Shown: piece by piece, positions 1 through 38,284 of the stretch
How the letters are laid out: the number at the start of each line of letters is the position of its first letter
How positions within the stretch are numbered: the first letter of the stretch is position 1
Notes under the pieces: model-generated
Databases searched by the model: none
What the model was told of the DNA's origin: nothing
Seen by the model: the letters and a program-made list of their open reading frames with translations, nothing else
Assembly: GCA_003599595.1 (NCBI GenBank)
Contig: QZIP01000048.1
Span: 1 to 38,284 of the forward strand
From: Candidatus Parcubacteria bacterium
GTDB lineage: Bacteria; Patescibacteriota; Microgenomatia; Levybacterales; GWA1-39-11
DNA: 38,284 nucleotides
Direction of reading: 5' to 3'
Translations under genes and position numbers: made by a program

Positions 1-887
1 ACCCGCCGTTTTATTCCATATTCAGAAAGAGAAAGACCTTTTTTAAGAGCATATTCTCTTAGGTGAATGTTATGAGCTTTACTTCCAGTAAAATGCTGTA
101 AAAGAGCACCAAAGCTCTCAGGTTTTTGCACCATAAGGTCTACTTGTTTTCCTCCGGTTGTCAAAATTGAAGCGCTTGTATCACCTTTTTCTAATATTCT
201 CTCTTTTCCTGGAAAACTCACAAAATGATTAATTACTTCCTGAGGATTATTTGTAGCTACTGCAATATCTATATCTCCAACCGTCGGCATCATTCTTCTT
301 AGACTGCCAAGTGGAAAGACTTTGATAGCATCTTTTGACTCTTTTAGAAAATCTACAACCTTTTGGGCAAGCTCCAAAGCGTAAGGCAAGGGAGTTCTTC
401 CTGTTTTTGTTTTTCCTTGTTTATATTCATCAATAGCCCTTAAAATATCAGTTTCAGATTTTTTTCCAAATCCTGGAATCTCTGCAATTTTGCCTTGTTT
501 AGCTAGTTTTTTTACATCTTCAACAGCCGTTTTTCCATTCTCTAATTTAAAAGTTGATGCAATTTTATAAGCTTTTTTGGGACCAAAAGTGGGCACGTCC
601 AGTAAGGCAAAAGCCGCTTCAGGAACACCTTTCATTACTTCCTCAAAGTGTTTAACTTTTCCTTTGCTTATTAGTTCTTCAATGTAAGAAGTGATTGAGG
701 TTCCAATTCCTGGAATTTTGTCCAGCTTTCCTTCTCTGTATATGTCTGTCAGCTCAGTGTTTAGATGTTCTACTGTATCCGCTGCGCGTTCGTAGGCAAT
801 TATTTGAAATCTGTGTCTCTTTTCATCTTTAATACCATATGCTGCGGCAACCTTTCTTAGTAGTTGTGCAATTTCTTTATTGGTCAT
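1..887 (-). CDS. polX: DNA polymerase X family protein (PolX), 5' part only
   Basis: The frame opens with ATG at 887 (minus strand) and runs off the left edge, giving at least 295 residues. X-family polymerases fill short gaps in base-excision repair or end joining. The N-terminal helix-hairpin-helix region is visible (KIPGIGTSI near residue 57, then IPGFGKKSE). The palm/nucleotidyltransferase part has GSLRR followed by GDIDIA near residues 203-208, with the two metal-binding aspartates, and VDLMV near residue 248 with the third. GSKAHN, typical of bacterial PolX, lies close to the cut. The C-terminal PHP domain that bacterial PolX usually carries would be outside the window, so full length cannot be judged. 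No strong Shine-Dalgarno is seen. It is transcribed away from the tRNA-Asp cluster. Confidence 0.93.
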   Translation of the reverse strand, partial: MTNKEIAQLLRKVAAAYGIKDEKRHRFQIIAYERAADTVEHLNTELTDIYREGKLDKIPGIGTSITSYIEELISKGKVKHFEEVMKGVPEAAFALLDVPTFGPKKAYKIASTFKLENGKTAVEDVKKLAKQGKIAEIPGFGKKSETDILRAIDEYKQGKTKTGRTPLPYALELAQKVVDFLKESKDAIKVFPLGSLRRMMPTVGDIDIAVATNNPQEVINHFVSFPGKERILEKGDTSASILTTGGKQVDLMVQKPESFGALLQHFTGSKAHNIHLREYALKKGLSLSEYGIKRR

Positions 888-1031
888 AATAAACCTTAAA
901 TCATATATTAGCAGATGGTTGACTGATCTTCAATAATTTGTTACTATAAACCAGGTTTGTAAATATTCTTTTTAGGCTCGTAGCAAAGACATTTTAAGTT
1001 GTTTTCTAGTGGTCTATGTAGATTGAGATTT

Positions 1032-1093
1032 GGGGTCGTAGCTCAGTTGGGAGAGGAACATCAAATATTCCTAGCCTCACTGCCTACCCCGTA
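1032..1093 (+). pseudogene. Broken copy of the tRNA-Asp 5' half
   Basis: The first 19 bases (1032-1050) are identical to the 5' end of the intact tRNA-Asp at 1105-1123, from the acceptor strand GGGGTCG to the start of the D-loop. After that the sequence diverges. A weak hairpin (GGAA/TTCC) and a terminal TACCCC that could pair with GGGGT give a rough tRNA-like outline, but there is no T-arm and no usable anticodon arm. I read it as a tRNA fragment, not a working tRNA. Confidence 0.7.
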
Positions 1094-1104
1094 TTTTGCG
1101 GCAT

Positions 1105-1178
1105 GGGGTCGTAGCTCAGTTGGTTAGAGCGCTTCCCTGTCACGGAAGAGGTCGCGGGTTCGAGTCCCGTCGACCCCG
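1105..1178 (+). tRNA. tRNA-Asp (anticodon GTC)
   Basis: Acceptor arms GGGGTCG (1105-1111) and CGACCCC (1171-1177) pair fully. The D-stem is GCTC/GAGC, the anticodon stem CTTCC/GGAAG closes the loop CTGTCAC with anticodon GTC, and the T-arm contains GTTCGAGT. The discriminator is G, as usual for Asp. A full CCA is not encoded (GCAA follows). Its acceptor 3' strand GACCCCG is followed nine bases later by the inverse CGGGGTC, and a second copy of its 3' half lies downstream. Confidence 0.95.
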
Positions 1179-1191
1179 CAAAATTTACGGG

Positions 1192-1234
1192 GTCACGGAA
1201 GAGGTCGCGGGTTCGAGTCCCGTCGACCCCGCAA
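1192..1234 (+). repeat. Duplicate of the tRNA-Asp 3' half (att-like direct repeat)
   Basis: The 43 bases at 1192-1234 are identical to 1139-1181, which run from the anticodon to just past the acceptor stem of tRNA-Asp, at a period of 53 bases. A duplicated tRNA 3' end is the classic footprint of site-specific integration, but only ten bases separate the copies, so any element is gone or the copy arose another way. Confidence 0.85.
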
Positions 1235-1281
1235 TACAAAAAATACTTTCTGCCCGGAAAGGAGGAATTAAAAATTAAAAT

Positions 1282-1908
1282 ATGTCTCCAAAATTAAAGA
1301 AAAATAAGGTAATTGATATTCCACAATTAAAAGGCACAGAATCCTACAAAAGCTTAATCTACGGAACCGTAACAGTTGCTGTCCTTTTTGTAATAGTAGT
1401 GTTTGGATTAAAAATAATATCCAGCAAACAACAAGGAGAAATCACAAAACAAGGAGCAGAAACAACGGCAGATGAAGTTGTTGGATCACAATCTCAAGGT
1501 AAAAAATATATAGTAGCTGAGGGCGATACTCTTTGGAGCATTGCAGTAGACAAATACGGCAACGGGTTTAAATGGAATGAAATTGCAAAAGCAAATAAAC
1601 TAGAAAACCCAAGCAATATAGAAAAGGGAACAGCACTAAATATTCCAGAAGTTAAAGAAAAAAAAGAATTGGCAAAAGCTGAAGAAGTAGAAAAAGAACA
1701 GCAAAAAGAGGTAGAAGAAGTGTCAGCACCTTCTGTTAAAGACAAGATTACAGGTAACACCTATACAGTAAAATCAGGTGATGACCTTTGGGATATTGCA
1801 ATCAGAGCTTATGGTGATGGATATAAATGGACAGAGATTGCACAAGCAAATAAGCTTGAAAATCCAAACATTATCCATAACGGAAACGTCCTTACTTTGC
1901 CCAGATAA
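1282..1908 (+). CDS. Membrane-anchored protein with two LysM domains
   Basis: A 208-residue protein: short basic N-terminus, one transmembrane helix at about residues 25-47 (LIYGTVTVAVLFVIVVFGL), LysM domain 1 at about 75-122 (YIVAEGDTLWSIA...), a Lys/Glu-rich linker at 123-158, and LysM domain 2 at about 160-207 (YTVKSGDDLWDIA...). LysM modules bind N-acetylglucosamine-containing glycans such as peptidoglycan, so the protein probably sits in the membrane with the LysM part outside, touching the wall. No catalytic domain is present. A Shine-Dalgarno-like AAAGGAGGA lies at 1258-1266, a little far from the ATG. It is directly downstream of the tRNA-Asp cluster, and this insertion history may have shaped its leader. 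Confidence 0.88.
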   Translation: MSPKLKKNKVIDIPQLKGTESYKSLIYGTVTVAVLFVIVVFGLKIISSKQQGEITKQGAETTADEVVGSQSQGKKYIVAEGDTLWSIAVDKYGNGFKWNEIAKANKLENPSNIEKGTALNIPEVKEKKELAKAEEVEKEQQKEVEEVSAPSVKDKITGNTYTVKSGDDLWDIAIRAYGDGYKWTEIAQANKLENPNIIHNGNVLTLPR

Positions 1909-1952
1909 AACCGTTGTCAGTTTTGCCCTGTGGTCCGTTTAATTCTAGAGGG

Positions 1953-1973
1953 TTAGAGAAGAGCATTCTCTAA
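1953..1973. terminator. Hairpin downstream of the LysM gene
   Basis: Eight-bp perfect stem TTAGAGAA/TTCTCTAA with loop GAGCA. Only a short AT-rich stretch follows and there is no real T-run, so it is a weak terminator candidate or an RNA 3'-end stabiliser. Confidence 0.3.
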
Positions 1974-2031
1974 ATATTTGGTGTGAAGAAGAATGAAGGG
2001 TAAGAAAGGTGAAAAAATGCGCTTGCGCTGA

Positions 2032-2046
2032 AAAGCTGCAAGCTTT
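2032..2046. repeat. Perfect triloop hairpin before tRNA-Gly
   Basis: AAAGCT-GCA-AGCTTT, a six-bp stem with a three-base loop, ends four bases before the tRNA-Gly acceptor stem. A smaller inverted repeat (GCGC-TT-GCGC) lies just upstream. It has the same geometry as the hairpins around the other tRNA genes. Confidence 0.7.
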
Positions 2047-2049
2047 GAA

Positions 2050-2123
2050 GCGGGATTAGTACACCGGTAGTATGCTACCTTCCCAAGGTAGAGAAGCCAG
2101 TTCGATTCTGGTATCCCGCTCCA
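2050..2123 (+). tRNA. tRNA-Gly (anticodon CCC)
   Basis: Acceptor GCGGGAT pairs with ATCCCGC, the D-stem is GTAC/GTAT, the anticodon stem CTACC/GGTAG closes the loop TTCCCAA (anticodon CCC), and the T-arm contains GTTCGATT. Discriminator T and an encoded CCA (2121-2123) complete it. Confidence 0.93.
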
Positions 2124-2125
2124 TA

Positions 2126-2227
2126 CGGTACTTAAAATCACAAAAGAACGAATTACCCCAAGATATCAAGCAAAAAATGGGTTTGAGCCAACAAATTTTA
2201 GCCAAGAGAAAAGAAAATTTTTACTAG
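2126..2227 (+). other. Possible protein C-terminal relic after tRNA-Gly
   Basis: A 33-codon frame ending at TAG 2225-2227 reads like a real protein tail (YLKSQKNELPQDIKQKMGLS and on) but has no plausible start because it emerges from the tRNA. It may be the end of a gene whose front was lost. The family is not recognised. Confidence 0.25.
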
Positions 2228-2246
2228 TAACGTGAATCGCACTTAA

Positions 2247-3050
2247 TCAACTGTGAATAATTTCTTGAAGTTGTTTGTGTAGTTCTGGGGATCCTGCGCA
2301 AATAGTAAAGTTCTCTTGTGCTCTAACTAAGGGATTTGAGTAATTCATTGGTTTACCCCAAAAGTCAGTAACAACTCCACCTGCCTCTTCGACAATAGGT
2401 TGAAGTGCAACATTGTCCCAAATTTTTGTTGTTTGATTCAAAAAAGCTCCATAACGACCGGCTGGAACTTGTGCCATGTCGTAGGCACTATTTGTGGTTC
2501 TTAAATTTCGTATGTTGAGAATAATCTTAGTTAAAACACTAGTTTCCTTGAAAGTTATTTCAGGATCTTCTTGATGACCGTCAATACCATAGGCTACTAG
2601 AGAGGATAACAATCTTTTTTCTCCAGTTACTTGAATTTTCTGTCCGTTGCAAAAGGCGGCCATTCCTTTTTGTGCACTGTATAACTGGTCGAACGCGGGT
2701 AATACAATACCACCTGCTATTGCCTGACCATCATCAAGGAGTCCAACCATTATTCCATACGTAGGTAGCCCATTGGCAAAATTACTTGTCCCATCAATTG
2801 GGTCTACTACCCAAGTAAAATTTGATTTTTTATCGATGACTCCAGCTTCCTCATCAATAATATTGTAATCGGGATAAGTTTCTTGAATTTTCTTAACAAT
2901 GAACTTTCCGACTTCTAAGTCAGTTTCCGTTAAAACTTGGTTATTGTCACTAGTTTTAATGGATGATGAAACTTTGCCAAAACTGTGATTAGCAATCTTT
3001 GCGGCCTCTTTTAGAGTTTCTTGAATAAATTCGGTGTAGTCAATTTGCAT
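2247..3050 (-). CDS. Inositol monophosphatase family phosphatase
   Basis: Metal-dependent sugar-phosphate phosphatase of the IMPase/SuhB/CysQ superfamily, cytoplasmic, hydrolysing a phosphate monoester such as inositol-1-phosphate, histidinol-phosphate or PAP. The exact substrate cannot be told. In the 267-residue product (ATG at 3050), the metal-site motifs are all there: DEE near residue 66-68, the signature WVVDPIDGTSNF near 80-91, and IWDNVALQP near 210-218 with the final metal aspartate, followed by EEAGG. An in-frame TTG at 3062 would add four residues; ATG is preferred. No clear Shine-Dalgarno precedes either. Length is typical of the family (about 260-270). It lies between tRNA-Gly and a transposase remnant and has no obvious operon partner. 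Confidence 0.9.
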   Translation of the reverse strand: MQIDYTEFIQETLKEAAKIANHSFGKVSSSIKTSDNNQVLTETDLEVGKFIVKKIQETYPDYNIIDEEAGVIDKKSNFTWVVDPIDGTSNFANGLPTYGIMVGLLDDGQAIAGGIVLPAFDQLYSAQKGMAAFCNGQKIQVTGEKRLLSSLVAYGIDGHQEDPEITFKETSVLTKIILNIRNLRTTNSAYDMAQVPAGRYGAFLNQTTKIWDNVALQPIVEEAGGVVTDFWGKPMNYSNPLVRAQENFTICAGSPELHKQLQEIIHS

Positions 3051-3111
3051 AATATAAGTCAATCTCTGTAGTCAAGACAGCCAGTATACATTACAACAGG
3101 TTCATCCCGGA

Positions 3112-3522
3112 TTGTCAATATTCCTCCGATCCCGGATCGGATATAACGGATATAAGACTGTCTATCCAGGAAGAATCAAGGATTGGCAATCAGACAATGG
3201 CTCAGAGAATCTTGGGGAATTTGATCAACAATTAGAAAAAGACCAGATTCCTCATTATTTTTCCTATCCCAGGTGTCCAAAAATTAATACCTATATTGAA
3301 AGATATAATAGAACTCTGCAAGAAGAATTTATTGATAGCAATCTTGATATTATCCATGACAAGAAACTGTTACATCAAAAACTCTCTAAATATCTTATTT
3401 GGTACAACACTAAAAGACCTCATAAATCACTAGATCTTAAAAGTCCGTTACAATATCTTTTGGAGAAAGGAGGAATGTTGCAAAAGTCCTTGGCTTATAC
3501 AGAAATTTGCAATTTTTTATAA
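3112..3522 (+). pseudogene. Transposase remnant (integrase core, IS3/IS481-like), 3' part
   Basis: About 130 codons keep the second half of a DDE integrase core: SDNGSE (second catalytic Asp near residue 28), SYPRCPKIN, IERYNRTLQEEF with the catalytic Glu near residue 63, and WYNTKRPHKSL. The helix-turn-helix and the first catalytic Asp are missing, so it cannot be an active transposase alone. The apparent start falls in sequence holding a perfect hairpin (3126-3140), at about the point where homology to the family begins. No intact inverted repeats were recognised. It is an IS relic. Confidence 0.88.
3126..3140. repeat. Perfect triloop hairpin at the transposase break point
   Basis: CCGATC-CCG-GATCGG, six-bp stem with three-base loop, lies at the 5' junction of the truncated transposase frame. 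Confidence 0.65.
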
Positions 3523-3561
3523 TATCATTTATACTAGTAAAAAGAACAAAATTATCTAAAA

Positions 3562-5145
3562 ATGGAAAATTTTGCAGAGGGTGAGAATATTGATAGAACA
3601 ATTCAAACAGAGAGAAAGGATACTAAGCCTGAGTTTGCTCTGGATGGATGGCAATACCGCGACAGAGAATCAGTCACTACTTTAATAAATAGAGTTTCAC
3701 AGCAAAACCCAGAATTAAAACCAAAGCTAGAAACAGCCCTTGCCGAAGGAGGAGGGAAAGCTTTTGGGTTAAAAATTTGTGAAATGGTAGCCAGAAACTT
3801 TACTGACCCAGAAACATTATGTAGTCTAACAGTACCTGAATGGAAAATTGTTTTTGATATAAACGAGATTGATCCTGTAAAATATAAAGGAATAATCTTA
3901 AGAAGCTCAACTGACGATGAAGATTGGATTGACCCAGCTAGTGGTGTTCACGCAAGTTACAAGCTTATTTCTCCAGATAATCCTTTCCCAGACAAGAGTT
4001 CAGCAGCATTCAAGAGAGACCGAGAAAGTGGAGCTTTGTTTAACTCGCATTACATTGAGCAACCTATTCAGGAAGGATTTGGATTGGTCGTTGATGTTGG
4101 CTATAGCGAGATATTAGGAAAACCGGTGGTCAGGATGTGTTCTGGAAATCTAAGAGGAGACCGCACTGAAGAATTTACTTCGGCAGTAAGTGATACCGAA
4201 GCAGCGGTCGGAGCTTGGGATAGTGAAGGAAGGCCAGTTACAGGTATTGTTGATTATCGTCATCGAACATTTTTTGACTCTCAAGATAGTTCTCCTGGAA
4301 GTTTTGCCAAAGGCTTAGTGGAAGCGCTGAGAAAAACAGGTATAAATTTTGGAGTACAGGTAGAGATAGTAGTAAATCCAGCTAATCCAAAAGATTTTCG
4401 CCTCATACAATTACGCCCAACACCGGAAAATATCACTAAAACAATGAGGACGGATGATGAGTTAGTTCGAAAAACAGAGCTGGGGATTGAGGGTATAGAA
4501 CCCCGATCGGTTTTTAAAACGGCTTCCGTTAATGGCAAGTTTGATGTTCTTGCAGGTGTGTCTATTGTCAGCAAAGCTCCTTATGTGGATGGCCTTGATA
4601 ACTTAACCTCTCCTGGCTGGGACGGAAAGTTATCCCTAAATTTGGCAGAGAAGCTTGACACAAGGCGTAGTGTAAGAGGGGGTATCGCTATTTGTAGTCC
4701 TCGAGCTTTTCAAGGAAAATACGCTGACTTAGTAGCCCTTTCGGGTATTTATTTAGAGAACAATGCTGATGTATTAATTACGCCAACACCAATAAAACCA
4801 AATAATACGCATGGCGCTATCAATGATCTAAGCCAGCATGCTTATTGCGTGCTAGACAGAAGTAGTATGATATCCGTAACCGAAGATCAGTGCTCAGAAC
4901 TGGAAAGAAATTCCAGAGAAGGCAGAGCGATGCAGGTTATTTCTGATGGGTTAATTGCCGATGTTCGCATTTTCGATCAAAAAGAGAGTCCGAGGACTTC
5001 CGACAACTCTGAACCTTTAAAGGATGCAGGAAAGGATTTTACTACGTGGCCTGATGGTTCAATACATCATATATCTGGTGCGTATACTGTAAATGGACGA
5101 TGGTATTCCCGAAGGGGTTATCCTATGAAGGAACCACCTAAATAA
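3562..5145 (+). CDS. Orphan PEP-synthase/PPDK N-terminal-like ATP-grasp protein
   Basis: This 527-residue protein resembles the ATP-binding half of pyruvate phosphate dikinase / PEP synthase, but distantly. Cues in order: GGGKAFGLKICEM at about 63-75, like the GGKGANLAEM start of the fold; RSSTDDED at about 114-121, matching the RSSATAED phosphate-binding motif; GFGLVVDVGYSEILG at about 172-186; VEIVVNP and QLRPTP at about 268-288, matching the end of the ATP-grasp domain (family form QARP). The C-terminal part has THG and SQHA near residues 416-428, faintly like the TGG...SHAA mobile phosphohistidine domain. There is no PEP/pyruvate TIM-barrel. It might phosphorylate or ligate an unknown partner. 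The start ATG at 3562 has no Shine-Dalgarno. It follows a transposase relic. Confidence 0.6.
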   Translation: MENFAEGENIDRTIQTERKDTKPEFALDGWQYRDRESVTTLINRVSQQNPELKPKLETALAEGGGKAFGLKICEMVARNFTDPETLCSLTVPEWKIVFDINEIDPVKYKGIILRSSTDDEDWIDPASGVHASYKLISPDNPFPDKSSAAFKRDRESGALFNSHYIEQPIQEGFGLVVDVGYSEILGKPVVRMCSGNLRGDRTEEFTSAVSDTEAAVGAWDSEGRPVTGIVDYRHRTFFDSQDSSPGSFAKGLVEALRKTGINFGVQVEIVVNPANPKDFRLIQLRPTPENITKTMRTDDELVRKTELGIEGIEPRSVFKTASVNGKFDVLAGVSIVSKAPYVDGLDNLTSPGWDGKLSLNLAEKLDTRRSVRGGIAICSPRAFQGKYADLVALSGIYLENNADVLITPTPIKPNNTHGAINDLSQHAYCVLDRSSMISVTEDQCSELERNSREGRAMQVISDGLIADVRIFDQKESPRTSDNSEPLKDAGKDFTTWPDGSIHHISGAYTVNGRWYSRRGYPMKEPPK

Positions 5146-5242
5146 TTGTTTGAATTCCCTCCTTCTGGGACTGACCTTACCCCACTTTTATAAATAACTT
5201 GTAAAACACTATACTTTTATATAGGCTTAATTAATATTTAGT

Positions 5243-5326
5243 GTGGTACAAGAAGTTTTTATTAGTGCAAAAGAAGATGATGTTTGGATAAATATAGAAA
5301 TTCCAATCAAATTAGAAAGCAAATAA
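5243..5326 (+). CDS. Possible 27-aa micro-protein
   Basis: GTG at 5243 opens a 27-codon frame ending at TAA 5324-5326 (VVQEVFISAKEDDVWINIEI and on). A TAATAT box ends five bases before the GTG, which fits the leaderless pattern seen elsewhere in the window. The alternation of charged and aliphatic residues looks protein-like, but the frame is very short and could equally be a relic. Confidence 0.3.
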   Translation: MVQEVFISAKEDDVWINIEIPIKLESK

Positions 5327-5367
5327 GAGCAGGCAAGTTAATACGCAATTCCTCTCTGATATGTAAA

Positions 5368-5395
5368 TTGATAAAAAGTGATAAAATAATACAAT
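5368..5395 (+). promoter_or_regulatory. Promoter for the GT2 gene
   Basis: TTGATA (5368-5373), 16-base spacer, TACAAT (5390-5395). The start codon lies nine bases further on, so the mRNA would have almost no leader. Confidence 0.6.
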
Positions 5396-5404
5396 AAAAT
5401 AACA

Positions 5405-6160
5405 ATGGAATTAATTTTCCCTAAAAATCCCACTACTTCCTGGATAATACGCACAAAAAATGAAGAAAAATGGCTCGGTGAGGTTTTAAGAGGCTTATTT
5501 GTGCAAAGCAGGTTAGACTTTGAAGTAGTAATCGTAGACTCCGGTTCTACTGACAAAACTTTAGAAATAATTAAAAGTTATCCTATACGTAAAGTTATCA
5601 ACATTCCTTCCTCTGACTTTAATTATAGTTATGCTATCAATTTAGGAGGCAAAGAAGCTTGGGGTAAATATATTGGTATTTTAAGTGGTCATTCTCTGCC
5701 TGTTAGCAGAACTTGGTATCAAGATGTCATGATCAACTTTAGTAATCCCAAAGTAGCAGCTGTTACAGGCTATTATCATGCTTTGCCAGATAGTTCAGTA
5801 AATGAAAAACTGAGAGATTTATATTTTGACGTAAGAGAACTAAAAAAAGAACATAAATCAAAATATATGACAAATACAAATGCAATTATAAGAAAAGACT
5901 TATGGAGAGAGTATTATTTTGATGAAAACCTAGAGGAATGTGAAGATTATGATTGGGCATGCGAAATGCTTGCAAGAGGTTATGACATTATAAAAGATCC
6001 GGTCTTCAATGTTTATCACTCCCATGGAGGATTTGGAAGACCTACTTATGATGAAAGAGTTATTAAATGGCAAAAAACTCTTGCGTTGATTGATGCAAAA
6101 AAACGCCCAAGTAAATCGCATTCTAATATAAAATATAAGATTGAGAAACTAGGAGAATGA
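5405..6160 (+). CDS. Family 2 glycosyltransferase
   Basis: A GT-A fold glycosyltransferase that moves a sugar from a nucleotide donor to a surface polysaccharide or lipid acceptor. The N-terminal motif [13 protein letters not shown], then [12 protein letters not shown] near residues 41-52, is the nucleotide-binding signature of GT2, and [11 protein letters not shown] near 178-188 is the acidic catalytic-base region. At the usual DXD position there is LSGHSLP (about 93-99), which is the form seen in rhamnosyltransferase-like GT2 members and is not by itself a defect. There is no membrane segment, so it is cytosolic or membrane-peripheral. At 251 residues it is a single-domain enzyme. Its 3' end overlaps the end of lemA by 12 bases on the opposite strand. 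Confidence 0.9.
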
Positions 6161-6703
6161 CACCTCTACGTCTTTTTTGGCTTCTTCACTTGCTTCAAAG
6201 AAGTCCCTTTTCTGAAAATGAAAAATATTAGCTATTATGTTGTAGGGGAAAGTTTCTATTTTGATATTTAGCTCTCTAACATTGGCATTATAAAACCTTC
6301 TTGAATTTTCAATCTTATCCTCTGTTTCTGTTAACTGACCTTGCAAATTAGAAAAATTTTCTGAAGCACGCAAATTTGGATATGCTTCTGCTACAGCAAA
6401 AAGTGACTTTAGCGCATTTGTTAGCATATCATCTGCCGCCGCCGCTTGTGGAGGATTTTTAGCGTTCATCAAAGCAGATCTGGCCTTAGTAACCTCTTCA
6501 AATACACCTTTTTCGTGCTTGGCATATCCTTTAACTGTCTCAACCAAATTTGGAATCAAAGACGCTCTTCTTTTTAGCTGTACTTCAATATCGGACCAAG
6601 CATTTTTAGTTTGATTAATTAATGAAATAAAGCTATTATAGGCAATAATTACCCAAAAAATAATAACTGCCAAAACACCTACAATTATATATAAAATATT
6701 CAT
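6149..6703 (-). CDS. lemA: LemA family membrane protein
   Basis: A 184-residue LemA family protein with one N-terminal transmembrane helix (about residues 4-24) and a long alpha-helical body. Family signatures are plain: [44 protein letters not shown] near the end. LemA proteins have the N-terminus outside and the helices in the cytoplasm; their role is not settled. The gene immediately follows the DUF2207 gene on the same strand with 67 bases between them, a pairing common in bacteria that suggests a shared envelope function. An AAGGGA stretch sits too close to the ATG to be an ideal Shine-Dalgarno. Confidence 0.93.
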
Positions 6704-6770
6704 ATTCCCTTACCTATCTATAATTATCGTATAAAAAAAATATCAAGTCAAATACAAAAACTATTAATCC

Positions 6771-8528
6771 CTACCAGCTTCCTCCACCCCCGCCTCCAAA
6801 TCCACCACCAGATGATCCTCCACCGCCAAAACCGCTTCCTGAAGAAACAAAGCTGTGTTTAGATGAAGGTCTGGAAGCAATAGCTGAAGTTAAAGAACGG
6901 GAAAAATTATTAATATTAGAGCTAAAAAGAATGGGATTAAAGGGTCTGTTGCTAATGTACCAGTTGGGTTGAGATGGTTTTAGTCCTAAGTCCTTAAAGG
7001 CTTGAGCAAATTTTTCTGTTATTCCAAAAACAATGGCATAAGGTAAAAGTTCATTAAATAAATTCTCTTTTTCCATAAATCTCTGCTTGTATACTTCTAC
7101 CTTTTCCATAAACAGCTTAAATCCAAGGATTTTTTTAAATGTTTGATTACCAGAAGTTGTTCTTTTAGCAAAAGATCTTGAAAGTATCAAAATGAAAAGT
7201 CCTAAAACTATTAAACCAAGACCAAGGCCGCTTAAGACACCGTATGGTTCGGATAATCCTACATAAAAGACAAAAGCTGAAAATGTTAATAGTGCTAATC
7301 CTAAAACCATATATCTGATTTTCACATTTTCCGGGTTGGTGGGGAAATAATTTTTGTCTACAACATCTTTGTAAAGCTTCTTTTTCACTTCTGACAAATC
7401 ATCATAAAACTGATTTTTAAGTTCTGATAGCTTAACAGTATCATCTTCTATAAAAATTCTGTCCAAAAGCTCTTTTTCGTAATCCAATAATTTCCCTTGA
7501 TCTTTTAATTTTTTGGTAAGAACGTAATCGGTTGAGCCAAAAAGCCATTTTTTCTCTTTTTCCTCTATTGCTAAAAAACCTCTAACCGCCAAATCTATAA
7601 TAGTTGCTGATACATCTAAAGTATCTGCTCTTTCATCAAGCAAAGTTCCTACCTCAGCAGGTCTTAAATTATCAGGAGGAGAATATTCCACCATAATTGC
7701 ACCTACAGACTCTTCCTTCCCTTTTTTCTTCCACCACCAGAAAGCAAATCCCACTCCAATTATTGAGGTAATTAAAAATACTAAAATATTAGGTGCAAAG
7801 ACTGAAGGCTCCCTGGAAAAGTAAGGACTATTAGGAGGAGGTGAAACCTGGATAATAGGAACCAACCCCTTTTTATATCCCACAACAATTGTTAAGCCCT
7901 CAGTAGCATTTAGCGGAGCAGAAGTTGTAAATTCGGCTTGAGTAAGAGAAGATAAATTGTAGTTACAAGACTTTTTTGATCCTATTTCCCCCTGAAAACA
8001 GGTTGCTTTAATAAGACCAGATTCCGGCAGAGTTATTACAGCAGAGGCTTGAGTAATAGGAACCGGCCATCCATTTCCGGTCACATCCCAGTAAAACTCA
8101 TCATAATCTTCAAAACCCCTTAAAACACCCATCGCCAGGTATTTAATTTGATACCGCTGTTTTCCGGAGATGGTTTTGTCAGCATCCCCTATTTGCAACC
8201 TAATATAATTATCAATTTTTGATTCCCTAACTGGCACTGGAGCATTGCTTAAACTAACAGACAGTAATTCGATTTCCGTATAAATATTAGTTCCATTATC
8301 AGAATAATAAATATAGGGGATATCGCGGAAAATACCATGTTTTTGAAGAAATCCAAAATCTACATCAATATTTTCCGTAACCTCAACTTTGCCATTTTCC
8401 TGAATATTTATCTGACTATCAAAACTATCAATAACCCAATTTTCAGAGGCAAAAACGGGAGAATTTGTTAAAGAAAAAAATAAGCCAATTGAAAATACGG
8501 TAATTATTGTACTTATTAACCGTCTCAT
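6771..8528 (-). CDS. DUF2207 predicted membrane protein
   Basis: A 585-residue protein with a signal peptide (residues 1 to about 27, ending ...NSPVFASE), an extracytoplasmic beta-rich domain starting WVIDSFDSQINIQENGKVEV, a transmembrane helix near 245-267 (NILVFLITSIIGVGFAFWWW), a cytoplasmic region with LAVRGFLAIEE, two further helices near 405-450, and a glycine-rich tail (SGFGGGGSSGGGFGGGG) typical of the family. Function is unknown; DUF2207 proteins are common next to LemA. The ATG lies five bases after a TATAAT box (8534-8539), so the transcript is probably leaderless and includes lemA. Confidence 0.93.
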   Translation of the reverse strand: MRRLISTIITVFSIGLFFSLTNSPVFASENWVIDSFDSQINIQENGKVEVTENIDVDFGFLQKHGIFRDIPYIYYSDNGTNIYTEIELLSVSLSNAPVPVRESKIDNYIRLQIGDADKTISGKQRYQIKYLAMGVLRGFEDYDEFYWDVTGNGWPVPITQASAVITLPESGLIKATCFQGEIGSKKSCNYNLSSLTQAEFTTSAPLNATEGLTIVVGYKKGLVPIIQVSPPPNSPYFSREPSVFAPNILVFLITSIIGVGFAFWWWKKKGKEESVGAIMVEYSPPDNLRPAEVGTLLDERADTLDVSATIIDLAVRGFLAIEEKEKKWLFGSTDYVLTKKLKDQGKLLDYEKELLDRIFIEDDTVKLSELKNQFYDDLSEVKKKLYKDVVDKNYFPTNPENVKIRYMVLGLALLTFSAFVFYVGLSEPYGVLSGLGLGLIVLGLFILILSRSFAKRTTSGNQTFKKILGFKLFMEKVEVYKQRFMEKENLFNELLPYAIVFGITEKFAQAFKDLGLKPSQPNWYISNRPFNPILFSSNINNFSRSLTSAIASRPSSKHSFVSSGSGFGGGGSSGGGFGGGGGGSW

Positions 8529-8533
8529 ATCTA

Positions 8534-8539
8534 ATTATA
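8534..8539 (-). promoter_or_regulatory. -10 box for the DUF2207-lemA unit
   Basis: TATAAT on the minus strand, five bases from the ATG. No consensus -35 stands out (TTTTGA about 16 bases upstream is the best). Confidence 0.55.
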
Positions 8540-8681
8540 TCTAGTCACGTTTAACTCAAAATTTAATAACCTGTAGCTTAAATCGTAAATTTATATTTAA
8601 ATGATCTCACATCCCACTATATAACTCAAGTGTTTTGGTTTCAGAGCTAAACACTTCTCTTCTGGAGATAACTTCTATGAC

Positions 8682-8742
8682 TTTCCCTAGGTTTAAACGT
8701 AATCAACCTGGGAGGTTGCCCAGCTAGGCAACCTAGGGGAAA
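8682..8742. repeat. Dispersed palindromic element, copy 1 (inverted orientation)
   Basis: An outer stem TTTCCCTAGGTT (8682-8693) pairs with AACCTAGGGGAAA (8730-8742) with one bulged base. Inside are AACCT-GGG-AGGTT and a further AGGTT/AACCT pairing, so several hairpins compete. The core 8704-8739, read on the minus strand, matches the elements at 24761-24795 and 26389-26422. The rest of the gap 8543-8856 shows nothing beyond the pyrG promoter region. Confidence 0.7.
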
Positions 8743-8856
8743 AACGGTTAGTTTAAAATTCCAAGCATATAATTTCCAGTTTGCTTTTAGAGCTTGAACC
8801 CCTCTTTTAAAAAACTCCTGATTGACTAACGGGATGGTGTTTTGCTAATATAAATC

Positions 8857-10542
8857 GTGCCGCCAACAGATAATAAAAACAAAAGAACCAAATTTATTTT
8901 TGTTTCAGGTGGAGTAATTTCTGGAATAGGAAAAGGAATAACTACCGCATCCCTTGCTCTCCTTTTAAAACTCTCAGGCTACAAAGTTGCGCCCATAAAG
9001 TTTGAAAATTACCTAAATCTTGACGCTGGCACCATTAATCCTATAGAACACGGTGATGTGTTTTTGTGTGATGATGGGACAGAAGCAGATATGGATATTG
9101 GAACCTATGAAAAATTCCTCAATGAAGATATGGGTAAAGATAACTTTGTCACAATGGGCAAGATCTACAAAACTGTCATTGATAGGGAAAGAGCTTTTGA
9201 ATATAACGGGGAAGATGTAGAGGCAATCCCCTTTGTCACAGATGAAATTATTAAAAGAATTACAGATTTAGGAAAGAAAAAAGACGCAGATATTATAATT
9301 ATTGAATTGGGTGGAACAGCAGGGGAGTATCAGAATATTTTTTATTATGAAGCTTCAAGAATATTGGACCTTAGAAAGCCAGGAGATGTAATTCATGTCC
9401 ACGTAAGCTATGTCCCTGTTCCAAAACATTTAGGTGAACCAAAAACAAAGCCAACTCAGCTTTCTGTTCAAACCCTTAATTCTATGGGAATTCAGCCGGA
9501 CTTTATAATTGCAAGGTCAGACAAGGCACTTGATAAAAGAAGACTAGAAAGATTTGCACTTTTTTGCAATATGTATACAGAAGACATTATCACAAGTCCG
9601 GACGTTGAAACGGTTTATGAGATACCATTGGTCTTGGAAGATCAAAAACTCCCTCAAAAAATACTTAAAAAATTAGGACTTGAAGTAAAAGATCCTGATG
9701 TAACTTTATGGAAAAACTTAATAGATAAGATAAAATCACCAAAAGAGAAAACAATAGAAATTGCTATTGCAGGAAAATATTTTTCAACAGGGGACTATAA
9801 GCTCAAAGACTCATATGCCGCTCTGTTTGATGCAATTGATCACGCAGCTTGGGAAGCAGGGGTCAAAGTAAAAACAAAATGGATAGACTCACAGGAAATT
9901 GAAAAAAAAGGAGAAGAGATTATTGGAAATCCTGATGGGATAATAGTTCCTATAGGTTGGGGAGAAAGAGGTGCAGAAGGCATGATTGCTGCAGCATCTT
10001 ATGCAAGAAAAAAGAAAATCCCATATTTAGGACTTTGTTATGGAATGCAGCTTGCTGTAGTTGCATTTGCGCGCGACGTGTTAGGATGGAAAGACGCAAA
10101 CACAACAGAAGTTGACCCTAATACCCCTCATCCTGTAATTCATCTTATTCCAAAGCAAAAAGAAGTTATGGAAAGAAGGTCTTATGGGGGAACCATGAGA
10201 CTGGGAGCATGGGAAGAAGAAGTTAAGCGGGATACTCTGGCTTACAAAATATATAATAAATACAATTATTTCAAAGACAAAGAAAAGGGAATAGTCTTAG
10301 AAAGACACAGACATAGGTATGAGTTTAACAAAGAATTTGAAGAAGAATTTGCACAAAAAGGTTTAGTCATTTCATCCAAGTGTGTTCTGGAAGGACTAAC
10401 TGAAACAATTGAATTGTCTCAGGAGGAACATCCTTTTTACTTTGGTACCCAAGGCCATCCCGAATACAAAAGCAGACCAACTAATCCGCACCCAATTTTT
10501 GTAGAATTTGTGCAAAAAGCAAAAGAACAAAAAGCCTTCTAG
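8857..10542 (+). CDS. pyrG: CTP synthase (divergent)
   Basis: Converts UTP to CTP with ATP and glutamine. The N-terminal synthetase domain begins KFIFVSGGVISGIGKGITTA (about residues 12-31, P-loop), followed by KFENYLNLDAGTINPIEHGD, where most bacteria have KLDPYLNVDPGTMNP. The glutaminase domain has GLCYGMQ with the nucleophile Cys near 394 and HPEYKSRPTNPHP with His534/Glu536. The oxyanion-hole segment reads PIGWGERGAEG instead of the usual GGFGxRG. Length 561 is slightly above the usual 535-550. All catalytic residues appear present, so it should be active, but the family member is unusual. Start is GTG at 8857, with AT-rich TAATATAAAT directly before it, consistent with a leaderless or very short leader. 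Confidence 0.96.
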   Translation: MPPTDNKNKRTKFIFVSGGVISGIGKGITTASLALLLKLSGYKVAPIKFENYLNLDAGTINPIEHGDVFLCDDGTEADMDIGTYEKFLNEDMGKDNFVTMGKIYKTVIDRERAFEYNGEDVEAIPFVTDEIIKRITDLGKKKDADIIIIELGGTAGEYQNIFYYEASRILDLRKPGDVIHVHVSYVPVPKHLGEPKTKPTQLSVQTLNSMGIQPDFIIARSDKALDKRRLERFALFCNMYTEDIITSPDVETVYEIPLVLEDQKLPQKILKKLGLEVKDPDVTLWKNLIDKIKSPKEKTIEIAIAGKYFSTGDYKLKDSYAALFDAIDHAAWEAGVKVKTKWIDSQEIEKKGEEIIGNPDGIIVPIGWGERGAEGMIAAASYARKKKIPYLGLCYGMQLAVVAFARDVLGWKDANTTEVDPNTPHPVIHLIPKQKEVMERRSYGGTMRLGAWEEEVKRDTLAYKIYNKYNYFKDKEKGIVLERHRHRYEFNKEFEEEFAQKGLVISSKCVLEGLTETIELSQEEHPFYFGTQGHPEYKSRPTNPHPIFVEFVQKAKEQKAF

Positions 10543-10564
10543 TTTATGCAAGTGTTAAAGAACA

Positions 10565-10592
10565 TTGAAATTTCCCAAGATTATAGTATAAT
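10565..10592 (+). promoter_or_regulatory. Promoter for rplS
   Basis: TTGAAA (10565-10570), 16-base spacer, TATAAT (10587-10592). It would give a leader of roughly 95 bases before the ATG at 10696. Confidence 0.65.
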
Positions 10593-10695
10593 TAACGTTG
10601 ATTGGGTTGATAAACATTGTTAAAGAGCCATATTTCACGGATGAGAACCTGTGAGATCTAGAAATTTTAATAATGCGCCAATCTCAATCATTATT

Positions 10696-10965
10696 ATGGA
10701 AAATTTTGTTGAATTTAAAGAAGGAGATTCGATTAAGGTGTCCCAGAAAATTACAGAAGGAAAGAAGGAGAGGGTAACTTCTTTTTCTGGTGTTGTGACA
10801 AAAATAAAAGGCAGTGGGGAAAATAAAACTTTCACAGTAAAACAGACCCTGGAAGGGATTGAGGTTGAAAGAATTTTTCCTATTTGCTCGCCAGCAATAG
10901 CTTCCATTAGCCGCATAGAGGATATGCGCAAAAAAAAGAAAAGAAATAAAAAAAAGAAAAAATAA
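10696..10965 (+). CDS. rplS: Large-subunit ribosomal protein L19 (bL19), short form
   Basis: Structural protein at the 30S-50S interface. VEFKEGDSIKVSQKITEGKK, FSGVVTKIKG and VERIFPICSPAI match the L19 core; family members usually read F.GDTV.V..KI.EG.KER and ERIFP.HSP.I. I chose ATG 10696 because family similarity starts there (89 residues); a GTG at 10651 would add 15 residues. The tail ends in a run of lysines (MRKKKKRNKKKKK) in place of the usual RR.KLYYLR segment, so the protein is shorter than the typical 115. It sits 2 bases ahead of the YraN-like gene, an association that is common in bacteria (rplS-rnhB-yraN). Confidence 0.9.
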   Translation: MENFVEFKEGDSIKVSQKITEGKKERVTSFSGVVTKIKGSGENKTFTVKQTLEGIEVERIFPICSPAIASISRIEDMRKKKKRNKKKKK

Positions 10966-10967
10966 CC

Positions 10968-11321
10968 GTGACATCTCTTTCAACAGGTAAAATAGGGGAA
11001 GAAAAGGCCGCAGAACACCTCAAGAAATTAGGATACAAAATTGTTTCTAAAAATTTCCGCACCAAACTTGGAGAAATTGACATAATCGCCTTGGAAAAAG
11101 AGATACTTATTTTTGTAGAGGTGAAAACAAGAACAAGTTTGCTATATGGACATCCTGCAGACGCTGTCACTGCAAAAAAACTCAGATCACTTATAAAAGC
11201 TTGTCATATTTTTTTAAGCAAGGAAAAGCAATATAAAGATTTTAGGATTGATGTTTTGGAAGTATTTTTACTTGACACTTATAACTACAAAATAAATCAC
11301 ATAAAAAATATTACTATCTAA
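10968..11321 (+). CDS. YraN/UPF0102 family putative nuclease
   Basis: A 117-residue protein of the restriction-endonuclease-like fold. G.IGEEKAAEHLKKLGYKI at the start, GEIDIIA near residues 35-41 and FVEVKTR near 49-55 supply the D...ExK catalytic set (Asp38, Glu51, Lys53). The family role is unproven; a nuclease acting on DNA recombination intermediates is the usual guess. GTG start at 10968, two bases after the rplS stop, so the two genes are co-transcribed and perhaps translationally coupled. Length is typical. Confidence 0.9.
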   Translation: MTSLSTGKIGEEKAAEHLKKLGYKIVSKNFRTKLGEIDIIALEKEILIFVEVKTRTSLLYGHPADAVTAKKLRSLIKACHIFLSKEKQYKDFRIDVLEVFLLDTYNYKINHIKNITI

Positions 11322-11371
11322 TTTTACCCACACTTCATTGCCAGACATACATGATAATGTAAATGTTGTTG

Positions 11372-11398
11372 TTGACAAATTACTTTTTGTGATATAAT
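11372..11398 (+). promoter_or_regulatory. Promoter of a leaderless gene
   Basis: TTGACA (11372-11377), 15-base spacer, TATAAT (11393-11398). Transcription would begin at or next to the ATG at 11405. Confidence 0.7.
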
Positions 11399-11404
11399 AA
11401 CTTT

Positions 11405-12136
11405 ATGGTAGAAGATAAAAACAGTTCAAAAAAAAGTTCTTCAACAGCCGCCAGGACAAGAGCAGATAAGGCCTCAGCAGTTAAAAATCTTGAAGTAAAG
11501 AATGAAAGCATAGACAACGTAAAAGAAAGTCAGGAGAAGTTAGTTATAAAAATAAACATAAGCAAATCAAAGATCCCATTAATTGTATTATTTGTTGTTT
11601 TGCTGGGTGCCCTTTATTATTTTAAAAGTCTTTTTTTGGTTGCTGTGGTAAATGGTGAGCCAATATATAGGTATGCAATTGTGCAGGAACTAGAAAAACA
11701 ATCGGGACAACAGGTGACAGGTGCTTTAGTGACAAAAATGCTTATTTTGCAGGAAGCAAAGAAAAAGAATATAAATGTTGCAGAAAAAGAAATTAATGAT
11801 GAAATAAAAAAAATAGAAGATAATCTTTCAAAACAAGGCCAAAAAATTGATGCAGTCTTGACAGAGCAGGGTATTACTAAAAAAGATTTAAGGGAGAGGA
11901 TTCAAATCCAAAAAATTGTTGAGAAACTATTTGCAAAAGATATAAAAGTTACAGACAAAGAAACCAAAGAGTATTTTGACAAAAATGAATCCCTTTTTGG
12001 AGAAGATGCCGAATATGAGAAGGTAAAAGATACTATAGCGCAGCAGCTTCAGCAGATAAAGCTAAATGAAAAATTCCAGAACTGGATAACAGAACTTCAA
12101 AAACAAGCCAAGATTGAATACTTCGTAAGCTACTAA
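11405..12136 (+). CDS. Membrane-anchored SurA N-terminal-domain protein
   Basis: 243 residues: a Ser/Lys/Ala-rich cytoplasmic start (1-55), a transmembrane helix at about 57-76, then an extracytoplasmic helical domain beginning VAVVNGEPIYRYAIVQEL, the typical opening of the SurA/PrsA chaperone N-domain, continuing with Lys-rich helices and a final helix LNEKFQNWITELQKQAKIEY that folds back onto the N-domain in this family. No parvulin PPIase domain lies between, so it is likely a chaperone-only version that helps fold exported proteins. It is probably translated from a leaderless mRNA (TATAAT six bases before ATG). Confidence 0.82.
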   Translation: MVEDKNSSKKSSSTAARTRADKASAVKNLEVKNESIDNVKESQEKLVIKINISKSKIPLIVLFVVLLGALYYFKSLFLVAVVNGEPIYRYAIVQELEKQSGQQVTGALVTKMLILQEAKKKNINVAEKEINDEIKKIEDNLSKQGQKIDAVLTEQGITKKDLRERIQIQKIVEKLFAKDIKVTDKETKEYFDKNESLFGEDAEYEKVKDTIAQQLQQIKLNEKFQNWITELQKQAKIEYFVSY

Positions 12137-12259
12137 ATCACCAGAAGTTATTAAAAGTTTGAACCGGGATTTTTGGGTATTTTTTTAATGACTTAGTTAA
12201 AGATATTACAGACAATTTTATTCACAAAATTCATTTACATGTATACCCTTCTTACTGTA

Positions 12260-12276
12260 TCCCGGTTTAACCGGGA
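12260..12276. repeat. Perfect triloop hairpin
   Basis: TCCCGGT-TTA-ACCGGGA, seven-bp stem with three-base loop, in the 243-base gap before the DnaQ-like gene. The same gap holds a weaker GC-rich stem (CCCCCG ... CGGGGG, about 12297-12328). Confidence 0.7.
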
Positions 12277-12379
12277 TCAGACTAGAAGGAGTTATACCCC
12301 CGCCGCTATGAAATGGCCAGTCCGGGGGAAACACATTTTCAAGCGTGAAGGTTATACATTTATAAATTAACTTGAAATT

Positions 12380-13819
12380 ATGCTTCCTAAAGCTCTTGCA
12401 TTTGTTGACATAGAAACTACAGGAACCAGAATAGATTATGACAGGATCATAGAGATTGGTATTATTAGAGTAGAAGAAGATAAGGAAATTGAAACATTTC
12501 AGACATTAATTAATCCTCAAATTTACACCTCTACATATATAGAAAAGATGACCGGAATTAGCAAAGAGGACTTAGAAAGAGCACCGTCTTTTAGCAGTGT
12601 TAAAAACCAAATACTGGAACTATTGATAGATGCTGTATTTGTGGCGCACAATGTCAGGTTTGACTACGGATTCTTAAAAAAAGAATTTAAACAGGAAGAA
12701 ATAACATACTACTCAAAACATCTTTGTACTGTAAAACTTTCAAGATTCTTATATCCCAACTTTAAAAATCATAGCCTGGATGTGTTAATAAGTAGGTTTA
12801 ATCTTCATTGTGCACAAAGACACAGAGCCTTTTCTGATGTAAGGGCAATATGGGATTTTTACAAATTGGCAAAAGAAAACATTTCAGAAACAAAGTTTAC
12901 AAAAGCCTTTAATAAAGCAGTTAAGAAGCCATCAGTTCCAATAAATCTAAAACAGAAAGATCTGGATTCTTTGCCTGAATCTTCAGGTGTTTATATCTTT
13001 TATTCTGAAAAAGGTACTCCTCTCTATATTGGAAAAAGCATAAATATCAAAGAAAGGATACTGTCTCATTTTTCCAATAGCTTGGTTTCTTCACGGGAAA
13101 TGGATTATTACCAGGAGATAAACAGTATAGAGACTATACAAACAGCAGGAGAGCTGGGAGCTTTTCTAACAGAATCAAGACTAATAAAGCAAATACAGCC
13201 AATATACAATAGACAGCTTAGGATAGTTAGAAAGCTATTGATGCTGAAAAACAAGACAAATGACCAAGGCTACAAGACAGTTTTTTCTCAATCTGTAGAC
13301 AATATAGTCTCCGATGATTTAGATAACACTATTCAAATATTCAAATCCAAAAAACAAATAGAAGATTTCTTAAGAAAAATATCACAAGAGCACAATTTGT
13401 GCGGCAAAATTTTAGGCCTGGAAAAAACAAAAGGTGCTTGTTTTGGATATCATCTTGAAAAATGTAAGGGCGCGTGCATTGGAAAAGAAGATCCCCTGCA
13501 TTACAACTTAAGATTTATTGAGGCTATATCTAAAAGCAAGATAAAATCCTGGCCCTTTAAAGGCTCAGTTGTAATAGAAGAGTACAACCCTATTTGGAAC
13601 TTAAAAGAGTTATTTATAGTGGACAAATGGTGTGTGCTATCAAGTATCAAAAACAGTCAAGAAAAAGAAGAATTTAAAGATGAAAAACATATGTTTGATT
13701 TTGATACTTACAAAATCCTAAGTAATTTCATCCTTTCATCTAAAAATCAGAAAAAGATTAAGCAGATGTCAAAAGGATATAATTTAGCTGGTTTTCACTC
13801 TCTTGAGCTTCTTGACTAA
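12380..13819 (+). CDS. DnaQ-like 3'-5' exonuclease fused to a UvrC/Cho-like GIY-YIG nuclease
   Basis: 479 residues in two enzymatic parts. Residues 1 to about 170 are a DEDDh exonuclease: FVDIETTG (Asp10, Glu12), AHNVRFDYGFL (Asp95), and HRAFSDV (His148, Asp153). Residues about 200-285 are a GIY-YIG nuclease: GVYIFY...PLYIGKS (203-220), Arg226 and Glu265, followed by a Cys-containing segment (CGKILGL...GACFGYHLEKCKGAC) as in UvrC/Cho. This architecture is known as the 'DNA polymerase III epsilon / excinuclease Cho' fusion of several bacteria and probably acts in DNA repair or editing. The AT-rich upstream region (TTATAAATTAACTTGAAATT) has no Shine-Dalgarno. Confidence 0.92.
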   Translation: MLPKALAFVDIETTGTRIDYDRIIEIGIIRVEEDKEIETFQTLINPQIYTSTYIEKMTGISKEDLERAPSFSSVKNQILELLIDAVFVAHNVRFDYGFLKKEFKQEEITYYSKHLCTVKLSRFLYPNFKNHSLDVLISRFNLHCAQRHRAFSDVRAIWDFYKLAKENISETKFTKAFNKAVKKPSVPINLKQKDLDSLPESSGVYIFYSEKGTPLYIGKSINIKERILSHFSNSLVSSREMDYYQEINSIETIQTAGELGAFLTESRLIKQIQPIYNRQLRIVRKLLMLKNKTNDQGYKTVFSQSVDNIVSDDLDNTIQIFKSKKQIEDFLRKISQEHNLCGKILGLEKTKGACFGYHLEKCKGACIGKEDPLHYNLRFIEAISKSKIKSWPFKGSVVIEEYNPIWNLKELFIVDKWCVLSSIKNSQEKEEFKDEKHMFDFDTYKILSNFILSSKNQKKIKQMSKGYNLAGFHSLELLD

Positions 13820-13835
13820 AAACTCTTAGTATATT

Positions 13836-14276
13836 TTATGAATGTTTTACAACAACGGTGCCTGCAATCTTGTCATGTAGTCCTTGTCCTTTTTTGTCAA
13901 ATATTATCCAAAGATAACCCAACCCTAAAGATAAATTGCAAGCTGTTTTACCCAAGCCCTCTCTTGCAAAAATCCTTGAGGGTCCTATTCTTTTGTGATC
14001 ACTTCTTACTACCTTTAGGCCCATTATTTTTTTTCCAATTGTGGTCTCATGGAAATGAAGCATTGTCATAAAATATAAACCGCTAACAATGCTTCCCAGA
14101 AAGAAAGTAGAGTACTCAAAATTTCTGTAGGCTGGGATTTGGGACAGTATGGTATTTATTGTTGACCCAACAATAGCAAGAAACAGGAAAAGAATTGCTG
14201 TATCTATTAAAAATGCCACAAATCTTTCAAGAGGTGTTCCAAATGTAATTTTTATTAATTTTTTATTATTAGCCAC
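13836..14276 (-). CDS. RDD family membrane protein
   Basis: About 146 residues from the GTG at 14276 (VANNKKLIKITFGT...); an in-frame TTG at 14336 would add 20 residues unlike the family. The RDD hallmark is at FGTPLERFVAFLIDTAILFL (Arg and Asp in the first helix), followed by two more hydrophobic helices and IGKKIMGLKVVRSD, GLGYLWIIFDKKGQGLHDKIAGT, both standard for RDD proteins. The family is of unknown function, possibly transport related. It converges on the DnaQ/GIY-YIG gene with only 16 bases between the stops. Confidence 0.9.
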   Translation of the reverse strand: MANNKKLIKITFGTPLERFVAFLIDTAILFLFLAIVGSTINTILSQIPAYRNFEYSTFFLGSIVSGLYFMTMLHFHETTIGKKIMGLKVVRSDHKRIGPSRIFAREGLGKTACNLSLGLGYLWIIFDKKGQGLHDKIAGTVVVKHS

Positions 14277-14389
14277 AAATATTCTTTTTAAAAAATAATA
14301 CACTTTTAGCGTATGAAATTCCAATACCAATGTCAAGAAAATCTTCTAGCTCATTACCGAAATAGTAGGTAAAGACTGGAAAACTCTGG

Positions 14390-14395
14390 TATAAT
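14390..14395 (+). promoter_or_regulatory. -10 box of a leaderless gene
   Basis: TATAAT seven bases before the ATG at 14403; no clear -35. Confidence 0.55.
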
Positions 14396-14402
14396 TTTCT
14401 GT

Positions 14403-15269
14403 ATGTTAATATTAAAAACCCCAGGTTGGCAAGAGTATCAGCTATTGGATAGCGGTAACGGACTTAGGCTTGAGCTCTTTGGCTCATACACGCTGGTGCG
14501 TCCCGATCCTCAAGCTATATGGAAACCTAGGTTAAATGAATTAGAATGGGAAAAAGCAGACGCAGTTTTTAAGAAAAATCAAGGAGATAAAGGGCAGTGG
14601 GTTTTTAAAAACAAACTGCCTGATAAATGGCAAATGCACTATAAGGATCTGTCATTCTGGATAAGGCTCACACCATTCAAGCACACTGGTGTATTTCCTG
14701 AACAATCTGTTCAGTGGGATTGGATTAAGGGTAAAATTGCAAGCTTAGGAAGGGAAGTTAACCTCTTAAATCTATTTGCCTATACTGGAATTGCCTCACT
14801 GGCCGCCGCTTCAGTTGGTGCAAAAGTTACTCATCTTGATGCGTCGCGCCAGGCAATAGGGTGGGCTAGGGATAATCAGAAAGCATCAAATCTTGTTGAT
14901 AAACCAATCAGATGGATTCTAGACGATGCTCTCAAGTTCACCGAAAGGGAAATTAAAAGAAATATCCGCTACGATGCAATAATAATGGATCCGCCAATCT
15001 ATGGCCACGGCCCCGCAGGTGAAAGATGGGATTTTAATAGAGACTTCCCAAAACTTATCAAAAACTGCCGGAGTCTTTTATCAAATAATCCACTCTTTAT
15101 ACTTGTTAACGCCTATGCAATTTCTTCATCGGCAACAATGCTTGGAAATGTTATAGAAGACTATACAAAAGATATTGGGGGAAAAATTGAAGTAGGAGAA
15201 TTGGCGCTTCAAGAAAAAGGTTCAGATAGGCTTCTCTCCACCGGCATCTTTGGAAGATGGATAAAATAG
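14403..15269 (+). CDS. RlmI/RlmK-like class I SAM methyltransferase
   Basis: A 288-residue methyltransferase related to the 23S rRNA methylases RlmI/RlmK and other COG1092-type enzymes. LLNLFAYTGIASLAAASVGA (about 121-140) is the SAM-binding motif I, THLDAS (143-148) motif II, and MDPPIYG (195-201) the catalytic DPP motif. HTGVFPEQSVQW before motif I is typical of this group. The N-terminal PUA domain of RlmI is not obvious, so the target (rRNA base) is a family-based guess. It is likely leaderless. Confidence 0.85.
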   Translation: MLILKTPGWQEYQLLDSGNGLRLELFGSYTLVRPDPQAIWKPRLNELEWEKADAVFKKNQGDKGQWVFKNKLPDKWQMHYKDLSFWIRLTPFKHTGVFPEQSVQWDWIKGKIASLGREVNLLNLFAYTGIASLAAASVGAKVTHLDASRQAIGWARDNQKASNLVDKPIRWILDDALKFTEREIKRNIRYDAIIMDPPIYGHGPAGERWDFNRDFPKLIKNCRSLLSNNPLFILVNAYAISSSATMLGNVIEDYTKDIGGKIEVGELALQEKGSDRLLSTGIFGRWIK

Positions 15270-15359
15270 CCTTTTAAAACAACAAAAACACTCCTCTCTG
15301 TTAATTCAGAGAAATCCAAATATCAGCACATATGCACCGTGTTACTCTGTTTCCACCAA

Positions 15360-15408
15360 ACATCCTGCGGTTTAATCCGCTAAATAAATCAACCTAATCA
15401 CAGGATGT
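15360..15408. terminator. Stem-loop between convergent genes
   Basis: ACATCCTG (15360-15367) pairs with CAGGATGT (15401-15408), and an inner GCGG/CCGC stem lies inside. It separates the methyltransferase from the converging MscS-like gene; a T-run is missing, so its terminator role is uncertain. Confidence 0.35.
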
Positions 15409-15412
15409 CTGG

Positions 15413-16072
15413 TTACGATTTTTTCCTTACCTTTTCTATTATCTCTTTAGCCGCATCTCTTCCCCCAAGTCCAAAAGCAAGACCTCCCGCAAGAGCAACC
15501 ATGGCAACAAATCCTGCAAATAAGATTCTGATTAGATCACTTGCTATCCCCAATTGGTTGAGGACCACCAAGAAGACAAATATCAAAACAGACCATCTTC
15601 CAACTGTTGCAATTGTTTTTGCTACATCATGAGACAATCCGTGGATTGAAGCAAGAATCAGATTGTAGACTAGTCTAGAAATAACAAATCCTACCAGCAG
15701 GAGCAAGACTGCAACAAATACATTAGGAAGATAAAGCAATAGCCCGTTTAATACTTCTACAAATCTCCCAAGTCCCCAGACCTCTGCAACCGGGACTAAA
15801 AATAGGATAATCACAAACCATCTTATCAGCTCTCCAATGATATCTGCCCAGCCTACACCATCTTTTGCCTGGGGGACACCATATTTATTAAGAAGCTGAT
15901 CAATTTTTAGGAATTTGAAAATCTCTATTACTACTTGCTTAAGAAAAGATGCAATTATTATGCCAAGAAGCAAAACAATAAGCCCGGATACCAGTTTTGG
16001 GATAAATGAAACAATGGAGCCAAGCGCATCATTTAAGGTATTTACTAATGTTTGACCAATTTCCGTCTGCAT
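15413..16072 (-). CDS. MscS-related conserved TM-helix protein
   Basis: 219 residues with four or five transmembrane helices. The repeated pattern PKLVSGLIVLLLGIIIASFL and PNVFVAVLLLLVGFVISRLV corresponds to the 'conserved TM helix' repeat found in small mechanosensitive-channel relatives, and the C-terminus (FVAMVALAGGLAFGLGGRDAAKE) matches the pore-helix region of MscS. The large cytoplasmic cage of MscS is absent. It may be a minimal channel or a membrane scaffold. It has a strong Shine-Dalgarno (GGGGAGGTGA, about ten bases before the ATG), unlike the leaderless neighbours. Confidence 0.85.
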   Translation of the reverse strand: MQTEIGQTLVNTLNDALGSIVSFIPKLVSGLIVLLLGIIIASFLKQVVIEIFKFLKIDQLLNKYGVPQAKDGVGWADIIGELIRWFVIILFLVPVAEVWGLGRFVEVLNGLLLYLPNVFVAVLLLLVGFVISRLVYNLILASIHGLSHDVAKTIATVGRWSVLIFVFLVVLNQLGIASDLIRILFAGFVAMVALAGGLAFGLGGRDAAKEIIEKVRKKS

Positions 16073-16162
16073 TTTTAATTTTCACCTCCCCTCATTTCAG
16101 ATTTACATTACTAGTTAGAGTATGTATTATTTTCTTCTCTTTTGTCAATATGCGGGCTGATC

Positions 16163-16192
16163 TTGTCAAGAAGGTATGATCATTGGTATAAT
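16163..16192 (+). promoter_or_regulatory. Promoter for the first GIY-YIG gene
   Basis: TTGTCA (16163-16168), 18-base spacer, TATAAT (16187-16192), ATG 13 bases on. Confidence 0.6.
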
Positions 16193-16205
16193 CTAATTAG
16201 TCATT

Positions 16206-16442
16206 ATGTTTTACACATATGTTCTAAAGAGCAAAAGGGATGACAAGCTATATGTAGGACATAGTGATAATTTAAAGAATAGAATTCAAAAACACAATAA
16301 AGGATTGGTAAAATCTACAAAAGACAGGAGACCTTTGCAATTGATGTATTACGAAGCCTGTTTGAATGAGAGTAAATCGATTAAGAGGGAACAGTACTTT
16401 AAAACTGGTTTTGGAAGAAGGTTTTTGAAAAATAGAATATAA
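16206..16442 (+). CDS. Small GIY-YIG endonuclease, upstream of tRNA-Lys
   Basis: A 78-residue stand-alone GIY-YIG domain (YhbQ/URI type). YTYVLKSKRDDKLYVGHSDN carries the paired YxY...YVG motif, NLKNRIQKHNKG supplies the conserved Arg and His, and the Glu of KREQYFK (about residue 62) completes the metal site; it ends in GFGRRFLKNRI. All catalytic positions are kept. No DNA-binding module is attached. The gene ends 84 bases before tRNA-Lys, and a paralogue follows on the other side of the tRNA. No Shine-Dalgarno; the mRNA leader would be very short. Confidence 0.92.
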   Translation: MFYTYVLKSKRDDKLYVGHSDNLKNRIQKHNKGLVKSTKDRRPLQLMYYEACLNESKSIKREQYFKTGFGRRFLKNRI

Positions 16443-16480
16443 TAATATCCGTAGTCTCGTAGTATTGGTTTGTGAAATGC

Positions 16481-16531
16481 GGCCCCCGCCCGCCACGCAA
16501 GCCGAGCCTGACGAGGCGTTGCGGGAGGGCC
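16481..16531. repeat. GC-rich stem-loop whose 3' arm enters tRNA-Lys
   Basis: GGCCC, CCCGC and CGC blocks at 16481-16498 pair with GCG, GCGGG and GGGCC at 16516-16531, with a bulge and a two-base mismatch, around an inner GCCT/AGGC hairpin. The 3' arm includes the first bases of the tRNA acceptor stem. Confidence 0.6.
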
Positions 16532-16602
16532 GATAGCTCAATTGGCAGAGCAAAAGCCTTTTAAGCTTTTGGTTCCGGGTTCGAGTCCCGGTCGGCTCAC
16601 CA
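16527..16602 (+). tRNA. tRNA-Lys (anticodon TTT)
   Basis: Acceptor GGGCCGA pairs with TCGGCTC (one G-T), the D-stem is GCTC/GAGC, the anticodon stem AAAGC/GCTTT closes loop CTTTTAA (anticodon TTT), the T-arm is CCGGG-TTCGAGT-CCCGG, discriminator A, and CCA is encoded at 16600-16602. Both ends take part in larger palindromes with outside sequence. Confidence 0.95.
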
Positions 16603-16640
16603 AGCTAAGCTTGGTGAATATCGAGCTCAGCTCGATCACC
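16598..16640. repeat. Two perfect triloop hairpins after tRNA-Lys
   Basis: CACCAAGC-TAA-GCTTGGTG (16598-16616) includes the tRNA 3' end CACCA in its left arm. ATCGAGC-TCA-GCTCGAT (16620-16636) follows and is itself framed by GGTG/CACC. The second GIY-YIG ATG comes three bases later. Confidence 0.85.
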
Positions 16641-16643
16641 ATA

Positions 16644-16916
16644 ATGTATTACATTTATATTTTATTCTCGGATAAAGATAAACAACTTTATACAGGATTT
16701 ACAGATAATCTCCGCTCACGATTTAAAGCTCATACTGAAGGATACGTCAAGGCAACTAAGCATAGAAGGCCAATAAAACTAATTTATTATGAAGAGTATC
16801 AATCTGAGTCGGATGCGAGAAGAAGAGAAAAATACTTAAAAGGTGGGAATGGACGGAAAGAATTAAAAATACAGCTTAAAGATATATTTACCGAACTTAA
16901 ATATAAAAATCTTTAG
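16644..16916 (+). CDS. Small GIY-YIG endonuclease, downstream of tRNA-Lys
   Basis: 90 residues from the ATG at 16644 (MYYIYILFSDKDKQLYTGFT); longer frames would begin inside the tRNA. YIYILFS...LYTGFTDN, RFKAHTEG, YYEEY and RREKYLKGGNGRKELK are the conserved blocks, with the catalytic Tyr pair, Arg and Glu present. It is clearly paralogous to the gene on the other side of tRNA-Lys and to the pair at tRNA-Glu. Stand-alone nucleases of this kind act on DNA; its natural target is unknown. The hairpins just before the ATG leave no room for a Shine-Dalgarno. Confidence 0.92.
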   Translation: MYYIYILFSDKDKQLYTGFTDNLRSRFKAHTEGYVKATKHRRPIKLIYYEEYQSESDARRREKYLKGGNGRKELKIQLKDIFTELKYKNL

Positions 16917-16960
16917 CATAGAACCCTGTTAGGATTTGAACTCATGATTAGATTGTTACA

Positions 16961-17131
16961 TCAATCTTCTTCATTTTTTAAATCCGGGTCATCAATATCC
17001 CCTTCCCAGTTGTCTCCATAAAAGTATTGCATTATTCCGCAACATAGCTGATATACAAAGGTTTGTATTCCTTTTAATTCTTCATCAGACAAGTTAGGAT
17101 AGTATTTTCTTATTATATCTAAAGGTAGCAT
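16961..17131 (-). CDS. 56-residue small protein, family A (intact copy)
   Basis: Not a family I recognise. The frame from ATG 17131 reads MLPLDIIRKYYPNLSDEELK, then a Cys-Cys pair (QLCCGIMQYFYGD) and an acidic tail ending EED. It has one of the best Shine-Dalgarno sequences of the window, AAGGAGGTGATT, a near-perfect complement of the 16S 3' end, ten bases before ATG. A second copy with the same length and reading frame lies at 21133-21303 but is broken by one stop. The repeated 'YPNLSDEEL' segment looks like a short helix-turn. Below the usual size cut-off, so easily missed. Confidence 0.75.
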   Translation of the reverse strand: MLPLDIIRKYYPNLSDEELKGIQTFVYQLCCGIMQYFYGDNWEGDIDDPDLKNEED

Positions 17132-17194
17132 TTTAAATAATCACCTCCTTGCACCATTTAAGTGAAGACCCTTTATTTTCTTGTAGACTTATAG

Positions 17195-17200
17195 TATAAT
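17195..17200 (+). promoter_or_regulatory. -10 box of a leaderless gene
   Basis: TATAAT seven bases before the ATG at 17208; no consensus -35. Confidence 0.55.
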
Positions 17201-17207
17201 ACTGTAC

Positions 17208-18050
17208 ATGGGAATAGAAAGTGGACCTAGCGGCTATATAGAAAGGCCTCGAACAGCTGAGGCCCGAATTGAGGGTGAGGTAGAGACTAGTTTTACCGAA
17301 ATTGATATGGATCAGGCAACCCATGTTCCTCTTCGTGATATCGCTTGGCCAGATGCTCGTTTAACAGTTAAACAAGTGGGTACTTATAATATGCCTGAAC
17401 GTTTCGGTTTATCAAGCCATGTTCAATTGTATACAGCTGAATTAGAATATAAAGGAAAAAATGGTAAAAAACGTAAATCAAACCTTTCTCTAACTACTTC
17501 GAAAAAGCCAGTTCTTTTTACAGGTACTACAAACGGATTCTATGCGCATGACCCCCTAATTGGCGGTAGAGAAAATCCCTTTTATGTTGTAGGACTTCAG
17601 GTTGATGAACTTGCAGAAAATATGAGTAGAATGTCTGCTACCTGGCATGAATTGGGTCATGTTGCTCTTTTCCATACGGATGCAGACACCCAATTATTAA
17701 GAGCGACTATATCTTTAAGAGCACAGGATTTACCGCCGGTAGCGCAGGCAAACGCATATGGAAACGAACTTACTCACGCATTACCCTATGGATTAAGAGA
17801 GCAAAAATCACCGGTTGTTATTAGTAGACAAACCTTATTTCAATTACGAGGGAGAAGTCACCATACTGAAAGAGCAATTTCTTTGTTTCATGAAAGAAAC
17901 GCTTGGGCGGCAGGAATACATTTAGCAAGAGCAAATGAATATCCAACTGGATTTCAAAATCCAGAATCATATTTTGAATATGCCCGACTCTGTCTAACCA
18001 CTTATGAAAGATATTACAATGAAAGAAAGTTTGTTAAAGGCTGGAAGTAG
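17208..18050 (+). CDS. Putative zinc metallopeptidase (HELGH motif)
   Basis: A 280-residue soluble protein with no signal peptide. The motif TWHELGHVALFH (residues 145-156) contains HExxH with His147, Glu148 and His151. Downstream, HERNAWAAGI near 228-237 offers Glu229 as third zinc ligand, the gluzincin arrangement; the form ER(N)AW.AG is often seen in M78/ImmA-like and related small proteins. The N-terminal half (about 35-130) is beta-strand-rich with no family resemblance. I infer a peptidase; substrate and partner are unknown. Probably leaderless. Downstream lies a decayed family B relic on the opposite strand. Confidence 0.65.
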   Translation: MGIESGPSGYIERPRTAEARIEGEVETSFTEIDMDQATHVPLRDIAWPDARLTVKQVGTYNMPERFGLSSHVQLYTAELEYKGKNGKKRKSNLSLTTSKKPVLFTGTTNGFYAHDPLIGGRENPFYVVGLQVDELAENMSRMSATWHELGHVALFHTDADTQLLRATISLRAQDLPPVAQANAYGNELTHALPYGLREQKSPVVISRQTLFQLRGRSHHTERAISLFHERNAWAAGIHLARANEYPTGFQNPESYFEYARLCLTTYERYYNERKFVKGWK

Positions 18051-18063
18051 CTACTATACTTTG

Positions 18064-18145
18064 CTATACATCTTTTAGACCGAATAAATAAGCAAACTCT
18101 GAATTTAACCCTTTCTGAAGGAATAATTCGTAGAATTACCGGAGT
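18064..18145 (-). pseudogene. Family B relic, copy 1
   Basis: Minus-strand frame reading LR-stop-FYELFLQKGLNSEFAYLFGLKDV, ending TAG at 18064-18066. It matches the tail of the copy at 24599-24715 (EFAYLFGLKDA) in most positions; a TAA replaces the GAA codon of the better copy at 18136-18138. No start is present. Confidence 0.55.
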
Positions 18146-18155
18146 CTGCCCGCCT

Positions 18156-18218
18156 CGCTTCACGGGCGAAGCGGGTTTAAGATACTAAGCTGCTCAACAC
18201 TTCGGCAAGCTTAGCTTG
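18156..18218. repeat. Hairpins upstream of the UPF0182 gene
   Basis: CGCTTC (18156-18161) pairs with GAAGCG (18168-18173), and CAAGC-TTA-GCTTG (18206-18218) is a perfect triloop hairpin. Confidence 0.55.
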
Positions 18219-21035
18219 ACGTACTACTACAACTTCTGTTATGCTAAGCGCAAGTTGAGTATAAAAAAGATTTTTTCATGGGCAATATTGGGAATTGCGG
18301 CTGCTATTTTCATTTTCCTGTTAAACATTGTTTCTTTTATTACCGATTGGTGGTGGTATTCAGAAGTAAAATATACGGAAGTTTTCATAAAATCCCTCAG
18401 CGCTAAAGTTATTATAGGTTTTTCGGCAGGATTAATTGCGGCAGTTTTTCTCCTCACAAACCTATTTTTTGCATTGCGTTCCAAAATCCCATGGATAGTT
18501 AGCGTTCCTGAATCTCTAGTTGGGACAAGTGAGCCTATAAGTTTGAATAATCGTTTATACGGAAAAATTGTGATTGCCATAAATCTCGTAATTTCTATTT
18601 TTATTGGTCTTATTGCTGCAAGCAGTTGGGATGACATACTTAGGTTTATTTACGGCGTGCCATTTGGTCAAAAGGATCCATTATTTGGTTTGGACGTATC
18701 ATTTTATGTATTTTCCCTTCCTGTTTATTCTTTGGGACTTGGTCTTGTAAAAATTGTTATCCTAATGTCTCTTATCGGCTGCACGCTTACGTATATTCTG
18801 AAAGGCAGTTTTAACCATTTAAACATTTTTGGGAAATTTAATTTATTACGGTTAGTTGGAAAATCGGGAAAAACTTACGACGGTTATTCGGTAAACTCAA
18901 TGAAGGCAGGAAAAAAAGCAAGACTGCACATAGGAATTTTATTGTTTCTTTTTCTCGCGGCAATTGCTGTTGGCACACAGCTATCTCTTTATGATTTGCT
19001 TATTAGTCAGGACGGCCTCGTGTTTGGCGCTGTTTTCACAGATGCTAACATTGTAGTACCTATCTTACGTGCATCTGTTTTTGCTTACGGGCTGTCCGCG
19101 GTTTTAGCATTATTTCATGGAGTTTCAGGAAGAATAGCACCTCTTTTAGGCGCAATCTTACTAACTGTAATGGTCGGTTTTTCATCTTCGATTGTTCCCT
19201 CAGTTTTCCAAAAGCTGGTCGTAGCCCCAAATGAACTGGTTAAAGAAGCACCGTTTATCAAAAACAACATTAATGCCAGCCGTGCGGCATATGGATTAGA
19301 CAAGGTCGAAGAACGGGAAATAGCTGCGGACAAACCAATCACAGCTTCGGACATAGAAGCTAATAATTTGACAATCAAAAATGTCAGGCTTTGGGACAGG
19401 GATCCTCTTCTCTCTACTTTTTCACAAATCCAGGAAATAAGGACTTATTATGAATTCGCGTCGGTTGATAATGACCGCTATACAATTAACGACGAAATAC
19501 GTCAAATTATGCTTTCATCAAGAGAATTGGCGTCAGATAGTTTGCCAAATAGAAATTGGATTAACGAAAAGCTTACTTTTACTCATGGTTATGGAGTAGC
19601 TGCAGGGCCGGTTAACCAGGTTACTCCTGAGGGATTACCGGTTTTATTTGTCAAGGATTTGCCTCCTAAATCCGAAGTTAAAGAGCTTGAGGTCACCAGA
19701 CCGGAAGTTTACTATGGCGAAATCCTTAATGATTACGTTGTGGTAAAAACCAAATCCAAAGAATTTGACTATCCAAAAGGAGAAGAAAATGTATATACTT
19801 CATATGCAGGAAAGGGCGGAGTAAAAATTAATTCACCTTTGCGCCGGCTTTTCTATGCTTTGCGTTTTGGCTCTCTAAAATTATTTTTATCAGGGGACAT
19901 TACAGGTGAAAGCCGTATTATTTATAATCGAAATGTAAAAGAAAGAGTTAATAAAATCGCTCCATTCCTGACCTATGATAGTGACCCTTATCTTGTGATT
20001 AGCGATGGCAAGCTCCATTGGATTCTTGACGCCTATACATCAACAGACCGTTATCCTTATTCCCAGCCCTTATCAATAAATGAAAGCAGAATAAACTATA
20101 TTAGAAATTCAGTAAAGGTAGTAGTGGATGCTTACGATGGATCAATTAAGCTTTATCAGAGCGATCCGGACGATCCGATTATCAAAACTTATACAAAGAT
20201 TTTTCCCAAGACTTTCCGAAAGCTTTCAGATATGCCTAAAAGCCTAAGAATACACCTCCGTTATCCTGAAGACATATTCACTTTACAAACCGCAATCTAC
20301 ACAACCTATCATATGGATGATCCGCAGATTTTCTACAACAAAGAAGATCAGTGGGAAATCCCTGCCATAACTCAGGGGGATGAGCTGCAGTCGATGAATC
20401 CCCGTCACATGATCATGAAACTTCCGGGAGAAAAGGAGGAGGAATTTATTCTAATGCTCCCATTTACTCCAAGAGCCAAGGACAATCTTTCTGCCTGGAT
20501 GGTTGCCAGAAACGACGAAGAGCAATATGGGAAACTAGTTGTTTACCGCATTCCTAAGGATAAATTAGTGTTTGGTCCCAAGCAGATAATCGGCCGGATC
20601 AGCCAGGATGCGCAAATCAGTCAGCAAATATCGTTGTGGGATCAAACAGGTTCCCAGGTGATTCAAGGTCCTCTTCTGGTTATTCCAATAGAAGAGTCTC
20701 TGGTTTACGTACGGCCGCTTTATCTAAAGGCAACAACAGGCAAAATTCCGGAACTCAAACGGGTTATTGTTGCATATGGAAATAAAATTGCGATGGAAGA
20801 AACACTGGAAAAAGGGTTAGCTAAAATATTCGGCAGCGCCGAAGGTCAGGCAATTCCATCTGAAGAAACATCCCCTGAAGCTACAAAGCCCGTTGATTCA
20901 AGCAGTAGCGACCTGCTTTCGCAAGCAGCCCAAGCGTATCAGGCCGCTATTAACGCGCAACGCGACGGGAATTGGGGAAGGTATGGAGAAGAAATAAAAA
21001 AGTTGGGGGAAATTTTGGACAGGCTTAATCAGTAA
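18216..21035 (+). CDS. UPF0182 family large membrane protein
   Basis: 939 residues, the usual size of UPF0182. About seven transmembrane helices fill residues 15-340 (first at 19-42, ILGIAAAIFIFLLNIVSF), with the family segments WWWYSEVKYTEVF and FGLDVSFYVFSLP; the rest is a large extracytoplasmic domain containing NNINASRAAYGLDKVEERE, LWDRDPLLSTFSQIQEIRTYYEF, and a C-terminal TPEGLPVLFVKDLPP block, all typical. The tail ends in a short helical repeat (YQAAINAQRDGNWGRYGEEI). Function is unknown. The true start is unsure: TTG at 18216 is the longest frame but lies in the arm of a hairpin, and TTG at 18255 (LSIKKIFSW) is as plausible. Confidence 0.92.
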   Translation: MTYYYNFCYAKRKLSIKKIFSWAILGIAAAIFIFLLNIVSFITDWWWYSEVKYTEVFIKSLSAKVIIGFSAGLIAAVFLLTNLFFALRSKIPWIVSVPESLVGTSEPISLNNRLYGKIVIAINLVISIFIGLIAASSWDDILRFIYGVPFGQKDPLFGLDVSFYVFSLPVYSLGLGLVKIVILMSLIGCTLTYILKGSFNHLNIFGKFNLLRLVGKSGKTYDGYSVNSMKAGKKARLHIGILLFLFLAAIAVGTQLSLYDLLISQDGLVFGAVFTDANIVVPILRASVFAYGLSAVLALFHGVSGRIAPLLGAILLTVMVGFSSSIVPSVFQKLVVAPNELVKEAPFIKNNINASRAAYGLDKVEEREIAADKPITASDIEANNLTIKNVRLWDRDPLLSTFSQIQEIRTYYEFASVDNDRYTINDEIRQIMLSSRELASDSLPNRNWINEKLTFTHGYGVAAGPVNQVTPEGLPVLFVKDLPPKSEVKELEVTRPEVYYGEILNDYVVVKTKSKEFDYPKGEENVYTSYAGKGGVKINSPLRRLFYALRFGSLKLFLSGDITGESRIIYNRNVKERVNKIAPFLTYDSDPYLVISDGKLHWILDAYTSTDRYPYSQPLSINESRINYIRNSVKVVVDAYDGSIKLYQSDPDDPIIKTYTKIFPKTFRKLSDMPKSLRIHLRYPEDIFTLQTAIYTTYHMDDPQIFYNKEDQWEIPAITQGDELQSMNPRHMIMKLPGEKEEEFILMLPFTPRAKDNLSAWMVARNDEEQYGKLVVYRIPKDKLVFGPKQIIGRISQDAQISQQISLWDQTGSQVIQGPLLVIPIEESLVYVRPLYLKATTGKIPELKRVIVAYGNKIAMEETLEKGLAKIFGSAEGQAIPSEETSPEATKPVDSSSSDLLSQAAQAYQAAINAQRDGNWGRYGEEIKKLGEILDRLNQ

Positions 21036-21132
21036 TTCCGAAGTCTCGGATTCCGGACTCGCAAAACCTCATAAAATTGATTCAATAACCAAGAACCCTC
21101 TTGGGATTCAAACTCATGATTAGATTGTTGTA

Positions 21133-21303
21133 TCAATCTTCTTTATTCTCAATATCCGTATCAACAATATCCTTCTCCCAACCATTCCCATAAAAATACT
21201 GCATTACGCCACAACATAACTAGTAAACAAACACCTGTATTTTCTTTAGATTTTCATCCGATAGATTAGGATAGTATTTACTAATTACATCCAAAGGCAA
21301 CAT
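21133..21303 (-). pseudogene. Family A small gene, copy 2 with a premature TAG
   Basis: Same length and frame as 16961-17131: MLPLDVISKYYPNLSDENLK, then TAG at codon 28 (21220-21222), where the first copy has CAG, then LCCGVMQYFYGN...ENKED and a normal TGA. Only one stop breaks it, and the Shine-Dalgarno (AAGGAAGG) remains, so inactivation is recent or the TAG is read through. The 3' flanks of both copies also match, including an AGATTG...CAATCT hairpin. Confidence 0.7.
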
Positions 21304-21416
21304 TTACCATAACCGCCTTCCTTATTTAAAACTAGCGAAAGCTACTAATAAGATAAATCTTAAAGACGTGGAGTGAAAAGAATTAACCGGGAGTTAATGT
21401 TTTATAAAGAGTGAAA

Positions 21417-22643
21417 TTATTGTTTATCACCAGACGCAGGATTTTCTCTGCAAAACCAATCTGTTGGACGAGCAAATGGGAATTTAATTTGTTGGCCATA
21501 ATATTCACAAAAACGTTCATCCTCAATGACTGTTTCCCCATCGTCTCGACTAAGAAAAGTAGGACTTTTAACAGTATTTCCTTGTGCATCAAGTTCTTCT
21601 AATCGAAAACCAAAAGGCATTTCGTATTCCAGGAGGCTTGTATTAACAGTTATTGATTGTTCACCTTGACGTAAATCTGTAACTTTTTCTACGTCAGTGC
21701 CATCTTGAATAGCTAAAGGTGTATAGGGCTGGGCCAGGTATCTCGGATCAACGGACCCACCAGAACGAAGCATAATTTCTTGAGGTGTAAGGATATAATC
21801 CCATTTTCCAGTTTCAACAGCTAAGCGTTTCAATTCTCTTATTTGACGAGTAAGAGACAAACCATATGTTTCAGTAGTCCTCTCTACAAGAATTTCATAC
21901 TGTGCTTTTAAAGCTGGTGTGGTAATTTCTCCGTCTGCATAAGCAACTAATGAGGGTAAAATGTCTCGAGCAGTTTTGTGAGCTGCGAGTGCGGTTTTAG
22001 TTATTCTTTCAATCTCCGTCAAAATTTCATCTTCTCTTCTAACAACTTCTACTTGTCTCTCTGGTGAAAGAAAATAATAAGAATTATCAGCTGCTTTTTG
22101 ATCTATTTCATCAGTGACACGTCCCGTTGCAAGATCAAGCTTGGTCATCCCTGCTAATCTGCGCGCGCGATCAACTTCTTCAAGCGTATAAGTTTCTGAT
22201 CGATCCTGATCTAGTTTACCTTCAGCGACTAATCTGTCTCTTAAAATTGGAATGGGTACATCTGGGTCTGTATCCCAAAATATTCCGCCATAACCAGAAC
22301 TACTAATATTTTTATGTTCCTTTGAAGTTAAGAGTGCAGGTTCGAAGCGGAATCCTTTTTCGTGAGCGAGACTACGCATCTCACCAATAAAGCTAACTGC
22401 TTGTTCTCTATATTGAGCGAGCACAGCTTGAGGTATTGTCATAAAAAGGGTAATACTATTGCCTGATTCTCCTGTCTGAAGTGTTTCTCTGGAAATTTGA
22501 GGGAAAGCAGTTAACTCTCTACTAATTGAATCTAAAACCCTATCTACCTCAGAAGCTGCATTTTGCACCCAATACAACTTTCGCCTTCCAAGATTGTCGC
22601 TATACATGTCATCTTCAATAATAGGTTCTCTTTCTAAAGTCAT
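21417..22643 (-). CDS. Unknown 408-residue soluble protein
   Basis: No family recognised. The protein is acidic, without signal peptide or transmembrane helices. Residues about 25-100 are helical (ASEVDRVLDSISRELTAFPQ ...), a central block at 195-290 is helical with many Glu/Arg (coiled-coil tendency), and the C-terminus has a beta-like segment with ERFCEYYGQQIKFPF and WFCRENP, two cysteines that might pair or bind metal. The start ATG at 22643 is six bases from TAATAT (22650-22655), the leaderless pattern. It stands alone on the minus strand between a family A relic and an HTH relic. Confidence 0.75.
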   Translation of the reverse strand: MTLEREPIIEDDMYSDNLGRRKLYWVQNAASEVDRVLDSISRELTAFPQISRETLQTGESGNSITLFMTIPQAVLAQYREQAVSFIGEMRSLAHEKGFRFEPALLTSKEHKNISSSGYGGIFWDTDPDVPIPILRDRLVAEGKLDQDRSETYTLEEVDRARRLAGMTKLDLATGRVTDEIDQKAADNSYYFLSPERQVEVVRREDEILTEIERITKTALAAHKTARDILPSLVAYADGEITTPALKAQYEILVERTTETYGLSLTRQIRELKRLAVETGKWDYILTPQEIMLRSGGSVDPRYLAQPYTPLAIQDGTDVEKVTDLRQGEQSITVNTSLLEYEMPFGFRLEELDAQGNTVKSPTFLSRDDGETVIEDERFCEYYGQQIKFPFARPTDWFCRENPASGDKQ

Positions 22644-22649
22644 GTGTGG

Positions 22650-22655
22650 ATATTA
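22650..22655 (-). promoter_or_regulatory. -10 box of a leaderless gene (minus)
   Basis: TAATAT six bases before ATG 22643. Confidence 0.45.
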
Positions 22656-22708
22656 CCATAGTTATAGGCCAAAAACAACTTCAACATCAGAGGCAGACTG
22701 AAATTTTC

Positions 22709-22889
22709 TTATTTTCCATCAGAATTGACTATGATCTTAATAATGTCTTCTCTGCGGTATCTCCTTTCGCCAATCCCTTCTTTATTACCTACCCGAATTG
22801 CCTTCAATTTACCATCTTTATCTCATCTCCTTAATGTCGTGAGCACAGTTCCTAGTATTTTTGTTACTTGGTTAATGTTTAAAAGTCAT
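22709..22889 (-). pseudogene. Decayed MerR/excisionase-like helix-turn-helix gene
   Basis: Minus-strand codons from about 22876 to the stop at 22709-22711 read VTKILGTVLTTLRR, TGA, DKDGKLKAIRVGN, GERRYRREDIIK. This is the MerR/HTH_17 pattern (KILGVS..TLRRWDK.G.L.A.R...RRYR..DI). The TGA at 22823-22825 stands where the family has Trp. The likely ATG (22887-22889, MTFKH) is out of frame with the rest, so there is also a frameshift near 22875. Gene is dead. The remaining part of the gap up to 22989 holds a TATAAT (22921-22926), AAGGAG (22935-22940) and a GCCAAG/CTTGGC hairpin (22955-22971). Confidence 0.65.
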
Positions 22890-22989
22890 TGTACCCATTG
22901 TGGATCGTCTAATAATCGTCTATAATTCGACTATAAGGAGAATTACTCAGCGAAGCCAAGCTTAACTTGGCGGGCACTAATGCGTCTAT

Positions 22990-24024
22990 ATGTTTCAACC
23001 AAGGTATAGGATTACAGATCATCTCTTAGCTAATATCAAGAAAATTAATAGTCTGGTAAATGAATTAAATAATAGGCGGTTTCCCCGTGTTGTTTTGGTA
23101 GAGTTAGAAAAAACAGCAAGAGCAGTTTCAACTTATGCCTCAACTAGTATAGAAGGTAATCCTCTTCCTTTAACCGAAGTTAAAAAAATTCTCAAATTAA
23201 AGCCTGCTTATATCAGAGACAGTGAAAAAGAAGTGCTGAATTACAACAAAGCATTACAGGAAGTAAACAAAGAGTTGGAAGAAGGAAAGGTCAAATTATC
23301 GTCTGATCTTATTTTAAAAATTCAAAAACAAATTACCGGAGGATTACTACCTAAATGTGAGTCAGGAAGATTAAGAGAGAAACCAGTTGTCGTAAACGAT
23401 CCACAAACCAAAAAAGTTATTTATTTACCACCTGATGCAAAAGATGCAAAGATTCTCATTACAGATCTTGTTGCATTTATAAATAGTGCGCGAAATGAAA
23501 TCGATCCGCTTATTTTAGCTGGCATTTTTCATAAAGAAATGGTAATTATCCATCCTTTTATGGATGGAAACGGAAGAACAACACGTCTTGCCACAAAAGT
23601 GTTGCTTACTGAAATGGGACTTAATACATTTAACTTGTTTAGTTTTGAAAATTATTATAATAAAAACGTTACCAAATATTTTCAGACTGTCGGAGAGTTT
23701 GGTAATTATTATGAGATAATAGACAAAATTGATTTTACTGCCTGGCTTGAATATTTCACCGAAGGAATTATTGATGAACTCTTAAGAGTTCAAAAACTTC
23801 TCCCGGAAGCTGGAATAAATCCGGAGACTCACTTACAACCTTATCACTTAAAAATTCTTGAATTTATAAAAGAAAAAGGATTTATCGCTGATCGTGATTA
23901 TATAAAATTGGTTAACCGGGCAAAAGCAACCAGAGCATTAGATTTTAAAAAATTAATGGACTTAGGTTTAATTAGTAGGAAAGGTAAAGGCAAAGCAACT
24001 TACTATATTTTAAAAGAAAAATAG
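22990..24024 (+). CDS. Fic domain protein (AMP transferase) with N-terminal inhibitory motif
   Basis: 344 residues. The Fic motif HPFMDGNGRTTR is at 188-199, with catalytic His188 and the anion-binding loop; the flap TKKVIYLPP lies at 140-148. Residues 51-57 (STSIEGN) match the inhibitory helix motif (S/T)xxxE(G/N) of class II Fic proteins, whose Glu55 blocks the ATP site, so the enzyme is probably self-restrained. A winged-helix-like C-terminus (about 280-344) ends in GLISRKGKGKATYYILKEK. Fic proteins usually transfer AMP from ATP to target proteins. An AAGGAG Shine-Dalgarno lies 50 bases before the ATG, separated from it by a hairpin. The next gene starts three bases after the stop. Confidence 0.92.
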   Translation: MFQPRYRITDHLLANIKKINSLVNELNNRRFPRVVLVELEKTARAVSTYASTSIEGNPLPLTEVKKILKLKPAYIRDSEKEVLNYNKALQEVNKELEEGKVKLSSDLILKIQKQITGGLLPKCESGRLREKPVVVNDPQTKKVIYLPPDAKDAKILITDLVAFINSARNEIDPLILAGIFHKEMVIIHPFMDGNGRTTRLATKVLLTEMGLNTFNLFSFENYYNKNVTKYFQTVGEFGNYYEIIDKIDFTAWLEYFTEGIIDELLRVQKLLPEAGINPETHLQPYHLKILEFIKEKGFIADRDYIKLVNRAKATRALDFKKLMDLGLISRKGKGKATYYILKEK

Positions 24025-24027
24025 ATA

Positions 24028-24579
24028 ATGAATAAAAAGGTTAAAGAATTGGATAGTGCCTATAATTTGTTTATAACTTCAAAAAATGAACTAAAACATC
24101 GTCAATCCATAGAATCAATTTTTGCTAAAATAGGCTTGAAATCTAAATTTAAACGAGAGTTACAGTTAGGCTCAGAACAAGTGATTGAGGTATTTAAAAG
24201 CTTTAAAAAGGTAACAAGAAAAGATTGTATTTCAGACGTTGAATATCAATCTCTTAAAAAGGTAGGTAGGTTGTTTACGGAATATGCAGCAAAAAACAGA
24301 TACGATAAATTCAGTGATCTTGCTTTTTCACTTGTTCTACAAAACACTATCGACTTATTAGGACTTCAAAAGAAAAGTAATTTTAAAGAATATACAATAA
24401 CGGATCTGTATGAAAAGAAACTACTGCCAAATGGAATATTTTTGCAATTTTTTATATTGGAAACCCTAGCAAATAATAAGGTTTATAAATGGAATCGCAA
24501 TCAAACTATTATTGACCAAAGTTTGGTTTGTCTTACAGTTTGTTTTGAGGATATTTATGATTTTCTTAATCAGAGTTAA
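24028..24579 (+). CDS. Unknown 183-residue protein, operon partner of Fic
   Basis: No family recognised. It starts three bases after the fic stop with no promoter or Shine-Dalgarno of its own, so it is surely co-transcribed and probably coupled. It is helical, basic in the first third (KHRQSIESIFAKIGLKSKFKRE) and more hydrophobic toward the end (LPNGIFLQFFILETLAN), without signal peptide or clear membrane helices. As a partner of a Fic protein it could be a target, antitoxin or accessory factor, but nothing in the sequence says which. Confidence 0.7.
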   Translation: MNKKVKELDSAYNLFITSKNELKHRQSIESIFAKIGLKSKFKRELQLGSEQVIEVFKSFKKVTRKDCISDVEYQSLKKVGRLFTEYAAKNRYDKFSDLAFSLVLQNTIDLLGLQKKSNFKEYTITDLYEKKLLPNGIFLQFFILETLANNKVYKWNRNQTIIDQSLVCLTVCFEDIYDFLNQS

Positions 24580-24598
24580 GAGTATTTATTGTACTTTA

Positions 24599-24715
24599 TT
24601 ATGCATCTTTTAGGCCAAATAAATAGGCAAATTCGAAGCTTAGGTCTTCGGACAAGAATAATTGAATGAATTCACGCAGTCTATGAAGAGTATCATTGGG
24701 CTCACGTTTCGTCAA
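24599..24715 (-). pseudogene. Family B relic, copy 2
   Basis: A minus-strand open frame ends TAA at 24599-24601 and reads LTKREPNDTLHRLREFIQLF, then LSEDLSFEFAYLFGLKDA, with only a TTG (24715) as possible start. The open frame extends up to the dispersed palindrome at 24761 without any ATG. It may be a degenerate gene or the 3' end of one; family unknown. Confidence 0.5.
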
Positions 24716-24760
24716 GTTTGCGCTGAATGTATTAAAGCTTAGTGTAAATAAATCTAAATT

Positions 24761-24795
24761 CCCTAGGTTGCCTACCTAGACAACCTCCCAGGTTG
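24761..24795. repeat. Dispersed palindromic element, copy 2
   Basis: CCCTAGGTTG-CCTACCTAGA followed by CAACCTCCCAGGTTG. AGGTTG, CAACCT, AGGTTG alternate, so CAACCT can pair with either neighbour. It matches copies at 8704-8739 (inverted) and 26389-26422. Confidence 0.75.
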
Positions 24796-24833
24796 AAATC
24801 AGGTTGAAATCAAGATATGATATTATTATCCAT

Positions 24834-24878
24834 AAAGTGGTACGACTCCTTTCTTAGTATATGTCGTACAACTTTTTT
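24834..24878 (+). terminator. Rho-independent terminator-like hairpin
   Basis: AAAGT-G-GTACGAC (24834-24846) pairs with GTCGTAC-A-ACTTT (24863-24875), one mismatch in a 13-position stem, 16-base loop, then more T. The region between the fic operon and 24972 otherwise holds only the family B relic and the palindrome. Confidence 0.5.
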
Positions 24879-24932
24879 ATATCTAAAACAAGGCCATCTT
24901 TTACCCCACAAGTCAGTATACCTACTATAAGA

Positions 24933-24961
24933 TTGACTAATTAAATTGTGTATGATATTAT
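24933..24961 (+). promoter_or_regulatory. Promoter that decides the start at 24972
   Basis: TTGACT (24933-24938), 17-base spacer, TATTAT (24956-24961). Transcription begins after the in-frame ATG at 24948, so that ATG cannot be used and 24972 is the start. Confidence 0.65.
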
Positions 24962-24971
24962 AGACCTGTCT

Positions 24972-25388
24972 ATGGAAAATGATAGATCATATCAAAGGGC
25001 ACTTGAGGATGCCCGTGCAAGAGTTATAAATAGGAATCCATGGACAGTGGATGAGCTTACTGCTGAATTAGAAGAAAGAAAAAAAATGGACCCTGATTTA
25101 GGAAGAGTGGTAGAAGATCCCCGATCTGCATACGGTGTACAAGTAGAAAAAGTAGTAGAAGAACTTATGCAACGTTCTATGCTTGGTGATCCTGAAATAC
25201 AATTCCTACGTGTCGCAATCGGAATAGGAACAGGAGCATATAACCCGGAAGAGGCAGGAATTTCACGCTCTGAAATAGTAAGATACTTTGCAGTAAGCGC
25301 AGATGCATACCATGGCAAAGACGGGAGAGGAGATGACATTACCCAACTTAGATTTTCTAAAATGCTACCAGAATCTCCTCCTAGATAG
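24972..25388 (+). CDS. Unknown 138-residue protein
   Basis: MENDRSYQRALEDARARVIN and onwards; no family recognised. Highly charged and mainly helical in the first 75 residues (DELTAELEERKKMDPDLGRV, VEKVVEELMQRS), then a Gly-rich segment and an acidic stretch with YHGKDGRGDD. No signal peptide or membrane helix. It is a single-gene unit with its own promoter. The leader would be only a few bases, so it is close to leaderless. Confidence 0.65.
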   Translation: MENDRSYQRALEDARARVINRNPWTVDELTAELEERKKMDPDLGRVVEDPRSAYGVQVEKVVEELMQRSMLGDPEIQFLRVAIGIGTGAYNPEEAGISRSEIVRYFAVSADAYHGKDGRGDDITQLRFSKMLPESPPR

Positions 25389-25449
25389 AAAGAAATATAT
25401 TCATCAACTTAGTTATCTACTTTTACTCTTTACTTTTTTATAAATAGAG

Positions 25450-25455
25450 TATAAT
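25450..25455 (+). promoter_or_regulatory. -10 box of a leaderless gene
   Basis: TATAAT six bases before the ATG at 25462. Confidence 0.6.
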
Positions 25456-25461
25456 AATTAC

Positions 25462-26178
25462 ATGTTGATATCAGAATTAAGATCATCAGATCTAAAAAGT
25501 GGTAAAAAATACACCTTTCTTGTCTCATTGGGATCGCTTGAACAACATGGTCCTTATGCACCACTCGGTACTGATACCTATATTCAAAATGCTTTACTTA
25601 AAGAAGTAGAATCACATATCCCTGAAGTTATCTTTTTGCCTACAATTCCTATTTCTGATTCCACTCTTCAATTAGGATTCCCAGGTAGTATAACTTTAGC
25701 ATCCGACACGGTTTATAGTATTTTAAGAGATATTGTTAACTCCATTAGGGATTATGCTAATTTAATATTTTTTGTTTCTTGGCATGGAGGTAACAAACCT
25801 ATAATTGATACTTTTATTCAAGAAACACAACCTGAATATTCTTCGATCCACCTAGTCCATATTACTTTTGGTGACGAGAAAACTGATGAACTAGTTGAAT
25901 CGATTCTGGGCGGGCCACCAGATGATCACGCTGGCAATACAGAAATATCTTTAATGCAGTTTATTAAGCCTGAATGTACAGGAATACCAGACAATAATTC
26001 TCCCAAGCAATACATTACATATGATTGGAAGAAGCCTCTGATTCAGGTATTTCCGGATGGTGTAGTTGATCCTCATCCTGGATGGGTTGTTAGTGCTGAA
26101 ATCGGTCACAAACTCATCAAAATCTTTTCTGATAATTTAATAAAAAAGATTCAAGATTCTTACTTAAAGAACAAATAG
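25462..26178 (+). CDS. Creatininase (creatinine amidohydrolase) family protein
   Basis: A 238-residue metal-dependent amidohydrolase of the creatininase/MftE/ArfB superfamily. Metal ligands are visible: Glu27 and His29 in SLGSLEQHGPYAPLGTDTYI, Asp38 in the same motif, His108 in WHGGN, and Glu161 in DDHAGNTEIS. The family member acts on creatinine, on formamidopyrimidine intermediates, or on peptide maturation; no partner gene identifies which. In the catalytic segment the usual HAGExET is HAGNTEIS, so the acidic residue after HAG is replaced by Asn and the Glu comes two later, which may matter. Probably leaderless. Confidence 0.87.
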   Translation: MLISELRSSDLKSGKKYTFLVSLGSLEQHGPYAPLGTDTYIQNALLKEVESHIPEVIFLPTIPISDSTLQLGFPGSITLASDTVYSILRDIVNSIRDYANLIFFVSWHGGNKPIIDTFIQETQPEYSSIHLVHITFGDEKTDELVESILGGPPDDHAGNTEISLMQFIKPECTGIPDNNSPKQYITYDWKKPLIQVFPDGVVDPHPGWVVSAEIGHKLIKIFSDNLIKKIQDSYLKNK

Positions 26179-26388
26179 TAATATTTTCATCACATTTCAT
26201 TATATAAGTTTAATGAAGTCTCATCGAATATATGTAGTTAGAAACACCCTTGCAGATATTTGCGCATACTCAACTAGTAAATTTGAAATGCTAAATCTCG
26301 CCCCTTGTTAGCAAGCTCAGTGCAAGCACTACAAATATAATTCTTGTACTAATGGTTGGTTAATATAATAGTTGACCAAAACTAAAAT

Positions 26389-26422
26389 CCCTAGGTTGCT
26401 TACCTAGACAACCTCCCAGGTT
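26389..26422. repeat. Dispersed palindromic element, copy 3, within a 390-base gap
   Basis: CCCTAGGTTGCTTACCTAGA followed by CAACCTCCCAGGTT, same orientation as copy 2 with one or two changes. The gap 26179-26570 also holds two short near-identical stretches (ATGCTAAATCTCG at about 26289 and 26463) and the promoter of the next gene; I see no gene in it. Confidence 0.75.
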
Positions 26423-26533
26423 ACCAAACTCAGGTTGCCAAACTCAGCTAATAAATTCGAGAATGCTAAATCTCGTTTCACTTCCGGGGCGAACACATTA
26501 TCAATTTATTCATTATAGCCTACATCTCATAGT

Positions 26534-26562
26534 TTGACAATGTCTTCATAATTTTTTATAAT
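26534..26562 (+). promoter_or_regulatory. Consensus promoter of a leaderless gene
   Basis: Perfect TTGACA (26534-26539), 17-base spacer, perfect TATAAT (26557-26562), ATG eight bases later at 26571. This is the clearest evidence of a leaderless transcript in the window. Confidence 0.85.
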
Positions 26563-26570
26563 ATTCCTCT

Positions 26571-27140
26571 ATGTCAAAAGATCTTGAACGCCGGGCGGGA
26601 CAGAGGATTTTATGTGAAATAAGACCCTTGTTAGATTGTGAACATATTATTGGATCTGCCCAATGGTTAGCCGCAAATAAAAAAGAACAATTGGAGAGAG
26701 AAAGAATATTTGTAGATGTTATTGGAAGACTTAATACCATTCCTTCTTTTGAAGGACCGTATAGAGACGTGGGAAAACTTAGAGAGCTTGTTGGGTTTCC
26801 ATTGTCAACACTGGGAAGCATAGTAAATGAATGTGATGAAACAGCAAAATCTGTACTTCAAGAAGCAAGAGAAACTTTCCCAGAATGGGCAAATCATCAA
26901 TACAATAGTAAAGGAACTCCTGTGTGGGGAATGATAATAGAAGGATATGGATTATATTTAGGAAAATTGTTTAGTAAAGATGATGAAATAAAACAAAAAG
27001 AGATTAAAAGAACTTTTGTACTTGCATTTGAAGCGGTTGCTTTTACAGAACATAGAAACTCAGCTATTGTTAACGATATCTTGGATTGGATGAAAGAAGA
27101 GAAAGATGATTTTCCTGAAGAATTAGCAGGTCAACTTTAA
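26571..27140 (+). CDS. Unknown 189-residue helical protein
   Basis: No family recognised. All-helical, soluble, with one Cys near the start (RILCEIRPLLDCEHIIGSAQ) and a hydrophobic stretch at about 123-140 (TPVWGMIIEGYGLYLGKLF) that is amphipathic more than membrane-spanning. The end, EKDDFPEELAGQL, is acidic. It is transcribed from a consensus promoter with essentially no leader and has no operon partner; a strong promoter suggests good expression. Confidence 0.7.
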   Translation: MSKDLERRAGQRILCEIRPLLDCEHIIGSAQWLAANKKEQLERERIFVDVIGRLNTIPSFEGPYRDVGKLRELVGFPLSTLGSIVNECDETAKSVLQEARETFPEWANHQYNSKGTPVWGMIIEGYGLYLGKLFSKDDEIKQKEIKRTFVLAFEAVAFTEHRNSAIVNDILDWMKEEKDDFPEELAGQL

Positions 27141-27211
27141 ATTTACGTCTACTATTAATTTAAAAACACTATTTAAACCTATATTAGCAGAATATTTTCT
27201 CTGTAGAAGAG

Positions 27212-27598
27212 TTAGCGGTTTAAACCAATATCATATATTAATTCGGCAAGAAATAGAGGTCTTCCTGTTTTTTTACTTGTATTAATAGGGCAATTTTTTA
27301 TATCTCTTTGAAACTTATCATCATATTCTTTAATTTCATTTTTTGTCAATTGGTTATTCTGTATTTTAATCATCACTGTTCTTTGTTCTAAGTTAATATT
27401 ATCTAAACAATTTTTTAATGATTTTAGAACCGGACTTGTTAATTCAATAAAACCCAAAATAGCTACAAATACAATCCCCAATATAAGATACAATTTAGTT
27501 TTAGATGACTGATTTTTTATATTGCCAGGGCTTTCCACTGTAAGCTGATTGCTGTTAATTGATTGATTTTCTAACTTAGGACTATTTAAGCTATCCAC
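27212..27598 (-). CDS. Small single-pass membrane protein, unknown
   Basis: 128 residues from GTG 27598. An N-terminal Asn/Ser-rich cytoplasmic part of about 33 residues, a transmembrane helix at about 36-56 (LYLILGIVFVAILGFIELT), then an extracytoplasmic part with two Cys (KNCLDN, KNCPINTS) that could form a disulphide. Short, with no recognised family. AGGTG before the start could be a weak Shine-Dalgarno. Confidence 0.6.
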   Translation of the reverse strand: MDSLNSPKLENQSINSNQLTVESPGNIKNQSSKTKLYLILGIVFVAILGFIELTSPVLKSLKNCLDNINLEQRTVMIKIQNNQLTKNEIKEYDDKFQRDIKNCPINTSKKTGRPLFLAELIYDIGLNR

Positions 27599-27709
27599 CT
27601 CAATAAGAGTATTTCAAAACTAAGAAGTATTATCAAGATAGCCAAGGCTCTATGCCGATTTATCAAATTTCTCTAGGTTACCAAGACAGATTGCCAACAG
27701 AAAGAATTC

Positions 27710-27745
27710 TTTAACAATTGACGGCCGCCGCCGTGAGCTGTTAAA
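27710..27745. repeat. Two-tier palindrome
   Basis: TTTAACA ... TGTTAAA outer arms and ACGGC-CGCC-GCCGT inner hairpin, separated symmetrically by four bases on each side. It lies in the 27599-28044 gap. Confidence 0.6.
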
Positions 27746-27789
27746 GAGTGGAGAGAATTTTCGGGGTCTAGTTAGTAAGTTTTTAAGAC

Positions 27790-27970
27790 TTGACGAAGGT
27801 AGATTTAAAGTTTTATAGATTGAGTTGTTATTTTTGTCAGGTTATCAAGGAGTGTCCTAGACAGAGGGGAATTCTGTTAGGTCTTGATAATTCCGCAGGT
27901 GCAGCCACCAATACACCTCAAAGGTGAAAATTGCAAGGGTATAAGTAAACTCCTCAATCTTGTAAACTTC
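27790..27970 (+). ncRNA. Candidate structured RNA or long leader before the dehydrogenase
   Basis: A promoter-like TTGACG (27790-27795), 18-base spacer, TATAGA (27814-27819) precedes a stretch with nested pairings: TATCAAG (27843-27849) with CTTGATA (27883-27889), CCTA(G)ACAG with CTGTTAGG inside, CACCT-CAA-AGGTG (27914-27926), an AGGTG at 27897-27901 competing for the same CACCT, and a long-range GGAGT/ACTCC (27849-27853 with 27949-27953). No coding frame is seen. It does not match RNase P, tmRNA or 4.5S by eye. It could be a leader of the next gene or a separate RNA. Confidence 0.35.
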
Positions 27971-28044
27971 TAAGTTTGTAGTCCTTTCCAACAAAAAATA
28001 TTAATGATATAATGGCTATTGTAATAAAAATTATATCTTAGATT

Positions 28045-29034
28045 ATGAATATATTAGTGGTAAAAGACAAAAATCATTTTCCAATCACATCATTCAACTC
28101 AGATCACGCAAAATTAATCAAAAAGGCCTATCCAGAAGCAAAAATTGACACCATTGACAACATTTCATCAGAATCTTCACAGCAGTTTCTTAAACAAGCA
28201 GACGTTATGATTCTTCCCACCTCACTTCTTAATACCGTAAATTTTAAAAAGACGACATCTCTCAAATGGCTGCACATTACATCTGCAGGAGTTGACAAGC
28301 TTCCGGATGAAATCCTGCGCTCATCCATCATTGTCACCAACTCGTCCGGAGTACATCCTATACCTATTGCAGAGCATGTATTTACCTTTATGCTTATGTT
28401 TGCAAGGCAACTTCACAAGTCATACAGACAGCAAGTTGAGAAAAAAACTTGGCTCAGGACATCAGACTTTCTCCCAACAACAGAAGTTTATGGAAAAACT
28501 ATTGGAATTGTCGGGCTGGGAAGAATTGGCAAAAGAATTGCAAAAGTTGCCAAAGGGTTTGATATGCAGGTGGTCGCATTAACCAGGACCAAGCATAAAA
28601 AAGAAGATAATGTTGATAAACAATATACAGACAAAGACGTAGATAAGTTATTAAAAGCCTCAGATTTTGTGATTGGCTGTCTGCCCGGAACAAAAGAGAG
28701 CAATCACTTTTTTGATTTGAAAAAATTTTCCAAAATGAAGCCCACGGCCTATTTTATCAACATCGGCCGCGGCAAAACCGTGAATGAAAAAGATCTTATT
28801 AAAGCATTAAAGAAAAATATAATTTCAGGAGCGGGTTTGGATGTTTTTGAAGAAGAGCCTTTACCAAAAGACAGCCCCTTGTGGGATCTTGAAAACGTCA
28901 TTATCACCCCTCACTATGCAGGCTGGACCCCCTATTATCTTGATAGGGTAATTGAAATATTCTCAGAGAATTTAAAAGCTTACGCAAAAGACAACCCAAT
29001 GCCCAATTTAATCAATAAAACAAGAGGCTATTAA
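28045..29034 (+). CDS. D-isomer-specific 2-hydroxyacid dehydrogenase
   Basis: A 329-residue NAD(P)-dependent dehydrogenase that interconverts a 2-hydroxyacid and a 2-oxoacid. The NAD fold starts at TIGIVGLGRIGKRIAKVAKG (152-171) with GxGxxG; the catalytic set is Arg242 (INIGRGKTVNE), Glu271 (DVFEEEPL) and His290 (IITPHYAG). The N-terminal catalytic domain ends with the hinge LKWLHITSAGVDKLP. Length and motif order match the family (close to GhrA/SerA-type members); no ACT domain, so not a typical SerA. Substrate cannot be told. A TATAAT at 28008-28013 gives a 25-30 base leader without Shine-Dalgarno. Confidence 0.93.
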   Translation: MNILVVKDKNHFPITSFNSDHAKLIKKAYPEAKIDTIDNISSESSQQFLKQADVMILPTSLLNTVNFKKTTSLKWLHITSAGVDKLPDEILRSSIIVTNSSGVHPIPIAEHVFTFMLMFARQLHKSYRQQVEKKTWLRTSDFLPTTEVYGKTIGIVGLGRIGKRIAKVAKGFDMQVVALTRTKHKKEDNVDKQYTDKDVDKLLKASDFVIGCLPGTKESNHFFDLKKFSKMKPTAYFINIGRGKTVNEKDLIKALKKNIISGAGLDVFEEEPLPKDSPLWDLENVIITPHYAGWTPYYLDRVIEIFSENLKAYAKDNPMPNLINKTRGY

Positions 29035-29160
29035 TCCTAAGCAGCTCCTAACTCCTAGGTTAATAATTTCAGATCTTAACAATACAAATTCATATTCTTG
29101 CATAAATGGCTTCAGCTTTGGTAAAATAGAATTAGATAGAGATTTAGCTCTAGTCTGTGA

Positions 29161-29235
29161 GCCGCGTTCGTTCCCGATGGTAGTTTTCATACGGGATCCC
29201 GATGACAACGATCATCGGGGCTAGTGGCCCAGGAC
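29161..29235 (+). pseudogene. Broken copy of the tRNA-Glu 5' half, split by a double hairpin
   Basis: GCCGCGTTCGT (29161-29171) and CTAGTGGCCCAGGAC (29221-29235) match tRNA-Glu bases 1-26 with one mismatch, but 49 bases are inserted between them. The insert is two hairpins that both open with TCCCGATG (29172-29196 and 29197-29219). The next nuclease gene starts five bases after the fragment. Confidence 0.8.
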
Positions 29236-29239
29236 TAAA

Positions 29240-29494
29240 ATGTTTACGACATATATACTAAAAAGTGAGAAAGATGGTAGATTTTATATTGGTAGTACAG
29301 GTAATATTTCTGAAAGAATAATAAGACACAATAAAGGATACTCAAAATACACTAAAGGGAAGGGTCCTTATAAATTAATTTATAAAGAAGATTATAATAC
29401 TTTAGCTGAAGCAAAAAAGAGAGAGTATTATTTAAAATCATTAAAAAGTAAGGTTGCAATTGAAAAAATAGTAAATAGAGCCGCGTTCGTCTAG
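29240..29494 (+). CDS. Small GIY-YIG endonuclease ending inside tRNA-Glu
   Basis: 84 residues: TTYILKSEKDGRFYIGSTGN, RIIRHNKG, LIYKEDY, KKREYYLKSLKSK. The GIY-YIG Tyr/Gly pattern, Arg and Glu are present. The last six codons (NRAAFV, TAG) are read from the first bases of tRNA-Glu (29480-29494), so the reading frame borrows its C-terminus and its stop from the tRNA. Just upstream is a partial tRNA-Glu copy. Family members usually end in similar basic or variable tails, so activity is possible. No Shine-Dalgarno is seen. Confidence 0.92.
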   Translation: MFTTYILKSEKDGRFYIGSTGNISERIIRHNKGYSKYTKGKGPYKLIYKEDYNTLAEAKKREYYLKSLKSKVAIEKIVNRAAFV

Positions 29495-29553
29495 AGGCCC
29501 AGGACGACTGGTTTTCAGCCAGTAAATCAGGGGTTCGAATCCCCTACGCGGTA
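29480..29553 (+). tRNA. tRNA-Glu (anticodon TTC)
   Basis: Acceptor GCCGCGT pairs with ACGCGGT (one G-T at the end), the anticodon stem ACTGG/CCAGT closes loop TTTTCAG with anticodon TTC, and the T-arm has AGGGG-TTCGAAT-CCCCT. Discriminator A. CCA is not fully encoded (ACCG follows). The 3' acceptor strand is followed directly by its inverse, forming ACGCGGT-ACCGCGT. Confidence 0.94.
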
Positions 29554-29689
29554 CCGCGTCAAACGCGGCTTCGCCCAAGAAGCCAAGTTTGAAACCACGT
29601 CAAACGTGGTTTAGCGTGTCGCGTGTGACGCGACGACTAACGAAATATATTTTTATGGAAACGTTTGACGTTTCCTCGCTTTCAGCGAG
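29546..29689. repeat. Chain of six perfect hairpins between tRNA-Glu and the next GIY-YIG gene
   Basis: In order: CCGCGT-CAA-ACGCGG (29554-29568); GGCTTC/GAAGCC with a six-base loop (29567-29584); a nine-bp stem AAACCACGT / ACGTGGTTT with loop CAA (29592-29612); GTCGCGT-GTG-ACGCGAC (29618-29634); GGAAACGT-TTG-ACGTTTCC (29657-29675); CTCGCT-TTC-AGCGAG (29675-29689). Four share the core CGT-N3-ACG. The last two lie inside the next gene. Confidence 0.92.
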
Positions 29690-29972
29690 ATATTACGTAT
29701 ATATTTTATACTTTTATAGTGATAAGGGTTTCTACATTGGATTTTCCACAAACTTGAAAGATCGCTTAATAGATCATGCCAGCGGAAAAGTATTCTCAAC
29801 AAAAGATAGAATTCCATTCAAATTAATCCACTATGAATATTTCATTAATAAAAAAGATGCAAAAGCAAGGGAAGAATTCCTTAAAAGTGGATATGGAAGA
29901 GATCAGCTTAAAAATTTTCTAAAGAATACACTTCTAATGATTAAGGGTAGCAGGAATACAAAAGCTAAATAG
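29655..29972 (+). CDS. Small GIY-YIG endonuclease after tRNA-Glu, N-terminus encoded by hairpins
   Basis: 105 residues from ATG 29655. The first 11 codons (METFDVSSLSA) are made of two perfect hairpins, and the true domain starts RYYVYILYFYSDKGFYIGFS. NLKDRLIDHASG, LIHYEYF and AREEFLKSGYGRDQLK complete the GIY-YIG pattern with the catalytic Tyr, Arg and Glu present. A longer frame from 29589 reads through the other hairpins and is rejected. It is the fourth paralogue in the window and the second at tRNA-Glu. Confidence 0.88.
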   Translation: METFDVSSLSARYYVYILYFYSDKGFYIGFSTNLKDRLIDHASGKVFSTKDRIPFKLIHYEYFINKKDAKAREEFLKSGYGRDQLKNFLKNTLLMIKGSRNTKAK

Positions 29973-30206
29973 ACCCTATTCTTAATATATCTCAACAAGC
30001 GTTCAAGCTCTTTTTCTAAACAATTATATTAAATGACTCCTCCAAAGAATTTTGTTTACAGAGGTAAAACTACATTAAAAACCATGCTTAAGGAATATTT
30101 TGAATCCATAAAGAAATAGTTTGTACTGAGTTTGTTGAACCTAGGTTCGTAAACGAAGTGCACCACTCAGGTATAATATCTGTCTAGGAGGGAGGTGTAC
30201 GAAAAG

Positions 30207-30350
30207 ATGCGAACCTATCATCATTTAACGCTTGAGGAAAGAGAAAAATTCCTTCTTCGATATCAAGTAAGGTATAATACAATTACATCAAGTGGTATAC
30301 TTCAACTGCGAATGAAGGAAATTCTTTATGACCAACTAACAAACCTATAG
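30207..30350 (+). pseudogene. IS30-type transposase remnant, N-terminus only
   Basis: MRTYHHLTLEEREKFLLRYQ is the start of IS30 family transposases (M.YHHLT.EERE). After about 20 residues the similarity stops and the frame ends at TAG 30348-30350 (47 codons). The Shine-Dalgarno AGGAGGGAGGTG is preserved, as is TATAAT upstream (about 30173). A 28-codon frame at 30034-30120 (MTPPKNFVYRGKTTLKTMLK and on) precedes it; I cannot place it. These two scraps are all I see in 29973-30386. Confidence 0.75.
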
Positions 30351-30386
30351 TTTGTAATTATTTGTATTTTTTGATACAATTTATGA

Positions 30387-31088
30387 ATGGCAGAAAGAAG
30401 TTATGATTTTAAACCTGGCTCATATGATGTACTTTCAGAAAAGATGCTAAGGCAAGCAACAACCTTTGATAGTGGTCTTCAAAGAAGACTTTCAGGTCTT
30501 CTTCATAAGCTACAACCTGGCGCAAAAGTTTTAGATGTTGGTGCTGGTGCAGGAATAGAATCTATAATAATTGAAAAGTCAGGAAGAAAAGCTTTTCCAC
30601 TGGAATTTTCATCTTCAATGTTAAAATTACAGGAAGTTATTGGAGTAAATGTTCCTGAAAATGGTTTTTTAAGAAGACGTATTCAGGGCGATATTTTTTC
30701 TCCACCATATAAACTAGAATCTTTCGACGCAGGTTGCGTGTCCCATATGCTTCAATTAGGACATACAGGAGAGAGAATAGAAGTTTTAGAAAATGTTCAT
30801 AGACTATTAAAAGATAATGGAAGATTATTCGTTGTTACGGAAGAATGTGAGTCACTTCTCAACATTAACGGTAAAATTATTAAAGGAAAAGAATCAGAAT
30901 TACTTAAAATAGCACAACCATATATCGGAAAGTATCCAGTTTTTTTTGCTGAAGTTGGGGTAGATTTACAATATTTAGAACAGTTACTATACCAAACAGG
31001 ATTTAGAAATATTGTTGTTGAAAAAGATTCAAAAAATTTATCTCGATGGAAAGGACGAAAACAAATTTTTGCTGAAGCACAGAAATAA
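30387..31088 (+). CDS. Class I SAM-dependent methyltransferase
   Basis: 233 residues. KVLDVGAGAGIESIIIEKSG (about 47-66) is the SAM-binding motif I and the acidic end of strand 2 follows (FPLEFS); FDAGCVSHMLQLG and LKDNGRLFVV are motifs IV-VI of UbiE/COQ5-like small-molecule methyltransferases. The residual part (EAQK end) is unremarkable. The substrate is unknown. TTGTAA (30352-30357), 17-base spacer, TACAAT (30375-30380) and ATG six bases later make a leaderless unit. No partner gene is adjacent. Confidence 0.88.
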   Translation: MAERSYDFKPGSYDVLSEKMLRQATTFDSGLQRRLSGLLHKLQPGAKVLDVGAGAGIESIIIEKSGRKAFPLEFSSSMLKLQEVIGVNVPENGFLRRRIQGDIFSPPYKLESFDAGCVSHMLQLGHTGERIEVLENVHRLLKDNGRLFVVTEECESLLNINGKIIKGKESELLKIAQPYIGKYPVFFAEVGVDLQYLEQLLYQTGFRNIVVEKDSKNLSRWKGRKQIFAEAQK

Positions 31089-31138
31089 ACAAAATTATTA
31101 TATAATCTATTTAATAATTGGTGCTTCTTATTAAGTAA

Positions 31139-31222
31139 TTTCTAATATGATCTAGTTGACGGTACTTACCATTTTTCAGCCTCGACTTTTACAATACCCC
31201 TAGTAGACGTTAGAACCCTCTT
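31139..31222. repeat. Diverged direct repeat, left copy
   Basis: TTTCTAATATGATCTAG... resembles 32355-32437 over about 80 bases (by eye roughly two thirds identical; blocks TTTCTAAT, GGCGGTACT/GACGGTACT, TTTTT-AGCCT and CCCTA-TAGAC). The two copies flank the DUF4037 gene in the same orientation. Confidence 0.6.
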
Positions 31223-31237
31223 AATTAACTGAGGTTA

Positions 31238-32317
31238 TTAAAATAATACTAAAAGTTTCTTAGTTAGTGTAGGTCTTGATAAAATATCCGTACTGTCTAT
31301 AAATTGACTTACATTTCCTATTGCATATTTCATATTTTTAATCTCTTCATTAGTAATTTTTTGTTTTATTGCATCTGCAAAATCATGACCATGAATCGTA
31401 AGATATGGTCGTTTGTGATAGCTTGATACTTCAGTGTTCATCTCATCAGTAATTGCTAGTTTATTGTGTCCATTAGCAATAATTTTATAAGCTTTACTTA
31501 AATTATTTTCTCTTTCTTTCCAATCTTTTGAGAAAAGAACAACTTTCAAAATTGGAGATAAATCTTGAGCTATGGCAAGTTTTGAAAATGCTGTCCCAAA
31601 CCATTTTAAATAAGGAGCATATTTCTTTTCTATTAAAAAACTGAGTTTCATAATTTCTCTGACTAATCTTGCTGCAATTACCTGAGAACCTAATTCGTCA
31701 CCTACATCTCCAGCTCTTCCAACAAAGGCTTCCTCTTGAGCTATTCTAACCCATTGAGAAGCATATAAATACAACCATATATCTTGCGGATAATATGCTA
31801 ATTTTTCTCTAACTGAATTTAATTCATTTAAGCCATCATAGAATACTTTCCCAGATGTTACTTCTAGTAGTTTTTGTTCTGGGATTGTAAGCCAATTTAA
31901 TATTTGAATAGTATTAGGTGTGTAGCCTAAGTATTTCTCAAAATAAGAGTTTATTGTATCAACAGTAACGAGGTGATTAACTGGACCACTGTCAATTTTT
32001 TCAAGAAGCTGTACTCCAATCTTGTCAGGCTTTCCAAAATTTGTAGAAATCCCTCTAACTTCATAAGGTAAATTCTTACTTAATACTTCTTTTATTTTTT
32101 CTGCTTTTTTAATATCTGCTTGAGATACAAAAAGATTTAATTTAAGACCCCAATGGTGATCCATTGATTGAGGGGTATCAAATTCCAAGACTTCAGAGCC
32201 TGTTCCAATTAAGGCAGCTGAATAAATAAGATTTGGAAAATTACTATCTAAGATTGGTTTTACAGCTTCGTAATAAAATATTTCACTTAATTGTAATCCA
32301 GGAATAAAATCAGGCAT
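31238..32317 (-). CDS. DUF4037 nucleotidyltransferase-like protein
   Basis: 359 residues. MPDFIPGLQLSEIFYYEAVK, SAALIGTGSEVLEFDTPQS and MDHHWGLKLNLF match DUF4037 proteins, which have an N-terminal nucleotidyltransferase fold. The GTGSE motif (38-42) and the DHHW segment (53-56) correspond to the GS and acidic strands of the fold. The remainder is helical, as in the family. Its reaction is unknown. ATG 32317 lies 18 bases after a TATAAT-like box (about 32341), without Shine-Dalgarno. It lies between two diverged direct repeats and may be a cassette. Confidence 0.85.
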   Translation of the reverse strand: MPDFIPGLQLSEIFYYEAVKPILDSNFPNLIYSAALIGTGSEVLEFDTPQSMDHHWGLKLNLFVSQADIKKAEKIKEVLSKNLPYEVRGISTNFGKPDKIGVQLLEKIDSGPVNHLVTVDTINSYFEKYLGYTPNTIQILNWLTIPEQKLLEVTSGKVFYDGLNELNSVREKLAYYPQDIWLYLYASQWVRIAQEEAFVGRAGDVGDELGSQVIAARLVREIMKLSFLIEKKYAPYLKWFGTAFSKLAIAQDLSPILKVVLFSKDWKERENNLSKAYKIIANGHNKLAITDEMNTEVSSYHKRPYLTIHGHDFADAIKQKITNEEIKNMKYAIGNVSQFIDSTDILSRPTLTKKLLVLF

Positions 32318-32354
32318 ATAAATTTATTGTTAGGATAATTATATCATGAGGCAG

Positions 32355-32437
32355 TTTCTAATGTGACCTAATCGGCGGTACTCGCGTTTTTTAGCCTACA
32401 TTTTTATATATCCCTAATAGACTCAAAAACACTTATT
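32355..32437. repeat. Diverged direct repeat, right copy
   Basis: See the left copy at 31139-31222. Read on the minus strand, both copies give a similar broken peptide (FLSLLGIYKNVG-stop-KTRVPPIRSH here), so the repeat may descend from a coding sequence. Confidence 0.6.
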
Positions 32438-32555
32438 ATAGTAGAATACATCTTATGGATTTGGAAACACCGCAACAGGAAAGGCCGCTCTTTGTTTTTG
32501 AAAATGATACCCATAAAAAATAAATAAATTTTCTTTAAGATGATATAATTCACTT

Positions 32556-34085
32556 ATGTTGTCTTTTATAGCCTCATCTATATCAAGAATCAATAAAATC
32601 CACCTTTTCCTATTTGTATTCATTTTATTTTTGGCCATTGTTTTAAGAGGTCAAGAGGTGTTTACAAACAATTATCTATTTTTAATAGACCAGGGCAGAG
32701 ACATGATGGATGTAAAAAAGATAATTTTTGATCATCACATAACTCTTATTGGTCCATACACCAGTCTGGGAGGTGTTTTTCAAGGCCCTATTTATTACTA
32801 TTTGTTATCCATTCCTACTCTTTTAACAGGCGGCGACCCAATTGGTCCACTAATATTAATGCTTTTAATAAGTTTGTCTGCAGCCCTGCTTGTTTATTTT
32901 TGGATGAATAAATTATTTGGTTTTAAAACAGCTATCCTAACCTTTCTTCTTTTTGCTGTTTCTCCTGAAGCAATATCAGCCGCAACATATACCTGGAATC
33001 CGCATCCAATGTGGCTTATGCTAGTTGTTTATTCATTTTCTCTTTTTGAAACTGTTTCAGGCAAACAAAAGTTTCATTTCCTACTTTGGCCCTCAATCGG
33101 TCTTATGTTTCATTTTGAAATGGCTTTAGGGTTTTTTATTTTATTGTCCACAATTTCTTTCTTTTTAATATTTGCAAAAGATAAGATTAAAAATAGATAT
33201 TTTATTTATGGCTTAGTTATTTTAATATTTACTTTTCTTCCCCAAATTATATTTGAATTAAGACACGATTTTCTGATGTCACGGTCTGTTATGGAGATTC
33301 TATCAGGAAAAGATCAGGGCTTGATTGTAAAAGGGGAAAGCAGGAGCTATTTAGATCTTTTAAATAATCATTTTCATGAATTTGTAAATAATTACAATTC
33401 TTCTTTTGTAAGAACAGGTATTTTAAGCAATCTTCCAATTTTTGCTTTTGTCTTTATCTTATTTTCTTTTCTCTTTGGTCAGAAAGCCCGCTTTATCAAT
33501 GTCAAGGAGTATAAATTTATAAAAATATTAGCATCCATTGTTTTGATTGTATTTTTGCTAACAGCTTTTTATCCCTTTCCAATAAGATACTGGTTTTTAA
33601 CAGGATTTCAAACGCTATATATATTAATATTAGGGGTATTGTTTGGTAGATTGTGGGGATATAGATTTGGGAAAATAGTGCTCATCTTACTGTTTTTCTA
33701 TTTTGCTATACACGTTTACAACAGGATAGATTTGCTATACTTTCATCCCCCGGACCAAGGCGGTACCGCAAAAATAAAAGGGAAAAAGGAGGCAATAGAC
33801 TATGTTTACAATGATTCCAAGGGTAAAAAATTTGGCTTACTGGTTTTTACCCCGCCTGTTAATACAGACGCCTATGATTACATCATATGGTGGTATGGAA
33901 ATAAAAATTACGGATATCTGCCCCACAAAGAAAAAAAAGGAATCTTTTATTTGCTTATTGAAAAAGATGCTTCACAACCCTGGAGTTATAAAGGATGGCT
34001 TGAAACAGTAGTAAAAACAGGGGAAATCATTGATACAAAAACTCTGCCAAATGGATTTATTGTTCAAAAAAGATATCAAAAATAG
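32556..34085 (+). CDS. GT-C type membrane glycosyltransferase (ArnT/PMT-like)
   Basis: 509 residues with about 10-12 transmembrane helices. After the first helix comes NYLFLIDQGRDMMDVKKIIF, an extracytoplasmic loop with the acidic residues that GT-C enzymes use for catalysis; GGVFQGPIYYYLLSIP follows, as in GT39/GT83 relatives. The C-terminus is a soluble segment with IIWWYGNKNYGY. It probably transfers a sugar from a polyprenyl-phosphate donor to a surface glycan or protein. ATG 32556 lies six bases after TATAAT (32544-32549), hence leaderless. Confidence 0.85.
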   Translation: MLSFIASSISRINKIHLFLFVFILFLAIVLRGQEVFTNNYLFLIDQGRDMMDVKKIIFDHHITLIGPYTSLGGVFQGPIYYYLLSIPTLLTGGDPIGPLILMLLISLSAALLVYFWMNKLFGFKTAILTFLLFAVSPEAISAATYTWNPHPMWLMLVVYSFSLFETVSGKQKFHFLLWPSIGLMFHFEMALGFFILLSTISFFLIFAKDKIKNRYFIYGLVILIFTFLPQIIFELRHDFLMSRSVMEILSGKDQGLIVKGESRSYLDLLNNHFHEFVNNYNSSFVRTGILSNLPIFAFVFILFSFLFGQKARFINVKEYKFIKILASIVLIVFLLTAFYPFPIRYWFLTGFQTLYILILGVLFGRLWGYRFGKIVLILLFFYFAIHVYNRIDLLYFHPPDQGGTAKIKGKKEAIDYVYNDSKGKKFGLLVFTPPVNTDAYDYIIWWYGNKNYGYLPHKEKKGIFYLLIEKDASQPWSYKGWLETVVKTGEIIDTKTLPNGFIVQKRYQK

Positions 34086-34118
34086 AATTAATCAAACCAC
34101 TATAGTAAAATACAACCA

Positions 34119-34622
34119 ATGGACTTAGAACAGAGTAAATCAGAAAGAATACCGCTTGTTACTGAGGTAGAGCAGAAAATCAGGCCGCCAATAAAAGTGG
34201 TTAGTCTTTCAGGCAAAGGAGATCCAAGACCACAACTGGGAAAAGAGATGGCCAAGATTTATTCTTGGTTAGAAAAAAAGGGAATAGTCTCAGTTGGACC
34301 CACTTTCGCAACCTTTCACACACGCCGTGATGAAGTTGGAGTGGAAAATGTAGAGTGGGATGCATGTGTGCCTATTTCTGTCAATAGCGAGGTAGAGACA
34401 AAAGATGAGTTTAGATGTCAAGAACTACCAGGAGCAAAAGTGATCAGTACAACTTTAACAGGAAGCTATGACCTAATAGGAGAAGCATTAAATTGTATGG
34501 AAAATCAAGCAAAGACAAGAGGAATAAAAACCAAGTGGCCGCTAACAGAGATTTATTGGAAAGTTGGAGAAAATCCGGTGACAGAACTTCAATATTTAGT
34601 TGATGAAGAAGAAACTTCATAG
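34119..34622 (+). CDS. GyrI-like / AraC effector-binding domain protein
   Basis: 167 residues, a stand-alone GyrI-like small-molecule-binding fold. Two repeats are visible: KVVSLSGKGDPRPQLGKEMA ... VGPTFATFHT ... WDACVPIS, and GAKVISTTLTGSYDLIGEAL ... WPLTEIYWKVGENP. The EIYW segment near the end carries the conserved acidic residue of the ligand pocket. No DNA-binding domain is attached, so it could be a drug or metabolite binder or a gyrase-inhibitor relative. TAAAAT (34106-34111) ends seven bases before ATG; leaderless. It follows the glycosyltransferase by 33 bases. Confidence 0.82.
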   Translation: MDLEQSKSERIPLVTEVEQKIRPPIKVVSLSGKGDPRPQLGKEMAKIYSWLEKKGIVSVGPTFATFHTRRDEVGVENVEWDACVPISVNSEVETKDEFRCQELPGAKVISTTLTGSYDLIGEALNCMENQAKTRGIKTKWPLTEIYWKVGENPVTELQYLVDEEETS

Positions 34623-34651
34623 TATGCTCCAAGGGGTATATTTGTCAAAAA

Positions 34652-35272
34652 TTATCTGCCAGTGGGAAATCCCAATATGTTATCTCCTGGTTCTGGTTCT
34701 TCATCACCGGTTTGACTATTCATCTGCCGTACAGTATTAAGATGAAATTTGTATAGCGCGTTCAAACATCTAAGCTCCTCAAGGATATCTTCATCACTAC
34801 CTACCTCGTCTTCATCAAATTCTCTTCTAAGCCCTGCAATATGGATATTTGGAACATATCCCAGTTTTGCAAGGCAATGCTCATAAATTACTCTTAATTC
34901 ATCTTCTTCCATTCTTATTAATTGTTTTGTTGTTAAAGGTTTTCCGTCTGGCCCAAGAGGTCTTAAATCTTGTACTGACTCATCTGTTGGCTCCCATTTA
35001 TATGTCATGCCTGGCCTCTTGCCCATAGCCGGTCTTGCAAGACCCAAATCATTAATGGCATCTTCTTTAATAACAGTCTCACTAATTCCAGTTTCTCCAG
35101 GTTTTGCACTTTTATCCCGTTCAAAAAGCGTAACTTCATCTCCTCTCCCATTAATAGTAAACCAAATCTGTGGTCTTCTATCTCTTCCTCCTTCATATTT
35201 CAAAATAACTAAAGAACCAGGCGTTAAAAGCCTGCTCCTTTCCCCACCTGCTTGTATTTCTCTAATACTCAT
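34652..35272 (-). CDS. Unknown 206-residue soluble protein
   Basis: No family recognised. The N-terminal part (SLVILKYEGGRDRRPQIWFT, DEVTLFERDK) looks like a small beta-barrel; the C-terminal half is helical and acidic (RREFDEDEVGSDEDILEELR), and the tail is proline/glycine rich (EPEPGDNILGFP). No membrane segment. Minus-strand TATAAT (35280-35285) lies seven bases before ATG 35272, hence leaderless. It converges with the GyrI-like gene with 29 bases between the stops. Confidence 0.7.
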   Translation of the reverse strand: MSIREIQAGGERSRLLTPGSLVILKYEGGRDRRPQIWFTINGRGDEVTLFERDKSAKPGETGISETVIKEDAINDLGLARPAMGKRPGMTYKWEPTDESVQDLRPLGPDGKPLTTKQLIRMEEDELRVIYEHCLAKLGYVPNIHIAGLRREFDEDEVGSDEDILEELRCLNALYKFHLNTVRQMNSQTGDEEPEPGDNILGFPTGR

Positions 35273-35458
35273 TGTCTGGATTATAGATCTTAAAATTAGC
35301 TAAATCAACCGTGAAGTGATTTTGTCTTCCAATAATATCACCGCAGCAAAATTAGGGTAGATGTAGAAACAGTATTTATAGACACGGTGAAATTAAAAAT
35401 ATGTGAGACAAAATTGACATAAAAGATAGAAAATGGTAAGATTACTATCCTATAATGT

Positions 35459-35608
35459 GAGCATACTCAATTGTTGCTCTTTAACATATTTATAGCAGGG
35501 AACTTTCTGGGTAAAAAAATTAGAAAAGATTAGTACTTTGCTTACTTTCTTTGATCAAGATTTTCTTACTCAGTTTTATTCCCTGCTATCTTTGTATAAC
35601 AATTTTTA
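35459..35608 (+). ncRNA. Candidate long-hairpin RNA (6S-like shape)
   Basis: TATAAT at 35451-35456 is followed by GAGCA/TGCTC and then an 11-bp perfect stem, ATAGCAGGGAA (35492-35502) with TTCCCTGCTAT (35579-35589). Inside it CTGGGTAA (35507-35514) pairs with TTACTCAG (35566-35573, one G-T) and GAAAA with TTTTC, giving one long rod with internal loops. A small TTGT/ACAA hairpin and TTTTT follow. The shape recalls 6S RNA but the sequence is not recognised, and no coding frame is present. The region 35290-35450 upstream holds only AT-rich DNA. Confidence 0.4.
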
Positions 35609-35624
35609 CTTGTTAATAAATTTC

Positions 35625-35699
35625 GAGGCAACCGGTTAATTGTACTTGAAATCTCAAGTACAGCTAGCCTGTTGCCTCCTGATATCTAACAAGAGGCAA
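35625..35699 (+). promoter_or_regulatory. Leader with mutually exclusive stems before the LysM gene
   Basis: GAGGCAAC (35625-35632) pairs with GTTGCCTC (35671-35678) around a perfect TGTACTTGA-AATC-TCAAGTACA hairpin (35641-35662). A third segment, GAGGCAA (35693-35699), can also pair with the same GTTGCCTC. This switch-like layout sits 30 bases before the GTG start. Confidence 0.5.
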
Positions 35700-35728
35700 A
35701 TATTCTAGCGGGCAGAAAGGAAACTCCA

Positions 35729-36886
35729 GTGAAAAACAAGGTTGTCTTCCTAGTGCTTCTGGCTGCTTTCCTCTTTTCTCTACCAACTGCAGCATATGCA
35801 GGCGGGGGTAGGGAATATACAGTACGGGAAGGTGATAGTCTTTGGGAAATTTCTCAAAGATACGGCCAATTATCAACAGGTGTCGGTGAGCTTCGGGCGA
35901 TCAATCCCGACGTCTCATCTCTACAGGCTGGGCACAGCATCCTGATCCCTTCTAATTGGCCCCAGGTGGTAACTATCCCAGAGATTACTCAGAGATCAAT
36001 AAGTGAGATCTTGGAGGTGTGTCCGACAAGACGGGAAGACGAAACCAAGCCTATACTTCTTCAGGGAGATGTAGCATTCAAGACCACGGCCCATACTGTT
36101 CAAATGGCCAGAGAGCCGTTCGGGTTCCTAGGATGTGGTGAAAGAGGAATACAATCTTTCCCACGATTCAAGATTCGAGCACAGAAGAACACGTCTATCT
36201 ATCCGATGGGAATAGTCTGGAACGGTCAGAGTATGGTCGTTAATCAGATGGTGTCATACGGAGGAGGAGAGTCTCGGTTTCACGTTCCGGGATTTGTATC
36301 CCAAACCTACAACGTGGAGAAGTTGCCGGAGACCCTGTCCGAGTCAGACAAAAAGAACTGGGCAAGGATGGGCAGGTATGAAAAGTCTTCGGGATATTTC
36401 GATCCTGCCACATCTTCATTTCTCACGTGGTGGTTCATACCCGCCATAGAGGATGAGGATCTGCTCGCAGTCTACATAACAGGTTTGACTGTGAGAAAAG
36501 TAGAGGCCGTGCCAATTCCTCAAGAAATCCTCCCAGGAAGGCCGGACAGAGGAATGATCACCAACACCTCCTCAATAACGCCCTGGGGCAGAATAGAAGA
36601 GCTCAAGATCGTCCAGGTGCATCAGAAGTATGGACTTCTTCCAGCGAGTTCTTCATCTGCATGGAGGGTAGCCTACCCATATCTGATGGGTATTGCCCTC
36701 CAGAGAAAGAACGGAGAAATAGTGACCATTTCCAGCGACAATTTTTGGAGTTGGGGACATACTCCAGATCCAGAAGATGTCGGAAGAACGGTATATGTAT
36801 CTCCCAATCAATCTCCTAAGGCGCCGCCCGAAGAACTTAGTATTGTGTGGGAACTCGCAGAAGAAGAGAAAAGTACACAAAGATAG
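35729..36886 (+). CDS. Secreted protein with one LysM domain, GC-rich
   Basis: 385 residues: a signal peptide (1 to about 24, MKNKVVFLVLLAAFLFSLPT, cleavage near AYA-GG), a LysM domain at about 29-75 (YTVREGDSLWEIS ... ILIPSNWP), and a C-terminal region of about 300 residues with beta-rich character and no recognised family (SFPRFKIRAQKN, SYGGGESRFHVPGF, FDPATSSFLTWWFIP). It should be exported and bind cell-wall glycan. Codon use and base composition are visibly more GC-rich than in any neighbour, suggesting recent transfer. GTG start at 35729 with AAAGGA nine bases upstream. The switch-like leader precedes it. Confidence 0.8.
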   Translation: MKNKVVFLVLLAAFLFSLPTAAYAGGGREYTVREGDSLWEISQRYGQLSTGVGELRAINPDVSSLQAGHSILIPSNWPQVVTIPEITQRSISEILEVCPTRREDETKPILLQGDVAFKTTAHTVQMAREPFGFLGCGERGIQSFPRFKIRAQKNTSIYPMGIVWNGQSMVVNQMVSYGGGESRFHVPGFVSQTYNVEKLPETLSESDKKNWARMGRYEKSSGYFDPATSSFLTWWFIPAIEDEDLLAVYITGLTVRKVEAVPIPQEILPGRPDRGMITNTSSITPWGRIEELKIVQVHQKYGLLPASSSSAWRVAYPYLMGIALQRKNGEIVTISSDNFWSWGHTPDPEDVGRTVYVSPNQSPKAPPEELSIVWELAEEEKSTQR

Positions 36887-36893
36887 CAGACAG

Positions 36894-36920
36894 GGGCTGG
36901 AGAGCACTCCTCTCCAGCCC
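36894..36920. terminator. Strong hairpin after the LysM gene
   Basis: Ten-bp perfect stem GGGCTGGAGA / TCTCCAGCCC with a seven-base loop, seven bases after the stop codon. No T-run follows on the plus strand (an A-run does), so it may work as a 3'-end barrier more than a classic terminator. Confidence 0.55.
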
Positions 36921-37089
36921 AATCGTCAAAAAAGGCCAAACTTCAAACATATACACTTTTCGCCATATTTAGGTCAAACAAAAGCTGATTGTCCACAATA
37001 ATATTTAAAAATTTTTACAATGCAATGAGTATATTATAGTAATTTATTCAAAGGGCATGGTCTTCTTTATAAGAAGATGTCTCTTTAGG

Positions 37090-37118
37090 TTCACATGTTA
37101 TGGTATTGGTGATATAAT
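37090..37118 (+). promoter_or_regulatory. Promoter for ruvC-ruvA
   Basis: TTCACA (37090-37095), 17-base spacer, TATAAT (37113-37118), ATG at 37132. It lies inside the longest open frame, which rules out the upstream start at 37057. Confidence 0.65.
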
Positions 37119-37131
37119 CATAAGTAAGAAA

Positions 37132-37611
37132 ATGAAGGTTTTTGGTGTTGATCCGGGAATAGCAAGAACAGGCTGGGGTGTTATAGAAGTTCAAGGTTCA
37201 AATTTAAAAGCTAAAAATTACGGTTGTGTGGAAACTGAAGCCGGAACAGTGGTGCAGGAAAGACTAAAAGAAATTTATAAGTCAGTATTAAAAACAATAA
37301 AAACCCACAAGCCTGATGTGTTAGCCATAGAGGAACTCTTTTTCAATACAAATGCAAAAACAGCCTTAATTGTTGGACAGGCAAGGGGAGTGATACTTCT
37401 TGCTGCATCTGAGGTCAATATCCCAGTCGCTGTCTACACGCCGCTGCAAGTAAAAATGGCTTTAACAGGATACGGAAGAGCAGAGAAGAATCAAATTGGA
37501 CAAATGGTCAAAACAATACTAAAATTGAGTGAAATTCCAAAACCAGATGACACAGCAGATGCCTTAGCAATAGCAATGACTCACGCATTTTCGTATAAAA
37601 GAAGTTGTTGA
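37132..37611 (+). CDS. ruvC: Holliday junction resolvase RuvC
   Basis: 159 residues from ATG 37132; family similarity starts at MKVFGVDPGIARTGWGVIE. The four catalytic acids are Asp7 (VDPG), Glu67 (AIEELFF) and Asp140/Asp143 (KPDDTADALAIA). It cuts Holliday junctions made by homologous recombination, working with the RuvAB motor. The stop lies 42 bases before ruvA. The last seven codons (FSYKRSC, stop) are part of the 59-bp inverted repeat that returns after ruvA. Confidence 0.95.
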   Translation: MKVFGVDPGIARTGWGVIEVQGSNLKAKNYGCVETEAGTVVQERLKEIYKSVLKTIKTHKPDVLAIEELFFNTNAKTALIVGQARGVILLAASEVNIPVAVYTPLQVKMALTGYGRAEKNQIGQMVKTILKLSEIPKPDDTADALAIAMTHAFSYKRSC

Positions 37612-37647
37612 AATATTATATTAATTTAAAATTAAAAATTTCAAATT
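37589..37647. repeat. Left arm of a 59-bp perfect inverted repeat around ruvA
   Basis: These 59 bases, from the last codons of ruvC to just before ruvA, reappear as the exact reverse complement at 38226-38284. Identity ends on the inner side at 37647/38226. Confidence 0.97.
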
Positions 37648-37653
37648 GTAATT

Positions 37654-38226
37654 ATGGTTGGTTTTTTAAAAGGAAAAATTGCCTTAAAAGACGGACAGTA
37701 CATCTATGTAGACGTTCAAGGTGTTGGATATAAGGTCCAGGTAGTGAGTGAAGTGCTGGCAAAACCTTTAAATGAAGTCTTAACAATATATACATACACC
37801 CACATCCGTGAAGACGCTATGGAGTTGTTTGGGTTTTTGCGTTTTGAAGACCTAAAGCTTTTTGAAAAATTAATAAGTGTGTCAGGCATAGGACCCAAAA
37901 CCGCTATAAATATATTTTCATCCGGAGATGGAGATCAAATTACGCAAGCAATAATTGCCGGCAATGTAGATTTTTTTACGGCTGTGCCAAAACTTGGAAA
38001 AAAAAATGCCCAAAAAATCATCATTGAACTTAAAAACAAAATCGGTGAAAGCAGGGAAATTGACATTAACAGCCTAGATTCAAATGTAAATGAGGAGTTG
38101 GTATCAGCATTGAAAAGCATTGGTTTCTCTATAGCTGAAATACAAAAAGCAGTGAAAAACATTAAAGAAAAAGACATCACGGTTGAAGAAAAAATAAAAC
38201 TCGCACTTAAATATATGGGAAAATAA
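37654..38226 (+). CDS. ruvA: Holliday junction DNA helicase subunit RuvA
   Basis: 190 residues. Domain I: MVGFLKGKIALKDGQYIYVD, an OB fold; domain II: LFEKLISVSGIGPKTAINIFS and FFTAVPKLGKKNAQKIIIEL, two helix-hairpin-helix motifs; domain III: EELVSALKSIGFSIAEIQKA, the RuvB-binding bundle. It binds the four-way junction as a tetramer. Lengths agree with the family. The gene is flanked on both sides by the arms of a perfect inverted repeat; the left arm ends seven bases before the ATG, so it contains the ruvA upstream region. Confidence 0.96.
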   Translation: MVGFLKGKIALKDGQYIYVDVQGVGYKVQVVSEVLAKPLNEVLTIYTYTHIREDAMELFGFLRFEDLKLFEKLISVSGIGPKTAINIFSSGDGDQITQAIIAGNVDFFTAVPKLGKKNAQKIIIELKNKIGESREIDINSLDSNVNEELVSALKSIGFSIAEIQKAVKNIKEKDITVEEKIKLALKYMGK

Positions 38227-38284
38227 ATTTGAAATTTTTAATTTTAAATTAATATAATATTTCAACAACTTCTTTTATACGAAA
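38226..38284. repeat. Right arm of the 59-bp inverted repeat
   Basis: It starts at the last base of the ruvA stop codon and runs to the window end, so the repeat may be longer than what is visible. As the window stops exactly in the arm, an assembly or amplification artefact must be considered. Confidence 0.97.

Follow-up and report, generated by a model that had tools for sequence, protein, structure and literature searches.

Free-standing GIY-YIG nuclease genes adjoining bacterial tRNA genes are candidate mobile elements that home into and replace tRNA genes

Small genes predicted to encode free-standing GIY-YIG endonucleases lie next to tRNA genes in a member of the Candidatus Levybacteria family and in many other bacteria, and we consider it likely that they are mobile, homing into tRNA genes and restoring the tRNA from a copy within the element. 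By analogy, they are best read as a chromosomal variant of the phage enzyme SegB that also replaces genes in the manner of the mORFs of fungal mitochondria. The adjacency alone is observed; from it we infer that the adjoining tRNA gene is the locus recognized by the nuclease. Few genes are as conserved as those for tRNAs, and a mobile nuclease that invades them, restores their function and leaves the old gene behind as debris would explain rapid change in tRNA sequence between relatives, the occurrence of relics and of duplicated tRNA genes, and the presence of several tiny GIY-YIG genes in many CPR genomes.

Nuclease genes at tRNA-Lys and tRNA-Glu and their enrichment beside tRNA genes

The window, that is, the whole stretch of 38,284 nucleotides analyzed here, is contig C10 of a draft genome of 1.397 Mb in 52 contigs (Candidatus Levybacteria family, CPR); all features described below are on its + strand. 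On the 5' side of tRNA-Lys(UUU) (16527..16602) lies GIY-YIG nuclease gene 1 (16206..16442; 78 aa), separated from the tRNA by a GC-rich hairpin (16480..16526; z -1.8). On the 3' side, two short palindromes (16600..16637; z -4.5) occupy the interval from the end of the tRNA to the ATG of gene 2 (16644..16916; 90 aa). We detected no relic beside the tRNA-Lys genes of the window.

The same layout recurs at tRNA-Glu(UUC) (29480..29555), with gene 3 (29240..29494; 84 aa) on the 5' side and gene 4 (29655..29972; 105 aa) on the 3' side. Gene 3 overlaps the tRNA by 15 nt, and its stop codon TAG forms part of the tRNA D arm. A chain of palindromes (29553..29690; z -6.0) separates tRNA-Glu from gene 4, the start of which is uncertain (ATG at 29655, domain from 29688). 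Upstream of gene 3 is a tRNA-Glu relic, in which nt 1-11 (29161..29171) and nt 12-26 (29221..29235) are split by a 49-nt double palindrome (29172..29220); the insert site at nt 11/12 is common to the Glu elements of two other genomes, which belong to the same protein clade. A further short ORF at 30195-30350 (MYEKMRTYHHLTLEEREKF...) resembles the start of an IS30-type transposase.

All four window ORFs match the Pfam GIY-YIG family far above the cut-off (4.6e-12 to 2.6e-17), which bears out an earlier sequence-only reading that had placed same-strand nuclease genes on both sides of each of these two tRNAs. The Rfam scan of the window returned four tRNAs only, with no group I intron around the GIY-YIG ORFs. 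Gene 1 clusters with 5'-Lys genes from two other genomes, gene 3 is a member of a 5'-Glu clade, and the nearest relative of gene 4 is a 3'-His gene on contig C43; a leader similar to the palindromes of gene 2 also precedes an orphan gene on contig C5. In both window pairs the two members fall in different clades and are not recent duplicates. Tandem duplication, considered as the origin of the pairs, was ruled out, as each gene is closer to genes at tRNAs elsewhere in this genome or in other genomes than to its neighbor.

At a third tRNA gene of the window, an intact tRNA-Asp(GUC) (1105..1179) stands within 1032-1232 between two partial copies that match it exactly, one of 19 nt on its upstream side (nt 1-19; 1032..1050) and one of 41 nt on its downstream side (nt 35-75; 1192..1232), and no nuclease gene is present. 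This locus is probably a relic site from which the element has since been lost.

We used whole-genome searches to compare the positions of 14 small GIY-YIG matches and 45 tRNA matches in the genome that contains the window; 10 of the 14 lie ≤200 bp from a tRNA, against an expectation of 0.27 (P = 8e-15), and all 10 are on the strand of that tRNA. Five GIY-YIG matches in long ORFs lie at least 540 bp from a tRNA or on tRNA-less contigs. Two-sided brackets occur in this genome only at the tRNA-Lys and tRNA-Glu of the window, so the bracketing described in the sequence-only reading is real at these two sites but rare, and one-sided adjacency is the rule. An eleventh small gene (contig C18, L010 4139-4512) lies directly 3' of a tRNA-Met(cat) that contains a group I intron (RF00028) and that was missed by ARAGORN and the tRNA search.

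No second genome was available for the genus of the window genome. Across 41 genomes of the order, in which loci were chosen by domain score and not by tRNA, 74 of 116 distinct small GIY-YIG genes lie ≤200 bp from a tRNA, covering nearly every isotype, and 72 of these 74 are co-oriented with it. When sampling was extended to the phylum, only 6 of the 29 top-scoring Pfam GIY-YIG loci were near a tRNA, which shows that the tRNA habit belongs to certain clades; the association proposed for stand-alone GIY-YIG genes therefore holds for those clades and not for all. Of the 80 homologs that a scan of named genomes recovered for the tRNA-linked clade A2, 65 lie ≤200 bp from a tRNA, all on the same strand. 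This sample was seeded with the closer set A2 and is biased towards tRNA-linked clades, and what it conveys is breadth, with hosts in CPR, Bacteroidota, Ignavibacteria, Elusimicrobia, Omnitrophota, Planctomycetota, Zixibacteria and others. The enrichment in relatives that the sequence-only reading had named as a check is thus present both within the order and across phyla.

A single relative was found on viral contigs. On a viral-labelled contig (L256 2230-2760), a GIY-YIG gene is followed by a tRNA-like start whose anticodon loop is interrupted by DNA that contains an HNH-like ORF. In a Kazan-division genome (L237), a tmRNA-like 3' end lies ~180 nt upstream of a GIY-YIG gene.

Broken tRNA copies, palindromes and the displacement of tRNA-Ile

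Relics of the adjoining tRNA were scored with an insert-tolerant alignment (score ≥22; 116 of 136 loci scored). Beyond the nuclease gene, a relic of the element's own tRNA was present at 57/74 loci on the 5' side, compared with 8/148 mismatched-isotype controls, and at 19/42 loci on the 3' side, compared with 4/84 controls. About a quarter of 5'-side genes and about half of 3'-side genes have no detectable relic. The resulting layout consists of the 5' part of the relic, the nuclease gene, the intact tRNA and the 3' part of the relic, or a one-sided version of this arrangement; the 5' side accounts for over half of the insertions, and in these the 5' end of the tRNA is duplicated.

Many relics are interrupted by palindromes. 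A perfect stem of at least 6 bp was found in 37 of 48 relic inserts (compared with 6% of shuffles), and a GC-rich stem precedes 49/81 nuclease ORFs on the 5' side, compared with 7/345 other ORFs. At several loci a palindrome replaces a whole tRNA arm; examples are Ile, Val, Gly and Ala relics that lack their anticodon arm and Tyr and Val relics that lack their T arm. Palindrome positions within relics are clade-specific, and one element is often flanked by an identical palindrome on both sides; some relics have no internal palindrome.

The clearest case of displacement involves tRNA-Ile. In genome G005, two relic halves flank the nuclease gene and the intact tRNA, and their acceptor strands, GGGTCGG and CCGACCC, pair with each other, whereas the resident intact tRNA-Ile has the acceptor strands GGGCACG/CGTGCCC. 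The 5' relic is identical to tRNA-Ile of element-free genomes at 25/26 positions versus 17/26 for the genome's own tRNA, and the 3' relic at 30/31 versus 25/31. Similarly, the 5' relic of G015 is identical to tRNA-Ile of element-free genomes at 25/25 positions and to its own tRNA at 18/25. Since the relics match element-free relatives and the intact copy differs, the native tRNA appears to have been split and displaced.

Syntenic tRNA-Ile sites in genus g15 provide a comparison of presence and absence. G017 has a native, element-free tRNA-Ile with the acceptor strand GGATCGG. In G016, a GGATCGG relic is split around a nuclease gene and a GGGCAGC tRNA-Ile, and in G029, a GGGCAGC tRNA-Ile lies directly behind a homologous upstream ORF, which G016 shares, with no nuclease gene or relic. 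The site is thus occupied in G016 and empty in G029 and G017, and element-free, invaded and replaced states are seen within one genus. The proposal of the sequence-only reading, in which tRNA genes are the targets or insertion sites of these nucleases, gains support from the enrichment and from the occupied and empty tRNA-Ile sites, where the native copy persists as split relics matching element-free relatives; cleavage of tRNA genes by the bacterial proteins is a putative step.

At tRNA-Leu(cag) in G004, a DNA search gave weaker support for a native relic than at tRNA-Ile in G005, G015 and G016, and a strict pattern for the native tRNA-Leu(cag) form returned no match. Acceptor stems of tRNA-Ile(gat) vary strongly between related genomes (GGGTCGG, GGGCAGC, GGGCACG, GGGTGGC, GGATCGG and others; L129-L158). 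The divergent resident tRNA-Ile could have been brought by the element or could have changed after insertion.

Nuclease proteins, clades and arrays

Each nuclease protein is a single GIY-YIG domain that does not lie within an intron or intein. AlphaFold predicted the structure of the gene 2 protein with a pLDDT of 91; the nearest solved structures are UPF0213, SLX1 and I-TevI, and the best matches in both sequence and structure are the UPF0213 entries 1zg2 and 1ywl. Each of the residues Tyr5, Tyr16, Gly18, Arg26, His30 and Glu62 is retained by at least 201 of the 203 sequences, and well-separated pairs give dN/dS values of about 0.07-0.2, a sign of purifying selection. The retention of active-site residues together with low dN/dS indicates an active nuclease under selection. 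A search of a defence-system library yielded weak partial matches only.

On a FastTree phylogeny of 203 proteins (78 columns, with many forks unresolved), tRNA isotype switches 63 times, whereas shuffling of the labels gives 102 ± 2.5 switches; for the side of the tRNA (5' or 3'), the corresponding numbers are 24 and 43 ± 2.6. Judged from this tree, protein clades track tRNA identity.

Tandem arrays occur in cultured flavobacteria. In Zunongwangia atlantica (NZ_ARYN01000001, L225; nuclease of 78 aa), four units, each composed of the 5' half of tRNA-Arg(tcg) and a nuclease gene, are followed by an intact tRNA-Arg, and the anticodon arm of the tRNA halves holds a palindrome of 20 nt. Maribacter caenipelagi has a mirror array, in which the intact tRNA-Arg comes first and the palindrome occupies the same tRNA-Arg site. 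These arrays show apparently recent activity of the element, and the availability of Zunongwangia and Maribacter as cultured carriers makes the idea of a tRNA-replacing element testable now. In two other Bacteroidetes genomes (L232, and L235 of a Sphingobacteriales bacterium), a complete tRNA-Arg(tct) with a palindrome in its anticodon loop is followed by the nuclease gene and then by an intact tRNA.

Proposed mechanism, competing explanations and related systems

Under the proposed mechanism, the nuclease would cut an intact tRNA gene in the D, anticodon or T arm, and a donor or array that bears the element would serve as the template for repair of the break. Repair would copy in the nuclease gene together with a complete tRNA, so that the essential tRNA would be restored and the old gene left in pieces; repeated rounds would build arrays. 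At many loci the relic equals the intact tRNA over the compared part, which rules out sequence resistance as the general reason that the intact tRNA is spared. The palindromes probably keep the relic from being cut, from folding as a tRNA or from recombining back. Palindromes are also present elsewhere, and this putative protective role is therefore the weakest link of the mechanism.

A different kind of association would be a functional one, in which the nuclease acts on the tRNA itself, in processing, in quality control or as an anticodon-nuclease toxin, and the hairpin-bearing, tRNA-like relics serve as decoy or antitoxin RNAs, as in type III toxin-antitoxin systems, where a repeat RNA neutralizes an endoribonuclease toxin. 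Strict co-orientation with the tRNA, strong purifying selection on the nuclease and the location of palindromes where tRNA arms would be are compatible with such a role, as is the Zunongwangia array, in which tRNA-like units recur before the nuclease gene; tandem units of this kind occur in some arrays. However, relics are often mere fragments, some decayed to a few nucleotides, those of the 3' type lie downstream of the gene, and at tRNA-Asp they occur with no gene at all. Displacement of a native tRNA and nuclease remnants would not be expected from a functional linkage, and the GIY-YIG family is one of established DNA nucleases; we regard this explanation as unlikely. For compact CPR genomes, in which the intergenic space near tRNAs tolerates small ORFs, one might invoke chance, the density of genes or simple tandem duplication of a nuclease gene near tRNAs, but the probability obtained in a single genome, the proportion of tRNA-adjacent genes in the order, the placement of pair members in different clades and the frequency of own-tRNA relics far above the control leave it a negligible prospect.

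tRNA genes are classic attachment sites, and 3'-side relics look like attachment duplications, as would be expected if tRNA ends were simply general insertion hot spots of the kind used by tyrosine-integrase islands, which carry an integrase and duplicate the tRNA 3' end. The elements described here, in contrast, have no integrase and no other cargo: the insert between relic and tRNA is one ORF of ~80 codons, 5' relics are common and more than half of the insertions duplicate the 5' end, nearly all are on the same strand, and protein clade tracks tRNA isotype. Passive attachment thus seems very improbable. We think it similarly doubtful, to the point of being hard to credit, that the palindromes themselves are the mobile agent in a REP/RAYT-like system, with the GIY-YIG protein inserting or trimming hairpins in tRNA arms and duplication of the tRNA allowing the cell to survive. 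The predominance of palindromes among relic inserts, the same palindrome on both sides of many elements and the consistency of positions within clades point in that direction, whereas palindrome sequences vary by locus and also occur away from any GIY-YIG gene, and some relics lack an internal palindrome.

Homing of a free-standing nuclease into tRNA genes, the reading that we prefer, has known parallels, namely tRNA-linked GIY-YIG enzymes in phages and gene-replacing endonuclease elements in fungal mitochondria. The sequence-only reading knew of no described system in which such nucleases bracket tRNA genes, and here phage SegB is prior art. SegB, which T-even phages encode, is a free-standing homing endonuclease of the GIY-YIG family; it reportedly cuts within tRNA genes and amplifies tandem tRNA-segB units by homologous recombination (PMC13096335). 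It resembles the present genes in its GIY-YIG family, its position outside introns and its co-localization with tRNA genes; SegB is phage-encoded, whereas the present genes are chromosomal and encode a bare domain of ~80 aa. Split native relics, tRNA replacement, palindromes and the tracking of isotype by clade characterize the present elements and are not reported for SegB in the text consulted (PMC13096335).

In the mORFs of fungal mtDNA (gene hybrids in Glomus, Allomyces, Rhizopus and Mortierella), an endonuclease ORF and a foreign replacement part are found in an essential gene, and the native part persists as a downstream relic that matches sister species (PMC3630166). The same comparison of relic with relatives, as used for mORFs, gave a match for tRNA-Ile in G005, G015 and G016. 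However, mORFs affect the C-termini of mitochondrial protein genes, often encode LAGLIDADG enzymes and form in-frame hybrids, whereas the present elements affect whole bacterial tRNA genes, occur on either side and have palindromes in their relics, making mORFs an analogue and not a class to which these elements belong. In CPR rRNA genes, insertion sequences include GIY-YIG ORFs in structural RNA genes outside group I and II introns, but these are sparse, and the authors judged them to be outside spread by homing (PMC11270868). That work concerns rRNA genes and leaves tRNA genes unmentioned (PMC11270868), whereas the present elements are at tRNA genes. UPF0213/YhbQ proteins share the size and fold of the nucleases (a single GIY-YIG domain of ~80-100 aa), but UPF0213 is a structural-genomics label with no tRNA context, and most top Pfam scorers in the phylum are away from tRNAs. 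Homing endonucleases of group I introns are encoded inside the intron, unlike the GIY-YIG ORFs of the window.

The literature searched yielded no account of a chromosomal element by which tRNA genes are split and replaced. We tentatively raise the possibility that the present elements form an undescribed, widespread class of selfish chromosomal elements, which would break essential tRNA genes, supply a replacement copy, make the dead copies uncuttable by means of palindromes and so render the host dependent on the tRNA of the element. If this were true, selfish elements would be a main driver of acceptor-stem turnover and of tRNA pseudogene arrays across CPR and Bacteroidota.

Short GC-rich palindromes inserted in structured RNA genes include the double-hairpin elements of Allomyces and other organelle GC palindromes, none of which is known to travel with a nuclease or to mark dead gene copies. 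The palindrome GTCGCCTNAGGCGAC was considered as a private mark of the present system and rejected, as it is also present away from tRNAs. Palindromes of this type may belong to a separate family of hairpins that build up in dead copies of tRNA genes, or they may be a general hairpin element of structured RNA genes. GTCGCCTNAGGCGAC was also observed in the loops of apparent group I introns (L160, L164 and L171).

Follow-up and report, generated by a model that had tools for sequence, protein, structure and literature searches.

Genes for tRNAs are common integration sites and are known as docking sites for large islands. The closest analogue of the locus described here appears to be the mobile endonuclease ORFs (mORFs) of fungal mitochondria, reported from atp6 of Allomyces and from atp6, atp9, cox2 and nad3 of Glomus (PMC3630166). 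In the accessible part of that account, an endonuclease ORF enters an essential gene, brings a replacement 3' part and displaces the native part, and the atp9 case involves a GIY-YIG enzyme. The mORF targets are mitochondrial protein genes, whereas the elements described here sit in bacterial tRNA genes, displace one half or the other, and have a palindromic hairpin at the junction. SegB, a free-standing GIY-YIG homing endonuclease of phages, promotes recombination and amplification (PMC13096335). Its gene adjoins tRNA genes, it is thought to cut in tRNA-containing DNA, and the tRNA 5' region shares microhomology with the segB 3' region; it is, however, a phage gene beside a tRNA gene, and neither a displaced tRNA half nor a hairpin is among the features described in the available part of that report. 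In the bacterial group to which our genome belongs, CPR rRNA insertion sequences with homing endonucleases carry GIY-YIG ORFs in inserts that match neither group I nor group II introns (PMC11270868). Those inserts, as far as the accessible text goes, target rRNA and are removed from transcripts, whereas the tRNA elements restore their target by a second copy. A search of the open literature, mainly of titles and the first lines of abstracts with few subscription papers and no preprints, returned no account of a bacterial GIY-YIG element that both breaks a tRNA gene and restores it.

Here we analysed a 38,284-nt stretch of DNA (hereafter, the window) from Candidatus Parcubacteria bacterium (GCA_003599595.1, contig QZIP01000048.1, forward strand). 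It holds what is probably a minimal mobile element inside tRNA-Glu genes, belonging to a bacterial homing-type GIY-YIG family that breaks a tRNA gene and carries the missing half. Set beside the large islands, this element would measure ~400 bp, encode one 84-aa protein and rebuild the gene that it breaks.

Organisation of the unit and its hairpin

The genome, of which the window is contig 10, is ~1.4 Mb in size, and its closest named relatives at the unit are Candidatus Levybacteria and other Patescibacteria. The unit (29161-29555, all features on the forward strand) consists of tRNA-Glu nt 1-11, a 49-nt double hairpin, nt 12-26, four bases, a GIY-YIG gene and an intact tRNA-Glu(UUC), in that order. 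A -10-like TAAAAT box found by eye just 5' of it (29122-29127) is probably the promoter of the resident tRNA, and a TATAAT/TAAAAT-like box is similarly placed 5' of most aligned units. The nt 1-11 piece (29161-29171, GCCGCGTTCGT), probably the displaced 5' end of the resident tRNA, is an exact match to 29480-29490; in other units the corresponding piece departs from the intact tRNA and is similar to the acceptor of the resident. The double hairpin (29172-29220, arms 29173-29195 and 29198-29219) separates it from the D-arm piece, nt 12-26 (29221-29235), which is identical at 14 of 15 positions, and on its own scores higher than any of 200 shuffles. The initial annotation had thus been right that the first 26 bases of tRNA-Glu are present twice; the broken copy it placed at 29161-29235 is a real partial copy, but the double hairpin between its pieces had been overlooked.

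The GIY-YIG gene (29240-29494) lies between the two copies and ends inside the tRNA, as had also been noted: its stop codon TAG (29492-29494) is nt 13-15 of the intact tRNA-Glu (29480-29555; predicted by ARAGORN, Rfam tRNA 58.3 bits), a gene restored and probably imported together with the element. Between the tRNA copies there is room for the GIY-YIG ORF only, and no integrase gene is found there. Rfam models detected the tRNA alone in window 28900-30100, plus one sRNA match at 14.5 bits, far below its cut-off; a group I or II intron is ruled out, there being no recognisable intron RNA around the ORF in this interval.

The 84-aa protein matches PF01541 (51.1 bits, cut-off 22.6) and is thus a member of the GIY-YIG superfamily, its only Pfam family; NCBIfam and PHROGs gave no match. 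It is a single domain with no extra domain and no separate DNA-binding part. Y5, Y16-x-G18, R26 and E62 are invariant among nine sequences, and we take the conserved Tyr, YIG, Arg and Glu positions to have the roles that they have in I-TevI. The AlphaFold2 model (mean pLDDT 84.9) has UPF0213, Slx1 and I-TevI as its nearest solved folds, and profile matches to solved structures gave the UPF0213 proteins 1zg2 and 1ywl, followed by SLX1 and I-TevI.

A covariance model (R1, with the window among its source sequences) places the hairpin at 29171-29221 with 73.5 bits. Two adjacent hairpins are backed by covariation, with 95.6% of cells pairing and slid controls far lower; 6 of 16 pairs change on both sides, a count reached by 4 of 500 shuffles. 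Covariation gives no support to one long hairpin in place of two. Among 281 genomes of the class, 18 have a match to the model; strong matches are mostly at tRNA-Glu units, and the weaker ones are lone. Lone double hairpins of ~50 bp occur twice in the same genome (L237, C26:5103-5155; L238, C17:19932-19982) and at L215, L230, L234, L239 and L242, mostly in AT-rich DNA, and from their sequences they look as if they were a separate small palindromic repeat. A cobalamin riboswitch, suspected by eye around the lone hairpins in L059 and L060, is not claimed, Rfam being below threshold there.

Filled and empty tRNA genes and the wider nuclease family

With window 28045-30380 as the DNA query, 99 related genomes gave matches bounded by the unit (query 1117-1510, i.e., window 29161-29554; 70-77% identity) with unlike flanks, and the ~390-bp unit was found in unrelated flanks in other Patescibacteria. 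Such recurrence in independent genomes rules out chance or an assembly artefact. Among 12 tRNA-Glu units compared, the window's included, the order of elements and the position of the hairpin are common to all, and in most the reading frame runs into the tRNA, the protein ending in AAFV, GPIV, AAIV or similar before TAG. The exceptions are L027, in which the script found no intact frame, and L032, which stops later within the tRNA. A second unit in the same genome, on contig 3 (C3) at tRNA-Glu(CUC), is 96% identical over the left 102 bp and does not have the middle of the nuclease gene, which was apparently deleted between two AAAAAGT repeats.

As read from these alignments, the unit is mobile and inserts inside the tRNA gene. 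Genomes G016 (filled) and G048 (empty) have a common upstream gene, a terminator-like stretch and a TATAAT box; the tRNA-Glu follows the box directly in G048, and the unit lies in between in G016. This orthologous empty site, at another locus than that of the window, is without exactly the equivalent of 29161-29479, the interval predicted in the initial annotation to be missing from an empty site, and the pair bears out its view that the gene invades the tRNA in its 5' portion, with an intact tRNA remaining on the 3' side. No empty orthologue of the window's own locus was found; four loci with a match to the upstream dehydrogenase gene (L024, L033, L034 and L046) have no tRNA-Glu in the stretches compared.

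Displacement of the resident part is best seen where the two copies differ. At the tRNA-Glu(CUC) locus, the empty G038 has the acceptor GGCCCCA; the left fragments of the filled orthologues read GGCCTCA (C3), GGCCCCA (G002) and -GCCCCA (G006), and the acceptors of the intact tRNAs GCCGCCA (C3) and GCCGCTA (G006). Left and right heptamers are identical in five of the 12 units, the window's among them, and different in seven, and in 11 units the right heptamer pairs 7/7 with the 3' acceptor of its own tRNA (the script mis-cut the remaining one, L022). In seven of the 12, then, the acceptor stem of the restored tRNA is not that of the displaced remnant, which is consistent with conversion, though no proof of it. 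A simple target-site duplication, the original explanation of the repeat, is not supported in that form, since the outer fragment is the resident's remnant wherever the copies differ; the window's locus cannot separate the two, because its copies are identical.

The partial copy passed a shuffle test at 6 of 11 tRNA-Glu loci with the gene, the others being split by the hairpin, and 14 of the 16 loci without the gene have no fragment. The two that passed (G029 and G057) have a tRNA-Glu 5' part, no nuclease gene and then an intact tRNA with a different acceptor, with a remnant-like trace of the nuclease gene seen by eye in G057; they are probably scars. A fragment without a nuclease gene, which would have counted against the initial proposal, is thus not the rule.

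A mirror type was found at tRNA-Ala in the Flagellimonas/Allomuricauda group. Among 20 stretches of the orthologous locus, from 20 of the genomes with matches, six carry a GIY-YIG gene, two hairpin remnants only, and 12 neither; the hairpin is present in 6/6 of the gene-bearing stretches and in 0/12 of those with neither. Elements are in tandem in L201 (two) and L190 (three). In the empty G157 (L188), tRNA-Ala is followed by the terminator ACCATCC..GGATGG; in the filled G140 (L200), this same terminator comes after the 3' half of the pseudo-copy, and a new one follows the intact tRNA. There, tRNA nt 45-75 occur twice, 468 bp apart, an insertion of 468 bp within tRNA-Ala. The resident terminator after the pseudo-copy, together with this repeat, implies insertion inside the tRNA gene by an element that brings the missing half. 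A partial tRNA-Ala copy passed the shuffle test at 5/5 loci with the gene, 2/2 with remnants and 1/12 without the gene, the last being L188 with a 20-nt imperfect match; L190 was excluded, its stretch holding no intact tRNA. Thus, like free-standing homing endonuclease elements, these units are inserted and absent at orthologous sites (G048/G016, L188/L200 and 12 of 20 Ala stretches) and, like fungal-type mORFs, they replace a displaced part of the target while the native part stays. Isolates with a mirror-type unit are Flagellimonas amoyensis, F. pelagia, Mucilaginibacter terrigena and Paludibacter sp. 221. In G099 (C9:508778-518265; L157 and L161), an island of ~8 kb with a 49-bp tRNA repeat at its borders seems to interrupt the tRNA-Ala locus; it may be a conventional island in this tRNA.

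The breadth of the family had not been part of the initial annotation. We scanned 84,980 genomes with a profile from an alignment of nine proteins and took the best 80 of 90 relatives, picked by protein similarity alone. A same-strand tRNA gene lies within 450 bp in 64 of these 80, none has a tRNA on the opposite strand only, and 16 have no tRNA within that distance (six of the 16 have <320 bp of sequence upstream of the gene). The neighbouring tRNAs are of many isotypes, in Patescibacteria, Bacteroidota, Ignavibacteriota, Desulfobacterota/Myxococcota, Nitrospirota, Zixibacteria, Cloacimonadota and others. The partial copy was sought beyond the nuclease gene as seen from the tRNA, one locus being too short to test; among these best 80 of 90 relatives, the cognate tRNA beat all 60 random non-cognate tRNAs as its source at 48 of 63 testable loci and failed at 15, several split tRNA-Glu copies among them. 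Several tRNA-Glu units go undetected in this generic test, their copy being split by the hairpin, and those units rest on the alignment. Many partial copies are a tRNA with a palindromic hairpin (TCCCGAT..ATCGGGA or alike) in place of the anticodon arm; examples include Asp L096, Lys L143, Val L112, Asn L110, Glu L129, Pro L094 and Met L095.

The intact tRNA can be on either side of the nuclease gene, depending on the locus. Within the best 80 of 90 relatives, 27 loci have the tRNA 3' of the gene, and in 18 of them the stop codon falls among tRNA nt 1-30, so that a 3' end not overlapping the tRNA, the other finding that would have spoken against the initial proposal, is likewise not the rule. 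In 36 loci the tRNA is 5' of the gene; 12 of these have the stop codon in the D-arm of the downstream copy and six more, by eye, in the hairpin.

On a protein tree of 61 proteins and 81 columns (three short rows dropped, few forks firmly resolved), tRNA isotype changes 23 times (shuffled mean 40.1; 0 of 200 as low) and the side of the tRNA seven times (20.2 when shuffled), so that nuclease lineage tracks tRNA type. Well supported are an 11-row all-Glu set from several candidate phyla and a 3-row Gly set. Phylum labels are clustered as well (21 changes vs 34.1), indicating that descent and transfer are mixed. An origin as a prophage gene is not supported: the viral_contigs scan found no relative, and phage records held 14 distant ones with <60% identity. 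Plasmid records held five relatives.

Possible mechanism and alternatives

We infer that the nuclease cuts, that repair proceeds by homologous recombination (homing) and that the hairpin is a cis signal of the element. The enzyme would cut an uninterrupted tRNA-Glu gene in the D-arm, at about nt 11/12, and host recombination would repair the break from an element-bearing copy, with flanking tRNA sequence as the homology. The resident's first 11 nt would remain on the left under the old promoter, followed by the hairpin, the D-arm piece and the nuclease gene; with a complete tRNA-Glu on the right, the insertion would be harmless. Mirror-image elements would insert in the anticodon arm; the resident 3' half would then stay on the right, and the element would supply a new one along with a terminator. 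Because such homing would act through tRNA homology, the element would go with tRNA type, the displaced piece would be the resident's, the restored tRNA could differ, tandem copies could arise and either half could be displaced. The presumed target is still contained in the element's intact tRNA, so simple homing gives no account of the protection of filled sites. Also counting against the proposal are the single 84-aa domain with no separate DNA-binding part, the 16 relatives with no tRNA nearby, the 15 loci that fail the cognate test, the small GIY-YIG genes of this genome that have no cognate partial copy, and the imperfect match at the element-free L188. Homing through tRNA homology does not explain the hairpin either, which may be a separate small repeat picked up by the element or the element's own signal.

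More tentatively, and with the balance of our judgement against it, the family could form a bacteria-wide 'break-and-replace' class, in which each lineage is aimed at one tRNA type and swaps host tRNA genes for imported ones, with the palindromic hairpin, located where the tRNA is broken, signalling recognition or protection to an Slx1-like GIY-YIG nuclease. If true, the mechanism would differ from both classical intron homing and known transposition, and it would offer a route for horizontal replacement of essential tRNA genes.

The hairpin could alternatively be the moving part, recognised by a structure-specific, Slx1-like GIY-YIG protein and carried, with or without the gene, into single-stranded DNA able to form hairpins, for example tRNA arms, much as RAYT proteins move REP palindromes. 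We regard this as unlikely. Its attraction lies in the position of the hairpin, which in either mirror type adjoins the displaced tRNA half, in the covarying two-hairpin fold, in the similar double hairpins without the gene elsewhere in this and related genomes, and in Slx1 being among the nearest solved folds. The inserts, however, supply tRNA halves by which a tRNA of the same type is restored, in keeping with recombination via tRNA homology, and lone hairpins are few (18 of 281 genomes have any match) and may belong to an unrelated repeat family. The TCCCGAT..ATCGGGA palindromes, at 0-6 single copies per genome in 12 Flagellimonas-group genomes with or without the element at tRNA-Ala, are about as common where it is absent. 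Palindromes are present, as REP/RAYT-type mobilisation would have it, but GIY-YIG is the only Pfam family of the protein, which is no Y1 tyrosine transposase.

It is more improbable still that the truncated tRNA with its hairpin is kept as an RNA, a regulator or decoy for a tRNA-cleaving GIY-YIG RNase in a toxin-antitoxin-like or T-box-like arrangement. The cognate tRNA type, the same-strand order and the conserved hairpin agree with such a role, and the leader folds better than shuffles (z -2.9), as does the L143 pseudo-copy (z -3.8), but the pseudo-copies L096, L097 and L112 fold little or no better. Moreover, one acceptor-stem strand is missing from the partial copy in the cases read, the partial copy is missing along with the gene at empty sites, and the displaced half runs directly into the resident terminator or promoter, like a broken gene. 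Least credible is ordinary tRNA-site integration by a tyrosine recombinase, with the nuclease gene as a passenger or left-over, for although tRNA genes are common integration sites and a 49-bp tRNA repeat seems to border the larger island at the same tRNA-Ala in G099, the units are just ~320-470 bp without an integrase, no integrase-bearing relative with these ends was seen among those compared, the intact tRNA can be on either side, and similar small units occur in several phyla.

An element that breaks a tRNA gene and carries the missing half would explain the small 'GIY-YIG nuclease family' genes near tRNAs, the truncated tRNA copies and the unequal acceptor stems among orthologous tRNA-Glu genes. 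It would also be a small system for a direct test of target choice by a single-domain GIY-YIG protein.

Other GIY-YIG genes in the same genome

The genome has 45 tRNA genes above the Rfam cut-off and 19 PF01541 matches, 14 of them with open frames <150 aa. Ten of these 14 small genes lie within 170 bp of a same-strand tRNA (binomial 1.4e-17, genes that share one tRNA not being independent), and a cognate partial copy was found beside 5 of 11 testable ones. The best is at L013 (C6:3859-7077), where tRNA-Gly(UCC) nt 1-35 are repeated exactly just upstream of a GIY-YIG gene and the full tRNA-Gly lies 152 bp downstream, likely a further element of the tRNA-breaking kind.

Within the window, a second, different GIY-YIG gene lies 3' of the tRNA-Glu (29655-29972), with several short hairpins with GTCAAAC-like loops in between (by eye); no cognate tRNA fragment was found beside this gene. 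The tRNA-Lys (16527-16602) has a GIY-YIG gene on each side on the same strand (16206-16916), and no tRNA-Lys fragment was detectable there for either gene. A stretch resembling, by eye, a remnant of the start of an IS30-type transposase lies at 30142-30350, and 30142-30247 is 83% like C3:6377-6481 of the same genome. At L244 (C1:56700-57960), a tRNA-Glu is followed by several degenerate tRNA-like sequences (weak Rfam tRNA matches) and then an ORF that we presume to resemble a TROVE/Ro60 protein, a possible Y-RNA-like locus.

Follow-up and report, generated by a model that had tools for sequence, protein, structure and literature searches.

The hairpins clustered behind a tRNA-Glu gene at 29546-29689 probably (roughly two chances in three) make up the 5' leader of a small mobile element which carries a single GIY-YIG nuclease gene and resides directly behind the 3' end of the tRNA, the six hairpins having arisen by repeated gains of one unit within this one leader. 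Element and leader, here called type A, form a well-supported conserved module in Patescibacteria, and solo copies of the hairpins at tRNA genes and in protein genes suggest that there is a very small mobile element of a kind not yet described. The window is the whole stretch of DNA analyzed (38,284 nt), a complete contig of a Microgenomates (Patescibacteria) draft genome; L-numbers denote the sequence regions compared, G-numbers the genomes. Counts across genomes were obtained by searching for patterns and protein families.

Hairpins and GIY-YIG genes in the window

All six perfect inverted repeats described in the original prediction are present, and the four CGT-N3-ACG cores attributed to the block are found, with tips at H1, 29592, 29618 and 29657 (Table 1). 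A seventh inverted repeat, H1, overlaps the first two; it is this repeat that is conserved among relatives. Five stems of at least 6 bp do not overlap, and the last two hairpins (29657, 29675) fall within the nuclease reading frame. Folded as DNA, the block reaches -43 kcal/mol (z = -7.0), a value matched by 0 of 200 shuffles. The scan for stems of at least 5 bp with 3-nt loops marks its density as exceptional: the block has four such non-overlapping stems, shuffled sequences three at most (5000 trials), and four were found in just one of 10,662 other 144-nt windows of the same genome (regions L119-L138). The hairpin at 29567-29584 is variable among relatives, the L187 version being GGCTTCGCCAGAAGCC, while the extra hairpin at 29592-29612 is found in L193 too, and is missing from L149 and L187.

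Table 1. Features of the tRNA-Lys and tRNA-Glu loci of the window
Feature	Positions	Strand	Remarks
Further GIY-YIG ORF	16206-16442	+	upstream of tRNA-Lys
tRNA-Lys, host of type B element	16527-16602	+
Type B leader, TCACCAAGCT-a-AGCTTGGTGA and ATCGAGCT-c-AGCTCGAT	16597-16636	+	tip GCT-N-AGC
Type B GIY-YIG nuclease ORF	16644-16916	+
Duplicated 5' part of tRNA-Glu	29159-29171 and 29221-29235	+	split by hairpin insert 29172-29220
Second GIY-YIG ORF, other subfamily	29240-29494	+	3' end overlaps tRNA-Glu 5' end
tRNA-Glu (ttc), intact host gene	29480-29555	+	ARAGORN; Rfam tRNA 29480-29553, 58.3 bits
Palindrome ACGCGG-ta-CCGCGT	29546-29559	+	spans tRNA acceptor strand to H1 5' arm; from sequence
H1, CCGCGT-caa-ACGCGG	29554-29568	+	flush with tRNA-Glu 3' end; first hairpin of type A leaders
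GGCTTC-gcccaa-GAAGCC	29567-29584	+	between H1 and H2
Extra GT-CAA-AC hairpin, AAACCACGT-caa-ACGTGGTTT	29592-29612	+
H2, GTCGCGT-gtg-ACGCGAC	29618-29634	+
Type A GIY-YIG nuclease ORF	29655-29972	+	ATG 29655; conserved domain from 29691; Pfam GIY-YIG 4.7e-12
H3, GGAAACGT-ttg-ACGTTTCC	29657-29675	+	within first codons of nuclease gene
CTCGCT-ttc-AGCGAG	29675-29689	+	inside nuclease reading frame

Two origins had been suggested for the block. Inverted copying of the tRNA end in steps finds no support, the arms of H1 being identical after tRNAs of other sequence. The accumulation of small hairpin elements holds up, as single hairpins are gained as units, and occur elsewhere both alone and as twins. 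The first hairpin had also been described as built on the tRNA acceptor strand; the palindrome exists, but its match to the tRNA is probably a coincidence, because in relatives H1 is unchanged after tRNAs with quite different acceptor stems. The acceptor stem of tRNA-Glu, GCCGCGT/ACGCGGT (29480-29486, 29546-29552), equals the consensus of the H1 arms, CCGCGT/ACGCGG, a likeness which may reflect coincidence or conversion; the stem differs in two relatives (GGCCCCAT in L103 and L115).

The view that no known feature type explains the block had overlooked the GIY-YIG genes on both sides of it. The interval 29159-29235 is the leader of the ORF starting at 29240, and the same arrangement is found in L103 and L115. 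The tRNA-Lys locus resembles that of tRNA-Glu, being flanked by GIY-YIG ORFs on both sides (16206, 16644), with two perfect hairpins immediately behind the tRNA and before the type B ORF. PF01541 matches in this genome number 19. The search by synteny for an empty tRNA-Glu site gave none, the neighbours of the window not being conserved in the relatives compared.

Transcription terminators or tRNA processing signals are a highly improbable source of the hairpins. H1 begins exactly at the tRNA 3' end, as such a signal might; yet here it lacks a following T-run, Rfam finds no family at the block, and tRNA 3' flanks hold 3.4 hairpins/kb when no GIY gene is present vs. 8.0 when there is one. In the window as a whole Rfam returned tRNAs only, with no other RNA family at the hairpins, and group I introns, riboswitches and other Rfam RNAs were discarded as candidates.

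The type A module at tRNA and tmRNA ends

A conserved gene or RNA in relatives had been named beforehand as evidence against the original prediction, and the relatives do carry the block as a conserved module with three hairpins. In 37 type A leaders from Patescibacteria, H1 lies at the 3' end of a tRNA or tmRNA, sharing the CC of the tRNA CCA, and is followed by H2 and then by H3, which overlaps the start of the nuclease ORF. All the leader hairpins have the tip GT-NNN-AC, with loops of the classes CNN (H1), NNG (H2) and YNG (H3). The 37 leaders hold 112 GT-NNN-AC hairpins vs. 0.86 in shuffles; at the same loci, two lie in the 300 nt downstream of the ORFs, and the ORF bodies are free of them. 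Host genes are tRNA-Glu, His, Ile, Lys, Gly, Arg, Ala and Pro, and, in at least 12 cases, tmRNA; 12 of 13 tmRNA/tRNA 3'-end insertions checked by Rfam were confirmed. The tRNA and tmRNA genes adjoining the nuclease ORFs remain intact. A piece of the tRNA 3' end is clearly repeated after the ORF in only one type A copy (L149), and likewise in other subfamilies at tRNA-Gln, Leu and Gly. No occupied/empty pair of the same tRNA site was found for type A. The hairpin GCTCTGAAC-catata-GTTCAGAGC lies within an in-frame insert of the L149 nuclease ORF (from 1501).

Stems vary freely with compensation, and the tip pairs alone are invariant. In 62 distinct hairpins 95.9% of cells are paired, with 126 two-sided changes vs. 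41 in shuffles; as the inner four pairs helped pick the hairpins, unbiased covariation is that of the outermost pair and of the free N-N pair of the H1 pattern, the latter being paired in all listed matches except six. Arms are perfect in 98 of 116 type A leader hairpins. Perfect arms and few mispairs might be left by the repair of cuts at tRNA ends, if these were mended by fold-back synthesis, the resulting hairpins having no function and their centre being fixed by the cut or the enzyme. The overlapping palindromes at the tRNA end and the gain of hairpins as whole units would fit such scars. They would not explain the fixed order of three hairpins with distinct tip classes in the leaders of many families, and H1 arms that stay constant after different tRNAs are not copies of the tRNA end; this origin appears quite improbable.

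The type A protein has 93 aa from the domain start, and consists of the GIY-YIG catalytic domain alone. Homologues are 54-73% identical to the nuclease of the window. Residues Y4, Y15, G17, R25 and E61, which we take to be the catalytic positions after I-TevI, are invariant in 16 members. The AlphaFold model has a pLDDT of 90; the nearest solved fold is UPF0213 1zg2, the catalytic domain of I-TevI coming next, weakly. UPF0213 is the nearest family by sequence too, 1ywl and 1zg2 being the nearest solved structures. Relatives were found neither in 50,697 phage records nor in the viral contigs searched, and a phage origin was dropped.

Hairpin tips and nuclease subfamilies

For the comparison of tips, nucleases were grouped by sequence into A, B, C and D. 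Type A leaders contain 106 GTnnnAC and no GCTnAGC hairpins; in the five core members of type B the figures are reversed (11 GCTnAGC, no GTnnnAC). Two proteins grouping with B have GTnnnAC. The tip CCT-N-AGG is found in four of the five members of group D, C-NNA-G in group C. Stems are variable inside groups A, B and C. The match of tip and subfamily could stem from common descent of leader and gene instead of binding.

GIY-YIG genes beside tRNAs

The association with tRNAs was monitored in 61 regions from this genome and relatives (1.08 Mb), selected for GIY-YIG and tRNA genes. Small GIY-YIG genes were counted as tRNA-linked when a same-strand tRNA lies up to 200 bp upstream or up to 300 bp downstream. 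Same-strand tRNAs accompany 43 of 68 genes, random placement yielding 4.7 (maximum 12 in 1000 trials); opposite-strand tRNAs are near 3 of 68. Perfect hairpins peak in tRNA-linked leaders, at 8-10/kb with a tRNA on one side and 6.3/kb with tRNAs on both, the leaders of unlinked GIY-YIG genes being at the overall level (2.1/kb).

Two arrangements can be distinguished. In the first, the order is intact tRNA, hairpins, ORF. In the second, the ORF comes first and the intact tRNA directly follows, the leader being a duplicated 5' piece of the tRNA interrupted by hairpins; this order is found at tRNA-Glu (29159-29235), Val (L118), Arg (L116), Pro (L089), Leu (L120), Gln (L119) and others. The Glu version is common to two other genera, in each of which the duplicated piece matches the tRNA of the host itself; the upper stem is altered yet paired. 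At 29221-29240, and at tRNA-Gln in L119, the D-arm AGGAC of the duplicated piece sits where a ribosome binding site for the nuclease ORF would be expected. A near-identical hairpin, GTCGCCT-N-AGGCGAC, recurs at the place of the anticodon arm in duplicated-tRNA leaders of several genera (L118, L079, L100, L037, L122). Two further settings were observed. In L086 (9646-9852), a GIY-YIG ORF lies right behind a sequence resembling the 3' region of 16S rRNA (GTACACACCGCCCGTCA), and in L004 (1200-1400) hairpins and a GIY-YIG ORF come after an apparent CAT-anticodon tRNA that a group I-like intron seems to interrupt.

Solo and twin hairpins

The H1 pattern, CCGNGTCAAACNCGG, has 194 copies residing in 97 of 373 genomes of the class, the reversed pattern 5-6. 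Among 53 sampled H1 sites, five are nuclease leaders, 14 are twins and 34 are single. Twins are made up by H1 and an H2-type hairpin, usually separated by a spacer of 2-5 nt. Units measure 15-21 nt, twins about 35 nt. Several solo copies are flush with tRNA 3' ends or, reversed, with tRNA 5' ends. In leaders, gain of an entire 21-nt hairpin is seen in L148 relative to L145, and in L193 relative to L149. Copies beyond the element's own average 1.35 per genome when a type A nuclease is present vs. 0.35 when it is not (Fisher p = 0.001, kinship ignored).

Single copies in protein genes may partly be chance matches or in-place changes. The sole clean case is guaB of G040, where the segment GVPQ...ADG has 31 aa, as compared to 26 aa in most relatives; the five added codons are the H1 hairpin, gained in frame (15 nt). 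In the rplL hinge of G191 (L242) a hairpin is present but adds no length relative to 11 relatives, and this candidate insertion was rejected. In serS, two genera (L273 and L275; G040 and G038) share the position of H1 within the N-terminal coiled coil, so some gene copies may be old; the region around it is variable among the relatives compared. In recF, G038 and its congener G058 feature different palindromes at one spot, and the surrounding region is variable. In dprA (L264, L280), the H1 sequence is in frame. Other in-frame repeats are also recurrent, namely CCTGCCTGCCGGCAGGCAGG (peptide LPAGRQ), CCCTCTCCC..GGGAGAGGG and a CAGGCTCAGGGCAAG-type repeat. They reside in guaB of G002 (L300), recF of G058 (L348) and the rplL hinge (L385 and L387), at spots where other genomes have the GT-NNN-AC hairpin.

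Nine H1 copies reside in G040, where a threshold of E<=1e-10 yields no type A nuclease; G060 has H1 copies as well, and no type A nuclease was found in it. In G040, hairpins persist, or move, without a type A nuclease, which is the chief weakness of a nuclease-driven mechanism. Both genomes would be expected if the hairpins were an independent palindromic family, akin to Rickettsia palindromic elements, moved by another enzyme and often landing beside GIY-YIG genes; the in-frame insertion in guaB and the presence of other palindromes at the same tolerant sites would also be in line with it. Such a family is rather unlikely, since the tip motif tracks the nuclease subfamily, the H1-H2-H3 order before the gene is constant, and solo copies are commoner in genomes with the nuclease.

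DNA or RNA

Leader stems contain 3 G-U and 7 A-C among about 830 pairs, and almost lack the wobble pairs that a structured RNA leader would tolerate; tRNA acceptor stems at the same loci have 78 G-U (4.4%) and 4 A-C among 1764 pairs. Of the perfect hairpins in tRNA-linked leaders, about one in two has a loop of 1-2 nt, a size not usable as such in RNA. The scarcity of G-U pairs and the short loops favour DNA as the level at which the hairpins act or arose, which fits better than regulatory RNA, and is compatible with some effect in the mRNA. An excess of A-C (36) over G-U (13) just beyond the stems was dropped as evidence, being due to common flanks of H1.

Hairpins acting in the mRNA, either by hiding the ribosome site or in autoregulation of the nuclease, with the gene merely being part of the tRNA transcript, would fit several observations: hairpins are consistently upstream of the ORF and overlap its start, stems covary, and leader hairpins are known in homing nucleases of phage T4, including segB, which lies between tRNA genes (PMC2988022). 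We consider such a leader unlikely on the above pair and loop counts, and because nuclease-free copies occur behind tRNAs, reversed at tRNA 5' ends, and in protein genes.

A possible mechanism

Coming back to the mobile element, its mobility and the recognition of hairpins by the nuclease are what we infer from sequence comparisons. Each nuclease would recognise the hairpin tip of its own subfamily in single-stranded or cruciform DNA, not in RNA, and the mobile hairpins would probably be the recognition sites of the element's nuclease. The enzyme may cut tRNA/tmRNA ends and hairpins, and repair after the cut could copy in the whole element, i.e. homing into tRNA ends with the tRNA kept intact, or alternatively the hairpins alone.

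It is conceivable, at somewhat less than even odds, that this is a new mobile system, in which subfamily-specific recognition of tips by small GIY-YIG nucleases of Patescibacteria spreads both the nuclease element and hairpins of 15-40 nt. As tentatively read here, the element would target tRNA/tmRNA 3' ends, and hairpin units would enter tRNA ends and, in frame, protein genes. If so, few known mobile DNA units would be as small as these. Palindromic mini-elements of bacteria and mitochondria have long been seen, their mover not being known; here the tip is tied to the subfamily of the adjoining nuclease, which makes a direct test of enzyme and substrate possible. Such a system would also account for the multiplication of GIY-YIG genes in these reduced genomes and their clustering at tRNA/tmRNA genes, and for certain unusual short insertions that essential proteins of Patescibacteria contain.

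Comparison with known systems

The literature searched contains no description of tRNA/tmRNA-linked GIY-YIG elements with hairpins. UPF0213 comprises small GIY-YIG proteins, among them the Ssn single-strand nucleases; type A resembles them in domain and size, its hairpin specificity being putative. In REPIN-RAYT systems, the enzyme is a Y1 HUH transposase and hairpins have tips of the GTAG type. Type A is similar in that the enzyme gene is flanked by hairpins of a kind dispersed in the genome, inverted twins included. It differs because the hairpin-associated gene is GIY-YIG, tips are GT-NNN-AC, and tRNA/tmRNA ends appear to be aimed at.

Rickettsia palindromic elements are about 100-150 nt long. 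They are palindromic units found in frame in protein genes (PMC2635572), as is the hairpin in guaB of G040; type A units differ in measuring 15-40 nt, in being associated with a nuclease gene and in their preference for tRNA ends. Mitochondrial double-hairpin elements are single or double hairpins with complementary substitutions in the stems, residing in and near RNA genes (PMC2800124). The hairpin units described here share the compensated stem changes, but are bacterial, and tied by the tip to a nuclease subfamily.

As in free-standing homing endonucleases, the GIY-YIG domain has invariant key residues and the adjoining conserved gene is intact; the RNA structure of a group I intron is missing around the ORF (Rfam, window). 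SegB of phage T4 is a free-standing GIY-YIG homing endonuclease located between tRNA genes, with hairpins upstream (PMC2988022). A regulatory RNA leader is a feature of I-TevI of T4, too. Type A shares with SegB a single GIY-YIG gene beside intact tRNA genes, hairpins upstream and no transposase (PMC2988022). Unlike SegB, type A has only the catalytic domain (about 100 aa), is chromosomal, lies flush at tRNA/tmRNA ends of many isotypes, and features several hairpins with a subfamily-specific tip, which are also dispersed.

GIY-YIG genes have also been described in rRNA genes of CPR bacteria, in insertions that are neither group I nor group II introns (PMC11270868). The text mentions neither hairpins nor tRNA (PMC11270868), and type A elements differ by their location at tRNA/tmRNA ends; the bacterial radiation is the same, and the rRNA insertions are perhaps of the same class as the tRNA/tmRNA elements. 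By analogy, the type A element would join the workings of a free-standing homing nuclease to a hairpin family resembling REPINs or RPEs.
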